Assembly (NCBI GenBank): GCA_028823395.1
Contig: JAPKBO010000002.1
Location: 1-63,124 of the forward strand
DNA from: Planctomycetota bacterium
GTDB taxonomy: Bacteria; Planctomycetota; UBA1135; GCA-002686595
Reading direction: 5' to 3'
DNA: 63,124 nt
Position numbers and translations under genes: made by a program. Below are positions 1 to 63,124 of the stretch, piece by piece; positions within the stretch are counted from its first letter, which is position 1, and every line of letters begins with the position of its first letter. The notes beneath the pieces were generated by a model. It was not told the origin of the DNA and did not search any database. It was given only the letters and a program-made list of their open reading frames with translations.

Positions 1-394
1 TGGACAAGCCGTACAGCATCCGGGACTGGCCCACGGCAAAGTCGGCGATGTCGATCGCCTCCTGAACTTCCCCCCAGCCCTCCTGTAGAATCTTGCCCAT
101 CTCGAGGGAGATTAGGCGGCCTAGGGCATCCTTGTGTTCGCGCATGGCATTGCCCATGCGGCGGACGATCTCGCCCCGCTGTGGCGCAGGGACCTCGCGC
201 CAGCGCAGAAAGGCCTCGTGAGCCGACTGGACACAGACCTCGTACTCCGCCTTGGTAGCCTGCTGGATCGAGGCGATAACCTGCCCCGTTGCCGGGCTCT
301 TGGATTCCAACATGGGGCCAGAGGTCTCAAGCCACTGGCCGTTGTACGCACCGGAGTTGGTGTCCTGAATGCCAAGCTGCTGAAGAAAATCCAT
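1..394 (-). CDS. ALDH7-type aldehyde dehydrogenase, N-terminal part (partial)
   Basis: The reading frame starts at ATG 394 and runs off the left edge of the window, giving 131 N-terminal residues. The sequence shows the N-terminal NAD-dependent aldehyde dehydrogenase pattern: a segment containing SPATGQVIASI, then FLRWREVPAPQRGEIVR and SLEMGKIL. The opening LGI...NSGAYNGQW is typical of the ALDH7 (antiquitin/AmaB/Pcd) group. That group oxidises 2-aminoadipate 6-semialdehyde (piperideine-6-carboxylate) to 2-aminoadipate. The catalytic Cys and Glu lie outside the window. A lysine 6-aminotransferase gene at 20521-21834 would make exactly this substrate, which supports the assignment. The gene is divergent from ettA across a 157-base spacer. 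The family is fairly certain; the substrate is inferred. Confidence 0.85.
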   Translation of the reverse strand, partial: MDFLQQLGIQDTNSGAYNGQWLETSGPMLESKSPATGQVIASIQQATKAEYEVCVQSAHEAFLRWREVPAPQRGEIVRRMGNAMREHKDALGRLISLEMGKILQEGWGEVQEAIDIADFAVGQSRMLYGLS

Positions 395-551
395 GGGGGC
401 TGCTGCCTTGTGGCGGGGGGGGGCCAGAGAGGGGGAGGGTTACGGGCCCGACAGGATAGCGCCCTTGGCACGCCTACGCGACCTCCTCCCCACCGCTCTG
501 CGGCCCCTCCCCCTTCCCTTGCGAGGCTGGAACGCTATTCTCTCTGCCCAA

Positions 552-2225
552 ATGGCTGACGACAAAATCATCTACCAACTGCAGGACCTGCACAAGTTCT
601 ACGAGCAGCGTGAGATCCTAAAGGGCATCACTCTGTCGTTCTTCGAAGGCGCCAAAATCGGACTGATTGGTCTGAACGGCTCGGGTAAGACCACCTTGCT
701 CCGCATCATTGCGGGAGAAGAGAAGGACTTTGAAGGGGTGGCCAAGGCCGTGGGCGACGTGAGCATCGGCTACCTGCGCCAGGAGCCCAAGCTCGACTCG
801 TCACGCACGGTCGGTGGCAACATAGATATCGCCGTCGAACACCTGCGGCAGATCGAGGCACGCTACTACGAAGTCATGACCCTCATGGGAGAGGCTGAGG
901 GTGAGGCGGCCACGAAACTGTCGGCTGAGTACGACCATCTACAGCACGAGATGGACGCCAAAGGCATCTGGGACCTGGACAGCCGCGTAGAGCAAGCTGC
1001 CCACGCCCTGCAAGTCCCGCCTCTGGATCGAGATGTGGACACCCTTTCGGGTGGAGAGGCTCGACGCGTGGCCCTGTGCCAGCTGCTGCTCGACCACCCC
1101 GACATGCTGCTCCTTGACGAGCCCACCAACCACCTCGACGCCGAATCCATCGCCTGGCTCGAACAGCATCTTGCGGACTACGAGGGCACGGTCATCCTCG
1201 TCACGCACGATCGCTACTTCCTGGACAACGTCGTTGGCTGGATGCTCGAGATCGATCGCGGCATGGGCAAGCCCTATCCCGGCAACTACTCAGCCTACCT
1301 TGAGCAAAAGCAAAAGATGCTCGATCTCAAGCGCAAGACGGACGTCGCGCGCAACAAGGTATTAGCGCGTGAGCTTGAGTGGATTCGTCGCACGCCCAGC
1401 GCGCGCACCACGCAATCCAAGGCACGGCTCAAGCGCTACCAGGACATGGCCGCCAGTGCGCGCGTCGAAGACCAGCTCGAGTCCCTGGACCTGCGTATCC
1501 CCCCCGGACCACGGCTCGGAGACCAGGTCCTTGAAATCCGTGAACTGTCCAAGGGCTACGGTGGCAAGAATCTCTTCGAGGGCGTCACCTTCAGCGTCCC
1601 CCCCCAGGCAAAACTGGGTGTCATCGGCGCCAACGGCCTGGGCAAGTCCACGCTGATGAAGATCGTGATGGGTACCGAGACCCCGGACGAGGGTGAAGTC
1701 GTTATCGGATCCACTGTAGAGATGAGCTTCATCGACCAGAGCCGCACGGTCCTCGACGACTCACTGTCGGTCTTTCAGAACATCACCGACGGCAATGAGC
1801 AGCTCCCCTTTGGCAGCCAGACGATTGACAGTCGCGCCTACGTGGCACGCTTCAACTTCAAAGGCGAAGATCAACAGCGCCCCCTGTCCGAGTGCTCGGG
1901 CGGCATGCGCAACCGCGTCCTGCTGGCCAAGATGCTGCGCGAGCCGGCCAACCTCGTGATCATGGACGAGCCGACCAACGACCTCGATCTGGACACCCTG
2001 CGCGTCCTAGAGGAGGCCATCCAGCACTACCCGGGTTCCATGGTCATCGTTACCCACGATCGCTACTTCCTCAACCGGGTGGCGACGCACATCCTGGCCT
2101 TCGAAGGGAATGGCGCCGTGATCTTCCACCACGGAGATTACGACTCCTACAAAGCCTGGAAACTCTCCCAAGGCGAAGATCTAGACGCCCGCAAAGGCCC
2201 CCACCGTAAGTTCTCCCGCAGCTGA
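552..2225 (+). CDS. ettA: EttA-type ABC-F translation factor
   Basis: This is a 557-residue soluble protein with two ABC ATPase domains and no membrane domain. ABC-F proteins of this type bind the ribosomal E site and gate entry into elongation according to energy status. Visible motifs are the first Walker A (GLNGSGKT, about residue 40), LSGGE with LLLDEPTNHLD, a linker, a second Walker A (GANGLGKS), CSGG in place of LSGG, and MDEPTNDLD. The linker reading ELEWIRRTPSARTTQSKARL, the phrase IPPGPRLGDQVLE, and the length match EttA (about 555) rather than Uup or an antibiotic-resistance ABC-F. ATG 552 was chosen because residues upstream of it in the open frame are low-complexity and do not resemble the family. 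The stop overlaps the next start (TGATG). Confidence 0.93.
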   Translation: MADDKIIYQLQDLHKFYEQREILKGITLSFFEGAKIGLIGLNGSGKTTLLRIIAGEEKDFEGVAKAVGDVSIGYLRQEPKLDSSRTVGGNIDIAVEHLRQIEARYYEVMTLMGEAEGEAATKLSAEYDHLQHEMDAKGIWDLDSRVEQAAHALQVPPLDRDVDTLSGGEARRVALCQLLLDHPDMLLLDEPTNHLDAESIAWLEQHLADYEGTVILVTHDRYFLDNVVGWMLEIDRGMGKPYPGNYSAYLEQKQKMLDLKRKTDVARNKVLARELEWIRRTPSARTTQSKARLKRYQDMAASARVEDQLESLDLRIPPGPRLGDQVLEIRELSKGYGGKNLFEGVTFSVPPQAKLGVIGANGLGKSTLMKIVMGTETPDEGEVVIGSTVEMSFIDQSRTVLDDSLSVFQNITDGNEQLPFGSQTIDSRAYVARFNFKGEDQQRPLSECSGGMRNRVLLAKMLREPANLVIMDEPTNDLDLDTLRVLEEAIQHYPGSMVIVTHDRYFLNRVATHILAFEGNGAVIFHHGDYDSYKAWKLSQGEDLDARKGPHRKFSRS

Positions 2226-2833
2226 TGGGAGCGGACAATTTGCGTCCCGAACTAGAGCCCTGGCCCGACCTAGCTCTGGCATCGCAGACCTTGGCCGCGT
2301 TCTTACCTAGAGACGAAGAACAAGCACGGGCGCAAGATCGCATCCTGGAGTTCATCGGCCGCCACCCGGAGGACGCCCACCGCCGCTCTTGTGTCGAAGG
2401 CCACCTGACGGCGTCAGTTCTCCTGTGGAATTCGACGCACACCAAGGTGCTCTTGCATCACCATCGCAAGCTGGGGCGTTGGCTTCAGTTTGGCGGGCAC
2501 TGCGATGGCGACGCCAATCTGCTGGGCTGCGCCTGGCGCGAGCTCGTCGAGGAAAGTGGAATCGAACCCGAGTCGATCAGTCCCATCCCGGTTGACCTCG
2601 ACATCCATGCCATTCCAGCCCACGGTGAGGAGCCACGCCATCTCCACTACGACGTGCGCTTCCTGGCCCAAGCTGGCCCCGGAGCTCTAGCTGCCTGCTC
2701 CGAGGAAAGCCTCGAATTGAGGTGGGTCTCCCCGACAGAAGCCGCCACCCTGGACCTGGACGATTCCGTGCAAAGGCTGCTGGCCCTGAAAGCTGTCCGC
2801 ACCCTCGGGCACCGGCCCAATGGGAACGGATAG
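2225..2833 (+). CDS. Nudix hydrolase
   Basis: This is a 202-residue protein whose centre carries a Nudix box: GHCDGD, then RELVEESGI with the catalytic RExxEE glutamates. The Nudix family hydrolyses nucleoside diphosphates linked to another moiety, with Mg2+ bound by the box. The first Glu of the classical G-x5-E pattern is Ala here, next to the acidic GDGDA-type stretch seen in some family members. Around it are WLQFGGH before the box and HYDVRFLA after it, which fit the Nudix fold. The ATG overlaps the ettA stop by one base, so the two are probably translationally coupled. The substrate cannot be told from sequence. Confidence 0.88.
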   Translation: MGADNLRPELEPWPDLALASQTLAAFLPRDEEQARAQDRILEFIGRHPEDAHRRSCVEGHLTASVLLWNSTHTKVLLHHHRKLGRWLQFGGHCDGDANLLGCAWRELVEESGIEPESISPIPVDLDIHAIPAHGEEPRHLHYDVRFLAQAGPGALAACSEESLELRWVSPTEAATLDLDDSVQRLLALKAVRTLGHRPNGNG

Positions 2834-2943
2834 TTCCGCACCCCTCCCATCCCCAGCCGGGGGTCAACCCAACCGCCGAGGGAACAGGGACGCCCGCTAG
2901 GCGAACATGCCGGGCTCGGCACCCTGCAGCGAATGTCGCATAA

Positions 2944-3002
2944 GGGGCATATCCCGGATAATATTGATACTTTTTTTAGGATATTGCAATGCATAATGCC
3001 CC
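2944..3002. promoter_or_regulatory. AT-rich spacer with inverted repeats, candidate promoter region
   Basis: This is a strikingly AT-rich stretch in a GC-rich window, between the Nudix gene and the LTD/CotH gene. GGGGCAT (2944-2950) and ATGCCCC (2996-3002) form its inverted ends. Inside are a T7 run (2971-2977), a TTGATA hexamer (2964-2969), GATAAT (2957-2962), the palindrome ATTGCAAT (2983-2990) and CATAAT (2992-2997). No hexamer pair has ideal 17-base spacing, so no single promoter can be fixed. It probably drives the downstream secreted protein. Confidence 0.35.
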
Positions 3003-3058
3003 GCTAGAATGATCACGGTTTAGTGTGTAATCGAACCGCTCTAAACTCCGCACCAGCC

Positions 3059-6000
3059 ATGCTCCCCTCGCTGCATTTAGTCTCGCGCTACATCATCCCC
3101 ACAGCGCTGCTTTTGGCGACCGCCAGTGCCGCTGTGGGCCAGTTCAATCACGGGCCCGTGCACGTGCACGAGTTCCTGACCTCCAATGCCAACGGCTTGC
3201 AAGACGAGGATGGGGATGCAAGCGATTGGATCGAGATCTGGAACGCGAGCTCTGCAGCCGTGGACCTGGCAGGTTGGTACCTGAGTGACGACCTCTCGAA
3301 CCTAGCTCGCTGGGCTATCCCTTCGAGAATCATTCCAGCCGGCGGCGCGTTGGTCGTGTTTGCTTCGGGCAAGGACCGCATTGGCCCGGAGCTGCACACG
3401 AACTTCAAGCTTTCAGCGGGCGGAGAAGATCTCTGCCTCACGGGTCCAGACGGAATAACCCTGGAGAGCGCGTACTTCGCCTTCCCGGCGCAGACAGCTG
3501 ATGTGTCTTTCGGCCTGAAAGATACGCAACCGGCGGAGGGGTACTTCTCCCCTCCCACTCCAGGAGAAGCCAATGGAGATCAGTTTGCCTCTTTAGGAGC
3601 GGTCAACCCATCAAAGCATCGCGGGCACTTCCAAGCGAGCTTCACCCTGGCCCTGAGCCACGCGGACCATACCGTTCAGATCCAATACACACTGGACGGG
3701 TCGGCGCCGAGTGACATCAACTCCTTGACCTACAGCGCACCGATTACGATCGACACGGCGACTATCGTTCGCGCGCGAGCCGTTCGAGCCATGATGTCCC
3801 CCTCGACCGCGATCACCCATACTTACCTGTTTCCAGACGACACGCTTGCTCAGACTCACGCGGGGGTTATCGCTGATGGCTATCCAGCGGACTGGGTTGA
3901 GGATAACGGTACCCAGTGGGACCAAGGCGGGGGCCGGCCGGGAGCCTGGTACGGGATGGATGCCACCATCCTGGGCTCCTACACCACAAGCCAACTGAAG
4001 CAAGCCCTCCTGGCTGCACCTACGGTATCCCTGAGCATGTCCCAAGACGATTGGTTTGGGGACGGATCAACGGGCCCCGTCGGCGGGATCTACTGCAACT
4101 CTGAAGCCTCGGGAAGCGCATGGCGGCGGGCGGGCTCCATGGAGTGGATCGACCCCAACAGCTCCTTCGGCTTCGGCGTGGAATGTGGCATCTCGATCCA
4201 AGGCTCCTCGAGCACGAACCCCGTCCTTCGCAACCAGCTTTCGATCAAGCTCTCCTTTAAGGAGGAGTTCGGGCCCAAGAAACTGAAGGAGAATCTGTTC
4301 GACGGCTCGGTCGCCCAGTTTGACCACCTCATCCTAGATGCCGGCCATCAGAACTCCCCCAACGGGCCAGGATCGACAAAGCTCAAGATCCATGCCCAGG
4401 GACTGCGCGATCAATTCATGTGCGACGTTCAAGACGGCATGGGTGGCCTAGCACCCAGTGGCCGACCCGTGCACGTTTATATCAATGGCCTCTACTGGGG
4501 TCTGTACACCATCCACGAGCGCGCGAACGAACAATTCGCCGCAGCTCATGGGGGTGGCAAGCCCTCCGAGTATGACTACATCAAGGAAGGCGTCGTGCGT
4601 GAGGGTAACTCCAACGACTGGGACGATGCTAATGCGCCCGGGGCCTGGGACACGGCCGTCACCATCGCAGCAGGTGGCCTCGACACGGCAGACGTGTGGC
4701 AGGGGCAGCCCGCCTACGAAGCTTTCTCCCAGTGGTTCGACGTCAGCGACTACGCCGACTACCTCCTGCTCAACTACTTCGGAGGCAATACGGATTGGCC
4801 CCAGAACAACTGGATGGGAAGCTCCCACTCGCGGCTCTCTGCCGACTACACCGACACCAACCCCACAGGTGCGTTCCGCTGGCACTCCTGGGATGCGGAG
4901 ACGGTGCTGCACTGGGGGAATGCCGCCACGGACGTCGGTGACGGGTTCTACGATCGCACCTCCGAGACCTCGACCTGGATCGGCAGCATCGTCTATTTCT
5001 ACACCTTCCTGCGCGTCAATCCCGAGTGGCGGATGCTGTTCGCCGACCGGGCCCACGAACACATTTTCTACGGAACGCTATTTGTCGACCCCGCCTATTC
5101 AACGGCTGGGACCCCGTACGACCCGGACTTCCCCGAGCGAAACGTTCCCGGGACCACGTACTACCGCCGCGCCAATGACCTGTGGCCGGCGGTGATCATG
5201 GAGTACGCCCGCTGGGGCAACTACTGGCACGCCCCAGGCACGATTACTCCTAACGACTGGCTCGTCGAGCGTGACCGCCTGCTAGAGCAGTACTTCCCTG
5301 TGCGTACCGACGTACTGCTAGCCCAGTTGCGCAACGTACAACCACAGCTCTACCCCGACCTGGATGCCCCGACGCTCACCCCCCACGGGGGCTCCGTGCG
5401 GGCCATTCAACAAGTGATCCTAAGCCATCAGTCCGGAGCCACCATCTACTACACCCTCGACGGAAGCGACCCGCGATTGGCTGGCGGCGTCCTGAACCCA
5501 TCAGCCGTGATGTACCAGGGCCCCTTCACTCTACCGGGTACAACCTGCTCGGTCCGCTCGCGAGCCTACGATGGAAGCGAATGGAGCGCTCTCGAAAAGG
5601 GCGACTTTGCGGTAGGTGTATCGGTGGTCCTGAACGAGCTCCAGGCCTCCAACAAGAACACCATCTTGGACGAAGACGGCGAAGCTGAGGACTGGGTGGA
5701 ACTGACCAACACGGGCAAGAAAAGCATCGACCTGAGCGGTTGGGGACTCTCAGACGACGCCAACAGGCCCGGCAAGTGGCGCTTCCCCCCAGGCACTACA
5801 ATCCGCTCCAAGGGCTACCTTTTGGTCTGGCTGGATGAGGACGGGACTCAAGGTCCGTTGCATGCCAACTTCAAGCTCTTGGCCTCGGGGGAGTCCATCT
5901 CCCTCTGTGGCCCCGCCGCCACGGGCAACGTTCCGGTGGACTCCATTTCATTCGGCCCCCAAGACCAGGACCGCTCCTTTGGTCGTATCCCCAACGGTAA

Positions 6001-6073
6001 GGGCCCCTTCGTGCCCCTCGTCGATCCATCGCCAAAAGCCCCCAACCGCCACGCGCGGAAGACTGCGGAATAG
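3059..6073 (+). CDS. Secreted LTD - CotH - LTD protein
   Basis: This protein of about 1004 residues carries an N-terminal signal peptide (hydrophobic IIPTALLLATASA, cleavage likely near AVGQ). Visible order is a lamin-tail domain (about 33-150, VHEFLTSN...DWIEIWN...WYLSDD), a chitobiase C-terminal-like beta domain (YTLDGSAP), and a CotH-type region (about 370-760, with LYWGLYTIHERAN and FRWHSWDAE). A second beta domain (YYTLDGSDPR) and a second lamin-tail domain (about 857-990, LNELQASN...DWVELTN...GLSDD) follow. CotH proteins are kinase-fold proteins, and LTD modules are common in exported bacterial proteins. ATG 3059 was chosen over GTG 3023 because it starts directly at the signal peptide. 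The substrate and exact role are unknown; cell-surface or extracellular location is inferred. Confidence 0.85.
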   Translation: MLPSLHLVSRYIIPTALLLATASAAVGQFNHGPVHVHEFLTSNANGLQDEDGDASDWIEIWNASSAAVDLAGWYLSDDLSNLARWAIPSRIIPAGGALVVFASGKDRIGPELHTNFKLSAGGEDLCLTGPDGITLESAYFAFPAQTADVSFGLKDTQPAEGYFSPPTPGEANGDQFASLGAVNPSKHRGHFQASFTLALSHADHTVQIQYTLDGSAPSDINSLTYSAPITIDTATIVRARAVRAMMSPSTAITHTYLFPDDTLAQTHAGVIADGYPADWVEDNGTQWDQGGGRPGAWYGMDATILGSYTTSQLKQALLAAPTVSLSMSQDDWFGDGSTGPVGGIYCNSEASGSAWRRAGSMEWIDPNSSFGFGVECGISIQGSSSTNPVLRNQLSIKLSFKEEFGPKKLKENLFDGSVAQFDHLILDAGHQNSPNGPGSTKLKIHAQGLRDQFMCDVQDGMGGLAPSGRPVHVYINGLYWGLYTIHERANEQFAAAHGGGKPSEYDYIKEGVVREGNSNDWDDANAPGAWDTAVTIAAGGLDTADVWQGQPAYEAFSQWFDVSDYADYLLLNYFGGNTDWPQNNWMGSSHSRLSADYTDTNPTGAFRWHSWDAETVLHWGNAATDVGDGFYDRTSETSTWIGSIVYFYTFLRVNPEWRMLFADRAHEHIFYGTLFVDPAYSTAGTPYDPDFPERNVPGTTYYRRANDLWPAVIMEYARWGNYWHAPGTITPNDWLVERDRLLEQYFPVRTDVLLAQLRNVQPQLYPDLDAPTLTPHGGSVRAIQQVILSHQSGATIYYTLDGSDPRLAGGVLNPSAVMYQGPFTLPGTTCSVRSRAYDGSEWSALEKGDFAVGVSVVLNELQASNKNTILDEDGEAEDWVELTNTGKKSIDLSGWGLSDDANRPGKWRFPPGTTIRSKGYLLVWLDEDGTQGPLHANFKLLASGESISLCGPAATGNVPVDSISFGPQDQDRSFGRIPNGKGPFVPLVDPSPKAPNRHARKTAE

Positions 6074-6085
6074 GCGAGTCGATTT

Positions 6086-6562
6086 TCAGGGCTGGAGGAA
6101 CATCACATCGTGGGCGCGCACAAAACCCCAGCGCTCCCCCATCGAAATCAGAGCGTCATCGTTGTGGCCAGCGCGTGCAGCCAATTCTGGGTGCCCACGG
6201 CGCATCATCTCTGCAGTCACGGCGTCCACCATGGAGCGTGCCAACCCTCGATGGCGATAGTTTCGGTCCACCTCCAGGGCAGCAATGAATGGTGTCTCCA
6301 TACCCGTCAAGGGATCCTTTAGGGGGACGACGACGCAGTAGCCCAGTCGGGTACCCGGCGGGTCATCACCTTCGCTGGAATGGGCCGTCAAGAGCAAGCC
6401 TGCCGTACTCTCCACCACACGACCCAGTAAGGCCGCGCCCAATCCTTCCCCCGGAATCCGATCCGTCCACTCTGCGGTCAACTGGCTCACGTAGCGATCC
6501 AGATCAGCAATCAGGTCCGCCCAATCGCAGGGTTTTTCGTGCAACGTCAAACTCACCTTCAT
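6086..6562 (-). CDS. GNAT-family N-acetyltransferase
   Basis: This is a 158-residue protein with the GNAT acetyl-CoA-binding signature in its second half: FIAALEVDRNYRHRGLARSMV (V..RG.A), followed by ERWGFVRAHD near the C terminus. GNAT enzymes move an acetyl group from acetyl-CoA to an amine; the acceptor here is unknown. ATG 6562 overlaps the stop of the upstream RND gene (ATGA), so it is probably the last gene of that operon. Longer upstream start options lie inside the RND gene and add no family-like sequence. The gene is convergent with the LTD/CotH gene, only 12 bases away. Confidence 0.82.
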   Translation of the reverse strand: MKVSLTLHEKPCDWADLIADLDRYVSQLTAEWTDRIPGEGLGAALLGRVVESTAGLLLTAHSSEGDDPPGTRLGYCVVVPLKDPLTGMETPFIAALEVDRNYRHRGLARSMVDAVTAEMMRRGHPELAARAGHNDDALISMGERWGFVRAHDVMFLQP

Positions 6563-9500
6563 GACCTTACCTCCACATTCAGCACCTCTCGCCGGCCTCG
6601 GCCAGGAAGCACCTTGGAAAACAGATTCGAGAAATCCACCAAAACCGCATAGCAGCAAGGAACCAGCACTAGGACCAGCAGAGTCGCCGCTCCCAGACCA
6701 TAGAAAATGCTGATGGCCATGGGTTGCAGGAAGCGGGCATCACCGCTGACAAAAAAGGTCAGAGGGCTCAGGCCCAACATCGTGGTAGCGGAAGTGAGCA
6801 AGATGGGCCGAAAGCGCAGGCGCCCCGCTTCAAGGACGGCGCTAATCATGTCGTCGCCCTGCGACCGGCGCGAATTAGCGAAATCCACCAGAATCAGTGA
6901 GTCATTCACCACAACACCGATCAGGGCGAGGAGCCCGATCAAGGAAAGTAGGGTAATGGAAATCCCCATGATCCCGTGCCCGACGACCATGCCCAGGCTG
7001 GCAAAGGGAATGATGAACATAATGACGAGGGGCTGCAGAAATGATCGAAAGAGGGTCCCGAGAATCAGATAGATCAGCGAGAGGGCCATTCCGCTAGCCA
7101 GGGTCAGGGCGCCAAGAGCATCACTCGTCTCTTCGGCATCGCCCTTAATATCAAGGCTATACCCAGGGTACTCGTCCGCCATGGACTTCCAGCGCTCGAC
7201 CATCACGGCCGTAATGTCGGCCGCGTTGCCCTCGCTCTTGTTCACATCTGCCGTCACGGTTACAGATCGCTCCAGTCCGTCCCGGGTGATCGTCGCGGGC
7301 CCATGGTCGTAGACAAGGTCCGCCGCCACAGACAGCGGCACGCGCTGGCCCTGTGTGCCCGGCACCGCCACACGCAGATGCTCGAGGATACCGGCCTGCT
7401 GCCGCACCCACTCGGGGTACTTAACCACCAGTTCCACGTCGTCCGTGCCGCGACGTAGATGACCGAAGGTGGTGCCCTCGAAAGCGCTGCGCAACTCGCT
7501 GGCCAACCCGGCTTCAGTAAATCCGAGACTTCGCCCCCGCTCCCCTAAGCGCACGCGCACCTGTCGGGCACCCTCATCTAGATTGTCATGCACGTCACGC
7601 ACACCAGCGAAGGTAAGCAGCTCGGCCTGCAGGCGCCCTGAGATCTCCTCAAGCTCTTCGAGATCCTCACCGCGCACCCCAAGCTCGATGGCTCGGCCAC
7701 TTGGACCCGCATTGGGCTGACCGATCTCAATGCCCTGCACGCTCGGAGGCAAGCTCTCAAACTCCACCCGCAGTAGCTCGATAATCTCGCTCACACTCAT
7801 GCGGCGACTGGGTCCCTCTCGCAACTCGACCCAGACCTGAGCCAAATTGCTCCCCAGCTCGTAGATGGAGATGTCCGGGGCATTGACCCCCAACAGGGTA
7901 TTGATGCTCTCTAGCTCCGACTCGGGCAGGGCCAGGGCGGCCGCCTCCACTTGGCGCGCCACGCGCTCGGTCTCGTCTAGGCTGGTCCCCGGCTCCAAAC
8001 GCAAGCTCACGTAGAAGAGCTTGGACTCAAAGTCGTCAAAGAAAACAAAGGGCACCCGGTAAGCTCCGAGGGTTCCCACCACGGCAAGGATCGCCAAGGC
8101 CGCGGTCAGCGTGACATAGCGCCAGCGCAAACATGAGGAGAGAAACCTGGAGTAGAGCGCGCGCAAGGGCAGATACCAAGTACGGCCGCCCGCAGCCTTG
8201 CCCTTGACCACACGCGGTGCAGCCCAGTGGGCCAGGTGCACCGGCAAGATCGTCAAAGCCTCGAAGATCGAGACGATCAGGCACAGGGTCACGACCAAGG
8301 GCAAGGGGCGTAGAAGATTGCCGATCTGTCCGCTCAACATCAGGATGGGCAAGAAGGCGGCGATGCTGGTCAGGATAGTTGCAATGACAGGTCGGCCAAC
8401 CTGAGCCGTGCCGGTAATGGCCGCCTGCTCGGGGTCCATGCCATCTTCCATCAGGCGGTAGACGTTCTCGCCCACGACGATGGCGTCATCGACGACCATC
8501 CCCAGCACAACGATCAGCGCAAACATGGTGATCATGTTCATGCTGACACCCAGCGCGCCGGCCAGAAGAAGGCCTCCCATGAAAGCAATGGGCACGCCCA
8601 GCGCCGTAACCAGCGCCACAGGAAAGCTGAGGAATAGGAACAGAGCGCCAAGCACCAGCAGGCCCCCAAGGGCCCCCGACTCCTTCATGATCTGTAGGCG
8701 GTTGGAGACGTACACGGACAGATCTGAATTGGTACCCAGGGAGGTTCCCGGAGGCATATTCAGAGACTCGCGTTCCACGTATTCGTGCACCGCCCGCGAG
8801 ATGTCAATGATGTCTCCCGAAGCAGACTTGTTGACCTGCATGTGGAGGCAAGGACGACCATTGAATCGGGCGCGGGTCAAGCTGCGCTCGAAGGTGTCGT
8901 GACAGAACGCCACCTGCGAGAGACGCACCTTGGATCCATCGGGCCGAGTCAGAATCGGTAGATTCTCCAAGTCCCTCGCCCAGTCCAACTCGGCATCCAC
9001 CCGCAGGGACCAATCCCCCTCACTGGTCTCCAAACTCCCTAGGGGCACGCTGGCCGCCTTGGCACCGACGGCCGCCCCCACCTGCTGCAGGGTCAAGCCG
9101 TATCGCTCAAGCGCCGCTGGGTCCGCCTCAATCCAAACCCGGGGCTTGCGTGTGCCTGTCAAAGCAACGGTGCGCACCCCCGGTATGGCCTCCAACCTCC
9201 GGCGATGCTCCTCAGCGAGGCCACGCAGCTCGACCTCGCTCGCCGTGCCATACACGAATACAGCAACGACGGGGAACACGTTGTCTATCTTCTGCACGCG
9301 CGAGTCTTCCGCCTGCTCGGGCAACTCGGAAGTCTCGCGGCGCACAGCGTCCCGAACATCTTCTAGAGTCTCGCTAGGATCTTCGCCCCGAGCCAAGGTC
9401 AGAGTCAGGCGTGACATACCCTCCTGGGATACGGAGAGGATCTCGTCTAAACCCCGGACCCCGTCCACCGCATCCTCGAGGGGGCGGGTGATCAAGCGCT

Positions 9501-9684
9501 CAACGTCTTCCGCGGATGCTCCGGGGTAGGGCGTCAATATTTCAATCTTGCCCAGGGAGTAATCCGGGAAGACTTCACGCGGCATCTGGTCGTAGACGAA
9601 CCACCCACAGACCAGGATGGCGATCATGGCCAAGTTGGCTGCCACGGGATTGCCCACGGCCATGCGCACGATGCTGCGGATCAT
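6559..9684 (-). CDS. RND efflux transporter, inner-membrane permease
   Basis: This 1041-residue protein is the usual length for hydrophobe/amphiphile RND pumps (AcrB-like superfamily), which exchange protons for substrates. It has an N-terminal membrane helix, then the periplasmic sequence PGASAEDVERLITRPLEDAV typical of the family. A transmembrane block contains GMVVDDAIVVGENVYR, the conserved TM4 region with proton-relay Asp residues. A second periplasmic half is followed by the last helices (LALIGVVVNDSLILVDF). It overlaps its membrane fusion protein gene by four bases. No outer-membrane factor gene is nearby. The substrate is unknown. Confidence 0.93.
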   Translation of the reverse strand: MIRSIVRMAVGNPVAANLAMIAILVCGWFVYDQMPREVFPDYSLGKIEILTPYPGASAEDVERLITRPLEDAVDGVRGLDEILSVSQEGMSRLTLTLARGEDPSETLEDVRDAVRRETSELPEQAEDSRVQKIDNVFPVVAVFVYGTASEVELRGLAEEHRRRLEAIPGVRTVALTGTRKPRVWIEADPAALERYGLTLQQVGAAVGAKAASVPLGSLETSEGDWSLRVDAELDWARDLENLPILTRPDGSKVRLSQVAFCHDTFERSLTRARFNGRPCLHMQVNKSASGDIIDISRAVHEYVERESLNMPPGTSLGTNSDLSVYVSNRLQIMKESGALGGLLVLGALFLFLSFPVALVTALGVPIAFMGGLLLAGALGVSMNMITMFALIVVLGMVVDDAIVVGENVYRLMEDGMDPEQAAITGTAQVGRPVIATILTSIAAFLPILMLSGQIGNLLRPLPLVVTLCLIVSIFEALTILPVHLAHWAAPRVVKGKAAGGRTWYLPLRALYSRFLSSCLRWRYVTLTAALAILAVVGTLGAYRVPFVFFDDFESKLFYVSLRLEPGTSLDETERVARQVEAAALALPESELESINTLLGVNAPDISIYELGSNLAQVWVELREGPSRRMSVSEIIELLRVEFESLPPSVQGIEIGQPNAGPSGRAIELGVRGEDLEELEEISGRLQAELLTFAGVRDVHDNLDEGARQVRVRLGERGRSLGFTEAGLASELRSAFEGTTFGHLRRGTDDVELVVKYPEWVRQQAGILEHLRVAVPGTQGQRVPLSVAADLVYDHGPATITRDGLERSVTVTADVNKSEGNAADITAVMVERWKSMADEYPGYSLDIKGDAEETSDALGALTLASGMALSLIYLILGTLFRSFLQPLVIMFIIPFASLGMVVGHGIMGISITLLSLIGLLALIGVVVNDSLILVDFANSRRSQGDDMISAVLEAGRLRFRPILLTSATTMLGLSPLTFFVSGDARFLQPMAISIFYGLGAATLLVLVLVPCCYAVLVDFSNLFSKVLPGRGRREVLNVEVRS

Positions 9685-10988
9685 CGCGCCGGGTCGCCTG
9701 CCGCCGTATCACGTACCTGCACCCAGGCGCCGTGAGTGAGGAGGCTCAAGGGAGAGACGACTATGCGTTCCCCTTCTTCGATGCCTCCACCTAAGGCCCA
9801 AAGATCTCCGCCAAGCGCGGTGCCCCTCTGTGTCAACTCCACCGGCCGAGCCAAGACCACATCCCGGCCTTGCTCGTCCCGGGCTAGAACAAACAGGTGC
9901 GGCAGCCCATCGCTAAAAATAAAAGCCTCGCGCTGAAATGCGATCGTGCGCTCCAGTGGATCCAAATCGATGACCGCCTCGGCGTAGAGACCCGCCGCAA
10001 GCCACCTCCCTGATTCGCCCTGAGAGATCACACCGTCGAAATTCAGTTCCATTTCGACAGGAATAGAGCGGGTAAGCGGATCGGCTTGAGCTCCGATCGA
10101 TACGACCTGCGCCTGGCGAATTTCACCGGGCTGAGCTGGAAAATCCACTGCGGCGGTCATACCGAGTCGCAGGCCCACAGTTTGTTCCGCGGATACATGA
10201 ACGAGAAGTCGGAGGGTGCCCACGTCCAGAAGTTGAACCAATGGAACTCCCGGCGCTACGAAACCGCCCACCGCAGGAGCATGGCCCTCGAGCCTTCCAC
10301 CAAAGGGGGCCAGGGCTGCGGTCTTCGACAAGCGTGTGCGAGCAAGCTCAAGTACCTGTGCGCGTTCACTACGTAGGGCCTTTGCCGAACGGACCGCGAC
10401 CGAGGAGTTCTCCACCCCTGCCTCAGCTACGCGTAGCCCCTGGTCGGCGAGAGAGCGCCGCGCCACCGCCGAGTCCAAGTCACTGGCCCGTAGGTGGCCT
10501 TCGCTCACGAGCCTGTCCACCCGTCCTTCCTCTCGCGCCAATGCGTCCCGATGCTCACGGGCGGAGATTTCCGCCACTTGTGATTGGGTCACTGCCAGAA
10601 TCGCCTGCTCCAGTGCAGCATCAGCCTGTTCTAAGAGCGCCGCTCCGCGCCCGACCTCCAGGGTCAACTCGTCGGGGTTCACCCGCCAGAGCAAAGTCCC
10701 GGCGTCCACCCAGGCGCCGCTGCGCCACTGGTCGGAGACCTCCACCAATCGTCCGCCCACCTCGGGAGCGAGCTCCGCCGTCCGGGCTGGATATAGAGTC
10801 CCCTGCACGGACACCGACCTGGGAACCGCGCTCCGGCGAGCTTGCACCCACTCTACCGGGACCGGGCCGAGGTCTGAGACGGCGACCTGGACAGGCTGGG
10901 GCGCGCTCGCCGCGATCCATGCGGAGAGGCTGAGGCTGCCAGCCACAAGGGCCACAACGCACAGGATGGAGATCAGGAGGCGGGACAT
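9681..10988 (-). CDS. RND membrane fusion protein (periplasmic adaptor)
   Basis: This is a protein of about 435 residues: an N-terminal membrane anchor or signal (SRLLISILCVVALVAGSLSLS), a lipoyl-like half (SVQGTLYPARTAELAPEVGGRL, DAGTLLWRVNP), an alpha-hairpin rich in Ala/Leu/Glu (about 120-215), then a second lipoyl half and beta-barrel (APFGGRLEGH, GQSxx-type RLGMTAAVDF). These adaptors link an RND pump to an outer-membrane channel. ATG 10988 was chosen because it opens directly at the hydrophobic segment; the longer GTG option at 11069 adds a Pro-rich stretch and nearly abuts the divergent tig gene. The stop overlaps the RND start by four bases. Confidence 0.9.
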   Translation of the reverse strand: MSRLLISILCVVALVAGSLSLSAWIAASAPQPVQVAVSDLGPVPVEWVQARRSAVPRSVSVQGTLYPARTAELAPEVGGRLVEVSDQWRSGAWVDAGTLLWRVNPDELTLEVGRGAALLEQADAALEQAILAVTQSQVAEISAREHRDALAREEGRVDRLVSEGHLRASDLDSAVARRSLADQGLRVAEAGVENSSVAVRSAKALRSERAQVLELARTRLSKTAALAPFGGRLEGHAPAVGGFVAPGVPLVQLLDVGTLRLLVHVSAEQTVGLRLGMTAAVDFPAQPGEIRQAQVVSIGAQADPLTRSIPVEMELNFDGVISQGESGRWLAAGLYAEAVIDLDPLERTIAFQREAFIFSDGLPHLFVLARDEQGRDVVLARPVELTQRGTALGGDLWALGGGIEEGERIVVSPLSLLTHGAWVQVRDTAAGDPAR

Positions 10989-11102
10989 GGGCGGAAATAG
11001 TACACGACCCAACACACGAGGCGGGCCGCTGGGCTGGACGGACGGGGCCGGCGCGGTTTCAATCTCCACTCCCTCAACCCCCTACCCTGACCCCATCAAC
11101 AC

Positions 11103-12389
11103 GTGGATATCACCGTAGACCAGTCTGATACGAGCACCGCCAAGATCTCCTGCAAGATCACGGCCTCTGAATTCCGGAGCGAACTCACAAATGGCTTACG
11201 CCAAGCCGGAGGCGGAATGAACATGAAGGGCTTTAGGCCCGGAAAGATACCGCTCAAGGTGCTTGAGAAGAAATTCGGCGCGGAGATGCACCAGGAGGTT
11301 CTGCATACCTTTCTTCGCAAAGCGTACGACCAAGCCGTGGAGGACGAATCCCTACAGCCCATGGCATCGCCGCGCATGGTCTCGGATGCTCCCGAAGCAG
11401 ACGAGAGTGGAGACTACGAGATCTCCTTCTCGGTGCCCCTCAAGCCAAGCTTTGAGTTGCCGGATTACAAGGGCCTCAAGATTGACTCGGAGTTGGAGCC
11501 CGTCCTGCCCGAGCAGGTGCAAGGCGTGGTCGAAGACATCCGCCGCCAGGAGTCCATCCCCGAGCCGGCAGGCGAAGAAGGCATCGACGAAAACGGTGTC
11601 GTGCTCTGCGACTTGAACTTCCTGTACGAGGACGAAGTGGTACTGGAGCGCGAAGGCCTGCGACTGTCAGCACACACACCTCCTCCCGGACTGGATCCCG
11701 AGGCCTACACCAAAGCTCTGGTTGGCGCCAAGGATGACTCCGTGATTGAGCTCGAGATCGTATTGCCCGCCGACCTGGAAAACGAAGCGGCGCAAGGCCA
11801 GCCCGGCACCTGCCGGCTGACGATCAAACAGGCCTTCTCCATGGTCCCCCCCCCGGACGAAGACATCTTCGCCAAGCTTGAAGTCGAAGATACGGCCGGC
11901 CTAGACGCCAAGATCCGCGAGCGCATGGTTGAGTCCGCGCAAGAGCGCGAAAATAGTCGCCAAGAAACCGCCCTGCTCGACCGGGTCATCACCGAGACCT
12001 CCATGGATCTGCCCGAGACCATTCTCGAGGAGCAGACCGAGCAGCGCCTAGAACAGATGAAGCGCCAGCTGGCCGAACAGGGTGCGGACGAGGAGCAGGT
12101 CGCCGCCCAGGCTGATGAGCAGCAGGCCACTGCCCGCCAGGAAGCCGAGCGCGGCCTACGCGCGCTCTTGGTTGTGGAATCACTGGGAGACAAGGAGGAG
12201 CTACTGGTCACCGCAGAGGACATCCAGACCGAGCTAGGGGCCATTGCGGAGCGCAACGGCGTCTCAGTCGAGGAGGTCCGAAAGTACTATTCAGAAAATA
12301 ATCTGGCTCAACAGATGACCGTGGAGATCCTTGAACGCAAGGTACGCAAGTTCCTCCGGGAGAGTGCCGAAGTGTCTATTCCAGCCTAG
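11103..12389 (+). CDS. tig: Trigger factor, ribosome-associated chaperone
   Basis: This 428-residue protein matches trigger factor in length and layout. The N-terminal ribosome-binding domain carries the signature GFRPGKIPLKVLEKKFG (about residues 40-58). The middle FKBP-like peptidyl-prolyl isomerase domain is recognisable but divergent. The C-terminal alpha-helical chaperone arm is rich in Glu/Gln/Arg, ending near SVEEVRKYYSENNLAQQM...ERKVRKFL. It binds nascent chains at the ribosome exit. Translation starts at GTG 11103; no strong Shine-Dalgarno sequence is visible. The order tig-clpP-clpX is the classical arrangement. Confidence 0.95.
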   Translation: MDITVDQSDTSTAKISCKITASEFRSELTNGLRQAGGGMNMKGFRPGKIPLKVLEKKFGAEMHQEVLHTFLRKAYDQAVEDESLQPMASPRMVSDAPEADESGDYEISFSVPLKPSFELPDYKGLKIDSELEPVLPEQVQGVVEDIRRQESIPEPAGEEGIDENGVVLCDLNFLYEDEVVLEREGLRLSAHTPPPGLDPEAYTKALVGAKDDSVIELEIVLPADLENEAAQGQPGTCRLTIKQAFSMVPPPDEDIFAKLEVEDTAGLDAKIRERMVESAQERENSRQETALLDRVITETSMDLPETILEEQTEQRLEQMKRQLAEQGADEEQVAAQADEQQATARQEAERGLRALLVVESLGDKEELLVTAEDIQTELGAIAERNGVSVEEVRKYYSENNLAQQMTVEILERKVRKFLRESAEVSIPA

Positions 12390-12470
12390 CTCCCAGAGCC
12401 CCCTCCCCCCTCCCGACCCCCGGCCTTCGGCCCCCGATCCCCTTTCCACCGCACCCCCTAGGATCCTCCC

Positions 12471-13079
12471 GTGACTACACAGAACTACTACCCCGTCCCC
12501 TTCGTGATCGAGAAGACCGGCCGAGGCGAGCGCCAGTACGACATCTACTCGCGCCTCCTGGAGGACCGCATCATTTTCCTGGGGACCCCGATCGACGATC
12601 AGGTGGCCAACGCCGTCATGGCCCAACTCCTCTTCCTGGACAAGACCGGCCGTAACCAGGACATCAAGATGTACATCAACTCTCCCGGCGGCTCAGTCAC
12701 AGCCGGGCTGGCCATTTACGACACCATGCAATTGGTGGAGCCGGACATCTCGACCTACTGCCTCGGGCAAGCTGCATCCATGGGTGCGGTACTCCTCGCG
12801 GGAGGAGCCAAAGGCAAGCGCTTTGCCCTACCCAACTCGCGCGTCATGATCCACCAGCCCTCAGGGGGGTCCGGTGGAACGGCCAAGGACATGGAGATTC
12901 AGGTGGGCGAGATTCTCAAGATGAAAAAGAGCCTTGAGAGCATCATCGGCGAGCACTGTGGCAAGACCGCCGAGGAGATCGATGCGGCCTCAGATCGCGA
13001 CAATTTCATGTCTCCCGAGGAGGCACTCGCCTTCGGCATTATCGATGAGATCGTCGTGCGGGCCAATCCAGCGGACTGA
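12471..13079 (+). CDS. clpP: ATP-dependent Clp protease proteolytic subunit
   Basis: This 202-residue serine protease forms the proteolytic chamber used with ClpX. The catalytic triad is visible: Ser103 in GQAASMGA, His128 in MIHQPSGG, and Asp177 in [27 protein letters not shown] is the conserved oxyanion/oligomer region. Little propeptide precedes the conserved [12 protein letters not shown] 12471 is the start; no ATG lies in a suitable place. The gene is 81 bases after tig and is followed by two terminators. Confidence 0.96.
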
Positions 13080-13102
13080 CTGAACAGGCTGGGTAAGAAA
13101 AC

Positions 13103-13130
13103 GCGGATCCGAGCAGGATCCGCTTCATTT
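13103..13130 (+). terminator. First tandem terminator hairpin after clpP
   Basis: A perfect 8-bp inverted repeat (GCGGATCC, loop GAGCA, GGATCCGC) is followed by TTCATTT. It lies 23 bases after the clpP stop. The U-tract is short, so termination may be partial. Confidence 0.6.
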
Positions 13131-13137
13131 CGAGTCA

Positions 13138-13179
13138 AAGGGGCGTGTCTCAGCCTAGGGACGCGCCCCTTCATTTTTT
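13138..13179 (+). terminator. Second tandem terminator after clpP, strong Rho-independent type
   Basis: A 12-bp stem (AAGGGGCGTGTC 13138-13149 with GACGCGCCCCTT 13160-13171; one G-U pair) has a 10-base loop and is followed by CATTTTTT. This is a classical intrinsic terminator. It separates clpP from clpX, so clpX should have its own promoter in the 59 bases that remain. Confidence 0.85.
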
Positions 13180-13238
13180 GCATCTGATCCACCCCGATCC
13201 ACCGGGATTGTCCGAATTCGGGGTACGATACCTCACCT

Positions 13239-14705
13239 ATGAGCTCTTCCCGTAAGACCGGTCGCCACGTCGAACGCTGCACATTCTGTGAGAAGCCCCG
13301 GCACCAAATTGCCTCGCTTATTGCAGGCCCTCCCGGGGTCTACATCTGCAATGAATGCATCGAGATCTGCAATTCGATATTGCAGGAGGAGACTCGCAGA
13401 AACCCCGATACAAGCGCGGCTCGACCGATCGGCAAGGGTGACCTGACCGGCTCGGCGGTTGCTGGCCCCAGCGAGCGTCTGCCCACGCCCATTGAGCTCG
13501 CGCTCCTGCTCGACGAATACGTCGTGGGTCAAGGCCATGCCAAGAAGGTCCTCTCGGTCGCGGTCTACAACCACTACAACCGCCTGCGGCAAACGGGTAG
13601 CGACGGATTGAACGACGAGGTTGAGATTGAAAAATCCAACGTCCTGCTGGTGGGTCCCACGGGCTCCGGCAAGACGCTCCTGGCGCGAACCCTGGCGCGG
13701 ACTCTCGACGTGCCCTTCGCCATGGCCGACGCCACGACTCTGACGGAAGCCGGCTACGTGGGTGAGGACGTGGAGAACATCCTGCTCAAGCTCCTGCAGG
13801 CTGCCGACTTCGATGTTGAGACCGCCCAGCAGGGCATCATCTACATCGATGAAATCGACAAGATCGGGCGAACCACAGGAAACGTCTCCATCACACGCGA
13901 TGTCTCGGGCGAGGGCGTGCAGCAGGCTCTCTTGAAAATCCTTGAGGGCACCGTGGCTTCGGTACCGCCGCAAGGTGGACGCAAGCACCCCGAGCAGTCC
14001 TACATTCAAATCGACACCGCCAACATCCTATTCCTGTGCGGCGGTACCTTCAGCGGCGTCGAAGAGTTCATCGCCAAACGCATCGGTCAGGACGTGATCG
14101 GCTTTGCGCGGGAAGGGGCAGCACAGGCCCAAGGCAAGATCGCCCGGACCCGACCTGGAGTGCCTGGAATGAGTAGTGGGCCACTGCCCGCATTGGGAAC
14201 TCCCGAGTCCCGGGACGCCTACGTCGAGTACTTGATTCCCAAGGATCTGATGGAATTCGGATTGATCCCCGAGTTCATCGGACGACTCCCCGTGCTAGCC
14301 ACTCTCGACACCCTGGGTCGAGCCGAGCTGGTGCGAATTTTGACCGAGCCCAAGAACGCCCTGGTGCGTCAATTCCAAAAGCTCTTCGAGATGAGCGGCA
14401 AGACCTTGGTGGTTGAAGATTCCGCCTTGAACTCCATCGCGGACATGGCCATCGCCCGGGAAACCGGGGTCCGTGCTCTGCGCGCCATCCTGGAAGACCT
14501 GCTCCTCGACCTCCTATACGAACTCCCATGCCGCAAGGACTGTGACGAGTTTGTGATTGACGAAGACGTGGTCGCGGGCAAGCGCCAATTGGCCATAGGA
14601 CTCACTGCGGACGATCTGGAACCCACCCCGGCGGAAGAGGTGCCCAGCTCCATCCCCCACCCCGCCGAAGAAGAAAGCTCCAGCGAAGAGCGCGAAAGCG
14701 CCTGA
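13239..14705 (+). CDS. clpX: ClpX ATPase, unfoldase subunit of ClpXP
   Basis: This 488-residue AAA+ protein unfolds substrates and feeds them to ClpP. Features in order are the N-terminal zinc-binding domain (Cys14, Cys17, Cys37, Cys40), Walker A GPTGSGKT (139-146), pore loop GYVG (172-175), Walker B IIYIDEID (200-207), the RKH loop (248-250), and [12 protein letters not shown] (about 340-351). It is longer than the usual 420 or so residues. There is an extra stretch around 292-328 (Gly/Ala/Pro rich) before the FGLIPEF motif, and a C-terminal acidic Glu/Ser tail. The ATG start is well placed before the zinc domain. Confidence 0.95.
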
Positions 14706-14775
14706 ACCAGATCTGGAATCCTCGGGATGTGCGTGGCGTTCGCCTCCAGCACCCTTGGCGGCTACACTAAGCGGC

Positions 14776-15750
14776 ATGGCTTCTACCCCAGTCGGTTCGG
14801 GACCCCTTACGGTCCATTACCATCGCGACTTCGATGGGATGTGTGCAGGTGCAGTTCTGACCCATATCCTCCGGGAGAGGGGTGAGAGCAACGTGCGGTT
14901 GCAAAGCGTCAATTACGACCAGCGTGCGGATTGGGAAGGGTTCTGCATGGGCGAGCGCTTCGCCATTGTGGACTTCCACTTTCATCCGCGCGCCGAGTAC
15001 TGGTTCGACCACCATCCCACGACATTCCTGACGCCAGAGTATCGGGCCATGTACGAACCCTCCGATCGTTGGCGGTGGGATGACAGTTCGCCCTCCTGCC
15101 CGCCGATGATCCTGGACCACGCTCGCAATCACTGGGATTTCGATCCCCCTGAACGCTTCTTGGAAATGGCAACGTGGTCCGACATCGTGGATGCCGCTCG
15201 CTACGAGTCTGTGGATCAAGCTATCTTCGGCGATGACCCTGCTCTGCGCATTACACGCTCGCTGACAGTTTCACCCAGTCCCACATGGGTCGATGAGCTG
15301 GCCGAGGCCCTGGTGGATCAGGACCTGGACACGGTGGCGAGTCGGCCGGATCTTGAAAAAGCTCACGAGCGCGCCTCGCGCAACCGTGACAAAGCGCTGG
15401 AACACTTCCCCTCCACCGTGAAATGGATCGAGGGTGGCGTGGTGTTTTACGATGCCTCTTCCAGCCGCGTACGACGCGAGCGGTTCGCTACCTTCTACCA
15501 CCACCCCGAAGCGCGTTACGCGGTGGGTGTCATTCCGACCCGCGCCGGATTCCACGTGACTTGCGGTGAGAACCCATGGAATCCCCCCGAGAATCGAGCC
15601 AATATCGGCGCCATGATGGCGAAGCACGGCGGCGGCGGCCACGTGGCCGTGGGTGGTGCCAATCCTCCTGATCTCCAGGCCGCGCGCATGGTGGCCGAGG
15701 AAACCGCCAGTCACCTAGTCTTGCACTTGGCCAAGGGCACTCGCACTTGA
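14776..15750 (+). CDS. DHH-family phosphoesterase
   Basis: This 324-residue protein has the hallmarks of DHH phosphoesterases: HYHRDFDGMCAGAVL near the N terminus (the metal-binding D-x-D-type motif), the name-giving DHH in WFDHHPT, and a C-terminal DHHA1-like glycine motif GGGGHVAVGG. Relatives cleave short RNA, cyclic dinucleotides or pyrophosphate with Mn2+; which of these applies is not visible. ATG 14776 was chosen over TTG 14755. The stop overlaps the TTG start of rlmN (TTGA), suggesting a two-gene unit. Confidence 0.8.
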   Translation: MASTPVGSGPLTVHYHRDFDGMCAGAVLTHILRERGESNVRLQSVNYDQRADWEGFCMGERFAIVDFHFHPRAEYWFDHHPTTFLTPEYRAMYEPSDRWRWDDSSPSCPPMILDHARNHWDFDPPERFLEMATWSDIVDAARYESVDQAIFGDDPALRITRSLTVSPSPTWVDELAEALVDQDLDTVASRPDLEKAHERASRNRDKALEHFPSTVKWIEGGVVFYDASSSRVRRERFATFYHHPEARYAVGVIPTRAGFHVTCGENPWNPPENRANIGAMMAKHGGGGHVAVGGANPPDLQAARMVAEETASHLVLHLAKGTRT

Positions 15751-16844
15751 CCGCCGAAATCCCCTTGACCGCTGAACCCTCCGACGGAACTCCGAGTCCC
15801 GAGCCGAAATACAAAGGGCTATTAGCCTGGCCCAAGGAAGCCCTGGAAGAGCGCTTCGTGGAGTTGGGAGGCCGCCCATTCCATGCACGGGTGGCACGCG
15901 AGCAACTGCTAGGCAAGGGCGTACTCGACTACGACTCCATGACCAGCCTGCCTGCCCAGTTACGCGAGGCCCTGAAAATTGAGGTTCCGCTCCTGGCTGG
16001 CTCGTGCACCCAGCGTGTCGAGGCCCGCGACGGGACCATAAAGCTCCTCTTGGACTTCCCTGGGGACGAATCGGGAAAGGGAGGTGGAGTCGAGACCGTC
16101 CATATTCCGCCTCTGGGTGCCAAGCGCGGCCAGGGAGCAACCCTGTGTGTCTCTACCCAAATCGGTTGCCCGGTGGCCTGTCCATTCTGCGCCTCCGGGC
16201 TAGATGGCCTGGCGCGCAACCTCCAGCCCCATGAGATCCTGGAACAGTTCGCCCAGGGGCGCGCCCAGGGGGAATTGCGACGCGTTGTGGTCATGGGTAT
16301 TGGTGAACCCCTGCTCAACTTCGAGAATCTGACTCTGGCCCTGGAGCAGGTACATGAAATCGTGGGCCTCGGGGCGCGCAAGATCACCGTCTCCAGCGTG
16401 GGCTTTCCGGAGCGCCTACGCCAAGCCGCCCGTAGCCAGCCCCGCTTCCAGTTGGCTATCTCCCTGCACACCCCAGATGACGACCAGCACGACGAGCTCA
16501 TACCCGCCCTACGGGGCACCCCCATCGATGAAATCCTCGCCGCAGGCGATGATTGGTTCCAGGTCACGGGCCGCGAGGTGACCTACGAATATGTGTTACT
16601 GGGCGGAACTAACGATAGCGCTCAACACGCCGAACGCCTGGTCAGACGCCTGGGCGGACGCCGAGCGACCGTAAACCTTATCCCCTACAACTCAACCCGC
16701 GGACTGGGCTACCACCGCCCGGCCCCGGAGGACGTGGAGATCTTCGCTACCCTGCTGCGCGAAGGCGGCATCGTCGCCACCGTGCGATATTCACGAGGTG
16801 CCGACGGTGCGGCAGCCTGCGGTCAGCTTCGGATGCGCGCGTAA
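15747..16844 (+). CDS. rlmN: Radical SAM rRNA/tRNA adenine-C2 methyltransferase RlmN
   Basis: This 365-residue radical-SAM enzyme methylates C2 of adenine in 23S rRNA (A2503) and some tRNAs. The 4Fe-4S motif CxxxCxxC is Cys141, Cys145, Cys148. The second essential pair is also present: Cys134 in TLCVS and Cys358 in AACGQL, which carries the methyl group in this family. GIGEPLLNFEN and ISLHTPDD are further conserved blocks. The start is TTG: 15747 overlaps the DHH stop, and an in-frame TTG at 15765 is an alternative. No ATG lies upstream of the conserved region. Confidence 0.92.
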   Translation: MTAEIPLTAEPSDGTPSPEPKYKGLLAWPKEALEERFVELGGRPFHARVAREQLLGKGVLDYDSMTSLPAQLREALKIEVPLLAGSCTQRVEARDGTIKLLLDFPGDESGKGGGVETVHIPPLGAKRGQGATLCVSTQIGCPVACPFCASGLDGLARNLQPHEILEQFAQGRAQGELRRVVVMGIGEPLLNFENLTLALEQVHEIVGLGARKITVSSVGFPERLRQAARSQPRFQLAISLHTPDDDQHDELIPALRGTPIDEILAAGDDWFQVTGREVTYEYVLLGGTNDSAQHAERLVRRLGGRRATVNLIPYNSTRGLGYHRPAPEDVEIFATLLREGGIVATVRYSRGADGAAACGQLRMRA

Positions 16845-16854
16845 GCGCCGAGCA

Positions 16855-19074
16855 TCAAAAGCGCCAGGTGTAGGTCAGCTTGAGGGCCACCTCGCCGGCC
16901 GTCCGGGCAAAGCTCTCGCGACCAGTTCGATCCCAACCCGAGAGGGCGACGACGTACATGTCCTGACCCGGCTCCACAATCCAGTGCAGGCGACTCTGAA
17001 AGCTCAGATCTTCGGAGGCCGTATCGAACTGAGCCGTGTTCTGCCAAGAGAGGTCGGGATCAAAGTAGAAATCCGCATCCGTGGACACGACTTGTGTGTG
17101 CAGATTCCCCTCGTCTAGATCGATGCGAATATCGTCGAAGGAGAGGCTCCACTTGAAGAGAGCCGATGGCAGCAGCACGGGAGAGATACGCGTACGCAGA
17201 ATATCCCCGGAGTAGTAATCACCCCACTCCACCTGCATGTATCCCATAAGGCCTCGACGCTCGTTGGAATCCAAATGCAGAGTGTGACGTGTCATCGCGA
17301 ATTCCCCCGAATCTACGAAGATGTCGTCGCTCAGATTGAAGCCGGTATCCAACACGTCGAATTCCCGCTTGGTCTCGATGGAGATGGAGTCCTCGCTCCA
17401 GAACTCCAAGTCCAGCCACTTGAGCGGGACCTGAAGCAGGTCTTCGTCTCCGATGCGGTCCTGGTCGTAATGGGGAGAGATGCTGGCGCGCACGCTCCGG
17501 AACAGGTCCCCCTCGGTTCCGCGATGTGTGAATTCGGCTCTGTACTTGTGGTGATCGACTCCGGCGCGGCGTACAAAGCCCAACTTCGGATCAAAACCAT
17601 CTTCAATACGGGTCACATCCAGAGTGTGATCCCAGGTGGCCGAGCGGGCGTTGGCTTTCAGCCCAAAGGCGTTAGCTGACTCTGCGCCGTCATTTTCAGA
17701 GGCAAGGAAATAACCCCACAGGCTGCCCGAGTGGCCAGCACCAAAGAACCGGCTAGAGCCAAGGCGGAAGTCCGCTCCCGCGGTCATCGCATCCCCCTCG
17801 CCATCCGGTCGTCCGTGGGTGAACAGAACACCGGCCGCATTCTCCCCGCCCAGATTGCGGGAGAGGCGCACCACGCCCAGATTCTGCTTGGACACGTCGT
17901 CCCCCTTCAGGACCGTCGAGTCCTGAAGCGTCTCCAGGATGCCCACGTTCCAGTCCCCTGCACGGCCCGTCAACTTGAGTCCCGCCAAGAGAGGCAGTGC
18001 CGAGCCCGTCTCGGAGTTGCGTCCGATGTTGCGCGAGTAGAAGGCCATAAGCCCTCCGCCCCGGCTGCCACCCCCGCGGCCATAACGCGAGGAAGATGGA
18101 CCGAACTGAAAGACACCCACGTCCTCCAGGAAGAAGTCCCGCTTCTCAGGAAAGAACAAGGGGAAGCGTGTCAGATTCACCTGCCGATCATCGATTTCAG
18201 TCTCTGCGAAGTCCGTGTTGGTGGTCAGGCGCAGGTTCATGGCTGGGGTGGGGCGCCAGGTGATATCCAGCCCCATGTCCGCGCTGGTCAGGGTCTCGGG
18301 CACCGATCGGTCCTGACGGTAGCCCGACTTCACATAGGGCACCACATCCAGGCCGCGGCCCTGCTCTAAGCCACTCAAGCCCACAACAGCACCGCCCTCT
18401 TCCAGGGAAAAGAAGCGATAGGCCACGCTCGGATTTGCCCAACGAGCTTCCTCCCCATTGGCAATCCGCTTGCGCCGCAGGTTGAAGCCCCAGCGCGCGG
18501 CATCTACATCAAAAGCCAGGGTCTTGAGAGGCAGGACAATCTCAGCTTGCCAACCCCCGTCAGTGGTTTTCGTGCGCGCATACCAGATCCCGTCCCAGTC
18601 TTTGTTAAATGCCGAGCCCGAGTCGGAAAGCAGGGCGTCCCCCCGCGACCCACCGGCGCTGATCTGAAACCAGAAGGCGAAGCGTTGATCATCGAAGGTG
18701 TCAAACCACATCTCTATGACGTCGTCATAGCGCACGTACGCATCGCGTTGTCGTTGTAGCGCACGCACGTCGCTGGGATCGTCGTGACACACGACGCCCA
18801 CGTACAGGTTCTCGGAGTCGTAGGCCATCCGGACGTCCGTCGGGTGGGTGGGCTCTGCACCGTCAATGGGCTCCGTCGCAACCAGCGCTCCTAGGCGAGC
18901 AGCTTGGGCCCAGAGGGGCTCGTCGAGTTCGCCATCCACCACGACCTGTGTGCCCTCGGGGACACGCTCGATATGCACTTCGAAGGAGCTCTGACTCGGC
19001 TCTTGGCTAATCGCCAAATCAGCAGCCCAAATGAGGCACAGGCAGACACAAAGAACTCTTCGGTGAAGGGGCAT
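16855..19074 (-). CDS. Exported CBM9-like / DUF5916 protein, probable outer-membrane barrel
   Basis: This 739-residue protein has a signal peptide (VLCVCLCLIWAADLAIS). Residues of about 35-215 form a family-9 carbohydrate-binding-like domain (VDGELDEPLWAQA, YDSENLYVGVVCHD, GWQAEIVLPLKTLAF). The remainder resembles DUF5916, beginning near residue 225 with the conserved FPLFFPEKRDFFLED and GLMAFYSRNIG. It has alternating hydrophobic strands and ends in LKLTYTWRF, a terminal aromatic typical of outer-membrane barrels. The function of such proteins is not established. It is convergent with rlmN and ends 10 bases from it. Confidence 0.85.
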   Translation of the reverse strand: MPLHRRVLCVCLCLIWAADLAISQEPSQSSFEVHIERVPEGTQVVVDGELDEPLWAQAARLGALVATEPIDGAEPTHPTDVRMAYDSENLYVGVVCHDDPSDVRALQRQRDAYVRYDDVIEMWFDTFDDQRFAFWFQISAGGSRGDALLSDSGSAFNKDWDGIWYARTKTTDGGWQAEIVLPLKTLAFDVDAARWGFNLRRKRIANGEEARWANPSVAYRFFSLEEGGAVVGLSGLEQGRGLDVVPYVKSGYRQDRSVPETLTSADMGLDITWRPTPAMNLRLTTNTDFAETEIDDRQVNLTRFPLFFPEKRDFFLEDVGVFQFGPSSSRYGRGGGSRGGGLMAFYSRNIGRNSETGSALPLLAGLKLTGRAGDWNVGILETLQDSTVLKGDDVSKQNLGVVRLSRNLGGENAAGVLFTHGRPDGEGDAMTAGADFRLGSSRFFGAGHSGSLWGYFLASENDGAESANAFGLKANARSATWDHTLDVTRIEDGFDPKLGFVRRAGVDHHKYRAEFTHRGTEGDLFRSVRASISPHYDQDRIGDEDLLQVPLKWLDLEFWSEDSISIETKREFDVLDTGFNLSDDIFVDSGEFAMTRHTLHLDSNERRGLMGYMQVEWGDYYSGDILRTRISPVLLPSALFKWSLSFDDIRIDLDEGNLHTQVVSTDADFYFDPDLSWQNTAQFDTASEDLSFQSRLHWIVEPGQDMYVVALSGWDRTGRESFARTAGEVALKLTYTWRF

Positions 19075-19176
19075 GGTGGCAGGGTAACGGAATAGTTATT
19101 GAACTGGAGCCGGCTAAAATCCTATCCCGTCCGAGGGCACGGATGGAGAGCACGGAGGTAAGGCTTGTGACAATGG

Positions 19177-20451
19177 TCAGACGGACGACGCCTCTTCCGT
19201 CGCGAACAGGCTACGGGACCAAACCAACCAGAAGATGCCGGTCAAGAACGCAGCAGCCGCTCCAACCGCCAGAGCCACATCAACCGAACCTGTACGGTCC
19301 GTCACCCAACCCAAGCCCAGCCCCCAGAAGGTGAAGGACAGGGTCAAGCCCAGGAACTCCAGCGCATGTACCCGGCCCCTAAAGGCATCGCTCACATGTC
19401 GCTGCCAGAGCACGGTAGAGGAAACCCAGATCGCACTACCACCCGTGTGAGCCAGGGCCACCAGCAAGCAGGCAGCCGTCATGGTCGTCGCCCAGGGGAG
19501 GATCCCGTAACCCAATGCGGCTACCCAGAATCCCACGGCCACGGCACGCACAAGGGCGCGGTCCGTTCCCCCGCCGAACCGCCGGGCAAATAGGGGCCCC
19601 AATCCGGTCCCCACTCCCCGCGCTGCGTAAAGGGTACCAATGGCCATGCCTGCCTCCTCCACGCCGGCTCCAGGCGTACCAAAGCGCTCGCTTCCCAGGA
19701 CCGAGAGGAGCACCAGGAATCCACCGGCCATTCCCCACAGACTCTTGATCGCCAACACGCGGCCGATGCCCAGCTCACGCGCGTGGCCCAAGGCCGCCGC
19801 CATATCCTTCCCGCTGAGTACTCTGCGCCAGGGCAAGCGGGCATTCCCCGCGGGAGCCGCCAGAGGCAGTCCGATCAATAGCAATGCGCTCACCACAAAG
19901 GTTATGGCGTCAGCGATGAATACGCCGCGCGTCCCAACCGCAGCCAGGACAAGGGCTCCGCTGAAGGCACCCACGGCCAGCATGGTGCTCCACGTAGCGG
20001 CTGAAATCGCGTGGGCGTCCAAGAGGTCCTCGCGCCGAACCACGCTGGGTAGTGCCGCCGAACGGGCCGCGTCGAAGAAGACCGCGAGCCCGGTCTGCAA
20101 GGCCACGAGGCCGTACAACAAGGGGAGGTCGCCGGGCTCGTCCACAAACAGCAAGCAAAGAACTACAACCGCACGTGCTAGGTCGGCCAGGACCATCACC
20201 AGGCGTCGCGAAAGGCGGTCGGCCACGGGCCCGGCGAGAGGGGCCATAAACCCCGTGGGCAAAAGGCGCAGGGATAGCTCCATGCCATACAGCATCCCCA
20301 CGGGACCGAGGGCATCCACACCACCCAGGCTTGCAATCAGACTCAGCACCGCGACACGGCTCAGCCAATCTCCAGCCTGGCTGACAGCCATCGCCAACCA
20401 CAGCCGGGCGAAGGCCGGGTTACGGCGCAGTAGACCTAGCACGCCGCACAC
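19177..20451 (-). CDS. MFS transporter, EntS-like exporter family
   Basis: This 424-residue membrane protein shows about 12 hydrophobic segments in two halves of six. FARLWLAMAVSQAGDWLSRVAVLSLI at the start and GPVADRLSRRLVMVLADLARAVVV between TM2 and TM4 are typical of the MFS_3 (EntS-like) exporter group. The start is GTG 20451; no ATG lies close. It sits 69 bases after the lysine 6-aminotransferase gene on the same strand and could be co-transcribed, which would hint at an amino-acid-derived substrate. That link is an inference. Confidence 0.85.
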   Translation of the reverse strand: MCGVLGLLRRNPAFARLWLAMAVSQAGDWLSRVAVLSLIASLGGVDALGPVGMLYGMELSLRLLPTGFMAPLAGPVADRLSRRLVMVLADLARAVVVLCLLFVDEPGDLPLLYGLVALQTGLAVFFDAARSAALPSVVRREDLLDAHAISAATWSTMLAVGAFSGALVLAAVGTRGVFIADAITFVVSALLLIGLPLAAPAGNARLPWRRVLSGKDMAAALGHARELGIGRVLAIKSLWGMAGGFLVLLSVLGSERFGTPGAGVEEAGMAIGTLYAARGVGTGLGPLFARRFGGGTDRALVRAVAVGFWVAALGYGILPWATTMTAACLLVALAHTGGSAIWVSSTVLWQRHVSDAFRGRVHALEFLGLTLSFTFWGLGLGWVTDRTGSVDVALAVGAAAAFLTGIFWLVWSRSLFATEEASSV

Positions 20452-20520
20452 CCGGAGATCGCACCCGGGAACCCTCCCCCATTGCGTCGCTGCGGCTTGG
20501 GCCCTAAGCCCTCGTATGAA

Positions 20521-21834
20521 CTAGACGCCAGCAGGATTGCAGTCCGCGATACGCTCAAGGGCCTGATCGATCTCGGCCTCCGTGACGACCAGGGGCATCC
20601 TGAAGCGGATGGCCTGCTCACCTGAAGCCAGCACGAGCAGCTGTCGAGCGTGCATCTGACGGATGTACTCGTCCCGCTGAGCAGGACTCTCCAAGGTGAA
20701 AGCGACCATGGAGCCCTGACCGCGCACGTTGCTGATGTGGCCCTGATCCCTGGCAAGGCCGCGTAGGCCGCTTACCAGCTGCTGGCCTCGGGCGGCCACG
20801 TTGTCGGCCAGATTCTCCTCTTCGATAATCTCGATGAACTTCGTGGAGCGCACCATATCCACCAAATTGCCACCCCACGTGGAATTGATACGCGAGGAGC
20901 GCACGAAGACGTTGTCGACCACTTCGTCCACACGCGGACCGGCGTAAATCCCGCAGACCTGGGATTTCTTGCCGAAGGCCACCACATCGGGTCGCACCCC
21001 ATGGTGCTGCCAATACCAAGGCTTGCCCGAACCGAAGAAACCGCTCTGCACCTCATCAAAGATCAGGAGCGCCTCCGCGGAGTCGGCGTAGCCACGAAGC
21101 TTCTGGAAGAACTCCGTGCGGAAGTGATTGTCCCCACCTTCTCCCTGCAAGGGCTCGATGAGGATAGCCGCCACCCGGTTTTTGTACTTCTCACAGGCCG
21201 CTTCAATCTCAGCCCAGGTCTGCGCCTCGGAGGCCTCGATGTCATTGCAGATGTTGCCCTCCAGATCAAACTCGATGGCCGGGTTGTGCACCCGGGGCCA
21301 ATCGAATTTAGGGAACAGGGCGATCTTGTCCGGTACCGTGTTCGTCACGCTCAAGGTGTAGCCCGAGCGTCCGTGGAAGGCTTGACGGAAGTGCAGGACA
21401 ACTAGGTCATTGCCATCGTTCACCAAATCCACGCCCACCTTCTGGGCCTTCCAGTCAAAGGCCACCTTGAGGGCGTTTTCCACGGCCAGGGAACCACCCG
21501 AAACCCAAAAGTGATGGTCGAACCCCTCGGGGCTCACGCGTGTGGCAAAGGCCTCCACGAACTCCGCCATGTAGGTGGTGTAGAGGTCGGAGCTCGCGGG
21601 CTTGTTACGCCCGGTGAGTTGGATAGCCGAACAGAAATCGGAATCAAAAGTCGCCGGGTGGTTGTAGCCCACCGGCCAGCTCGCAAAGCAGGTGAAGAAG
21701 TCCAGGTACTCGTCGCCGGTAGCGGCATCGTGCAACCAGGAGCCGTGGGACTTTTCCAGATCCATGACCATCGACATCCCATCGGCGAGCTGATGGCGAC
21801 TGAGGGTGGCGTGTACGTCTTTGGGTTCAATCAT
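20521..21834 (-). CDS. lat: L-lysine 6-aminotransferase
   Basis: This 437-residue fold-type I PLP enzyme transfers the epsilon-amino group of lysine to 2-oxoglutarate, giving 2-aminoadipate 6-semialdehyde. It resembles mycobacterial LAT closely: FTCFASWPVGYNHP near residue 48, IFDEVQSGF (Asp260 binds the PLP ring nitrogen), AFGKKSQVCG (PLP Lys at 289 or 290), and SRINSTWGGNLVDMVR. ATG 21834 was chosen because the longer frame overlaps the upstream gene and has no family-like residues. It follows a degenerate aldehyde dehydrogenase gene by 34 bases. A matching ALDH7 gene lies at the left edge of the window. Confidence 0.93.
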   Translation of the reverse strand: MIEPKDVHATLSRHQLADGMSMVMDLEKSHGSWLHDAATGDEYLDFFTCFASWPVGYNHPATFDSDFCSAIQLTGRNKPASSDLYTTYMAEFVEAFATRVSPEGFDHHFWVSGGSLAVENALKVAFDWKAQKVGVDLVNDGNDLVVLHFRQAFHGRSGYTLSVTNTVPDKIALFPKFDWPRVHNPAIEFDLEGNICNDIEASEAQTWAEIEAACEKYKNRVAAILIEPLQGEGGDNHFRTEFFQKLRGYADSAEALLIFDEVQSGFFGSGKPWYWQHHGVRPDVVAFGKKSQVCGIYAGPRVDEVVDNVFVRSSRINSTWGGNLVDMVRSTKFIEIIEEENLADNVAARGQQLVSGLRGLARDQGHISNVRGQGSMVAFTLESPAQRDEYIRQMHARQLLVLASGEQAIRFRMPLVVTEAEIDQALERIADCNPAGV

Positions 21835-21868
21835 CCGAATGGGGTGCCCGAGTGAGGGCAGAGTGGAA

Positions 21869-23086
21869 TCAGGCTGTGGAAGAACTCGAGCTTGGATTGG
21901 AGTCGCCCCGCCGAATGAGCACGATCGGGGCAGGCTGAATTTGCTCCAGAACCCGCATTTCACTCTCCACATTGGTGAAAACGAGTCTCTGGATTGTACC
22001 GCTGGTGGGGTCCCCGGTGAAGGACGGACGGCGCTCCTCATGGATCAGGGTAGCCCCGCCGTCGATTCCATCGGCCAATGTCTGTTCAAGGTGAGTAGCC
22101 AAGGCCCCGTCGACCCAGGGGCAGGGGTTCGCAGCGGAGGTCAGCCCCTCTTCCGGATGTTCGAGAGCCAACAGAAGTTCGGTGGTGAAAGCAGACAGCA
22201 GGCGAGGAGCCACCTCGACGATAGAAGACATTCCCGGCAGCTGGCCTGAGAGGGATGGAAGGCGCGAGAAGAGATCCCCTGCCACGCGCCGCGCTGCGAC
22301 CCTGGGATTTTCGTCGGCTTCCACACGGAGGACGCGCGGGACTAGGAGACGGTGGCACCAGGCCGGCGGGCGCACCTCAACGATGCCATCCCCAAAGCTC
22401 GCCCCGCCTCCGCCCTCGGGTGCTAACTCCTTGTGCTCGAACCCACTGAGAATGAAGCCGCTCACGAACGGGCTCGCGATAGCCGCACGCAGCACAGATT
22501 CTCCGTCATCGTGCAAGAGCGCCAGGGCGTCAGGGGCCAGGCCAGCTCCAAGCAACAGGTCAGCCAGACGCTGCGCAAGCCCTGGAACACGGGGGTCACT
22601 CACCAACAGCACGCGACGCCCCGCGAGGAGTTCGGCCGCCACGCATACGAACAGATCCTTGAGCATCTCGCCCCAGTGCAGGCGAACGAGAACAACGGAG
22701 CCTTCGGCGGGTGCAGCGGCCTCATTGAATCGGCTGACCAGGAGTTCGGGATTCCAGGCGGGGGCGGCCTCCCCATCGAGCAAAATTTCCAGGCACTCCT
22801 CAGAGGACAGGCCCAACCTTGAAGCCAGAACCCCACCGCGATCCGGGTCCGCCACGAAGGCCGACCAGGCTCCGCTCAAAATGCCTAGGCGAGCTTCCTC
22901 GTCCGGACCACTCAATAGCCCTGTCTCCGAGCGCAGGCTAGCCAGGGCGCTCTCCAGGTCGGTTCGATCGGATCGCGGCCAGGAGCTAGGCCCCGAACCC
23001 GAGGGCACATCAAAATGGCTGCCCGAGCGGGCGGCACGCCCCTCCCCTCCAATCAGGTTTTGGTAGGTGTCTGCTGCAGCGCTCAT
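21869..23086 (-). CDS. Degenerate aldehyde dehydrogenase-like protein, probable pseudoenzyme
   Basis: This is a 405-residue protein. Its start reads like an aldehyde dehydrogenase (NLIGGEGRAARSG, FDVPS, WPRSD). RRVLLVSDPRVPGLAQRLADLLLGAGLAPDAL aligns with the NAD-binding K-P-S-E region, but the Lys is gone. The region where GQ-x-C should carry the catalytic Cys reads LSGQLPGMSS, without Cys. ESEMRVLEQIQPAPIVLI aligns with the E-x-FGP block, after which the protein stops, missing about 80 C-terminal residues of the family. The frame is intact and codon use resembles its neighbours, so it is probably expressed. It is directly upstream of lat. Function unknown; a structural or regulatory partner is possible. 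Confidence 0.7.
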   Translation of the reverse strand: MSAAADTYQNLIGGEGRAARSGSHFDVPSGSGPSSWPRSDRTDLESALASLRSETGLLSGPDEEARLGILSGAWSAFVADPDRGGVLASRLGLSSEECLEILLDGEAAPAWNPELLVSRFNEAAAPAEGSVVLVRLHWGEMLKDLFVCVAAELLAGRRVLLVSDPRVPGLAQRLADLLLGAGLAPDALALLHDDGESVLRAAIASPFVSGFILSGFEHKELAPEGGGGASFGDGIVEVRPPAWCHRLLVPRVLRVEADENPRVAARRVAGDLFSRLPSLSGQLPGMSSIVEVAPRLLSAFTTELLLALEHPEEGLTSAANPCPWVDGALATHLEQTLADGIDGGATLIHEERRPSFTGDPTSGTIQRLVFTNVESEMRVLEQIQPAPIVLIRRGDSNPSSSSSTA

Positions 23087-23192
23087 AGATGGGAGGTTGG
23101 GAGAGCCCTTCGAATCACAGGGGGCCGAGGGGTCGACCGGAGGGCGAGGGCGTCTATCCTATGGGCCAGCCCAACGAGGCGACACTCTCCCC

Positions 23193-23582
23193 ATGGCCAG
23201 CCCCCTTCGCTTCCTCCCCTCCATGCACATCCGCAGTGGAAAACACTTCGAGCGCGCCTACCGTAAGGGCAGTCGCGCGCGGGCTGAACAACTGCTGGTC
23301 GTCGTTGCGGAGAACGGCCTGGACGCGACACGCCTGGGCCTTTCCGTAGGCAAGCGCATCTGGAAGCACGCCCACAGGCGCAATCGAGTGCGGCGCATCT
23401 TTCGTGAGGCCTTCCGCCTGACCTACCCGGAGCTACCCAAAGGCGTCGATCTCGTCCTCATTCCCGCGGCCGCTCAGCTCGAGCCCGACCTCGAAAAGGT
23501 AAAACGCGAGTTAGTGATGCTGGCTCACAAGGCACACCAGCGTCTCCTGCAAAAGCAGGCTGAATCTGAGGGGCGCCCGTGA
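23193..23582 (+). CDS. rnpA: Ribonuclease P protein component
   Basis: This 130-residue basic protein helps the RNase P RNA process tRNA 5' ends. Conserved features are [50 protein letters not shown] (the RNR motif) and [11 protein letters not shown] 23193 was chosen; Met at 23223 is an alternative. The usual upstream neighbour rpmH (L34) is absent here. The stop overlaps the yidD start (GTGA). Confidence 0.92.
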
Positions 23583-23869
23583 CGACCCTGATCCGCCAGG
23601 CGGTAACCCTGCCCATCAGCTTCTACCGCCGCTTCCTCTCCCCGCTCAAGCCCCGGACCTGCCGCTTCCACCCCACGTGCAGCGCCTACGCCCAGGAGGC
23701 GATTCACGCCCACGGAATCATCCGGGGAACGGCCATGGGGATTTGGCGCGTTCTTCGATGCAACCCTTTCGGGGGCAGCGGGTATGATCCCGTCCCCCGA
23801 TGCGGCGACAGTGAAACCCAGCCGCCATCTATGCCCACCACCACCGCTGACCCCTCTCGAGATTCATGA
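23579..23869 (+). CDS. yidD: YidD membrane protein insertion efficiency factor
   Basis: This is a 96-residue small protein with the YidD signature: [10 protein letters not shown], then [17 protein letters not shown], and [14 protein letters not shown]. YidD acts at the inner face of the cytoplasmic membrane and is linked to YidC-dependent insertion. The GTG start overlaps the rnpA stop, as is common for this pair. The C-terminal tail after the conserved core is short and Pro/Ser/Thr-rich. Its stop overlaps the next start (ATGA). Confidence 0.92.
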
Positions 23870-24975
23870 ATCGCCTCCCGTTCCTGGCCCTTTACCTGCT
23901 CACCGCCTGCGCATCCACTCCCATCCAATCGGTCGTGGTCGAGTCCCCAATCGCCGGAGCCAGGCCCGCCGATGATCTAATTCAAGAGGGCGAGGTGCAC
24001 TTCAAGCATCTCTGGCAATTGACGGACGGCGGCGAAAATGCTGAGGCCTACTGGAGCTTCGCGGGCGACCGCCTAGTCCTCCAATCCCGACGTCCCAAAG
24101 AAGGGGTGGAATGCGACCGCATCTACGTCACCGAGGCCGGCGGCACCACGCGCCAGATTTCCAACGGTCGAGGAGCAACCACCTGCTCCTACTTCCTGCC
24201 CGGCGACACGAAGGTACTCTTCGCCTCGACCCACTCGGACCACGAGACCTGTCCTGAGCCGCCGGATCGCAGCAAGGGCTACGTGTGGGCCTTGCACCCC
24301 GAATACGACATCTACCTGCACGATTTGGCTTCGGGAGACACCGAGACCATGATCGGAGGGCCGGGCTATGACGCTGAGGCCACCATATCCCCCACAGGCG
24401 ACCGCTTGGTATTCACCTCGACGCGCTCGGGGGACATCGAACTGTGGACCTGTAACCTGGACGGCACGGACATTCGTCAAGTGACCAACGAGCCCGGCTA
24501 CGATGGCGGTGCTTTTTTCAGTCACGATGGTCAGCAACTGGTCTGGCGCTCGACGCAATTCAGTGACGAAGACCGCGAGGCCGAACTGAAGGACTATCGC
24601 GCCCTGCTGGAGACCGATCTTGTGCGCCCGAGCAACATGGAAATCATGGTGGCGCGCGCCGACGGAAGTGGACGCAAGCAGGTAACCCACCTGGGCAAGG
24701 CCAATTTTGCTCCCTTCTTCTTCCCGGATGATCAGCGCATCATGTTCTCGACCAATCACCACGACCCCAATCGGCCGGCGATGAACTTCGACCTGTTCTC
24801 CATCCGCCCCGACGGTACGGACCTGGAGCAAGTCACGTTCTACAACGGAGAGCGCGGCAAGCAGTTCGACTCCTTCCCCATGTTCAGCCCGAACGGACGC
24901 TACCTGGCCTTCTCTAGTAACCGTGGCACGGGTGAAGCCGGTGAAACCAACGTCTTCATCGCCGAATGGCAATAG
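23866..24975 (+). CDS. Lipoprotein with TolB-like beta-propeller repeats
   Basis: This 369-residue protein starts with a short lipoprotein signal ([10 protein letters not shown], lipobox Cys15). The body has repeated PD40/WD40-like blades: [37 protein letters not shown] and [16 protein letters not shown]. Similar propellers occur in TolB and in many exported proteins that bind peptides or glycans. It is coupled to yidD by an ATGA overlap. TolB itself is unlikely, because no tol-pal genes are nearby. Exact role unknown. Confidence 0.8.
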
Positions 24976-25033
24976 CCCAGAACCGGTAGTGGCGAGCGTG
25001 GAGACTACCTCCCAGCCCGAGTCCTGTGCCGGG

Positions 25034-27433
25034 ATGGGTCGTGCCTGGCTCCTGCTGCTCGTCCTTCCGATCGTCTTCTTTGGACCCGCCCTCCTGCCGG
25101 GCAAGGGATTCCTTCCTCAGCACCCATCGAGTCTGGCTCCGCTGTCGACCGAGACATCCGCCGCTGAAGCCCAGGAGCAGATCAACTACTGGACCGTCGA
25201 TGGGTTGTTCCCGTTCCTGACGGACGCACTGCATCTGCGGCACGCGCTTGAGCTCGATTGCCTGCCAACATGGAATCCCATGCTTGGCCTCGGGTATGGA
25301 ACGGCCGGCGGCAGTCTGGTGACCCCCTGGTATCCGCCCAACCTCCTGCACCTGTGTGTGCATCCGGCGCGGGCCTTCGGTTGGCTGGCTCTCCTGCACC
25401 TGTTGCTCCTGGGCACGGGCGCGGCCCTGTTCCTGCGACGCCAGGGGTTTGGGCTGGGATCAGCGCTGCTCGCAGGCTGGGCCATCCAAGCGGGAGGTCT
25501 AAGCCTCTTCGGAGCACACTACGGAATGAAGCTGGCCGCCGTGGCCTGGTTCCCATGGTGCTTACTCGCGGCTCAGGGGGTCCTGGCGCGAACACGGGGG
25601 GCCGGGTTGCGGCTGTGTGTGTTCACAGCACTCTCCTTCCTCGCCGGCTTTCCACCCTTGGCCGTCTTTGCTCTGGGTGCTCTCACCCTGGCGGGACTCT
25701 TCTGGTCCAAGGCCGAGATGGGTCGCTTCGCAGCCCTGATTGGCTTTTTACTTCTCGGTGTCGCCGCGGCCGGTGTGGGACTTCTGCCCATGGCGGAGAG
25801 CCTTGGCGGAGCCGAGCGCAGCTTGAACTCAGGGGAGTACCTTCCTCAAACGGCTCCGGCCGAAGCTCTTGGCACACTGCTCGCGCCGGGCATGTTTGGA
25901 TTGCCATCCGATCCTTTCTTCGCTCCCTCCCACCCCTTGGCTCTATGGCTTTGCGCACCAGAGAACCTGCCCCAGACCCTTCAAGCCAACGGGTTGGAGT
26001 GGAATCTGCACGTAGGCCTGGCAGTGTTCATCTTGGCTCTGGTCGGCCTGTGCTCGCGTCCAAGACGCTCCTTGCTTCCGGGTGCACTGCTGCTCCTAGT
26101 CTTGGGGTTCGGTCTCGGGTGGACGCCCATGAGTTGGCTGCATGTTTTGCCGGGACTGGGCTCGGGGGCTCCCACCCGCGCGTTCATGATCACCCCTCTA
26201 CTCTGGGTCTGGCTGGCGGCCCTCGGTTTAGAAGCACTAGCCGCAGGTTGCCGACGAGCAGGTAAATGCCTGGCACTGAGTTGCTCGATGGCCCTGGGTA
26301 TGGGGCTGTACCTTGGAAAGCAGGCCCAGGCGCTCGGGTCCCAGGAGGCCACATCCATCTTGGCGCAGCGCTACACCGTGGGTCTCGAAGCCGCAAAGGA
26401 ACACCTTGCCGGTGCGGACCTCGCTCTCGCCGCTCAGCGACTGGAGAGTGAGAGCCACTGGCTCATCGGATGGACCTTGGCCGTAGCCCTCGCAGGACTG
26501 GCAACCTGGTACATGGGCCGCAGAGGTCCCGCCACCTCACGGGGCGTCGCCTGGGCTCTGCTGCCATGGTTTATCGTGGTGGGCGGAGAGGGTTTGAGAC
26601 TCAGCCGCGCTAGCCACCGGCCAGTGAACATCGAAGCGGGGCTCTTTCCACCCTCGCCCGCCATGGATGCAGTACGCGAGGCAACAGGGACTGGGCGAGT
26701 CTTGCGTCTCGACCGCAGCGCCTCGGGCGTGTCGGAGGTCGAGAGACTGGCGCGCCCCAACCTGTTGCAGGCCTATGAAATCGGTGACCTGACGCCATAC
26801 GTGGTCTTCACTCCGAGGGACTGGGTCGACGCCCTGGCTCAGGTCGATCCACTTTCACGCTACCGCAGCGGGGCGAGCCGTCTGTCAGATCCGGAACACC
26901 TAGATCATCCCCTGCTAGACGTGATGAACGTGACGTGCATCCTCGCCACCGATCACATTGAACATCCAAGGCTGGAGCACGTTTTCGGCCAGGAAGGCTT
27001 TCACGTACACCGACGCAAGGTCGGTGCTCCCGGGCCTTTCGCCGTCTTCCCTGATTCGGGGGGCCAACCGACAGGAGATGCGGGCCTCCTCTTCCCCCCC
27101 CTGGTGCAGGCCCCGGAAGCCGCCCCAGGCTGGAGCCCAGGAGAGGTGCGCTGGGCACGCCCCACACCCACACGCCTGGACGTGAAGATCACCAACTCCG
27201 GGGGAGGATGGCTGGTAATGGACGGCAGCTTTCAGCCAGGATGGAAGGCCACGGTCAACGGCGTCGACGCCGACTTCGTACGTGCCCAAGGTCTGCTGCG
27301 GGCCCTACGCGTTCCGGCCGGCGACGTGACTGTGCGGACACACTACGAACCTTGGTCCCTGCGTCTTGGTGCCCTGCTCACACTCCTCGCACTGGCTATC
27401 GCCTGGCGCACATCTCAGCTTAAAAATCACTAG
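25034..27433 (+). CDS. YfhO-like polytopic membrane protein
   Basis: This protein of about 799 residues has many hydrophobic helices through roughly residue 530, a soluble extracytoplasmic part, and one final helix (LGALLTLLALAIAW). The motifs LPTWNPMLGLGYG and PWYPPNLL near the N terminus, and SFQPGWKATVNGVDADFVRAQ before the last helix, fit YfhO-type proteins. These resemble GT-C glycosyltransferases and are linked to cell-envelope glycosylation. ATG 25034 is a conservative start; GTG codons at 24989 and 24998 are alternatives, and the frame is open further upstream into the previous gene. Confidence 0.75.
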   Translation: MGRAWLLLLVLPIVFFGPALLPGKGFLPQHPSSLAPLSTETSAAEAQEQINYWTVDGLFPFLTDALHLRHALELDCLPTWNPMLGLGYGTAGGSLVTPWYPPNLLHLCVHPARAFGWLALLHLLLLGTGAALFLRRQGFGLGSALLAGWAIQAGGLSLFGAHYGMKLAAVAWFPWCLLAAQGVLARTRGAGLRLCVFTALSFLAGFPPLAVFALGALTLAGLFWSKAEMGRFAALIGFLLLGVAAAGVGLLPMAESLGGAERSLNSGEYLPQTAPAEALGTLLAPGMFGLPSDPFFAPSHPLALWLCAPENLPQTLQANGLEWNLHVGLAVFILALVGLCSRPRRSLLPGALLLLVLGFGLGWTPMSWLHVLPGLGSGAPTRAFMITPLLWVWLAALGLEALAAGCRRAGKCLALSCSMALGMGLYLGKQAQALGSQEATSILAQRYTVGLEAAKEHLAGADLALAAQRLESESHWLIGWTLAVALAGLATWYMGRRGPATSRGVAWALLPWFIVVGGEGLRLSRASHRPVNIEAGLFPPSPAMDAVREATGTGRVLRLDRSASGVSEVERLARPNLLQAYEIGDLTPYVVFTPRDWVDALAQVDPLSRYRSGASRLSDPEHLDHPLLDVMNVTCILATDHIEHPRLEHVFGQEGFHVHRRKVGAPGPFAVFPDSGGQPTGDAGLLFPPLVQAPEAAPGWSPGEVRWARPTPTRLDVKITNSGGGWLVMDGSFQPGWKATVNGVDADFVRAQGLLRALRVPAGDVTVRTHYEPWSLRLGALLTLLALAIAWRTSQLKNH

Positions 27434-27435
27434 CC

Positions 27436-28230
27436 ATGCACGTTCAAGTTTTATCAAGCGGTAGCAAAGGCAACTCCACATTGGTGCGCGCGGGGGAGAC
27501 CGCCTTACTTGTGGACTCCGGCCTTTCCGGCAAGGAGATGCGCGCTCGCCTGAGCACTGCGGGCATGGGACCCCGCAGTCTGGATCATCTCCTGATCACG
27601 CACGCCCACCTAGATCATTCCCGTAGCGCAAGCTCAATAGCCCGCAGCCACGATGCCACGGTCCACTGTGCCCTGGCCAACATGGAGCACCGCAGCCTCT
27701 CCCGCGCACCTCGCTACCACACCCTGGACGTCGGCGGAGAGCATCGCTTCGAGGCCGAGGCGGGGGAAGACCCCGAACAGGCCCTGCGTTACGCCAGCGT
27801 GCCCCTGCCCCACGACTGCGATCCGACCGTGGCCTACAGGTTGGAACATCGCGGGCGGGTACTGTGCGTTGTAACGGATCTCGGAATCGTTCGGGACGAT
27901 GTGGTACGCGCCTTGCAGGGGGCGCATGTCCTTGTGCTGGAGTTCAACTACGACCCGCACATGCTGGATACGGGCCCCTACCCGGCCGCACTCCGACGCC
28001 GCGTGAGCGGTAATCGCGGGCACCTTTCCAATCAACAAGCTGCCGAGATGCTGGTGCAACTTGCGGGCCCAAACCTCCACACCCTGGTCTTGGCGCACCT
28101 CTCCGCCAAGAACAACACCCCCGAGCTCGCTCTGGAGGCCGCCCATGGCGCACTGCGGAAGGCCGGGCGCGAAGGGGTCGAGGTCATCGTGGCCAGCCAG
28201 CACGTTATCGGAGACAACCTAGAGGTCTGA
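27436..28230 (+). CDS. MBL-fold metallohydrolase, YycJ/WalJ-like
   Basis: This 264-residue metallo-beta-lactamase-fold protein begins with VQVLSSGSKGNSTLV, typical of the YycJ/WalJ group. The metal motif is THAHLDHS (HxHxDH), followed by PHDCDPTVAYRLE, TDLG (bridging Asp) and LAHLSAKNNTP. The group has nuclease-like relatives, and some members affect cell-wall signalling. It starts 2 bases after the preceding membrane protein gene, so the genes are probably co-transcribed. Confidence 0.87.
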   Translation: MHVQVLSSGSKGNSTLVRAGETALLVDSGLSGKEMRARLSTAGMGPRSLDHLLITHAHLDHSRSASSIARSHDATVHCALANMEHRSLSRAPRYHTLDVGGEHRFEAEAGEDPEQALRYASVPLPHDCDPTVAYRLEHRGRVLCVVTDLGIVRDDVVRALQGAHVLVLEFNYDPHMLDTGPYPAALRRRVSGNRGHLSNQQAAEMLVQLAGPNLHTLVLAHLSAKNNTPELALEAAHGALRKAGREGVEVIVASQHVIGDNLEV

Positions 28231-28288
28231 GAGGCGGGGGCGGTTGCCCCTTGTTTTCGCGAGGAGCCCCAGCGGGTAGGGTCCGGGA

Positions 28289-29023
28289 ATGTCGAACCCG
28301 ATCCAAGACTGTATGACTGCCCACAGCAGCGTGCGCGATTTCAAGCCCACGCCCGTTTCCGCAATCGTGGTCGAGCGCTGCGTAGAGGCAGCTCAAATGG
28401 CCTCAACCTCCAGTTGGATCCAGGCGTACAGCCTGCTTCAAGTCCACGACACAGGCGAACGTGAGGCCTTGGCCGAGCTCTGCGGCGGACAGGCCCAAGT
28501 ACACGAAGCCGGGGCCTTCTTCATCGTCATGGCGGATAGCCGACGCCACCGGCTCGTCGCACAGACGGCCGGATGCGATCACGTGCAGAACCTAGAGGGG
28601 TTCCTGGTCTCCGTGATCGACGCAGGCCTGTTCGCCCAAAATTTAGCTCTGGCTTTCGAATCCGAGGGCCTGGGCATCTGCTTCATCGGCGGGCTGCGCA
28701 ACAAGTTGGATGAAGTAGACAGTCTCCTGCAGCTGCCCCAGGGAGCCTGGCCCCTGTTCGGACTCTGCGTGGGTACGGCCAAGGAGAAACCCGACGGCCG
28801 GCCGCGCCTGCCCCAGAGCTCTATCCTCCACCACAACCGTTACCCGACAGACTTGGACGTCACAGCCGCGACGGAGGCCTTCGACGAAGTAGCCGCCGAG
28901 CACTATACGCAGCGAGGCCTTCCCGGTCGAAACTGGAGCGGCGGGATAGCGCGCAGGTTTATGGCGCCACTGCGGGAGGACCTCGCCGCCTACTACGCAT
29001 CCAAGGGCGCCCGCCTAAGCTAG
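28289..29023 (+). CDS. Nitroreductase-family FMN oxidoreductase, NfsA-like
   Basis: This is a 244-residue FMN-dependent oxidoreductase. SSVRDFKPTPVS near the N terminus is the flavin-binding start of the family, followed by QMASTSSWIQAYSLLQV, the segment ALAFESEGLGICFIGGLRNK, and LFGLCVGTAKEKPDGRPRLP. The last is typical of the NfsA/FRP branch, which uses NADPH. Its stop codon shares the CTAG tetranucleotide with the stop of the convergent glycosyltransferase gene. Confidence 0.88.
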   Translation: MSNPIQDCMTAHSSVRDFKPTPVSAIVVERCVEAAQMASTSSWIQAYSLLQVHDTGEREALAELCGGQAQVHEAGAFFIVMADSRRHRLVAQTAGCDHVQNLEGFLVSVIDAGLFAQNLALAFESEGLGICFIGGLRNKLDEVDSLLQLPQGAWPLFGLCVGTAKEKPDGRPRLPQSSILHHNRYPTDLDVTAATEAFDEVAAEHYTQRGLPGRNWSGGIARRFMAPLREDLAAYYASKGARLS

Positions 29024-29703
29024 AAGCGCCAGCGGATGATGGCCAGAACGGCGAGCACCGCGTCCTTGAACCCGATCTTCTTGCCTTCAGAGTAGTCGCG
29101 ACCAGCGTAGCGAATCGGAACCTCGTACACGCGCACCCCCATGCGGGCCACCTTGGCGGTCATTTCGGGTTCCACTGCAAAACTACGCGACTGGATGTCC
29201 AACTTGCGGGCCACGTCGATACGGAAGGCCTTGTAGCAAGTCTCCATGTCGGAGAGGTTCAGGTTAGTGAGCATGTTGCTGAGCAAGGTCAGCATGCGGT
29301 TGCCCACGTAGTGCCAGAAAAGGTGAACGCGCACGTAGCGCCCGCCCAGAAAGCGACTGCCGTACACCACATCCGCGTGCCCCTCTTCGATGGGATACAG
29401 CAGAACGGCATAGTCCTGAGGGTCGTACTCGAGATCCGCATCCTGGATCACCACGACGTCGCCGACCACCTCCTTGAAGCCAGTGCTCAGGGCAGCACCC
29501 TTGCCCTGGTTACGCTCATGGTAGAAGCAGCGGATGCCATCGTGTTGGGCCTCCAGCTCCTTCATGATCGCGCGGCTCCGATCCGTGGACCCATCATCCA
29601 CAAGAACCAGGTCGATCTCGTACTTCGTGGCGAGCACGCGCCGCACAATCTCCTCGAGAGTGCGCTCTTCATTGAAGATGGGCATGACTACAGAGAGCTT
29701 CAC
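29020..29703 (-). CDS. Family 2 glycosyltransferase, polyprenyl-phosphate sugar synthase type
   Basis: This is a 227-residue GT2 enzyme. The N-terminal LSVVMPIFNEERTL, LVDDGSTDRSRAIM, GKGAALSTGF and IQDADLEYDP (DxD-type metal motif) match the DPM1/GtrB-like branch, which loads a sugar onto a lipid phosphate. There are no C-terminal membrane helices, as in soluble DPM1-like members. The start is GTG 29703. It is the last gene of a four-member glycosyltransferase run. Confidence 0.87.
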   Translation of the reverse strand: MKLSVVMPIFNEERTLEEIVRRVLATKYEIDLVLVDDGSTDRSRAIMKELEAQHDGIRCFYHERNQGKGAALSTGFKEVVGDVVVIQDADLEYDPQDYAVLLYPIEEGHADVVYGSRFLGGRYVRVHLFWHYVGNRMLTLLSNMLTNLNLSDMETCYKAFRIDVARKLDIQSRSFAVEPEMTAKVARMGVRVYEVPIRYAGRDYSEGKKIGFKDAVLAVLAIIRWRF

Positions 29704-29742
29704 GGTCGCACCTCCATCGCTTCTGTACCTGGCTGCATCAAT

Positions 29743-31005
29743 TCAACTCCGAGGTTCATGTTCCAAGTGGGTCAGGCCGGCGAAGAGTTCATCAAGGCCA
29801 GCGAACTTGGCCAACCCCGTATGTAGATCACGGTAACCGCTCTCCTGCTCAATGCACCACATGGGATCGAGGAACAGGCGCAAGATCTCCTCATCTGAGC
29901 GGCGGCGCTTGCCCTGCACCTCAGCGCGCCTAGCCGACCAGTGCGTCCAACGTCCCACGAGGTCGTTGATGGCTACGAGATCTGCGGCGGCCACTGGAGG
30001 CAGGCTCGGCACCCCTGAAAGGCGAGTCTTGAGTGCACTCCAACACCTTCCCAGCCACGACTCTGAGGGCAAGCTAAGCATATTCTCGATGCGGTAGCCG
30101 GGGGCGTCCCCCAGGCCTGAAGCCAGATAGCAGCGACGCGTGGCCAAGGCGAGCATGCTGGGCAGAATGCGGGCCAGGTTCGCGTCGTCATAGTTCTTAA
30201 AGCAGGCCAGCATGGGATTGCGCACCTGCAGCACGCGCAGTCGCTCGGTAGGCACACGGCCCGAGGTACTGGAGTGATGGTGGTAGCACACGGCTTCCGG
30301 CACGTAACGAATGGAATAGCCCATGACCCAAGTACGCCACCCCAGGTCCACGTCCTCGTAATAGGCGAAGAATTCCTCGTCGAAGCGCCCCACCTCCCTG
30401 AACACCTCAGCGTCCATAGCCATGGCACCACCACAGGCGAACAAACTCAGACGCGCCTGATTGTAGGTTTCCGCGAGCTCCTCTTCGTACCCGCGCTGAA
30501 TCCCGATACCGTGAAAGTTCATGCCACCGCCAGCGGAGTTGATGCGTTGGCCATCCCACGAGAGCATCTTGGCCGTCGTAGCCTCGCACTGCCCACAAAC
30601 GATGGGCCCCACCAGGCGGCGGAGAAATGCCGGATCCACGCGGATGTCGTTGTTCAAGAAAACAAGCACGTCGGCACCATCGGCCAGCTCACTGCCCTGA
30701 TTACACCCCCTGGAGAAACCCAGGTTGCGCTCGTTCTGATGCAGTTCGATGTGCGCGAAATCTCGCCGAATCAGCTCCACTGATCCATCGTCGGAACCGT
30801 TATCGATCAGATGAACCCTGAAGAGAGCATTGGGGTAGTCCAAGGCAGCGAGGCTCTCAAAGCAGCCGGCCAGGTGATGGCGGCCATTCCAATTGAGAAT
30901 GATGATCGACACCTTGGGCAACTTGGCATCGTCCAGGGGCGGAGTAGACGATACGTCCAAGTGGCCTTGCGGCACTTCGATGGGTTCCTTCGGAGAAGAG
31001 CTCAT
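29743..31005 (-). CDS. Family 2 glycosyltransferase, rhamnosyltransferase-like
   Basis: This 420-residue protein has a GT2 domain from about residue 30 to 290: VSIIILNWNGRHHLAGC, LIDNGSDDGSVELIR, NLGFSRGCNQG, VFLNNDIRVDP (metal motif), and FDEEFFAYYEDVDLGWR, the acceptor/catalytic-base block of the COG1216 branch. The rest, to 420, is helical with no known motif. ATG 31005 overlaps the preceding gene's stop by four bases (ATGA). The sugar and acceptor are unknown. Confidence 0.88.
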   Translation of the reverse strand: MSSSPKEPIEVPQGHLDVSSTPPLDDAKLPKVSIIILNWNGRHHLAGCFESLAALDYPNALFRVHLIDNGSDDGSVELIRRDFAHIELHQNERNLGFSRGCNQGSELADGADVLVFLNNDIRVDPAFLRRLVGPIVCGQCEATTAKMLSWDGQRINSAGGGMNFHGIGIQRGYEEELAETYNQARLSLFACGGAMAMDAEVFREVGRFDEEFFAYYEDVDLGWRTWVMGYSIRYVPEAVCYHHHSSTSGRVPTERLRVLQVRNPMLACFKNYDDANLARILPSMLALATRRCYLASGLGDAPGYRIENMLSLPSESWLGRCWSALKTRLSGVPSLPPVAAADLVAINDLVGRWTHWSARRAEVQGKRRRSDEEILRLFLDPMWCIEQESGYRDLHTGLAKFAGLDELFAGLTHLEHEPRS

Positions 31006-33758
31006 GACACCACCACAGTATCCACAACACTGGCCACGCGATCGACCACCAGCCGCACGATGCGCAGGTGGGCTTCTGTTTGACCCGGCTCCAGCGCAGA
31101 CTCGATGCGCAGCCGCCCACCGCCGGCCTCCAGCTGGGCCTCGAAAGAATGGGTGGGGCGCTGGTCTTTACCGTCGGCTGAAAAGGCCGGGATTCGGCCA
31201 ATTTCAACCCCGTCCAAGCTCAGGTGACCACCTTGCTCTACGTCCCTCTCGCTGCCCAAAGCCAATAGGGTCAGGTCCAATTGGAGCACCCCAGGCTCCA
31301 TGTGCCCAAGGTCGTACTCCACGAAGGCTCCGCCGGGCCTGAGCAGTAACAGGTCCTCCCCCTGTAAATCTACAGGGCCGCCCCGCCGGGCATATTCGTT
31401 GGCGCGGAACTCGCGCGCCGTACTGCGCACGCTGCGCGCACGGGTACAAAGGGCCCGGTAGCGGAACTCCATCTCCGCAGCATTCTCGGCCACGGTCTTC
31501 ACCTCGGGGAAAGCACTTGAGAGATCCCCTAGAAGGCCCGGCTCGCTAAGCAGACGCTGCATCTTCCTGGCGAGGTCCTCGTCGTCCCCCACCAGAAACT
31601 GGAGGCCGTTCTTACCGTCGGGGACGTATTCCGCCATGCCACCGATATCACTTACAAGCAGCGGGGTACCCGTGAGGAACGCTTCCTGAATGGTGACCGG
31701 CGCGTTCTCTGCCCAAAGAGAAGGAACAACGAGAACGTCGATACACGCATGGACCTCGGAGAGCCTTGAGTTATCAAAGCGACCATGGAATTCAACACGT
31801 GCGCCCTCCGCGGCACGGGCCAACTGCGCGTGGTGCTCATCCGAATCCGGTTGAAAATCACCATAGACGTGCAAGACACAATTCTCATGTGTTAGACGCT
31901 GCATGGCACGCACGAGGACCTCTACGCCCTTGTACCAAACGAGTGAACCCACGAACCCGAAGCGTAGCTGGCCTTCGGGGTCGGGGATCTTCTGCAAGGC
32001 CTGCACGTGGTCACTGCGCAGGCCGTTCTCTGAGAAGATCAGACGCTCGGGATCAAAGTGCCCCGATTCAAGGTAGACCTCGCGCAGATAACGGCTGGGA
32101 CTGATCATCAGATCGCAGGCCGCGTAGGCCGCGGGGACGGTCTCTTCCCGCTCCCGCAGATCTAGGTACTCCTCCGCGTGACGCTGCCACGACTGTGGCG
32201 CACCGGGAGTACTGCGCAAGGCTTCGGCCAGACCGCGCAGGGGCCCAGGGGCCGCCTGCCCCAGGCGTCGAGCCAAGGGGATCTCCGCCGGCGCACGATT
32301 CTTCACACACGGGAGACAGCCAGCTCCCATGTTGCCCTCGCAGCGCTGGCCATCGAGGCGGATCAGCTGCACCCGCGCACACAGCGCCCAGTAGTCGTGA
32401 CAGGTCACCACGGTGGCTTTGCCCGCAGCGCGCGCTACGTCGACCAAGCCCACCGAGGTGTGGATCAGATGCTGAAAGTGCACGAGATCGGGCTGGTTCT
32501 CGTCCAGGATCCGTTCAAACACGCGCTCTACGGCGGGCTTGCTGAAACTCTCCGACAGGCGACTGTGCTCCAGCCGGTGGACGAGGCGCATGACCCGCAG
32601 CCCTTCGACGCTCTCCTCCCGCACGGATAGCTCGGGGTCTGCGGCATCCACTGCGGGGCCGCGAACGAACAGGCTCACGCTGTGGCCCCGGCGCTGCAGT
32701 TCCAGCGCAAGGTTCAGGGTGTAGATCTCGGTGCCGGCCCAAGTGTCCGGCGGAAACCCGTGCACCACGAACAGAATTTTGAGCTCGCGCCCGGGGTTGA
32801 AGGCTGTCGCTTGGAATCGCACACCGCTACGGCCGCCCTGCTCCAGTCCGGAGAAGGCAGCGTGGCGCAAGGTGCCCATGGCACCCTTCAGGTCCGCACT
32901 AGCCGCGGGTTCCAAACCAAGGGCTTCGACGTCCGCCTCATCGCCGGGCCGCAAGCGTTCGCAGAGTACGTCCACATCCCGCTCGCTGGCCAGACACACG
33001 CGGTTCAACCACTGGGCATTAAACCGGCCGTCGATACAGGCACGCGCGAACGTCTCGCGTGCGTCATAGTCGTGACTGTGCTCCACCGTGGCTTCGGCGT
33101 CATAGGCGATGGCGAAGCCCGCTTCCAGAATGGCGCGGGCCTGCAGAACGTCCTCCCCGAAAGCTGTGCGCGGAAAGGGATGCAACTCCCAAAGCTCTCT
33201 AGGCAGAGCTGAAGCGACGTCGTTGAAGTTGTAGAGCAGGCGGCGACTATCGGGGTCCAGGGCAGCGTAAGTCTCCTCATCCGGCAACACCGTGAGCTTG
33301 CCCTCCACGGCATAGCCGGGGTCACTAGCACAGAGCAAGCGAGTCAAAATGGGCGCATCGCCGCGGGGAACGTTGCGACAGTACGCCGCTCCAACCGGCA
33401 CCGGCGCTGGCGCGCTGAAGTTCGCCGCTAAGGTCGCGAGCCAATCCGGTCCCGAAGGGATCGCATCTTGGGTCAGGAATACACACAGATCGCCGCCGCT
33501 CAAGGCAACGAGAAGGTTGCGCGTATCCCCGTGGTTGAACTGGGTGGGGTGAATCCGGCGCAGATGAACCTCGACGCCCAGCCGCTTGCGCCAGGATTGC
33601 AGGCACTCGTAGGTCCCATCGGTGGAACCCGAGTCAATGGCCCAAAAGTCCCAGGGCAGGTCACAGCGCTGACTGGCAAGAGCTCCGAGAACTCGCTCCA
33701 GGAAGGCCATTCCCTGCCATGTAGGCATGAGGACGGATATCGATTGGACAGACCGCAT
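31002..33758 (-). CDS. GT2-GT4 fusion glycosyltransferase
   Basis: This is a 918-residue two-enzyme fusion. Residues of about 5-240 form a GT2 domain (SVLMPTWQGMAFLERV, IDSGSTDGTYECL, VFLTQDAIPSG, FGEDVLQARAIL). Residues of about 325-760 form a GT4 domain: ILFVVHGFPPDTWAGTEIYTLNLA (N-terminal Rossmann half) and FGFVGSLVWYKGVEVLVRAM...PSLWAENAPVTIQEAF (donor half, E-x7-E type). The last 130 or so residues look like a beta-sandwich, function unknown. ATG 33758 was chosen because the longer frame overlaps the upstream gene. The fusion implies two successive sugar additions. Confidence 0.87.
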   Translation of the reverse strand: MRSVQSISVLMPTWQGMAFLERVLGALASQRCDLPWDFWAIDSGSTDGTYECLQSWRKRLGVEVHLRRIHPTQFNHGDTRNLLVALSGGDLCVFLTQDAIPSGPDWLATLAANFSAPAPVPVGAAYCRNVPRGDAPILTRLLCASDPGYAVEGKLTVLPDEETYAALDPDSRRLLYNFNDVASALPRELWELHPFPRTAFGEDVLQARAILEAGFAIAYDAEATVEHSHDYDARETFARACIDGRFNAQWLNRVCLASERDVDVLCERLRPGDEADVEALGLEPAASADLKGAMGTLRHAAFSGLEQGGRSGVRFQATAFNPGRELKILFVVHGFPPDTWAGTEIYTLNLALELQRRGHSVSLFVRGPAVDAADPELSVREESVEGLRVMRLVHRLEHSRLSESFSKPAVERVFERILDENQPDLVHFQHLIHTSVGLVDVARAAGKATVVTCHDYWALCARVQLIRLDGQRCEGNMGAGCLPCVKNRAPAEIPLARRLGQAAPGPLRGLAEALRSTPGAPQSWQRHAEEYLDLREREETVPAAYAACDLMISPSRYLREVYLESGHFDPERLIFSENGLRSDHVQALQKIPDPEGQLRFGFVGSLVWYKGVEVLVRAMQRLTHENCVLHVYGDFQPDSDEHHAQLARAAEGARVEFHGRFDNSRLSEVHACIDVLVVPSLWAENAPVTIQEAFLTGTPLLVSDIGGMAEYVPDGKNGLQFLVGDDEDLARKMQRLLSEPGLLGDLSSAFPEVKTVAENAAEMEFRYRALCTRARSVRSTAREFRANEYARRGGPVDLQGEDLLLLRPGGAFVEYDLGHMEPGVLQLDLTLLALGSERDVEQGGHLSLDGVEIGRIPAFSADGKDQRPTHSFEAQLEAGGGRLRIESALEPGQTEAHLRIVRLVVDRVASVVDTVVVS

Positions 33759-33781
33759 CGTAGGCAGGGTAGTAATGAAAC

Positions 33782-34801
33782 TTACCCCGCCCCCGGCGAG
33801 GACCCAGGGGGATTCTCGGGATCTCGGGTGAGACCGGAGGCACCAGCGCGACTCCCCACCCACTGTCCCAGAATCTGACCGGCTCGCAGCCCAGGAGAGC
33901 GCAGGAGATGCCAAGGAGCGCCTCCTCCGCGCAGGATGAAAAGCACGTCTGCCCCGACCTCGTACACGAAGCCCCGAAGTACGCTGAGAAGGGTCGGACG
34001 CAGTCGGTGGCCGTGGCTGCTGGCGTGAAAGCTGGCATCCACGCGGTAGCGTTCAAAGCCCGAGCGGGCACCGTAGCAGTGGGAATGCCAAACGACGGCG
34101 TGGGGCGTGAAGACCGTCTTCCAGCCAGCCCGCAGCGCGCGCCCGGCCCACGCAAAATCCTCGCCGAAGTCCACGTCGGGAAAGGGAATGTCGCTGAAGG
34201 CACGCGCACGAATAGCGCTGGAGACGTTATTGAAGCGCAGTACCTCGAGGCGCTCGGCCCCGCGCATGGAATCGAAGGAGCGCGCGTCCTCTAAGGAGCA
34301 CTCGTGGGCCACGGCATTGGCCTGAGCGTCACCGAGAACGGTGCGCCGGGTCAAGGGATCATGACTGGGGTCGGGCAAGACCCTCGCTGTAACACCCGCA
34401 ACCTTCTCGTCCGCGAACGGCTCCAGGAGTCTCGCCAGGAAATCCTCCCCTTGAGGCAAGGCATCCTGCGAGAGGAATACCAAGAACTCCCCACGCGCAC
34501 TCTCCGCCAGCTGGTTACGCGTACGCCCATGGTGGAATTCCTCCCCCGCAATGCACCGAACGCTGATTCCTTTCAGGCAACCCTCGTCCCACAAGCCACT
34601 TTCACACTCAGCCTTCAGAAACTCCGCCGTCCCGTCAGTGGAAGAGGAATCAATCACACACAGCTCCACCCCCTCCGGTAGAGCCTGACTGCGCAAGACT
34701 GGCAACAACCGCCGCAGGTGGTCTAGGCCGTTCCATGTAGGAATCAGCACGGACACCCGCGGTAGAACGCTGGGAGCTTGATCGGAAGATGGGCGACTCA
34801 C
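33782..34801 (-). CDS. Family 2 glycosyltransferase
   Basis: This is a 339-residue GT2 enzyme with VSVLIPTWNGLDHLRRL, CVIDSSSTDGTAEFL, FLVFLSQDALPQGEDFL (metal motif region) and FPDVDFGEDFAWAGRAL. It closely resembles the GT2 half of the neighbouring fusion (FLTQDA, FGEDV), suggesting duplication. The start is GTG 34801. It ends 23 bases before the fusion gene begins. Confidence 0.86.
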   Translation of the reverse strand: MSRPSSDQAPSVLPRVSVLIPTWNGLDHLRRLLPVLRSQALPEGVELCVIDSSSTDGTAEFLKAECESGLWDEGCLKGISVRCIAGEEFHHGRTRNQLAESARGEFLVFLSQDALPQGEDFLARLLEPFADEKVAGVTARVLPDPSHDPLTRRTVLGDAQANAVAHECSLEDARSFDSMRGAERLEVLRFNNVSSAIRARAFSDIPFPDVDFGEDFAWAGRALRAGWKTVFTPHAVVWHSHCYGARSGFERYRVDASFHASSHGHRLRPTLLSVLRGFVYEVGADVLFILRGGGAPWHLLRSPGLRAGQILGQWVGSRAGASGLTRDPENPPGSSPGAG

Positions 34802-34821
34802 GGGTTGGATCCTGAGGCGCC

Positions 34822-35760
34822 CTAGGGGCGAGCGCAGAGTTCTCTATAGTTGCAAGAACGGCACTCCTGCAAGCCCTCTTCGTCCTCTGTGGTCATGGGG
34901 AAATCCTCCACCTGGCCCACCCCAGCATCCGCATCGAAGTGCAGGCCACGCATCAGAGTCATGGACTCTTCAATGCGACCCATGACCTCATCCAATTGGT
35001 CGCTGTCGTAGGCTTGTTCCACTATTTCGTTCCGGCCCAGATAAACGTCCTTGCAGATAACCTCCGTGGGCTCCACTCCCCACTTGTCCCGGGCGTAGAA
35101 GGCATAGATAGCCAGCTGGAAACGGTCGGCTTCACGTGGCGAACCGGTCTTCCAGTCCAGGATCTGGACCCTTCCCTCGCCATCCCGATAAGCCAGGTCT
35201 GGCACGGCGTAAATCTTTGTACCAAACAAGTCGAAAGTGGACATGTCCTCGCAGGCCAGGGTGTCACGGGGATCCGCCTTGCGCGCTCCGTCCAGCTCGG
35301 GGCTCTCGAAGAAACAGTTCAACGCACCGTGCATGCGCTCCAGAAAGCGCTTGCCGTAGTCCGCCGCTTCCGATCCGGACTCATCAACGCAAGGCTCAGC
35401 GTAGTGGTGCTCGGCCAAGTGGCACAGCTTTGCGGGTCGCATCTTCCATTTCCCGTCCCGCGACTCCTTGTACTTGGAGCGCAGTTGGTCCGTAACCCAT
35501 CCGGTGCACTCCTCCAGAGTCCCCACCCGGCCCTGCTCACGCCCCTGGTACCAGCGCTCGATGGCTTGATGCACCAGGTCGCCTGCCAGCATGGGCATAC
35601 GCGTCATTTTCTTGAGCAGGTAAGCCGTGCGACGATCCAAAGGGGCCGATGCATTCCACCCACCCCAAGAGAGGTAGTAGTCGAAGTAATAACGCCGACG
35701 ACAGGTGGAAAAACCGGCGGCCCGCGAAGCAGACCAGGAAAACTCATGCTGAAAGACCAT
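34822..35760 (-). CDS. Cas4-like PD-(D/E)XK nuclease with predicted Fe-S cluster
   Basis: This 312-residue protein shows a complete RecB/Cas4-type nuclease pattern: His64 (GDLVHQAIERW), Asp188 (YAVPDLAY), Asp202 and Lys204 (ILDWKTG), and QLAIYAFY. Four cysteines are placed as in Fe-S-containing Cas4 and AddB nucleases: Cys20 near the N terminus, and Cys300, Cys303, Cys309 at the C terminus (CxxCx5C). No cas genes or repeats are nearby, so a CRISPR role is not supported. ATG 35760 was chosen; a longer frame overlaps spoVR. It follows spoVR by 58 bases on the same strand. Target unknown. Confidence 0.85.
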   Translation of the reverse strand: MVFQHEFSWSASRAAGFSTCRRRYYFDYYLSWGGWNASAPLDRRTAYLLKKMTRMPMLAGDLVHQAIERWYQGREQGRVGTLEECTGWVTDQLRSKYKESRDGKWKMRPAKLCHLAEHHYAEPCVDESGSEAADYGKRFLERMHGALNCFFESPELDGARKADPRDTLACEDMSTFDLFGTKIYAVPDLAYRDGEGRVQILDWKTGSPREADRFQLAIYAFYARDKWGVEPTEVICKDVYLGRNEIVEQAYDSDQLDEVMGRIEESMTLMRGLHFDADAGVGQVEDFPMTTEDEEGLQECRSCNYRELCARP

Positions 35761-35818
35761 GGGTCCAGAATCGCCCCCTGACAGGGGCGATGCAAGCACC
35801 GGGGTGAACTCGGACCGG

Positions 35819-37255
35819 CTAAGAGGCCTGCGCCGACTCTTGGCCGCCACAGACGTCCTGGGCGCGAGCGGTCTCAATCACGGAAATCTCCTGCCCATCG
35901 GTCGAAATACGGCGCCCCACACCCTCCTCGAGGGTCAGGAGGTGCACAGGGCCCCCCCAGACCTGCGCCAAGGTCTTCAGCTGCGCTCCGGCTTCGTCGA
36001 GCTTCAGGTCGCGGCCCTCGTGTTTGTGGACAAGGAGAAGCCCACCCTCTCCGTCAGCATCGGCTTCAATCAGCTGGATACGGGGGCTGCCACCCCACGA
36101 GAGCTCCCTCAGCAACTGCTCCTTGATGGCTACCCAATCCCGATCCACGACCATGTTCTTGCCCGTGCGAGAATTGCGCTGATAGACAAACAGTTGGTTG
36201 CTCTCAGCGAACTGCTCGTCCACCACATGGTCAATGAACGACACGTCGTTATGTACCTGACGCAGCTGGAACAGGTCGTCCCCGCGGGCGTGAGCATGGC
36301 GAAAGAGTTCGATCCCCAGCTTGTATGGGTTGAGCTGACCGGGTGCCACGGCAGTCGCACCCGCATGGCAATCGGCAAAGTCCACGATCTCGGAAGCATC
36401 GAGTAGGCCGTGAGTAAGCAAGTGCGAGTGCCAGTAGCTGGCCCAGCCCTCATTCATGATCTTGGTCAGGCGCTGGGGAACGAAGTAGTACGCTTCAGCT
36501 CGGACGATGCTCAGAATCTCTACCTGCCAGTCGGCTAGCCGCGAGTGCTCCACCAGGAATCCCAAGATGTCAAAGGTGGGCAGATCACCGCTGGAGGGTG
36601 TGGTCGGTGCTGAGCGACTGGGTCGCGGTCCGGGCCGCAAAGACTCCGCGCCATCGCCCCAGTGCTGCTCGAAGTCCGTGCGAGCCCGTTCGGCCCGGGA
36701 TTGTATGGTCTCGCGTCGGCTCTCCGCACGGCGAGATTCGCGCAGAGGTAGATACGGGTCGATCAGGCCATCTAAGCCCAGCGCAACATCCAAGAAGCGC
36801 TCGACTGTGTCCTGTCCGTAGGCATCCGCGAAGCTGCGAATACGAGCGGCGTGATGTCCCATCTGCTCCACCATGGAGCGTTGGGTTGGCCCGAACCACA
36901 CGTTGTGCTTAAAGAAATCGGCGTGCCCCATAACGTGAGCCATGACCAACTTCTGCTCCATCAAGGAATTGGAGCGTACCAGGTAGGCGTAGGTCGGATC
37001 GTTGTTGATGACAAGCTCGTAGATCTTGGAGAGGCCGTAGTCGTAGCCCTTCTGCAAACGCTCGTAGTCCATCCCGAAGCGCCAGGAGGGATAGCGCACG
37101 GGGAATCCCCCGTAAGCGGCCACGGCGTTTACGTCAGCCGCATCGAGCATCTCAAACACCACGTCAAAGAAATCCAACCCCACCGCGCGTGCCGCCGCCT
37201 CGGTAATGCGCGCTTGTTGTCGCAAGTTTGCGGGTAAGTGTCCTCCTGTAGCCAT
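35819..37255 (-). CDS. spoVR: SpoVR family protein
   Basis: This 478-residue protein matches SpoVR: GLDFFDVVFEMLDAADVNAVAAYGGFPVRYPSWRFGMDYERL in the first 65 residues or so, YELVINNDPTYAYL, AHVMGHADFFKHN, and later MNEGWASYWHSHLL and NPYKLGIELFRH. The molecular function is not established; the gene travels with prkA and the DUF444 gene, as here. ATG 37255 is 2 bases after the DUF444 stop. The three genes are best read as one operon. Confidence 0.93.
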   Translation of the reverse strand: MATGGHLPANLRQQARITEAAARAVGLDFFDVVFEMLDAADVNAVAAYGGFPVRYPSWRFGMDYERLQKGYDYGLSKIYELVINNDPTYAYLVRSNSLMEQKLVMAHVMGHADFFKHNVWFGPTQRSMVEQMGHHAARIRSFADAYGQDTVERFLDVALGLDGLIDPYLPLRESRRAESRRETIQSRAERARTDFEQHWGDGAESLRPGPRPSRSAPTTPSSGDLPTFDILGFLVEHSRLADWQVEILSIVRAEAYYFVPQRLTKIMNEGWASYWHSHLLTHGLLDASEIVDFADCHAGATAVAPGQLNPYKLGIELFRHAHARGDDLFQLRQVHNDVSFIDHVVDEQFAESNQLFVYQRNSRTGKNMVVDRDWVAIKEQLLRELSWGGSPRIQLIEADADGEGGLLLVHKHEGRDLKLDEAGAQLKTLAQVWGGPVHLLTLEEGVGRRISTDGQEISVIETARAQDVCGGQESAQAS

Positions 37256-37257
37256 GT

Positions 37258-38370
37258 CTAGCGCCCCTCCGCCAGGAAGGCGCGGATGGACTCTGGGATA
37301 CCCTCACGCGAGTCGATGGCGGTTGTCACGATCTGGTCGTCATGGCCGAGGGCGTGGTCGAGGTCCTTCTTGAATTGCCCAGAGCCGTAGGCACTCTTGA
37401 CCTGCCCATAGCAGAACTGATTCGCGCAGGGCAGGATCTCCTCGCGCAGAAGCGCGACGCAGCGCGCCGTGTCGCGAGCAGACCAGTTGTCCCCGTCAGA
37501 GTAATGGAACGGATAGATGTTCCAGTTATCGGGCCGGTAGTGCTCTTGAATCTGCTTCAAGCACAACTCATAGGCCGAGCTGATCTTCGTGCCACCGGAC
37601 TCGCGCAGATGGAAGAAGGCCTCCTGATCCACGACCTTAGCCACCGCATCGTGCACGATGTAGACGACCTCGATGTTCTTGTACTGGCTGCGAAGCCATG
37701 TGTCGATCCAGAAGGCCTTGATGCGCACGATGTCTTTCTGCTCGCGCCCCATGGAGCCCGAGACGTCCATCATGTGGAAGATCACGGCACTCGACTCGGG
37801 CTTGGGATGTGTACGCCGCGAACGGAAGCGTTGATCGTCCCGCATGGGCACAACACGAGGATCCTTGGGGTCCCACTCGCCACTGGCGATGGTGCGCTTG
37901 AGGGCACGCCGAAAGGTGCGCCTAAAGTGCCGCAGGGAGTCGGGCCCCTGGGAGCGAATACCTGTGTAGCGCCCACCTTCGGTGTGCAGTTGGCGCGACC
38001 CACGGGGTTGGATGTTGGGCAGGGCCAGCTCGCGGCCGAGCATCTCGGCCAGCTCCGCGAGGTCTACCTCGACTTCGAGAATGTGCTGCCCGGGCTGCTC
38101 CCCCGCACTGCCTGCGCCCTCGGCACCGTCCCCGTCCATCTGGTCGCCTTCATCGCCCGGCCCCTGCCCCACGCCCTCGCCGGAATTATCCCCGTAGCGA
38201 AAGCGCGGTAACTCCACCTGGGGAATGGGAATGGAGATGGTCTTTTTGCCCTGGCGACCGAGGAGCTCGGATGTCGAGAGGTACTTACGCAAGTCCTCCC
38301 GCAGGCGTCCACGCACAATGTCGCGGAAGCGAGCGCGATCACGCTCCATTCGGTAGACCTGGCCTCCCAT
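37258..38370 (-). CDS. YeaH/YhbH-type DUF444 protein with VWA-like domain
   Basis: This 370-residue protein has the DUF444 pattern: RDRARFRDIVRGRLREDLRKYLS near the start, ISIPIPQVELPRFRYG, then a VWA-like half with FHMMDVSGSMG (MIDAS-type DxSxS), YKNIEVVYIVHD and GGTKISSAYELC. The family is functionally linked to PrkA and SpoVR. A Gly/Asp/Glu-rich linker (about 75-95) precedes a basic region. Start ATG 38370; it begins 9 bases after the prkA stop. Confidence 0.93.
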   Translation of the reverse strand: MGGQVYRMERDRARFRDIVRGRLREDLRKYLSTSELLGRQGKKTISIPIPQVELPRFRYGDNSGEGVGQGPGDEGDQMDGDGAEGAGSAGEQPGQHILEVEVDLAELAEMLGRELALPNIQPRGSRQLHTEGGRYTGIRSQGPDSLRHFRRTFRRALKRTIASGEWDPKDPRVVPMRDDQRFRSRRTHPKPESSAVIFHMMDVSGSMGREQKDIVRIKAFWIDTWLRSQYKNIEVVYIVHDAVAKVVDQEAFFHLRESGGTKISSAYELCLKQIQEHYRPDNWNIYPFHYSDGDNWSARDTARCVALLREEILPCANQFCYGQVKSAYGSGQFKKDLDHALGHDDQIVTTAIDSREGIPESIRAFLAEGR

Positions 38371-38379
38371 GACTCTGGC

Positions 38380-40434
38380 CTACGCCGCGGCCTCCTGATC
38401 GGGGGCCACTTCGGGCTCAACGTCGGCCCGTGCGAAGAGATCAGCCACCTCGCGTAGCACCTCACTCGCCGAGGCTTCGTCGTACCCGAACTGCTCCATG
38501 AGGCGCCGGCGAATGACGGCGATCTTCTGCTCGGCCTCGGGATCCACCACCGACGAGACCAAACTCGTGAGCTGAATCGAATCCCGTCGATCCTCGAACA
38601 TCTTGAGTTCCAGCGAGCGCGTCAGGCGCTTGTTCTTGCGGTAGTCGAAGGTCTCCCCCTCGAGATGCACCGCCGCAATGTAGTTCATCAACTCGTGCCG
38701 GAAATCATCCTTACGGGACTCTGGGATCTCGGCCTTCTCTTCGATGGCCCGCATGAGACGCTCATCCGGATCATGCCCCGGGCCATGCTCCGCGGGTAGC
38801 TTCTCGCAGGTGGTGTAGGCGCGCACGCTGTCCAGGTAGTTGGAACACAGACGGTCAATCGCTTCACGGTCGGAGGCGATGGCCACCTGTACCTCATGCT
38901 TGACCATGGACTCGTACTCTTCACGCACCACGGCCACCAGCTCCAGATAGCGTTTACGCTGCTCTTCGGAGGTGATCATAGAGTGATGCCCAAGGCCGGC
39001 CTCGATCGCATCGAGAACGTCCGGGGCATGGATGGTGGGCTTGTCCCCCACCAGGCAAGTAGCAATGCGGTCCTGCACAAAGCGCGGACTGATGCCGGTC
39101 AGGCCTTCCCGGATCGCAGCGGCTCGCAGCTCAAGTGTCTGCTCGGGAGTGAACCCCGCCACCTCCTGACCGTCATAGAGGCGTGCCTTCTGGAGCAGCG
39201 AGAGACTGGGATGAGTGGGATCTTCAAGACGAGTAAGCACGGCCCAAAGAGAAGCCAACTCCAGGGTGTGGGGAGCCATCCCGCGCTGGGCGGTACGTCG
39301 ATCGCCGTAGCGACGACGGTAGATCTCCACCTCACTGGACAGATTCAGGTTGTAGGGGATGTCGATCTTGATGGTGCGGTCCCGAAAAGCCTCCATCAGC
39401 TCGTTGTTCTGTAGCTTGCGGTACTCCGGCTCATTGGTGTGCCCCAGAATGACCTCGTCGATAGAGGTTTGCTGGAACTTCTTGGGCTTGATGGAGTGCT
39501 CCTGGGTCGCCCCGAGCAGGTCATAGAGGAAGGCTACGTCGAGCTTCAGGACCTCGACGAACTCCACAAGCCCGCGGTTGGCCACATTGAATTCCCCATC
39601 GAAGTTGAAAGCCCGCGGATCAGAATCGGAGCCGTATTCAGCAATCTTGCGGAAGTTGAGGTCCCCGGTCAGCTCCGTGGAGTCCTGGTTCTTCTCGTCC
39701 TTAGGCTGAAACGTCCCGATACCCACACGGTCTGCCTCACTGAAGACGAAGCGGCGCACGCGGACGTGCTCCACGACCTTGGTCCAGTTCCCTTCGTAGC
39801 GGTCCATGAGTAGACCAAAGTAAAAGCGGCTGACAGGGTCGAGTTCACCTTCGATGCGCACCTCGTACTCAGCTTGCAGGCGTTCGTTCAGGCGCTGTTC
39901 CACTCCGGATCGTTGTTCCTGTGGAATGAGGAGCAGTGGGTCCTGATTCATCGGCGAGTCGATCACCTCGCCATCCACGTGCCAAGAGAACGTATAGATC
40001 GCCCCGTCAGGTGTATGCGTGTAACGCTCAAGTCCGGACTTCAGAAGACGAGCAATGGTGCTCTTGGCTGAACCCACAGGTCCATGCAAGAGGAGTATGC
40101 GACGCTCCGGGCCAAGGCCTCGTGCACCGGCGCGAATCACGTCGACGAGCTCGGAGAGCGGGTCGTCCAGACCGTAGATCGCATCGCGGCCCTCACCGAA
40201 AGGATCGCTGAACAGATGCCAGCGCTTGGCGCGCCGCTGCCCGAGCACGGAATCCATACCGTGGGACTCGATCATCTCCAGCATTCGCTGCCAAGCGTTG
40301 CGTGCGAGGCGCGGGGCCTCCTCGACCTTCTCCATGTACTCTCCCAGGGAGCCCTCCCAGTGCAATGCTGCATGAGATTCTTGGGAGTGGTGCTTTTGAA
40401 CCAACTCGAACAGGTTGGGTTGGGGATCTGTCAT
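38380..40434 (-). CDS. prkA: PrkA-type serine protein kinase / AAA+ protein
   Basis: This 684-residue protein is the lead gene of prkA-yeaH-spoVR. The N-terminal AAA+ domain has Walker A in LLHGPVGSAKSTIARLL, followed by LLLIPQEQR and VEFVEVLKLDVAFLYDLLGATQE; the C-terminal part is the kinase-like region. The family phosphorylates proteins in stress or sporulation settings, and the AAA+ region may have ATPase or protease roles. ATG 40434 (MTDPQPNLFELVQ) was chosen; the longer frame covers non-family sequence in the intergenic space. Palindromes in the 246-base leader could be operators. Confidence 0.93.
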   Translation of the reverse strand: MTDPQPNLFELVQKHHSQESHAALHWEGSLGEYMEKVEEAPRLARNAWQRMLEMIESHGMDSVLGQRRAKRWHLFSDPFGEGRDAIYGLDDPLSELVDVIRAGARGLGPERRILLLHGPVGSAKSTIARLLKSGLERYTHTPDGAIYTFSWHVDGEVIDSPMNQDPLLLIPQEQRSGVEQRLNERLQAEYEVRIEGELDPVSRFYFGLLMDRYEGNWTKVVEHVRVRRFVFSEADRVGIGTFQPKDEKNQDSTELTGDLNFRKIAEYGSDSDPRAFNFDGEFNVANRGLVEFVEVLKLDVAFLYDLLGATQEHSIKPKKFQQTSIDEVILGHTNEPEYRKLQNNELMEAFRDRTIKIDIPYNLNLSSEVEIYRRRYGDRRTAQRGMAPHTLELASLWAVLTRLEDPTHPSLSLLQKARLYDGQEVAGFTPEQTLELRAAAIREGLTGISPRFVQDRIATCLVGDKPTIHAPDVLDAIEAGLGHHSMITSEEQRKRYLELVAVVREEYESMVKHEVQVAIASDREAIDRLCSNYLDSVRAYTTCEKLPAEHGPGHDPDERLMRAIEEKAEIPESRKDDFRHELMNYIAAVHLEGETFDYRKNKRLTRSLELKMFEDRRDSIQLTSLVSSVVDPEAEQKIAVIRRRLMEQFGYDEASASEVLREVADLFARADVEPEVAPDQEAAA

Positions 40435-40492
40435 GGGGTGACCAAGGGGCTGGCCCTTCCCGGGGGAGGGGAAGGGAAAGGAGAATGACCCT

Positions 40493-40503
40493 CCGATAAT
40501 CGG
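40493..40503. repeat. 11-base odd palindrome upstream of prkA
   Basis: CCGAT-A-ATCGG lies 59 bases upstream of the prkA start. Alone it could be chance. Together with the 12-base palindrome at 40586 it marks this spacer as a candidate control region. Confidence 0.35.
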
Positions 40504-40585
40504 CAGGTGGTCCGGGCGAGCATGAGCCTTGCCCTCGGGACTTCCGCCAAACCCTCTCCAGGGGCCTTGAGAGCCTATGCCCCAA

Positions 40586-40597
40586 GTCACATGTGAC
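40586..40597. promoter_or_regulatory. Perfect 12-base palindrome, candidate operator of prkA
   Basis: GTCACATGTGAC is a perfect palindrome about 150 bases upstream of the prkA start in the gene-free space between smc and prkA (40435-40680). Such symmetric sites are typical of dimeric regulators, for example CRP/FNR-like or GntR-like proteins. No regulator is identified here. Confidence 0.4.
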
Positions 40598-40680
40598 CTC
40601 CCAGGCACCAGCCTGAGGCCGGCATTCACCCGGAATACGGAGAGAATCCCCCGCGACCATCGTCAGCCGTCTGGCCCGGC

Positions 40681-43600
40681 CTACTCCGGCGTCGAACCAG
40701 CTCCCACCGAATCGCCCGGAGCTTCCGCTTGGGAAGCCACCGTCGGACCCGGAGGAACGATCTCGACCACGGGTTCGCGGCTTTCTTGATCCACAGCATC
40801 GGCGGACCGAGACGTGCCCGTGGTCTCACCGGGCACAAATCTCTCAACCTCATCCAACTCCACGGAGACGAAGCGCGAGACGCCCTTCACTTCCATGGTC
40901 ACGCCGAACAGCGATTGGCAGGCGGACATGGTGCCCTTGTTGTGGGTAACCACGATGAACTGTGTCGTCACCGCGAAGCCGCTCAACATGGCCAGGAAGC
41001 GGTCGACATTGGCGTCGTCCAGAGCAGCGTCGACCTCATCCAACACACAGAACGGGCTAGGCTGGGTCTTGAACACGGCGAAGAGCAGAGCCAGCGCCGT
41101 CATGGAACGTTGGCCACCAGAAAGCAAGCCAATCGGGAGCGGCTTGCGCCCAGGCGGACGGGCGATGATCTCCACGCCCGCTTCCAGCACGTCAACGCCC
41201 TCTTCCAGTATCACGTCAGCCGTTCCCCCACCGAACAGCTGTCGGAAGATAGAGCGGAAGTTCTCGCGCACGATTGCGAAGGTCTCCTCGAACAACCGGC
41301 GGCTCTCCTCATCGATCTTCTCGATGGTATCCATCAAGGTCTTGCGCGAGGTGGCCAGATCTTCGGACTGGGTTTCCAAGAATCCCAAGCGCCCCTCGAC
41401 CTCTGCCAATTCATCCACGGCCTCGGTGTTCACGGGACCGAGCTTCTCGAGGATGGCCTTCAATTCCGTAACCCGGCTCTCAAGCTCCTGCATCGCCGGC
41501 GCCTCGGCCAACTCGGCCTCGGGCTCAAAGTCCTCCCGCAAATCACTTGCTTGGAGACTGAGATCCTCATCGGCCCGGATCAGGAGCTCCTCCCGTGCCA
41601 GCTCAGTCTTCTGCGCACACAAACGCTTCTCCGACTGCACTTCCACGAGCTGGTCCAGATTGCGCTGAACATCTTCAGCCTTCGCCCGCACCTCACGAGT
41701 ACGCGCAGCCCCGCTGCGCTCCAGCTCCCGGAGCTCCCCTAGGCGGCCTTCGAGCTTGTCCTTCCTAATAGTCAGAGCCTCGCCGTCCTGAGTCAGGCCC
41801 TCGGCGTCGCGCTCACCCTGTTCTGCGTTGGCCAAGAAGTTGGCCGAGCGTCCCTCGGCACGGACCCGTTCGGCCTGGTCCTCTTCACAGCGGCGCACGC
41901 TGTCCTCTACGCGTCGCCGTAGGGCTTCCAGTTCCCCCTGCAACCGGGTGGTCTCTACTCGAGCCTTCGCCTCCGCCCTGGAAAGAGCCTCGCGCTCTTC
42001 TTCCATGCTACGGCGAGTCTTCTCCACTTCCTCTAGGCGCGCATTGGTCTGTGTAAATGCCTCCTCGCTCTCGAGGCGTTTTGCCTGGGCGAGCTGCAGG
42101 TTGGCGGCCAAGACAGCCAGCTCCTCGCGTGCGCGCGATTCCACCCCTGCATGCTCTTCGCGCACCGCCTCCTGATCGGTCAATCGGGCGGATGCCGTTT
42201 GAGCCTCGCCGCTTGCTTCCGCAGCCGAAATGCGCGCACTCTCATGTTCTTTGGTCGCTTGCCGGTGAGCCAAACGGTTGGCTTCAACGGCCTGCCCCAG
42301 TTGAATGATGCCGTCACGGTCCCGACCCAGCATTCCCTCAAGAGCTTCCATCTCGGAGCTCAATCCCTCGGCCATGGACCTGCGCCCCATGGTTCCCTGA
42401 GCAATCTCCCGGGAACCACCCATCGCGCCCGATGCGTCCACAAGCTCGCCGCTGGGCGTCACATAGCGCCAGTGAGGTTCGCGCTTGACCAACTCCAGGG
42501 CACTGGCGAAGTCCCGCACCACGACCACGTCCCCAAGGAGCTTGTCCACCAGAGGGCGCAGGTCCTCGGCGCACTGCACCAGGTCCGAGAGACGGCCCTC
42601 TACGCTGGCACCGTAGGGTTCGAAGGCGATAAACGATGATGAGTCTAAGCGGCCCAGGCTGAGGGAGCCCAAGGCAGACGTGAAGCCATCCGAAGCCATG
42701 CCTTTAGGAACCAGCACCTCCGCTTGCCCGTGATTACCCGCGGCCAACCACTCAAGGACGACCTGAGCTTCGCCGGCGCCGGGGGCCATGAGAGCCTGAG
42801 CTCTCTCCCCCAAGACTGCATCCAAGGCCCGCGCAAGGCGCACATCCACATGAAGGTGATCCGCCAGCAATCCGTGCAGGATCCCGGCAGTGCAGGGCCC
42901 AGCCCCTTCGGCCACAGCCTGGAGGACGCAACTGGCACCCGCAGCCAAACCGCCCCCCCCCTCGCCGCTCTCCAGGAGAGCTTCGCGCCGTGCGTCGAGG
43001 CTGGCGTGGGCCAGCTTGTGCTCGCGCAGCTCGGACTGGCCGCTCTGCAAGCTCGCTTCGGCAGCAGCCAACTCGCTCAGCGCCTCGGCCAGGCTCTTGT
43101 CCCGAGCTTCCAGAGCCTGCTGGGCATCAACGGCAAGAGTGTGCATCTCCTCCACGCCGGCACGCGCGCCTGTCAGCTCCCCATCCACCTGACCAAGCCG
43201 CTCCGTCGCGCGCCCCAAGCGTGCGCGCCCGTCTTCGATCGCGGTCTCCAGATGTACGGTTCGATTCTGAGCACCGGTGCGCTCATGCAGGCATGCGAGC
43301 AGTCGCTCGTTTTGGTCAGCGGAGTCCTGGCGCGCCTGCTTGTAACTACGAGAGAGGATGAGCACCCGGTCTTTCAAACCAGAGGCCTCTTCCTCGGCCT
43401 GCCGCGCCACAGTCTCCAGCTCGAGAAGCGCGTTACTCGCAACCTCTTGCTCCGCGCGTCGCTCGGAAATCTGATTGCCAAGCTCCTGCGCGCGCTCCCC
43501 TTCTTCCTGTGCGGAACTGCGCCACGCATGAACTCGCAAAGCCAATTGAGTCTTGCGCTCGTCAAGCGTAGCGAGGGAAGCATTCAGATTCCCGACCTGG

Positions 43601-44466
43601 GTCGAGAGGGAATCGAGCTCAGCGACAACCCGCGAGCGCTCATCCTCATGCGCGGAAACTTCCTCCTCCGCTGCAGACCTTTCTGCCCGCATCGCATTCC
43701 CATTTTCCTCAAGCGTCTCGAGCTCGGGGAAAAGCGCGGCCAACTCACTGTCCTGCTCGTACAGACGATGCTGCAAGAAGCGACCGCGTGCGAGAGTCCA
43801 CTCGTCCCGTGCCGCCACCCAGCGCTCGGCCTTGCCAGCCTGAATTTTCAGCGAACGTACACGCGTACGCAGCTCTCCCATCAGGTCCGCTAGGCGCGAC
43901 ACGTCCTGCTCAACACTCTTCAGTCTCAGCCCCGTCTCGTGCCGACGTTGGCGATAACGACTGATCCCGGCAGCCTCCTCGAAGACGGCTCTACGCTGAG
44001 CCGGGTTGGCGGACAGAACGGCGTCGATGCGCCCCTGCTCCAGCACGGAGTAGCCCCGCGACCCCAGACCCGTGCCGTACAGCAACTCGCGCACGTCCTT
44101 GAGGCGTACTCGGGCACCGTCGATGTGGTACTCGCCCTCGCCGCTCTTGTAGAGCATGCGGGTGATTGAAAATTCGACGCCCATCTCCTCGACCACGCCA
44201 TCGCGGTTGTCGATCACCAGGGTCACTTCCGCCACGGACATTTCCGGGCGGGAGGCGGATCCCTTGAAGATCACATCCGTCATGCCCTCGCCGCGCATGG
44301 AGGTCGGGCGGGTCTCTCCTAAGACCCACCGCACGGCGTCAACAACGTTGCTCTTGCCGCAGCCGTTGGGCCCGACGATGCCGAGCAGGTGCTGGCCGCC
44401 AAAATTGAAGACGGTGCGATCGGCGAAGGACTTGAAGCCCTCAAGTTCGAGACGGTTAAGACGCAT
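40681..44466 (-). CDS. smc: SMC chromosome segregation ATPase
   Basis: This 1261-residue protein has the SMC layout: N-terminal Walker A (GPNGCGKS, residues 32-39), a long coiled coil, a central hinge (about 510-680, with HVDVRLARALDAVLGERAQAL), a second coiled coil, and a C-terminal ATPase half (LLSGGQRSMTALALLFAV near 1115, FCVLDEVDAALDDANVDRF). A C-terminal tail of about 50 residues beyond the core is acidic and Pro-rich. SMC condenses and untangles sister chromosomes with ScpA/ScpB. It starts 13 bases after the NrdD-like gene. Confidence 0.96.
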   Translation of the reverse strand: MRLNRLELEGFKSFADRTVFNFGGQHLLGIVGPNGCGKSNVVDAVRWVLGETRPTSMRGEGMTDVIFKGSASRPEMSVAEVTLVIDNRDGVVEEMGVEFSITRMLYKSGEGEYHIDGARVRLKDVRELLYGTGLGSRGYSVLEQGRIDAVLSANPAQRRAVFEEAAGISRYRQRRHETGLRLKSVEQDVSRLADLMGELRTRVRSLKIQAGKAERWVAARDEWTLARGRFLQHRLYEQDSELAALFPELETLEENGNAMRAERSAAEEEVSAHEDERSRVVAELDSLSTQVGNLNASLATLDERKTQLALRVHAWRSSAQEEGERAQELGNQISERRAEQEVASNALLELETVARQAEEEASGLKDRVLILSRSYKQARQDSADQNERLLACLHERTGAQNRTVHLETAIEDGRARLGRATERLGQVDGELTGARAGVEEMHTLAVDAQQALEARDKSLAEALSELAAAEASLQSGQSELREHKLAHASLDARREALLESGEGGGGLAAGASCVLQAVAEGAGPCTAGILHGLLADHLHVDVRLARALDAVLGERAQALMAPGAGEAQVVLEWLAAGNHGQAEVLVPKGMASDGFTSALGSLSLGRLDSSSFIAFEPYGASVEGRLSDLVQCAEDLRPLVDKLLGDVVVVRDFASALELVKREPHWRYVTPSGELVDASGAMGGSREIAQGTMGRRSMAEGLSSEMEALEGMLGRDRDGIIQLGQAVEANRLAHRQATKEHESARISAAEASGEAQTASARLTDQEAVREEHAGVESRAREELAVLAANLQLAQAKRLESEEAFTQTNARLEEVEKTRRSMEEEREALSRAEAKARVETTRLQGELEALRRRVEDSVRRCEEDQAERVRAEGRSANFLANAEQGERDAEGLTQDGEALTIRKDKLEGRLGELRELERSGAARTREVRAKAEDVQRNLDQLVEVQSEKRLCAQKTELAREELLIRADEDLSLQASDLREDFEPEAELAEAPAMQELESRVTELKAILEKLGPVNTEAVDELAEVEGRLGFLETQSEDLATSRKTLMDTIEKIDEESRRLFEETFAIVRENFRSIFRQLFGGGTADVILEEGVDVLEAGVEIIARPPGRKPLPIGLLSGGQRSMTALALLFAVFKTQPSPFCVLDEVDAALDDANVDRFLAMLSGFAVTTQFIVVTHNKGTMSACQSLFGVTMEVKGVSRFVSVELDEVERFVPGETTGTSRSADAVDQESREPVVEIVPPGPTVASQAEAPGDSVGAGSTPE

Positions 44467-44479
44467 AGAGGTCGACAGT

Positions 44480-46627
44480 CTAACTTCTGACTGGGGAGAA
44501 CAGGTTGTCCCCGGCCGAGTCCGTGGAAAATCCGGGATCGGTCAGGGGGAGGGAGGGTTCGGGTTCAGAGATTCCGCTCCGCCGCTCGTGAAAGAGGCGC
44601 CAGGCGTCGAGACCGGAACTGACATCCCGGTCGGCCGACACCCAGAGCGGATTGGAAGCCAGAGCTCCCGCCCGCAGGGTAGAACACACGATGGCCTGTT
44701 CGCCAGCATCCTCTGAAGGGTCCTGCAATGAACTTCGCGCCGGCAGAGCGACAAACCCCGCCCCATAGGGGCGATCGCCCTCAGCCTCAGCTGCCGGCAA
44801 GTCCGCGAACAGCCGCGGCTGACTGGCTCGGGGCAGCTTGGCATCGGCCTGCGCCATGGCCAAGCGGGCGTCATCCCCAAAGAAGGAGGAAACGCACACA
44901 GAAAGTCCACGCTCGTCGGCGAAGCGCTTGGTGGTGTCCGCCATCACGCCAAGAAGCCGCGCGCCTTGGGCGGAGCGCACCACCCCATCCCCAAGGATGC
45001 GCAGCGCCTCGGCAAGGCCGACCGGCACCACGGCGAACCCGCGACGCTCCCGAAGACCGTCCTCACGCGCAGCCGGGTGGCGGCGCTGGAAAGCGTCCAG
45101 GGCTTCGATCCCGTCGAGGGCGGATTGAACTCCCGCCCCCAGGGCCTCGAACAGCAGGTCCTCGCGCCAGGGACCCGCCTGACGGGCAAGCCGAGGGAGG
45201 TTCAGGGCGACGGCACCGCCGCAGGCCAAGAGCCCCGCCTCGCGACGACCGCGCCTGCAACCAGGTGCCACCCAACGAGCATTTGTACCGTGCCAAATCG
45301 GGACCAACGAGCCCCCGGCCAGGAGCTGCGCGGCCTGCTCCCGGAGCTCGGGGTCGGTGGCGATGGCCGGGGACAGTTCATCCCAGGACAGATACAGGCG
45401 CGGATGAGCCTGGCCCGCCTGGCGCAGGGCTTCAAGCTCGGGGAGCAGGCGACGCAGCAGCGCACCTCCGCGTCCACCCGGGCTAGCTAGGTCCAGAAAG
45501 CGCCCCGTGGCATGGCTCAGGGCGCCCATGGCGGCCAGCAGATCCCGAACACGATCCTTGGCGCGGGCGGAGCGCAGCAGCGGTGAGAGCACACTATGCA
45601 GCCCCTCCACCACGACCCCATGGCTAACTCCGCGCAAGTAGTGGGCCAACTCGCCAAGCATTTCAGAGCCGGAGTGGGCACCTGGTTCAGCACGCAGGCA
45701 GAGGTTTGCGGGAATGGCGCGGGAGAGGGCCAGGTGTGGGCGCCGCAATCCCTCCACCCACAGTGTGCCTAGACGGTGTAGCTCGGAGGTGCGCTCGTCG
45801 AGCATGTCCACGAGGGAGTAGCGGCCAAGAATGGCATCCGCCACCTCGTCTTCGAGCCCCGCGCGGCTCCGACCCGGCGCATCGAGGGGATCGGTCACAG
45901 AGTTCGCGCGCACGCTGGGCCTCGTCTTCCCGAGCAGGCGTCGTAGATCATGGCGCGGTATCCCAATGGGTCCCTGCCGATGCAGGGCCGTCTCCAATCC
46001 CATGGCCATCAGCTCGTTATCCACGAACTCACGGATAAGGGGGGTGGAAATGCGTGCCAGGCCGGAATCGCAGATGCGGCGCTCCACGCGATCGGCCACA
46101 TCCTCGCTCACCGCTCGCGGCAGGTCGGCCTCCTCCATGAGAGCCGCCACGATGCGCGCCTGACTCCAGGGAGAAGTACCGGCACCCGCTCGCACCCAGG
46201 GCATGCGCCCCTCGCGTTCTTCTCGGTCCGTGATGGTCAACGCCGCCCGTGCCCGAGCGCGCCGGTCGCGATAGAGAATGTAGGCACGCGCGACCTTTGC
46301 CCGGCCCATCTCCACCAGCGCCTGCTCCACGAGATCCTGGACCTGCTCCACGCCGGGCGGATCGCCCGACCGCGAAGCCAAGGCCATGGTGACGACCTCT
46401 GCCACGTCCCGGGCAAACCCCGGATCGTCTTCCCCGACGGCGAGCAGAGCCCGCAGCACAGCCCCCTCAATGCGCCCAGAATCGAACGGCACCTCGCTCC
46501 CGTCACGCTTTACAAGCCGGCGCTTGCCCAGGCGAAACCCCTGGGGGGACTCATCAGAAGAATCCGCATGGGGAGGCACCGGCAGCCCCTCGACCTGGGG
46601 CTCGTCAGAAGAGTCGGGCGCCGTCAC
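44480..46627 (-). CDS. ATP-cone plus NrdD-like protein lacking the glycyl-radical domain
   Basis: This is a 715-residue protein. Residues of about 35-125 form an ATP-cone (KRRLVKRDGSEVPFDSGRI), and 152-232 a second cone-like unit. Residues 260-685 resemble class III (anaerobic) ribonucleotide reductase: ANLCLR (about 307), GCRRGRREAG...VALNLPRLARQAG (457-485) and VPVGLAEALRILG. The usual NrdD C terminus, with zinc Cys pairs and a glycyl-radical RxxGY motif, is absent; the chain ends at a Pro/Ser-rich tail. It is therefore probably inactive as a reductase. The GTG start overlaps the nrdR stop (GTGA), so it may be a nucleotide sensor; that is inference. Confidence 0.65.
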   Translation of the reverse strand: MTAPDSSDEPQVEGLPVPPHADSSDESPQGFRLGKRRLVKRDGSEVPFDSGRIEGAVLRALLAVGEDDPGFARDVAEVVTMALASRSGDPPGVEQVQDLVEQALVEMGRAKVARAYILYRDRRARARAALTITDREEREGRMPWVRAGAGTSPWSQARIVAALMEEADLPRAVSEDVADRVERRICDSGLARISTPLIREFVDNELMAMGLETALHRQGPIGIPRHDLRRLLGKTRPSVRANSVTDPLDAPGRSRAGLEDEVADAILGRYSLVDMLDERTSELHRLGTLWVEGLRRPHLALSRAIPANLCLRAEPGAHSGSEMLGELAHYLRGVSHGVVVEGLHSVLSPLLRSARAKDRVRDLLAAMGALSHATGRFLDLASPGGRGGALLRRLLPELEALRQAGQAHPRLYLSWDELSPAIATDPELREQAAQLLAGGSLVPIWHGTNARWVAPGCRRGRREAGLLACGGAVALNLPRLARQAGPWREDLLFEALGAGVQSALDGIEALDAFQRRHPAAREDGLRERRGFAVVPVGLAEALRILGDGVVRSAQGARLLGVMADTTKRFADERGLSVCVSSFFGDDARLAMAQADAKLPRASQPRLFADLPAAEAEGDRPYGAGFVALPARSSLQDPSEDAGEQAIVCSTLRAGALASNPLWVSADRDVSSGLDAWRLFHERRSGISEPEPSLPLTDPGFSTDSAGDNLFSPVRS

Positions 46628-47082
46628 GCTTTCTCGCCCCCCAGATCCTCTAGCTCCTCCAGGAACTGGGTCACGTCCTTGAATTCACGATAGACGCTGG
46701 CAAAGCGCACGTAGGCGACCTGATTCAGCTCGCGCAGCTCATCCATGACGAGCGCGCCGATCACTGTACTCTCCACCTCGCGGTCGTACTCGTTCTGGCA
46801 GCGAGCCTCCACTCTTGCGGCCGCCTTCTCGATTTCATCAAAGGGCACAGGCAACTTCTCGCAAGCCACCAGCATGCCCTTCACCACACGCTCGAGCTCA
46901 AAGCGCACGCGCTCACCATTCTTCTTGACGACACGCAGAGCGCTCTCCTCAATGCGCTCGTAGGTGGTGAAGCGCTGGAAGCACTTCATACACTCCCGGC
47001 GCCGTCGGGTGACAGACCCGGAGGCAGAGGTTCGGGAGTCGACGACGCGGACGTCGTCCTCCTTGCAGCGGGGACATTTCAT
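46624..47082 (-). CDS. nrdR: Transcriptional repressor NrdR
   Basis: This 152-residue regulator of ribonucleotide reductase genes has an N-terminal zinc ribbon (Cys3, Cys6, Cys31, Cys34; MKCPRCKEDD, RRRRECMKC) and a C-terminal ATP-cone (about 49-139, VVKKNGERVRFELERV) that senses ATP/dATP. ATG 47082 was chosen since it begins at the zinc ribbon. No clear NrdR box was found in its own leader. It is translationally coupled to the NrdD-like gene. Confidence 0.95.
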   Translation of the reverse strand: MKCPRCKEDDVRVVDSRTSASGSVTRRRRECMKCFQRFTTYERIEESALRVVKKNGERVRFELERVVKGMLVACEKLPVPFDEIEKAAARVEARCQNEYDREVESTVIGALVMDELRELNQVAYVRFASVYREFKDVTQFLEELEDLGGEKA

Positions 47083-47198
47083 GGTCGGGAGGGGCCGACG
47101 CACACTCTACATCTTGTGGGGTTGGAGGCGGTAGATCCCTACCAACACGACCTGTCCCGTGCCCCCGTGGGACCGCGCGGGACCGGGACGACGCTCCA

Positions 47199-48590
47199 TT
47201 ATTTGCCCAGGCAGAACCTGGAGAAGATTCGGTCGAGGAGATCCTCCGGGGTGGTCTGGCCCGTGATCCGATCCAGGGCAAGACCCGCGCCGCGTAGCGC
47301 CTCAGCCACAAGGTCCAAGCCCGCCTTCTCCCCTACTAGGGCCCGTGCCTGGGCCAACTCCTCCAGAGCCTGATCCAGAGCCTGGCGGTGCCTCTCCGAA
47401 AGCTGACGCTCGAGGCCAGAGTGGGATTGGGAAGGAGTGTCGTCCTGGGCCGCCAGCCCCAAACGAATCTCAATCTGAGTCAGCAACCCCTTGAGCCCTG
47501 CCCCTGTGTGACTGGAGATCCAAAGCCACTCGCCCGGGTCCTCAGGCGCGGCCCCCAGGTCGACCTTACTCTTGACGACAAGACGCGGAATTTCGGGCAC
47601 CGATTCCGGGTTGTGGGCCGCGGCCGGCGTCTCGGACCATTCCACGAGCTCCAAAAGTAGGTCGGCACGCCCCCACTCCAGATCACGGCGGTCCTGAGCT
47701 ATCGCGTCCACGCCCTCGGCCTGGGGATCGAAACCAGCCGTGTCCACCAGCAAGACCTCTTGCCCTCCCGGCAGGGCGAGCCGTCCCTCCTTGGTGTCGC
47801 GGGTGGTCCCGGCCTGATCGCTCTCGATGGCGCGGTGCTCGTCCCCCTCGAGTGTGAGTCGATTGAAGAGCGCGCTCTTGCCCGCGTTGGGCAGGCCCGC
47901 CAAGACCACCCGAGCCAAACCACTAGCCGGCGTGCGACGGTTCTCCCAAGTACGAGCTTCGAGAAGGTCCGCCTGGGCCTCCTCTAAGGCCGCGGTGATC
48001 TCTTGCACGGGCACGTGCCCCGTGTCCTGCTGGTCGAAGTCCAGGCTGGCCTCCGTCAGGGCGCGCAGCTGTTCGAGCACCTCGCGCAATGCGGCAATGC
48101 GTCCTCCCAGACCACCAGCTAGCAGGGACCCCGCGGCGCGCAACTCTTCGCGATTACGCGCTTCGACCAGAGCCAAGACGCCCTCGGCACGGGTCAGATC
48201 CAGGCGACCGTTCTCGAAGGCACGGCGTGTGAACTCGCCGGGCCCCGCGGGTTCGAGGCCTAGTTCTCCCAGTCGCCGCAGAACTGCGCGCACGAGGGCC
48301 GGGTTGCCGACTATATGCCACTCCGCCACATCCTCGCGGGTGTAGGAGCCCGGGCCCGGCATCCAAACCAAAAGGCCAGGCTGCAGCCCCACTCCATCGT
48401 CCACTTGCACCTCGAACAGCCCCCGGCCCGAGGGTGCGGAAGGCTTGCCGTCGGCGTCGCGACACAGGCCTTGCACCGCTTTGAAAGCCAGGGGCCCGGA
48501 GGCGCGCACCACGGCTCGCTGTCCCGCGCCGGGCGCGGAAGCGACGGCGCAGATGGTGGACCGGGTACCCTCCGCTGCCGTGCTGGCCAT
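47199..48590 (-). CDS. mnmE: MnmE tRNA-modification GTPase
   Basis: This 463-residue protein has an N-terminal tetrahydrofolate-binding domain (ICAVASAPGAGQRAVVRASGP, FTRRAFENGRLDLTRAEGVLALVEA), a G domain (GLPNAGKSALFN, TRDTKEG, VDTAGFD, SKVD for G4), and the C-terminal CLGK, a variant of the family's CIGK with the required Cys460. With MnmG it makes 5-carboxymethylaminomethyl-uridine in tRNA wobble positions. ATG 48590 was chosen; GTG 48599 is an alternative. It follows yidC by 9 bases. Confidence 0.95.
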   Translation of the reverse strand: MASTAAEGTRSTICAVASAPGAGQRAVVRASGPLAFKAVQGLCRDADGKPSAPSGRGLFEVQVDDGVGLQPGLLVWMPGPGSYTREDVAEWHIVGNPALVRAVLRRLGELGLEPAGPGEFTRRAFENGRLDLTRAEGVLALVEARNREELRAAGSLLAGGLGGRIAALREVLEQLRALTEASLDFDQQDTGHVPVQEITAALEEAQADLLEARTWENRRTPASGLARVVLAGLPNAGKSALFNRLTLEGDEHRAIESDQAGTTRDTKEGRLALPGGQEVLLVDTAGFDPQAEGVDAIAQDRRDLEWGRADLLLELVEWSETPAAAHNPESVPEIPRLVVKSKVDLGAAPEDPGEWLWISSHTGAGLKGLLTQIEIRLGLAAQDDTPSQSHSGLERQLSERHRQALDQALEELAQARALVGEKAGLDLVAEALRGAGLALDRITGQTTPEDLLDRIFSRFCLGK

Positions 48591-48599
48591 GACTTGCAC

Positions 48600-50573
48600 T
48601 CAGCGCTTCTTGCGCTTGCCCTTCTGTTGCCCGCGCTGTTTCTCGGCCTTTTGCATCTCCTGCAACTTCTGGGCCTGTTTTTGCATCTCGCCCATGCGCG
48701 CCATGAAACCCGATTTCTTCTTGGGTTGCTCGCTGTCGTCGATGGGCCAGATCTTCTTGATCACCGTCTGCTCGAGCACGCCGAACAGGGAGGTGGTGAT
48801 CATGTACAGGGACAGACCAGCCGAATAGTTGTAGAGGAAGAACCCGAAAACGATGGGCATCCACATCATCATCTTCTGCATCTTGAGAGCCTGCTCGTCC
48901 GTCGGCTTAGGCATCACCTTCTGCTGCAGGATCCACAGGAAAACCATCATGGGCGGCAGCACGTTGAGATACTCCACCATGCCGACGAGGGGCAGGTCCC
49001 AATCCAGACGCATCATTCGGTCCGGCTCGGAGAGATCCTTCACCCACCCGATGAAGGGCGCCTGACGCAGATCGAAGCTCACTCGCAGGGCACTGAATAG
49101 AGCAAAGAAGATCGGGATCTGTATGAAGATCGGCAGGCAGCCACCGAGGGGCGGGAAGGCACCCTCCTCCTGCATGATGCGCGCCTGCTCCGAACGCTGC
49201 TTCTGGGAGTTATCCTTGTACTTCTCCTTGAGCTCGTTGAGCATGGGCTGCACGCGCTTCATCTTCTTCGCGTGGCGCGCCATGGACGTCTGGGAGCGAC
49301 GGTTGAAGGGGAACAGGGCCAAGCGTACCGCGAGGGTCAGGCAGATGATCGACCAGCCCCAGTTGCCGAAGAGTCCGTGGAAGAAGCCCAGGATGGCCAG
49401 CAGGGTTGAGGCGATCCCGGAGAAGAAGCCCAGATCGCCTGCCACCAGGCTCAGGAGGGAGGGATCATGCTCCTCGAGAAGGCCGCTGCTCTTGGGGCCC
49501 GCGTAGATCTCGAAGCTCATGCGGGAGACGCCCTCGGGACCCGGAAGAGGGGCCGTCAGGTCGAGGTCGCAGGTCACATGACGCCACCCCTTGACGGGAT
49601 CGTTCTCCTTGTTGTCATCAATCGACTTGAGAGGATCCATGGGGTGCTCGGCCACCCAGTTGAGATCGTACAGGGTGCGCCAACCGGCTCCGGTGACCAC
49701 GCCACGGGTAGCATCATCGGGCCGGGCCAGCACGGCGAAGTACTTGCTGTCCATTCCCGCCCAGAGGATGTCCCGGGTGGGAGGAAAGGCCTCGCCATCC
49801 TGCTCTCCGATCGAAAGCTCTTCGCGCTCGACCTCCAGCTCACCGCCCTGTTCCCAACTGACACCCGCGCTGGGCTCCAGATAGAAGGAATCGTCGGCAC
49901 TGGCAAGCATGCCCAGAGCCGGTGTGAAGATGAGTCGCGGTTGCCGACCGGCCCACTCGGGGACGCTATTGCGCAGCTCAATGTCCAGGGTCAGGTCATA
50001 GGAGTTGGGCTGCACCCGCAGGGTCTTGGTCAGGCTCAGGCCGCGCCCCGTGTCATGGTGGAACCGCACACCAACGGTTCGTCCAAACTCCTCCAGCACC
50101 TCGTGCTGCCAGTGCACCTGATCCAGTGGAAATCCCACCATCGCCTCACTGGAGGGGGTGGATTGGAGCCCGAGCGAAGACTGGACGCCCGAAGGTGTGT
50201 TCACTTCCGAGAGGAGCGGCACCCAGGTTTGAGGGTCCTCTTTCTCCTGCGGACTGAGGCCGTTCTTGATATAGAACCCACCCAGGCGCAATTCGCTGAG
50301 CACTCCCCCGCGACTGTCAAAAGTCGCCAAGTAATAGCCGGGCTCACCCGGGGTGCCGAGGCTGAGGGTCTCGCGCCAAGGCTCGGCCTCCGTTTCTGGC
50401 CTAGCTTCTGAGGCAGGCGCAGCGCCTTGAGCAGGCAGTGCAAGCCCGGGTTGAGCGCCCGGCATCTGAACTGCGGGATTGCCCGTTGATTTCTCGGGTT
50501 CGGCAGGGTTCTGCGGCCACATCACCAAGATGAGGAACGAAAGCAGGAAGAAGAGGGGTAGGCGCTTTTCCAC
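48600..50573 (-). CDS. yidC: YidC membrane protein insertase
   Basis: This 657-residue protein starts MEKRLPLFFLLSF (GTG 50573) with an N-terminal helix. A large periplasmic domain follows (about 90-420), then the five-helix core: WGWSIICLTLAVRLALFP, the segment RAHAKKMKRVQPMLNELKEKYKD-like region, and PPLGGCLPIFIQIPIFFALFSALR. The C-terminal tail is strongly basic (Lys/Arg/Gln). YidC inserts membrane proteins alone or with Sec. The longer frame at 50732 overlaps the upstream gene. YidD is not adjacent but 25 kb away. Confidence 0.95.
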   Translation of the reverse strand: MEKRLPLFFLLSFLILVMWPQNPAEPEKSTGNPAVQMPGAQPGLALPAQGAAPASEARPETEAEPWRETLSLGTPGEPGYYLATFDSRGGVLSELRLGGFYIKNGLSPQEKEDPQTWVPLLSEVNTPSGVQSSLGLQSTPSSEAMVGFPLDQVHWQHEVLEEFGRTVGVRFHHDTGRGLSLTKTLRVQPNSYDLTLDIELRNSVPEWAGRQPRLIFTPALGMLASADDSFYLEPSAGVSWEQGGELEVEREELSIGEQDGEAFPPTRDILWAGMDSKYFAVLARPDDATRGVVTGAGWRTLYDLNWVAEHPMDPLKSIDDNKENDPVKGWRHVTCDLDLTAPLPGPEGVSRMSFEIYAGPKSSGLLEEHDPSLLSLVAGDLGFFSGIASTLLAILGFFHGLFGNWGWSIICLTLAVRLALFPFNRRSQTSMARHAKKMKRVQPMLNELKEKYKDNSQKQRSEQARIMQEEGAFPPLGGCLPIFIQIPIFFALFSALRVSFDLRQAPFIGWVKDLSEPDRMMRLDWDLPLVGMVEYLNVLPPMMVFLWILQQKVMPKPTDEQALKMQKMMMWMPIVFGFFLYNYSAGLSLYMITTSLFGVLEQTVIKKIWPIDDSEQPKKKSGFMARMGEMQKQAQKLQEMQKAEKQRGQQKGKRKKR

Positions 50574-50586
50574 GGAGAAGTTTAGA

Positions 50587-51369
50587 TCAGCGGCCGGCCT
50601 CCAAACGGTCGGCCAGGAATTCGGGGAGTTCGGGCACGCTTCGAATGGCCTCGGCCGCAGCCCGCCAATCGTATTCGAGCCGGATAAAGGTGATGTTCGA
50701 GCCGTCGAAAAGCACGTAGGAAAGTCGCGCATCCCCGTCTCGGGGTTGACCCACCGAGCCGACGTTTACGATGCAAGGATTGGAGTCCAAGTCGCCCAGA
50801 GCATAGGGCCCATCGATGCCATCAGGGCGAAACAAGCTGCCGTCTTTGTAGTAAACCGCAGGCACGTGGCTGTGCCCCACAAAACACACTGGGCGGCGCA
50901 TCGCTTCGAAGTTGGCCTGCATCTTCTTCTCATCACGGGCGTCCCGAGGCAGAAGGTACTCGCGCACCGGATCGCGCGGGGATCCGTGGGCAAACATGGC
51001 CGCCTCGTCGATGGCTGAGGGTTCAAGTTCTCCCAGGAAATCCCAGTAGTCCGAGGCCCGGTCCGAAGCACTGGAGATCGCCGAGTGGGTCCAGTCGATC
51101 GCCGCCCGCGCCTTGGGATTGAAGTCCTCAGCGCTGTAGCAAAGGGCGTATTCGTGGTTTCCCTGGAGGCACAAGCCGTCCGCATTGCCTGGAACACAGA
51201 GCTCCATAACCCGATCCAGAGTTCCACAAGGATCGGCTCCGTATCCGATGACGTCTCCGAGACAGACGTAACGCTGGACACCACGATCCTTGGCATCTGC
51301 CAAGGCTGTGTCCAATGCAGGGGTGTTCCCGTGCAGGTCGGAGATGATTGCGGTGAGGGGGTACGCCAC
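50587..51369 (-). CDS. Calcineurin-like metallophosphoesterase
   Basis: This 260-residue two-metal phosphoesterase shows the full motif set: AIISDLHGN (DxH), LGDVIGYGADP (GDxxGYG), LQGNHEYAL (GNHE), and FVGHSHVPAVY (GHSH), plus a FAHGSPR block before it. This group includes phosphodiesterases and protein phosphatases; substrate unknown. ATG 51369. It is 13 bases upstream of yidC and probably heads that operon. Confidence 0.9.
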   Translation of the reverse strand: MAYPLTAIISDLHGNTPALDTALADAKDRGVQRYVCLGDVIGYGADPCGTLDRVMELCVPGNADGLCLQGNHEYALCYSAEDFNPKARAAIDWTHSAISSASDRASDYWDFLGELEPSAIDEAAMFAHGSPRDPVREYLLPRDARDEKKMQANFEAMRRPVCFVGHSHVPAVYYKDGSLFRPDGIDGPYALGDLDSNPCIVNVGSVGQPRDGDARLSYVLFDGSNITFIRLEYDWRAAAEAIRSVPELPEFLADRLEAGR

Positions 51370-51636
51370 GGAAGTGCCAGGTACTGCCTTCGCCAGGGAA
51401 GGCGCGAAGGATTATCGGGAGGGGGTGGGACGGGGGCAAGGGGGGCCGGGAGGATCGCCCTGGAAAGGGAGTGAGCGTGAGGGTAGCCCTCGTGAATGAA
51501 GCCTCATGGGTCGAAGAGAGTGGGCCGCTGATTCCCCGACACGACCGGCGCTACCCCCTGATTCGAGAATCGATCCCGTCGATTTCACCCGGCAGCCGCT
51601 TTAACGGGCCGCTGGGGACAATTGCCCAAGAAGCGT
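51370..51636. other. Intergenic region upstream of the metallophosphoesterase
   Basis: This is the longest gene-free spacer (267 bases), between the MraY/WecA-type gene and the metallophosphoesterase gene. It holds a short hairpin (GCCTTC-6-GAAGGC, 51386-51403) and small inverted repeats near 51560-51582 (GATTC-GA-GAATC). No tRNA-like fold, recognisable RNA gene or convincing promoter was seen. Confidence 0.4.
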
Positions 51637-52449
51637 TCAGCCCGGGAGCCAGGCGGGCCAATCCAGTGCAAGCCGGAGCCCAAGGAGTATGGCCAGCAGC
51701 AGGCCCAGCACTCCCAGGTTGCTCAGCCCCCTACGCTCCAGGGCGTGGGCCAGATGCAGGCGGTCTCCGTCCCAGGGGCGCCGCCCCTGCTTGATGCGTA
51801 CCAGGCTCAGGCGGCCCAAATCCAACAGGGGCAGGAGAAGAATCCCCCAGGCCTCCGGACAACCCGCCAGCAGAACACCCACCAGATGACTCCCCGAGTC
51901 CCCCAGGTAGGCAATAGGTACACGCTCCGAACCGCGCCGAAAGAACACGTTCCAGGGCAGGAAGCCAAGCAGGGCTGGCGCCGCGACACTACGCCCTGCC
52001 AAACCGACCACCCCCAAGGTGCCGCAGGCTCCGTCCGCACAGTCGAAAGTGTTGGCCGCGTTCATGGCCACCACGGCCACCAAAGACAGTGCAGCGATGC
52101 TTTCGGCCCCATCCCCCAGGCTCCAGCCCAGAACGCATCCCACCACACACTGTCCGGCAAATTTGACGAGCGGGCTCAAGCCACCGGGACGCAGGTCATC
52201 CACGAGGCCCAAACCAAATGCCGCTAGCAGGGCAGCCCAGGGCAGGTGTGCTTCGCCACACAGGGCAGCTCCCACCAAGCCCAAGAGCACGGCGATCCCC
52301 CCCACCGGGGGCACCGGATTCTCCCGCGGCTTGCGGAGGGCGAGACCGGACTCGCGGCTATCCACGAAGCCAAAGGCCAAGGCCGCTCGCGCCAAAATAG
52401 GCGTCGCCACCAGGGTCACGAGCAGCGCAGTCCACGACGCAAGATTCAC
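51637..52449 (-). CDS. MraY/WecA-type phospho-sugar transferase
   Basis: This 270-residue polytopic membrane protein has the sequence marks of the polyprenyl-phosphate N-acetylhexosamine-1-phosphate transferases: PRENPVPPVGGIAV, GLVDDL, NAANTFDCADG, YLGDSGSH and HLAHALERRGLS. They move a phospho-sugar from a UDP-sugar to undecaprenyl phosphate to start a surface polysaccharide or wall precursor. It is shorter than typical members (about 320-360). The start is GTG 52449. It is closer to the WecA side than to MraY, but this is not certain. Confidence 0.83.
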   Translation of the reverse strand: MNLASWTALLVTLVATPILARAALAFGFVDSRESGLALRKPRENPVPPVGGIAVLLGLVGAALCGEAHLPWAALLAAFGLGLVDDLRPGGLSPLVKFAGQCVVGCVLGWSLGDGAESIAALSLVAVVAMNAANTFDCADGACGTLGVVGLAGRSVAAPALLGFLPWNVFFRRGSERVPIAYLGDSGSHLVGVLLAGCPEAWGILLLPLLDLGRLSLVRIKQGRRPWDGDRLHLAHALERRGLSNLGVLGLLLAILLGLRLALDWPAWLPG

Positions 52450-52460
52450 GAGGCGCGCAC

Positions 52461-53123
52461 CTAGAGGGCCCCGTACAGGCCACGCTTGCGAATGTACTCC
52501 CCCACGGCTTCTGGAAGATCCTGAAGAGTCCCTTCACCGGCGCGCAGCGCGGCACGCAAATCCGTTGACCTACCGGGAACCGGCGGAACGGCGAGCAATC
52601 CAGCCCGAAGGAGCTCCAACGCCCCGGCCGACAATCTCTGCGCCAACTCGGGGGGCAATTCTTCGTCTTCTCCCGCACGCCGAATCACAACCGGCCGGAC
52701 AGCCTCGAGCAGCTCTTCCACCCGATGCCAACCCACCAACCCGGGCAGGTTGTCCGCTCCGATCAGAAGCCAGATCGACGCGTCCTCATCCTCCCCCACT
52801 TCGGCCCGCAACTCTTCAACGGTGTCCATCGTGTACGAGAGCCCAGGACGGTTGAACTCCAGGTCGCACACACACCAGGAAGGCTCGCTCGCGATGGCCC
52901 GCTGGAGCATCTCCAGCCGGTCTTTCTGCGGAGCCAGCTCAAGGTCTGGCTTGTGGGGTGGCCGGGCTGCCGGGACGAATATCACGCGGTCCAGACCAAA
53001 AGCCTCTTGGGCGGCTCGAGCTGCCGCCAGGTGCCCCTTGTGGACCGGGTCGAAGGAGCCTCCGAAGAGGCCCAGGCGACGGCCGGAACCGGGGGCGGGA
53101 GAAGAGGGGGATGGGGAGGGCAC
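52461..53123 (-). CDS. nadD: Nicotinate-mononucleotide adenylyltransferase
   Basis: This 220-residue enzyme of NAD synthesis has the nucleotidyltransferase motif GGSFDPVHKGH (21-31), then FVPAARPPHKPD, and PGRSTDLRAALRAGE with the STxxR-type motif near the end. It adenylates NaMN to deamido-NAD. The start is GTG 53123. A large hairpin lies just upstream (53142-53174). Confidence 0.93.
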   Translation of the reverse strand: MPSPSPSSPAPGSGRRLGLFGGSFDPVHKGHLAAARAAQEAFGLDRVIFVPAARPPHKPDLELAPQKDRLEMLQRAIASEPSWCVCDLEFNRPGLSYTMDTVEELRAEVGEDEDASIWLLIGADNLPGLVGWHRVEELLEAVRPVVIRRAGEDEELPPELAQRLSAGALELLRAGLLAVPPVPGRSTDLRAALRAGEGTLQDLPEAVGEYIRKRGLYGAL

Positions 53124-53141
53124 GGGAATGGGTTCGGGACG

Positions 53142-53174
53142 CCGCTTCGGGCTGGTTACCCCAGCCCGAAGCGG
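53142..53174. repeat. 14-bp perfect hairpin between nadD and a lipoprotein gene
   Basis: CCGCTTCGGGCTGG, loop TTACC, CCAGCCCGAAGCGG: a perfect stem with no following T-run on either strand. It is therefore not a clear terminator, and may be a leader or operator element. It is followed closely by the palindromes GGTAGGCCTACC (53176-53187), CCAGTACTGG (53219-53228) and GACGCGCGTC (53228-53237). Confidence 0.6.
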
Positions 53175-53225
53175 GGGTAGGCCTACCGTGGACCGTGCCC
53201 GGGAAGGTCAATTCTGGGCCAGTAC

Positions 53226-53254
53226 TGGACGCGCGTCTATCCTGGACCCATAAT
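53226..53254 (+). promoter_or_regulatory. Candidate sigma70-type promoter
   Basis: TGGACG (53226-53231), a 17-base spacer and CATAAT (53249-53254) resemble the -35 and -10 consensus, about 120 bases before the lipoprotein gene at 53376. The -35 box overlaps two palindromes. Confidence 0.4.
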
Positions 53255-53375
53255 CGTCGCCGGTCGACACTTCGGTTCAGACCCAACCTCCCCTCTATCC
53301 CCCCTAGCACCCTCCAAGCACCCTCTGCCCGGATGCGGCGGCCTGAGCCCTCAAATCCACGGAGATCGCATAAAC

Positions 53376-53981
53376 GTGAGCATGAACGAGTCCCTAAAAG
53401 CGTCTTCCAAGATCTCCGGTCTGTGTCTGGCTCTCTGCCTCAGCGTTGGCTGCCAGTCCTCCCCGGACATCAACGACCACTGGAACGCCAGCTCCACCGT
53501 GCCGCGCATCACGCGTGCCTTCTTGGGGTACGACTCAAGCCGTGATGGTAGCTACCGGGACTTCGCTTGGGAGCGCAAGGCCTCAATCAACCTGACCCTG
53601 CGGCGCCATCTGTTCAACCACAACCCGAACAACCCGAACCATGCTGTGGCATCGGGCACGTATGACGAGCGTCCCGTCAACAGCCTGTTTCCCAACCCGG
53701 TCAACTTCATCCACTTGGAAGGCATGGTCCTGGGGCTGATCCCCTTGGCCGCCGGCGGAATCTACTTCCCCATGCCCGTGGACTCCATCGTGGGCATCTT
53801 CGAAGAAGGCAATGACGGAAGCGAAGACGGCTTCGACGAGTTCACGAGTGGGCTCGAATACACCGTCGGGAGCACGCTCGGCGTCATCAGTAGCAGTTTC
53901 GTGCAGAACTGGATCTCGTCCGACGAGGATTCAAACGAAGGGCCCGTCGTACGAGCCTCTCGCATCGCCTCCTCCGAGTAA
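53376..53981 (+). CDS. Small lipoprotein of unknown function
   Basis: This 201-residue protein begins with a lipoprotein signal (ISGLCLALCLSVGC, lipobox Cys26). The rest is polar and includes an Asn-rich stretch (HNPNNPNHAV), a hydrophobic patch (HLEGMVLGLIPLAAGGIYF), and an acidic C-terminal part. I do not recognise a family. GTG 53376 follows a GGAG Shine-Dalgarno sequence (53361-53364); ATG 53382 is an alternative. It stands alone between nadD and miaA. The outer-membrane lipoprotein role is an inference from the lipobox only. Confidence 0.7.
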   Translation: MSMNESLKASSKISGLCLALCLSVGCQSSPDINDHWNASSTVPRITRAFLGYDSSRDGSYRDFAWERKASINLTLRRHLFNHNPNNPNHAVASGTYDERPVNSLFPNPVNFIHLEGMVLGLIPLAAGGIYFPMPVDSIVGIFEEGNDGSEDGFDEFTSGLEYTVGSTLGVISSSFVQNWISSDEDSNEGPVVRASRIASSE

Positions 53982-54061
53982 GGAAGAAGGTAAGGCCGAC
54001 ATCCATGGCGATCCTCGGTTACGTCTGTACCTGACCGGGTCTGGGGCCGTCCGCAGATTGA

Positions 54062-54997
54062 CTAGAGCCCGAGGACCTTCCGCGCCTGCTCCTGTAGGTC
54101 GGGTGCGTCGGCCGGAATCCAAGTGATGTCAAACTTCTGGTACCAGGTGCGCTGACGTCGAGCGAACTGACGGGTACGCACGGCGATTCGCTCCATAGCC
54201 TCATCACGTGTGAGGTCTCCCGCATCCCAGGCGAGGACCTCTTCGTAGCCCAAGGCCGCCCCGGCACTGGAGCCGAAGCCCACGCCGTCGCGCACGGCGA
54301 CAGCCTCCTCGCGCCAGCCCTGATCGAGCATGATCGCCGCCCGCGCCCGGATGCGCTCTTCCAAGACCCCACGGTCCACGGACAGGCCCACGAGGCGTGC
54401 CTGTTTCTGTCGCGGCCCCGGTTCGGTATTCCAATCGTCCTGCCAATCGGTAAGCGTGCGACCCGTCTGCTCCAGGACTTCCACAGCACGTACCACCCGA
54501 CGCCCGTCGTTGGGGTGAAGGCGGTCTGCGGCTTTAGGGTCCACCCCTGCCAAACGCTGGTGGAACGCCTCAGCACCGACGACCTCCCGCTCCGCCTCAA
54601 GCCGTGCACGCAGTTCACGATCTGCCGGCGGGCCCTTGAAGAGGCCACGCAGCAGAGCGGCCAGGTAGAGCCCTGTACCGCCCACGAACAGTGCCCGGGC
54701 CCCCCGGCTCTGGATATCGGATAGGGCCTCGCGCGCGGCGGCCAGATACCGGTGCACGTCGTAGGGTTCACTAGGACAGACCAGGTCCATCAGATGGTGC
54801 GGCACCCGCTCCTGTTCACCCTTGGAGGGTTTGGCCGTCCCGATGTCGAGCCCGCGGTAGACGAGCATGGAATCGAGGGAGAGCACCTCCGCTCCCAACG
54901 CCTCACACAAATCCAGGGCCAGGGCCGTCTTGCCACTGGCCGTGGGGCCCACAAGGCACCAGAGCGGCTGTCGGTCTAGGGGATCGGTTTCGGACAC
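54062..54997 (-). CDS. miaA: tRNA dimethylallyltransferase
   Basis: This 311-residue enzyme adds a dimethylallyl group to N6 of A37 in tRNAs that read codons starting with U. It has GPTASGKT (17-24), LSLDSMLVYRGLDIGTAKPS, the phrase HHLMDLV, VGGTGLYLAALLRGLF, and the C-terminal ERIAVRTRQFARRQRTWYQKF, all family marks. The start is GTG 54997. Confidence 0.95.
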   Translation of the reverse strand: MSETDPLDRQPLWCLVGPTASGKTALALDLCEALGAEVLSLDSMLVYRGLDIGTAKPSKGEQERVPHHLMDLVCPSEPYDVHRYLAAAREALSDIQSRGARALFVGGTGLYLAALLRGLFKGPPADRELRARLEAEREVVGAEAFHQRLAGVDPKAADRLHPNDGRRVVRAVEVLEQTGRTLTDWQDDWNTEPGPRQKQARLVGLSVDRGVLEERIRARAAIMLDQGWREEAVAVRDGVGFGSSAGAALGYEEVLAWDAGDLTRDEAMERIAVRTRQFARRQRTWYQKFDITWIPADAPDLQEQARKVLGL

Positions 54998-55079
54998 GAG
55001 AGCATTCTAGGGCGCGGATCATGGACTAGGATGACGGGCACGCTCGATTCCCCAAACCGCCGCAAACCCTCCCCCTCCT

Positions 55080-56081
55080 ATGAACCTAGCCTACGCCCAC
55101 GGCTCCCTGATCCTCCTGGTCCTCCTCGCGGTCCCCGGACATGCCCAGGATAAGGAGAGCCAGGACCCGGCCCTGGTCGCCATCGACGGCCAGCCGATCG
55201 CTCCGGGACGCATCCCGACTGGAACCCGGCCAGAGGCTGTGACCCTCTGGAATAAGTTCACGAGCGACGACCGTACGCCCCCCATCCACTCCTTCGACCT
55301 AACCTTCGAAGCAGAGATCCGGCAGCCGGGCAAGTTCAACGAGATCCAGGCCACCATCCGCTTCCTTCAGCATCCCCGCGGGCCTTTCCTCGACGCCAGC
55401 TTCGCACGCGAGGACCGCCGCTCGGTGCGCGGCCCGCGCGGAGACTTCCTGGTGGAAGGGGGCGAGGCACAACCCATGGTAGGCCTGGATTTTGAAGAAG
55501 ATCTGCGCTCTCTCGATCGTTGGTGTGCTCTGTCCAGCCACTTCATCACGCTCAGCCAACCTGAGCGCATCCGCCTGATCAGCCTGGAACGACGAGAGCT
55601 CAGCGCCGAGCAACCCAAACAGGGGCCGGCCGCCAACCAGCACGAGGTTCGGTTCGAGGGGACCGATCCTCTCGTCTTACCTTCCGCGCAACTGGCCCAG
55701 CAGGCCCGCGGGCTCGAGTGGCTCGACCTCCAGAGTCCGGACTTCCGCCTCTACGAGACGCGCCTCGCACGCGCGAAGGGCAACGTGCAGCGCGCCTTGC
55801 TAGGCCTCGATCCTAAGACGGGCGAGGTTCGCATGGCCATGCTGAGCGAGGCCGTGCGTGGAGCGATCGTGCTGGAGAGCGCCCTCCTGATTCTGGTGGA
55901 GCGCTACCAGAATCTCGGCGAAACGGCCCGGGTTCCGGCCCAGTTAGAGGTTCGCGAAGTCAATCCAAACACCTCGCCCTGGACCTTCGAAGCGCGTTCA
56001 GGGACGACGATCTATCTCAAGCGCGATGGCCGATTGAATCCGCCGGATCTCTCACCGGCCGCGTTCATACCGGGCAAGTGA
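55080..56081 (+). CDS. Exported protein of unknown function
   Basis: This 333-residue protein has a signal peptide (SLILLVLLAVPGHAQ). The mature part alternates charged and hydrophobic stretches consistent with beta structure (FDLTFEAEIR, IQATIRFLQ). No catalytic motif or family was recognised; a lipoprotein-carrier-like fold is only a guess. It has no partner on its strand: miaA is divergent upstream and mutL is convergent downstream. Confidence 0.7.
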   Translation: MNLAYAHGSLILLVLLAVPGHAQDKESQDPALVAIDGQPIAPGRIPTGTRPEAVTLWNKFTSDDRTPPIHSFDLTFEAEIRQPGKFNEIQATIRFLQHPRGPFLDASFAREDRRSVRGPRGDFLVEGGEAQPMVGLDFEEDLRSLDRWCALSSHFITLSQPERIRLISLERRELSAEQPKQGPAANQHEVRFEGTDPLVLPSAQLAQQARGLEWLDLQSPDFRLYETRLARAKGNVQRALLGLDPKTGEVRMAMLSEAVRGAIVLESALLILVERYQNLGETARVPAQLEVREVNPNTSPWTFEARSGTTIYLKRDGRLNPPDLSPAAFIPGK

Positions 56082-56102
56082 AGCGCTAAGTGCGCCCGCG
56101 CC

Positions 56103-57929
56103 CTAGCGCCGGTGGAAGGCGCGTTCCAGGTCGGGCAGCTTGAAGCGCACCTTGGTAGGCCGCGAGTGGGGACAGGTCTGATCCGTCTCCAATGCACTTG
56201 CGCGAATCAGAAGGCTGCGGATCTCGTCTTCGGTCAGAGCGTCACCAGCCATGACGGACGAGCGGCAGGCGCTGCTATGCAGAACCTCTTCGATTACGTC
56301 CTCGGCACCGGGAGCCTTACCTGTGCGCCCGAGCACGTCCACGAGATCGCGAACCACACCTTCCACGTCTGGATTACGTAGGCGCGCGGGAATGCCATGC
56401 ACGGCCACGGTACTCGGCCCGAAAACAGCCAACTCGAGCCCTATGGGCGTCAAGGACTCCATGTGACCCGAGAGCAGCTCCACGTCCGCGCGGGACAGCT
56501 CCACAAGCTCCGGTACCAGGAACTTCTGCACCTCCACGTTGTTCTCGCGCACGTCCTGTCGCAATTCCTCGAAGGTCGTTCGCTCGTGCAGCGCGTGTTG
56601 ATCGATGATCTCAAAGCCATCAGGCATGGCGCGCACGAGATAAGTACGCGCGATCTGCAGGAAAGGCCCGCGCAGGTCATCCCCCTCGGTCCACTGCCTG
56701 CGGCCCTCTTCCAGTTCCGAAGGACTGGCAGGCGCCGGGGAGGGAATCACGTCCGAGAGAGCACGCCCAGCCACCTCATGCACCTCAAAGCCGGCCTGGG
56801 GAGCCGAGGTCTGCAGCTGCCCTGGCAAGGGGCCGGGGTTCGGCAGGGCCGCTTGAGCTGGGTCTTCCCGGTTCTCGCGGCGCTGCATGCTTAGCAGCAT
56901 AGATTCTCCGGGCGTGGCCATATCGGTCTGACGTACCGCCTCACGCAAGTGATGCACGAGGAATCCGAACAGCCGGCGCGAGTCACGCAGGCGCACCTCC
57001 GTCTTCGCGGGGTGCACATTAACGTCGACCTGGGCGGGCTCGATGGAGAGCTGCAGGAAGGCGACGGGTTGCCGCCCCTCTTCCAGGAAGCCGCGGTAGG
57101 AGTCGCGCAGCACCCGCGTCAACACCTTGTCACGCATGGGCCGGCCGTTGAGGAACCACATTTGGCGCGCCGTATCCCGGCGGCTGAAGCGCGGGGGCGC
57201 GACGTACCCCATGAGGTGCGTCATGCCGTCGGCAGCCTCCACGGGCACCAGGCCCTCCGCCAACTCTGCGCCGAAGGTCCGCCGAATACGGGCCAGCAGA
57301 TCCATGTCCGCCTCTATATCAAAGACGCGCTTGCCGCCGTGGGTCACCACGAAGCCCACGCCCATGTGTGCCAGGGCTGCGCGCTGGACCACATCCAAAC
57401 AGCGTGAGAGTTCGGTAGAGGTTCGTTTGAGGAAACGCCGCCTGGCGGGCGTATTAAAGAACAGGTCACGCACCTCAATACTAGTGCCCACGGCTCCGCC
57501 AGCCTCGCGCACCTCGGAGAGCTTGCCTCCCACGTTTTGCACTGTGGCACCCGTGGTCTGCTCCGCTGGCCGAGAGAGAATCGTGCAACGGGCGACGGAC
57601 CCCATGGAAGCCAGGGCCTCACCACGAAAGCCAAGGCTGGCGATGTGATCCAGGTCCTCAGGGGTTTGAAGCTTGCTGGTGGCGTGGGCTTGGAAGGCCA
57701 TGGCCAGGTCCTCGGCACCCATGCCACAACCGTTGTCGCTGACCCGCACGAGCTTGACCCCGCCCTCCTCCAGATCCACGCGAACTTCGCTAGCTCCCGC
57801 ATCCAAGGCGTTCTCGACGAGCTCCTTGACCACCGAGGCGGGGCGCTCAATCACCTCACCCGCGGCTATCTGATTGCGAACGACCTCGGGAAGAAGAGCG
57901 ATCCGGGCGGTAGGGGTCTGCGGCTGCAT
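56103..57929 (-). CDS. mutL: DNA mismatch repair protein MutL, endonuclease-type
   Basis: This 608-residue protein has the N-terminal GHKL ATPase (Glu36, Asn40 in ELVENALDAGA, DNGCGM 65-70, GFRGEAL 100-106) and a C-terminal dimer/nuclease domain. The endonuclease motif DQHAxxExxxxE is intact (DQHALHERTTFE, from residue 443). The partner metal motifs are recognisable: AC-x5-GD (from 554) and CPHSRP (586), where the family usually has CPHGRP. It is thus probably a nicking MutL, as in bacteria without MutH. mutS is not in the window. Confidence 0.94.
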   Translation of the reverse strand: MQPQTPTARIALLPEVVRNQIAAGEVIERPASVVKELVENALDAGASEVRVDLEEGGVKLVRVSDNGCGMGAEDLAMAFQAHATSKLQTPEDLDHIASLGFRGEALASMGSVARCTILSRPAEQTTGATVQNVGGKLSEVREAGGAVGTSIEVRDLFFNTPARRRFLKRTSTELSRCLDVVQRAALAHMGVGFVVTHGGKRVFDIEADMDLLARIRRTFGAELAEGLVPVEAADGMTHLMGYVAPPRFSRRDTARQMWFLNGRPMRDKVLTRVLRDSYRGFLEEGRQPVAFLQLSIEPAQVDVNVHPAKTEVRLRDSRRLFGFLVHHLREAVRQTDMATPGESMLLSMQRRENREDPAQAALPNPGPLPGQLQTSAPQAGFEVHEVAGRALSDVIPSPAPASPSELEEGRRQWTEGDDLRGPFLQIARTYLVRAMPDGFEIIDQHALHERTTFEELRQDVRENNVEVQKFLVPELVELSRADVELLSGHMESLTPIGLELAVFGPSTVAVHGIPARLRNPDVEGVVRDLVDVLGRTGKAPGAEDVIEEVLHSSACRSSVMAGDALTEDEIRSLLIRASALETDQTCPHSRPTKVRFKLPDLERAFHRR

Positions 57930-57950
57930 GATTCCAGTGTAGCGAACTGT

Positions 57951-59087
57951 TCAGGACCTGCGTCGCGCCCAGCGCAGCCCGATCACCGCAAAATCGTTGA
58001 CGTCCACCCGCGCTCCGCTACGCGAGCGACGCTCCAATTCTTCGGCATCCTCCAACATCCCCTGCCATTGGCCGGGGCTGCGGGAAGCCAGACGCTCCGC
58101 TTTGCGCTTCACCGTAGCGGGAGCCCCGCGCACCCCGGCGGCGGCCAGGGCGGCCTGGGGCGACTGCCCCTGGGCCACGTAGCGCCCGGCGCGGGTGAGT
58201 TCCATCAACCCCTTTGTGAGCGTGCTGGTCATCAGGGCGACCAGAGCGGAACGGTCCACCGTCCGCTTGCCGTCCTTACCCTGGAATCCACCCGTAAAGA
58301 GGGCCTCCACCCCCACACTGGCCCGCGCCCCGTCGCCGTCCATCAGCTTGTCCGCCAGGTCCCAAGGGGAGCCTCCCGACTCCCAACTCACCAGCTCGAC
58401 GATGCCCTCGCTCCCGCGCTCCCGCAACTGTTCCAGCTTACCGGCGATTCCCGCTAGATCGTTACCCAGGGCAGCGGCCAAGTAAACGGCCTCTTCCACC
58501 CCCAGAGGGATCTTGGCTCGGCGCGCACGATCCGCCGTCCACTGCACGAGCTCGGCCTTGCGCGGATCCGGATCCCAGGGCGGCGGAGAGTCGTAGAGTC
58601 TTCGGCAGCCGACGATGGACCCCTCCGCAGCCTGGATCGCCTTGATCAGTACGTGATCCGCACGCAGGTTGCTCGCGCTCAGGATGAGGCAGCCCTCGAC
58701 CTGGCCGGCGGTCAGGGCCGCGATGCGACTCTTGAGGGCATCCACAAGTCCCTGAGAGAAAGACCGTGCGCCTTTCTTGATGAGCTTGTCCGCATTGTCC
58801 ACAACGACCGTTCGAGCTCCTGCGAAGAGCGCGCCCGAGGTCAAATCGTCCAACAGCGTCGCTTGGGAGAATTCGGGGTCGGATCCATCGTGACGACAGA
58901 TTTCGTCCCCGCGCTCCTTGGCCTTGCTCAACACGAGCCGAATACCTCGGTCTCGGAAGTAGCGCTCTTCTCCCTTCAGGCACACGGCGAACAGCGGCTC
59001 GGCAAGACGCCGACCAAGCTCTGCTAGGGCCTGCTCCGGATGCGGATCCTTCGCCTTTGACCCTGCGCTCTTGCGTGCCTTCGCCAT
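57951..59087 (-). CDS. holA: DNA polymerase III delta subunit
   Basis: This 378-residue clamp-loader subunit follows the HolA pattern: an N-terminal Rossmann-like domain with FAVCLKGEERYFRDRGI, TVVVDNADKLIKKG and LILSASNLRADH, then helical domains ending near VNDFAVIGLRW. The similarity is modest, as is normal for the delta subunit. ATG 59087 overlaps the ubiA-like stop by one base. It is located between ubiA-like and mutL on the same strand. Confidence 0.85.
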   Translation of the reverse strand: MAKARKSAGSKAKDPHPEQALAELGRRLAEPLFAVCLKGEERYFRDRGIRLVLSKAKERGDEICRHDGSDPEFSQATLLDDLTSGALFAGARTVVVDNADKLIKKGARSFSQGLVDALKSRIAALTAGQVEGCLILSASNLRADHVLIKAIQAAEGSIVGCRRLYDSPPPWDPDPRKAELVQWTADRARRAKIPLGVEEAVYLAAALGNDLAGIAGKLEQLRERGSEGIVELVSWESGGSPWDLADKLMDGDGARASVGVEALFTGGFQGKDGKRTVDRSALVALMTSTLTKGLMELTRAGRYVAQGQSPQAALAAAGVRGAPATVKRKAERLASRSPGQWQGMLEDAEELERRSRSGARVDVNDFAVIGLRWARRRS

Positions 59088-59959
59088 CAGGCTGCCCCCC
59101 CCATGCTCAAGTCCAAGCCCATGTCCAGCACGAGTCCAATGAAGAGGGCTACGCCGACCCAACCGTTGAGAGTGAAGAACGCACGGTCGACTCGGGACAG
59201 GTCGTCGGCGCGCACGATCCACTGCTCATAGGCGAGGAGTCCAGCGGCCAGGGCGACAAATGCCCCGTAGATGGGACCTAGCCCCGCACTCGTGCAAAAG
59301 CACATCAGGCAGGCCACGGTGGCCAGGTGCAGAGCGCGGGAGATCCAAAGTGCGCGGGCCACGCCCCACCGCGCCGGAATGGAATGCAGACCATGATCTT
59401 TGTCGAAGTTCACGTCCTGACAGGAGTAGATCACATCGAATCCACTCACCCAGGTCCAAACCGCAGCTGCCAGCCAAAGGATGGGCGCAAGGTCGCCCTC
59501 AAGGGTGCCCCGGATCGCGATCCAAGCCCCAAGGGGTGCCAAGGCGAGGGCCAGCCCGAGCACAAGATGTACCAGGGCGCTGAATCGTTTGAAGTAGCTG
59601 TAGCCGAGGAGGACCGCAAGTACGACTGGCGACAGTTGGCCAGCAAGAGGATTGAGCGCCCAAGCCGCAAGCATGAACAGAGCAGAGGACGCGACCACGA
59701 GGAAGCGCACCGCCCCCACGCTCAGACGACCGGCCGGTAGCTCGCGCTCCTGTGTGCGCGGATTACGGGCGTCAATGTCCCGGTCCACCAATCGGTTGAA
59801 CGCCATCGCAGCCGTACGCGCGCTCACTGCGGCCAGTACGATCCAAGACAAGTCCGCCCCGGCCGGCACTCCATCGGCAGCCAACCAAGCACCTTGAAGG
59901 GCGAACGGCAAGGCGAAGATCGAGTGGGGAAATGCCACTAGGGACAGGTACTCGGTCAC
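59087..59959 (-). CDS. UbiA-family prenyltransferase, menaquinone (MqnP)-type
   Basis: This 290-residue membrane prenyltransferase has the two Asp-rich motifs NRLVDRDIDARNPRT (about 55-69) and DVIYSCQDVNFDKDHGLHSIPARW (about 174-197). This branch is used in the futalosine route of menaquinone synthesis (MqnP), as the neighbours ubiX-like and menG suggest. The start is GTG 59959, 5 bases after the ubiX-like stop. The choice between 4-hydroxybenzoate and futalosine-route substrate is inferred from context. Confidence 0.82.
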   Translation of the reverse strand: MTEYLSLVAFPHSIFALPFALQGAWLAADGVPAGADLSWIVLAAVSARTAAMAFNRLVDRDIDARNPRTQERELPAGRLSVGAVRFLVVASSALFMLAAWALNPLAGQLSPVVLAVLLGYSYFKRFSALVHLVLGLALALAPLGAWIAIRGTLEGDLAPILWLAAAVWTWVSGFDVIYSCQDVNFDKDHGLHSIPARWGVARALWISRALHLATVACLMCFCTSAGLGPIYGAFVALAAGLLAYEQWIVRADDLSRVDRAFFTLNGWVGVALFIGLVLDMGLDLSMGGAA

Positions 59960-59964
59960 GGATT

Positions 59965-60615
59965 TCAGTGCGAACCTCCTGGAGGCTCGATACCCACTTC
60001 ATCTTGGGGTTCGCTCTCGCCCCAGCGAGCGCCGAGTCGGTGCTCGACCCCGAGACGGTCAAGAGCCTTGGCTACCACGAATTGCACCAGATCTTCCACC
60101 GTCTTGGGATGTTGGTAGAAGCCCGGCATGCAGGGAAGAATCGACGCACCCATGCGAGCAAGCTGGAGCATGTTAGCTAGGTGCACCTCGGATAACGGAG
60201 TCTCCCTCGGCATGACCAGGAGAGGACGGCCCTCCTTCAAGGCCACGTCGGCGGCACGTTCCACCAGATTGGAAGAGAAGCCATGGGTCACACGGGCGAG
60301 GGTTCCCATAGAGCACGGGGCGAGAATCACGGCCTTGGTCAGAGCTGTTCCCGAAGCCGCTGGAGACTCAACGGCTGCGGACGGAAAAGCGCGCACGGAT
60401 GCGGCGATCTCCTCTCCCAGCCATCCGCTTAGGCAATCCGCCAGGCGCTCTCCGCCGGCTCCCGGATCAACTCCCAGTTCGTGCGCCATGACCTTGGCAC
60501 CAGCGTTGGTCACGGACAGGTCCACGTCGTGGCCCGCGCGTACCAGTTCACGCACGAGAGCGGTGCTGTAGACGTGCCCGCTCGCCCCTGTGATGCCGAT
60601 AAAATAGCGCCCCAT
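59965..60615 (-). CDS. ubiX: UbiX-like flavin prenyltransferase
   Basis: This 216-residue flavoprotein makes prenylated FMN, the cofactor of UbiD-type decarboxylases. It has ITGASGHVYSTALV at the N terminus, LAPCSMGTLARVTHG in the middle, and RPLLVMPRETPLSEVHLANML and PGFYQHPKTVEDLV at the end, all typical. A UbiD partner is not in the window. ATG 60615. Confidence 0.92.
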   Translation of the reverse strand: MGRYFIGITGASGHVYSTALVRELVRAGHDVDLSVTNAGAKVMAHELGVDPGAGGERLADCLSGWLGEEIAASVRAFPSAAVESPAASGTALTKAVILAPCSMGTLARVTHGFSSNLVERAADVALKEGRPLLVMPRETPLSEVHLANMLQLARMGASILPCMPGFYQHPKTVEDLVQFVVAKALDRLGVEHRLGARWGESEPQDEVGIEPPGGSH

Positions 60616-60667
60616 GACCCGAGGGACGCAGACTAGCAGATCCTGGGAAGCCCGACCCGAACGCGAT

Positions 60668-61486
60668 TCAGAATACCCTCTCCGGCCCGGCGCCCAGGAG
60701 CAGGCCGAGGTTGAACAGGGCGTGGGTCCAGGCAGCGACCCCCGGTCCCCGCCAGCGCAGGAGTCCGGCCAGGGCTATGCCCGCCAGTAATCGCCACAAG
60801 AACACGAAGGGCTCAAAAACCTCTCCCCCAGGCCCAAGCCAGGCCGTGAAGGCGGCCAAATGTAGCGCGGCGAAGATACCGGCTGAGCCGACGAGCCCGG
60901 CGGCTTCCCCCACCAGGCGCGCGCCGGTGAGCCCTAAACCGAAGTGGCTCATGATCATGCGTGCCGTCAGGTAGAGCCCGCTGTAGAGGATGACCCGGAA
61001 GAAGAGCTCTTCGTGGGCGGCGGCACCCAGGATGAACGCCGCGCGCGGGAGGCCGGGAGCCGGGCCAGGCCCCACGCTGAATCCGGCGGGTGGATCGATG
61101 CCGCCCAGTAGATGTGTGCACAAGATCAGGGTGGGCGCCAGAAGGAGCGCCCAGATGCCTCCTTCCCCCACCACCTTCAGGAGACGCATGCCCAACCCCC
61201 GGCTATGGCGCGCCAACTGTTGAACACTGAGCAGTAAAAGCCCCGCCAGGATGCAGCGCCTCGCTAGGTGGGCCTCCTCTCCCAGCGGCAGGAGGAAGCG
61301 GAACAAGCACATCTCGGCAGTGCTACGCGTCGACTCTGCGGAACTCGCCAGAGACCATTCATAAGCGGCCAACAGTGGTACACAGGCCAGATATCCCAGG
61401 GCCAAAGTGCGCGAGACGCTGGACGGAGAATCCAATCCGCTCTCCGTTCCGTCCTCCTCCGGCTCGTCCTCGTCGTGCTCGCTCAT
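60668..61486 (-). CDS. CPBP-family intramembrane metalloprotease
   Basis: This 272-residue polytopic membrane protein carries the CPBP (Abi) motifs: HEELFFRVILYSGLY (EExxxR-type), then ALHLAAF and THALFNLG, which provide the His ligands. These relate to Rce1/CAAX-type proteases; bacterial roles are diverse and unknown here. The N terminus is acidic and soluble. It overlaps the menG stop by four bases. Confidence 0.85.
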   Translation of the reverse strand: MSEHDEDEPEEDGTESGLDSPSSVSRTLALGYLACVPLLAAYEWSLASSAESTRSTAEMCLFRFLLPLGEEAHLARRCILAGLLLLSVQQLARHSRGLGMRLLKVVGEGGIWALLLAPTLILCTHLLGGIDPPAGFSVGPGPAPGLPRAAFILGAAAHEELFFRVILYSGLYLTARMIMSHFGLGLTGARLVGEAAGLVGSAGIFAALHLAAFTAWLGPGGEVFEPFVFLWRLLAGIALAGLLRWRGPGVAAWTHALFNLGLLLGAGPERVF

Positions 61487-62196
61487 GCCCGGAGCTCCCC
61501 ATCAGGTTCACGTGAGACCGTTCCAAAATGCAGGCAGGCGATTCCCCCGGTCAGGCGCTCGAAGCCACAGTCCACGAGACCTTCCCGTTCCATTTCGGCC
61601 TGAAAGACCTCGGGCTGTGGCCAGGCCATGACCGTCCGTGGCAGATACGCGTAGGCATCCCCGTCCCGGGAAACCCACCCGCCAACAGTGGGCAGGATAC
61701 GGGTGAAGTACAAACGGTACGCCCAAGAGAAAAGACCTCGAGGTGGCGTGGAGAACTCCAGCACCAACACCTGCCCTCCGGGCCGAACCACACGCCTCAT
61801 CTCACGCAAGCCCCGGTGGCGATCCGCAACGTTCCGGATCCCAAAGGCGACGCAAGCCAGATCCACGCTGTCCGCTCCTGCGGGAATGCAGAGAGCATCG
61901 CCTTGGGCAAATTGCGCCCGGAGCTCCTCAGAGTGCACCTTGCGCGGCGCCCGCAGCAACATGGGTAGAGTGAAGTCCACGCCCACCACCCGTGCCCCAG
62001 CGCGGGCAAAAGCCACGGCAAGGTCTCCCGTCCCTGTGCAGACGTCCAGCACAGAACACCCCTGCACCGTCCCCGCACGCGCAACAACGCGCTTCCGCCA
62101 GCGTCGGTCGATCCCGCACGACAGGACTCGGTTGAGCAAGTCATAGCTGCCCGCGATACGAGCGAACATGGACTGGACCGCTTGGGGATCGGACAT
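61483..62196 (-). CDS. menG: Demethylmenaquinone / ubiquinone C-methyltransferase
   Basis: This SAM-dependent methyltransferase of about 237 residues catalyses the last step of menaquinone (or a ubiquinone) synthesis. It has MFARIAGSYDLLNRVLSCGIDRRWR, VLDVCTGTGDLA (SAM loop), VAFGIRNVADRHRGLREMRRVVRPGG and VLEFSTPP. ATG 62196 was chosen; 62208 is an alternative. It is the quinone-linked partner of the ubiA/ubiX-like genes nearby. Confidence 0.92.
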   Translation of the reverse strand: MSDPQAVQSMFARIAGSYDLLNRVLSCGIDRRWRKRVVARAGTVQGCSVLDVCTGTGDLAVAFARAGARVVGVDFTLPMLLRAPRKVHSEELRAQFAQGDALCIPAGADSVDLACVAFGIRNVADRHRGLREMRRVVRPGGQVLVLEFSTPPRGLFSWAYRLYFTRILPTVGGWVSRDGDAYAYLPRTVMAWPQPEVFQAEMEREGLVDCGFERLTGGIACLHFGTVSREPDGELRA

Positions 62197-62245
62197 GGGA
62201 GTGAGCATAGGGCCGCGAAGGCCACAAGGGGAAGCACTCAATGCA

Positions 62246-62278
62246 CCACGCCCGCGCGGCAGAGCCTCGCGGGCGTGG
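62246..62278 (-). terminator. Hairpin after the unknown gene at 62342, candidate terminator
   Basis: CCACGCCCGCG (62246-62256) and CGCGGGCGTGG (62268-62278) form a perfect 11-bp stem; a second short stem may form in the loop. It lies about 60 bases past the end of the minus-strand gene at 62342. No T-run follows on that strand, so it may act as a stabiliser or a Rho-independent site without a U-tract. Confidence 0.45.
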
Positions 62279-62341
62279 ATTAGTGGGCTCTCGCGGAGAT
62301 CGAGCGAGCCGTCTCGCGGGTCAACCCCGCACGTCGGTTTC

Positions 62342-63124
62342 CTACTGCCTCCAGTAGTCCATCACGCCACTGACATTCGGAACCTGAATGGACTGAACTC
62401 CGGCCTGGTAGGCATTGATGTCCTTGCGCAGAACACCGGCCTTGGCCAGATCGAACACATCCACCACTCCAAAGCCACCTGTGACGTTAGGCACTGCTGC
62501 AAACATGTAGCCAGGCTCGTTGCTATTCACAGGCCCAGGCACAAGTCGAATCAAACCCTTGCCGTTACCGGGCAAGGCCGATCCCGCGCTGAAGGAGGTG
62601 ATCACGTTGGGCATACCACCGAGGTTGCGCAAGTTGTCAAAGGCGATATCCACGGGGATACCTGAGAGGCCTTGAGTGCCCTCGCCGATGGAGACATTTA
62701 CACCAAAGGCCATGTCGCGAAGACCTGTCTGGCCCTGGCTCGTCAAGAAGAGCTGGCCTGTTATGGCCGACTCGACCCAAAGCTGGGTAAGCGCGCCAAT
62801 ATTGGGCGCACCCGGATCTCCGGTGACCGTATCAATGGGACCCTCGTGGGCGATCCAAACAGCCATGAAGAGGTTGATCGGATCAAGCTGCAGCTTCTTG
62901 GGGCTGTTAAAGGTGTAAGGAGCAATTCCGATCACATCGTCGTACCCCCAGCCGTTCACGCCGTTGGGGCCGGACTCAAACAGAGCCACGTTTCCGTTGC
63001 GGTTCAGGATGTAGGCGAAGTAGACGTTTCGCAGGTAGCCATTGCCCGCACCGGCCTGCCGCGGCATGGCCACGACGTCGAAGGGCTTGTTGAGCTGGGC
63101 GCTCACACGGTTGCGCTCGACCAG
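62342..63124 (-). CDS. Unknown protein, N-terminus outside the window
   Basis: The frame stays open to the right edge, so at least 260 C-terminal residues are seen. An internal GTG (63106) is not a convincing start. The sequence reads as repeating beta structure: NVYFAYILNRNGNVALFESGPNG, FMAVWIAHEGP, QLWVESAITGQLFL and GYMFAAVPNVTGGFGVVDVFDL, consistent with a YncE-like beta-propeller. It ends VSGVMDYWRQ. I do not recognise a named family; a secreted surface protein is possible. Confidence 0.6.
   Translation of the reverse strand: MVERNRVSAQLNKPFDVVAMPRQAGAGNGYLRNVYFAYILNRNGNVALFESGPNGVNGWGYDDVIGIAPYTFNSPKKLQLDPINLFMAVWIAHEGPIDTVTGDPGAPNIGALTQLWVESAITGQLFLTSQGQTGLRDMAFGVNVSIGEGTQGLSGIPVDIAFDNLRNLGGMPNVITSFSAGSALPGNGKGLIRLVPGPVNSNEPGYMFAAVPNVTGGFGVVDVFDLAKAGVLRKDINAYQAGVQSIQVPNVSGVMDYWRQ

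Follow-up and report, generated by a model that had tools for sequence, protein, structure and literature searches.

Ribonucleotide reductase is an essential and intensively studied enzyme, and to our knowledge no natural pseudoenzyme of it has been described. We found no account of an NrdD without its glycyl radical, or of a reductase pseudoenzyme, in the open papers searched, most subscription journals being outside the scope of that search. In the class III reductase NrdD of Prevotella copri, Lys7, Arg8, Tyr83, Arg87 and Arg91 are named for nucleotide binding, and the core ends at residue 671, with the glycyl radical domain at residues 676-739 (PMC11226230). NrdR, the transcriptional repressor of ribonucleotide reductase genes, senses ATP and dATP via its ATP-cone and forms nucleotide-dependent oligomers (PMC9110341). 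Across the phylum Planctomycetota, many families carry nrdR followed by an intact two-cone NrdD of ~815 residues (e.g. L346:2292-4739). Genome G201 has the gene order nrdR, nrdD (TIGR02487, 413.8 bits; glycyl motif RIVGYF), nrdG2 (TIGR02495, 177 bits) and smc. At the locus studied here, the gene that follows nrdR encodes an NrdD-like protein of 715 residues.

The window, that is, the whole stretch of 63,124 nucleotides that was analysed, belongs to a 3.8 Mb MAG that comprises 359 contigs and is 85% complete. The nrdR gene (46624..47082, minus strand) encodes 152 residues and is a bona fide NrdR, scoring 180.1 bits with TIGR00244 against a cut-off of 124.65. It ends at 46624, where its TGA stop overlaps the GTG start of the 715-residue protein (44480..46627, minus strand) as GTGA. 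The next gene in the same direction is smc (40681..44466, minus strand), whose start at 44466 leaves a gap of 13 bp after the stop of the 715-residue protein, and this order recurs in relatives. The GTGA coupling to nrdR and the lack of space before smc for a radical domain, both pointed out in a preliminary description of the locus, were thus confirmed. The open frame is conserved in 42 homologues, and nrdR adjoins the gene in all homologues of the taxonomic order (42/42, window included). An NrdR-box-like palindrome, CACAAGATGTAGAG (47105..47118, minus strand; 13/14 positions), starts 36 bp ahead of the start codon of nrdR, and no other site in the 63 kb window matches as well. Scores of at least 12/14 were obtained in 30 of the 42 upstream regions, against ~0.2 expected from shuffles. 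Only one conserved box-like site was found upstream of nrdR, and of the second box that normally accompanies it there was no clear sign in the window. Another match within the window, CACTTCATCTTGGG at 59995-60008 (12/14), is tied to no reductase gene examined and may be due to chance.

Pfam identified two ATP-cone stretches in the 715-residue protein and nothing else (PF03477, 84.6 bits, over the cut-off). The NCBIfam matches were to reductase ATP-cones and fell far under their cut-offs, and the curated cut-offs of PF13597 and TIGR02487 were not met. ATP-cone 1 (residues 39-124; 46256..46513, minus strand) keeps the nucleotide-contact residues K40, R41, Y119 and R123, with R127 lying just beyond it, and these five align in that order with the P. 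copri NrdD residues named above (8p23). The second, degenerate ATP-cone (residues ~145-232; 45932..46195, minus strand) matches cone 2 of the intact two-cone NrdDs of other Planctomycetota, as reflected by the second-cone profile, which hit those NrdDs at 1e-28 to 1e-34, and by the agreement of an intact NrdD second cone, RISTALIRELVDNEL, with that of the 715-residue protein, RISTPLIREFVDNEL.

The remainder of the protein is an NrdD-like alpha/beta barrel core (residues 236-684; 44576..45922, minus strand). After removal of the ATP-cones, an hhalign comparison between a profile of 35 homologues and a profile of 15 true NrdDs gave two collinear matches, one over the AH.GDIHIHDL region (2.5e-5) and the other from NLPR through GL.E.L to RFA..D (3.6e-9). 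An hmmsearch of PDB sequences reached the 1h78 core at 0.014. In a scan of 61 genomes (the own genome and 60 relatives) with the Pfam NRDD model there were five hits, each to a member of the 715-residue protein family and one over the cut-off. LNLPRLARQAG at residues 475-485 corresponds to SINLPRLA/VTLNLPRL in true NrdDs, and N476 of the NLPRLARQAGP motif (residues 476-486; 45170..45202, minus strand) is the conserved active-site Asn of NrdD. The AlphaFold model (pLDDT 84) was used for a Foldseek search, in which the top matches were all NrdD (E 5.6e-13). VIA-align against T4 NrdD (1h78) gave a Z score of 24.0 and 3.3 A over 411 residues, placing model residues 236-684 on NrdD 26-532. The structural alignment on P. 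copri NrdD extends to residue 668, and therefore the 715-residue protein ends at the boundary between the core and the glycyl radical domain; ~30 low-confidence residues follow the end of the barrel. Judged from the predicted structure and the profile comparison, the ~450-residue domain is a class III reductase (NrdD) barrel. An unrelated ATP-cone family was ruled out on the same two grounds, the fold and the core-only match.

The CxxC...CxxC...RxxGY tail is absent from the 715-residue protein and from all 42 members, and the alignment columns of the four-Cys zinc site before the glycyl loop are empty in this protein and its order. A profile of the NrdD tail found no match in the 42 members, while NrdDs outside the build, used as the positive control, were hit at E 1e-24 to 1e-32. 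A frameshift or a missed tail was rejected as the cause, since there is no room before smc and 42 homologues have no tail. Nor was a radical domain or an NrdG2-class activase found elsewhere: over the 61 genomes the tail profile was silent, and the NrdG2 model TIGR02495 exceeded its cut-off in none (0/61; the classical TIGR02491 was not included), generic radical-SAM proteins scoring under the NrdG2 cut-off in the genomes searched. No true NrdD was found elsewhere among these 61 genomes. Because the own genome is 85% complete, absence from it alone is weak evidence, and the 60 relatives carry the point. The catalytic residues have also changed. The equivalents of Cys171 and Cys416 (P. copri NrdD numbering) are not conserved, the catalytic Cys position of the first strand is Ser in the 715-residue protein and variable in the family, and none of the family's cysteines is invariant. 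C457, one column off the place of the thiyl cysteine, is present here and in many relatives and is Leu, Ser, Val, Gly or Ala in others. Taken together, the tandem ATP-cones, the class III reductase-like core and the missing glycyl-radical/zinc-Cys region of the preliminary description all stand, and none of the observations that it said would refute it (a glycyl motif elsewhere in the protein, a separate radical-domain protein or a best match to an unrelated ATP-cone family) was made in the searches described.

A core-only search found the family in 93 of the 154 genomes of the class. Some members outside the order (G222, G256, G234, G175 and G219) have no adjoining nrdR within the stretch examined. 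A table of residues from 62 sequences revealed a decay series, which runs from intact enzymes through proteins that lack the glycine motif but keep the cysteines and the zinc site to later steps in which more is lost. In G212 and G277 the Gly is replaced by Asp (TRIADYF) and the cysteines are replaced; G164, G175 and G219 retain the zinc ribbon only; and the end state, the barrel only, is that of the 715-residue protein and its order. What remains between nrdR and smc in another family of the order is one ATP-cone ORF of ~146-162 codons, without any of the reductase core (L218:856-1293, L219:3103-3561, L220:2726-3193, L221:2970-3455 and L222:3272-3721). In a further family nrdR is followed directly by smc and the gene is absent, showing that it is dispensable there. 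To account for the glycyl-radical label on a tree, a minimum of three to five changes is required, so the radical was probably lost more than once. However, the tree is midpoint-rooted with the pseudoenzymes on long branches, which limits this inference and makes the tree only a rough guide.

Among the nrdR-linked NrdDs of other Planctomycetota, six have no glycyl-radical motif but retain the zinc cysteines, the Asn and both of the catalytic cysteines (L278:742-3144, L295:811-3243, L297:55-2589, L298:796-3315, L299:63-2540 and L344:270-2675). No frameshift that would explain the absence of the motif was found in these six, and they are either recently inactivated enzymes or reductases that use a different radical source. 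Three of the six end in a Cys-Cys pair (SNSCCS, DCCTW and NCCAW). At L309, L312, L314, L316, L319 and L342, an NrdG-like radical-SAM gene persists beside a glycyl-less NrdD, an activase without an evident target. In three genomes a small NrdH/glutaredoxin-like CxxC protein follows the nrdR-linked NrdD (L357:2954-3259, L358:414-788 and L361:2742-3125), which suggests from the gene neighbourhood a redoxin-dependent class III enzyme.

It could be argued that the 715-residue protein is still an active reductase that receives its radical in trans or by another route, given that N476 and the nearby C457 remain and that distant Planctomycetota have ORFs of ~130 residues whose sole match to the NRDD model is its tail part. 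This is scarcely conceivable, however, with a Ser at the first-strand position, no invariant cysteine in the family and no candidate radical source found in the 61 genomes, where neither a tail homologue nor an NrdG2 over cut-off was detected. The graded decay down to gene loss in relatives and the long pseudoenzyme branches in the tree would also fit a functionless relic, a former nrdD whose frame is still open by chance. That explanation is disfavoured by the stop-free frame in nearly all homologues, at ~31-56% identity across genera, by the conserved motifs and by the substitution rates, and we hold it to be highly unlikely. Between the window and two congeners with 88% protein identity, dN/dS was 0.089-0.101 for the core and 0.04-0.07 for the cones; in the same three genomes nrdR gave 0.07-0.08 and smc 0.11-0.12. 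Purifying selection acts on the core as it does on smc and nrdR. The 715-residue protein thus fulfils what is expected of a pseudoenzyme, namely a fold that is kept, catalytic residues that are lost and purifying selection, and we infer, without an activity assay, that it is very probably a reductase pseudoenzyme. The proximity of smc, 13 bp downstream in a recurring nrdR-X-smc order, might instead point to a role in chromosome segregation rather than dNTP control. Yet intact loci have the activase or other genes between the reductase and smc, so the smc neighbourhood predates the pseudoenzyme and is unrelated to its origin, and we regard such a role as extremely unlikely.

The main rival to a partnership with NrdR is that the protein serves as a trans-acting ATP-cone, forming a complex with the class II reductase NrdJ and conferring dATP feedback inhibition on it. 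The own genome encodes a complete NrdJ of 871 residues on another contig (L152:2988-5603), so that a complete ribonucleotide reductase, whose presence elsewhere the preliminary description had left to be checked, does exist; the class II assignment is ours and rests on the single-chain layout and the C-terminal CxxC region. This NrdJ has no ATP-cone, the only ATP-cone genes found in the whole own genome are nrdR and that of the 715-residue protein, and there are precedents for dead paralogues activating an active partner (PMC5201418, PMC3663545). A PF02867 reductase is present in all 61 genomes. On the other hand, in many gene-bearing relatives the reductase has its own cone (PF03477 together with PF02867 in frames of 672-1153 residues); moreover, the constant neighbour is nrdR and not nrdJ. 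We therefore consider a trans-acting cone unlikely, though worth keeping in mind. No convincing NrdR box was found upstream of nrdJ in the own genome, and Rfam revealed no riboswitch near nrdJ. Matches of 13-14/14 to the NrdR box are present in the stretches around the reductases of several relatives.

We favour the explanation that the 715-residue protein is a dead descendant of NrdD kept as a nucleotide-sensing regulator, which as a whole we hold to be probable. The ancestor would have been a class III (anaerobic) NrdD whose gene, with that of the activase, was located between nrdR and smc. Of this enzyme the barrel and a nucleotide-competent ATP-cone remain, whereas the tail with the zinc site and the glycyl radical is gone, as are the conserved catalytic cysteines. 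This loss, like the fold, the homology, the gene order, the purifying selection and the NrdR-box-like site ahead of the operon, has computational evidence behind it. A regulatory role, by contrast, is an inference: a cone has been retained, the gene shares an operon with nrdR, a box-like site precedes that operon, and some relatives have kept nothing but a cone. That the protein is a regulatory nucleotide sensor is likewise the likelier reading, although there are no binding data. In the preliminary description it was suggested to be a nucleotide-sensing pseudoenzyme, of which the pseudoenzyme part is supported and the sensing part only indirectly, through the five retained cone-1 residues. 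We infer that ATP or dATP may bind through cone 1 and change the oligomeric state, as in NrdD and NrdR, and that co-expression with NrdR may tune the dNTP response. The most likely mode of action would be contact with NrdR through the ATP-cones of both proteins; an effect on the class II reductase, which has no cone, would be less likely. By analogy, since NrdR senses ATP and dATP via its ATP-cone and its oligomers depend on nucleotide, a mixed ATP-cone assembly is plausible. No experiment exists on any member, and NrdR as the partner remains a tentative inference. Equally tentative is the extension to a phylum-wide class, in which the nrdR-linked NrdD has lost its glycyl radical several times independently and the dead barrel and ATP-cone have been retained as an NrdR partner that senses dNTPs.

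That the operon of the repressor also holds a dead reductase suggests a further level at which dNTPs are controlled. The intermediates at one genomic place, from the intact enzyme through loss of the glycine, loss of the cysteines, shortening of the barrel and reduction to a single cone to loss of the gene, form a natural record of the passage from enzyme to regulator. They also call for caution: a planctomycete gene annotated as ATP-cone or NrdD does not by that fact point to anaerobic production of dNTPs.

Compared with known systems, the 715-residue protein shares with the two-cone NrdD that other Planctomycetota encode next to nrdR the succession of cone 1, cone 2 and barrel, the place after nrdR, the fold and the NLP motif. 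It differs from NrdD in having no zinc ribbon, glycyl radical, conserved catalytic cysteines or NrdG2-class activase over cut-off, and in scoring under the TIGR02487 and PF13597 cut-offs. With NrdR it has in common the ATP-cone nucleotide sensor and the operon, whereas it lacks the DNA-binding zinc ribbon of NrdR and is a 715-residue protein with a reductase barrel. The trypanosomal AdoMetDC prozyme and deoxyhypusine synthase paralogue (PMC5201418, PMC3663545) are likewise inactive enzyme relatives kept by selection with a proposed regulatory role. In contrast to these paralogues, the 715-residue protein comes from a genome in which no active member of its own enzyme class was found, and the candidates for its partner are a repressor or a reductase of a different class.
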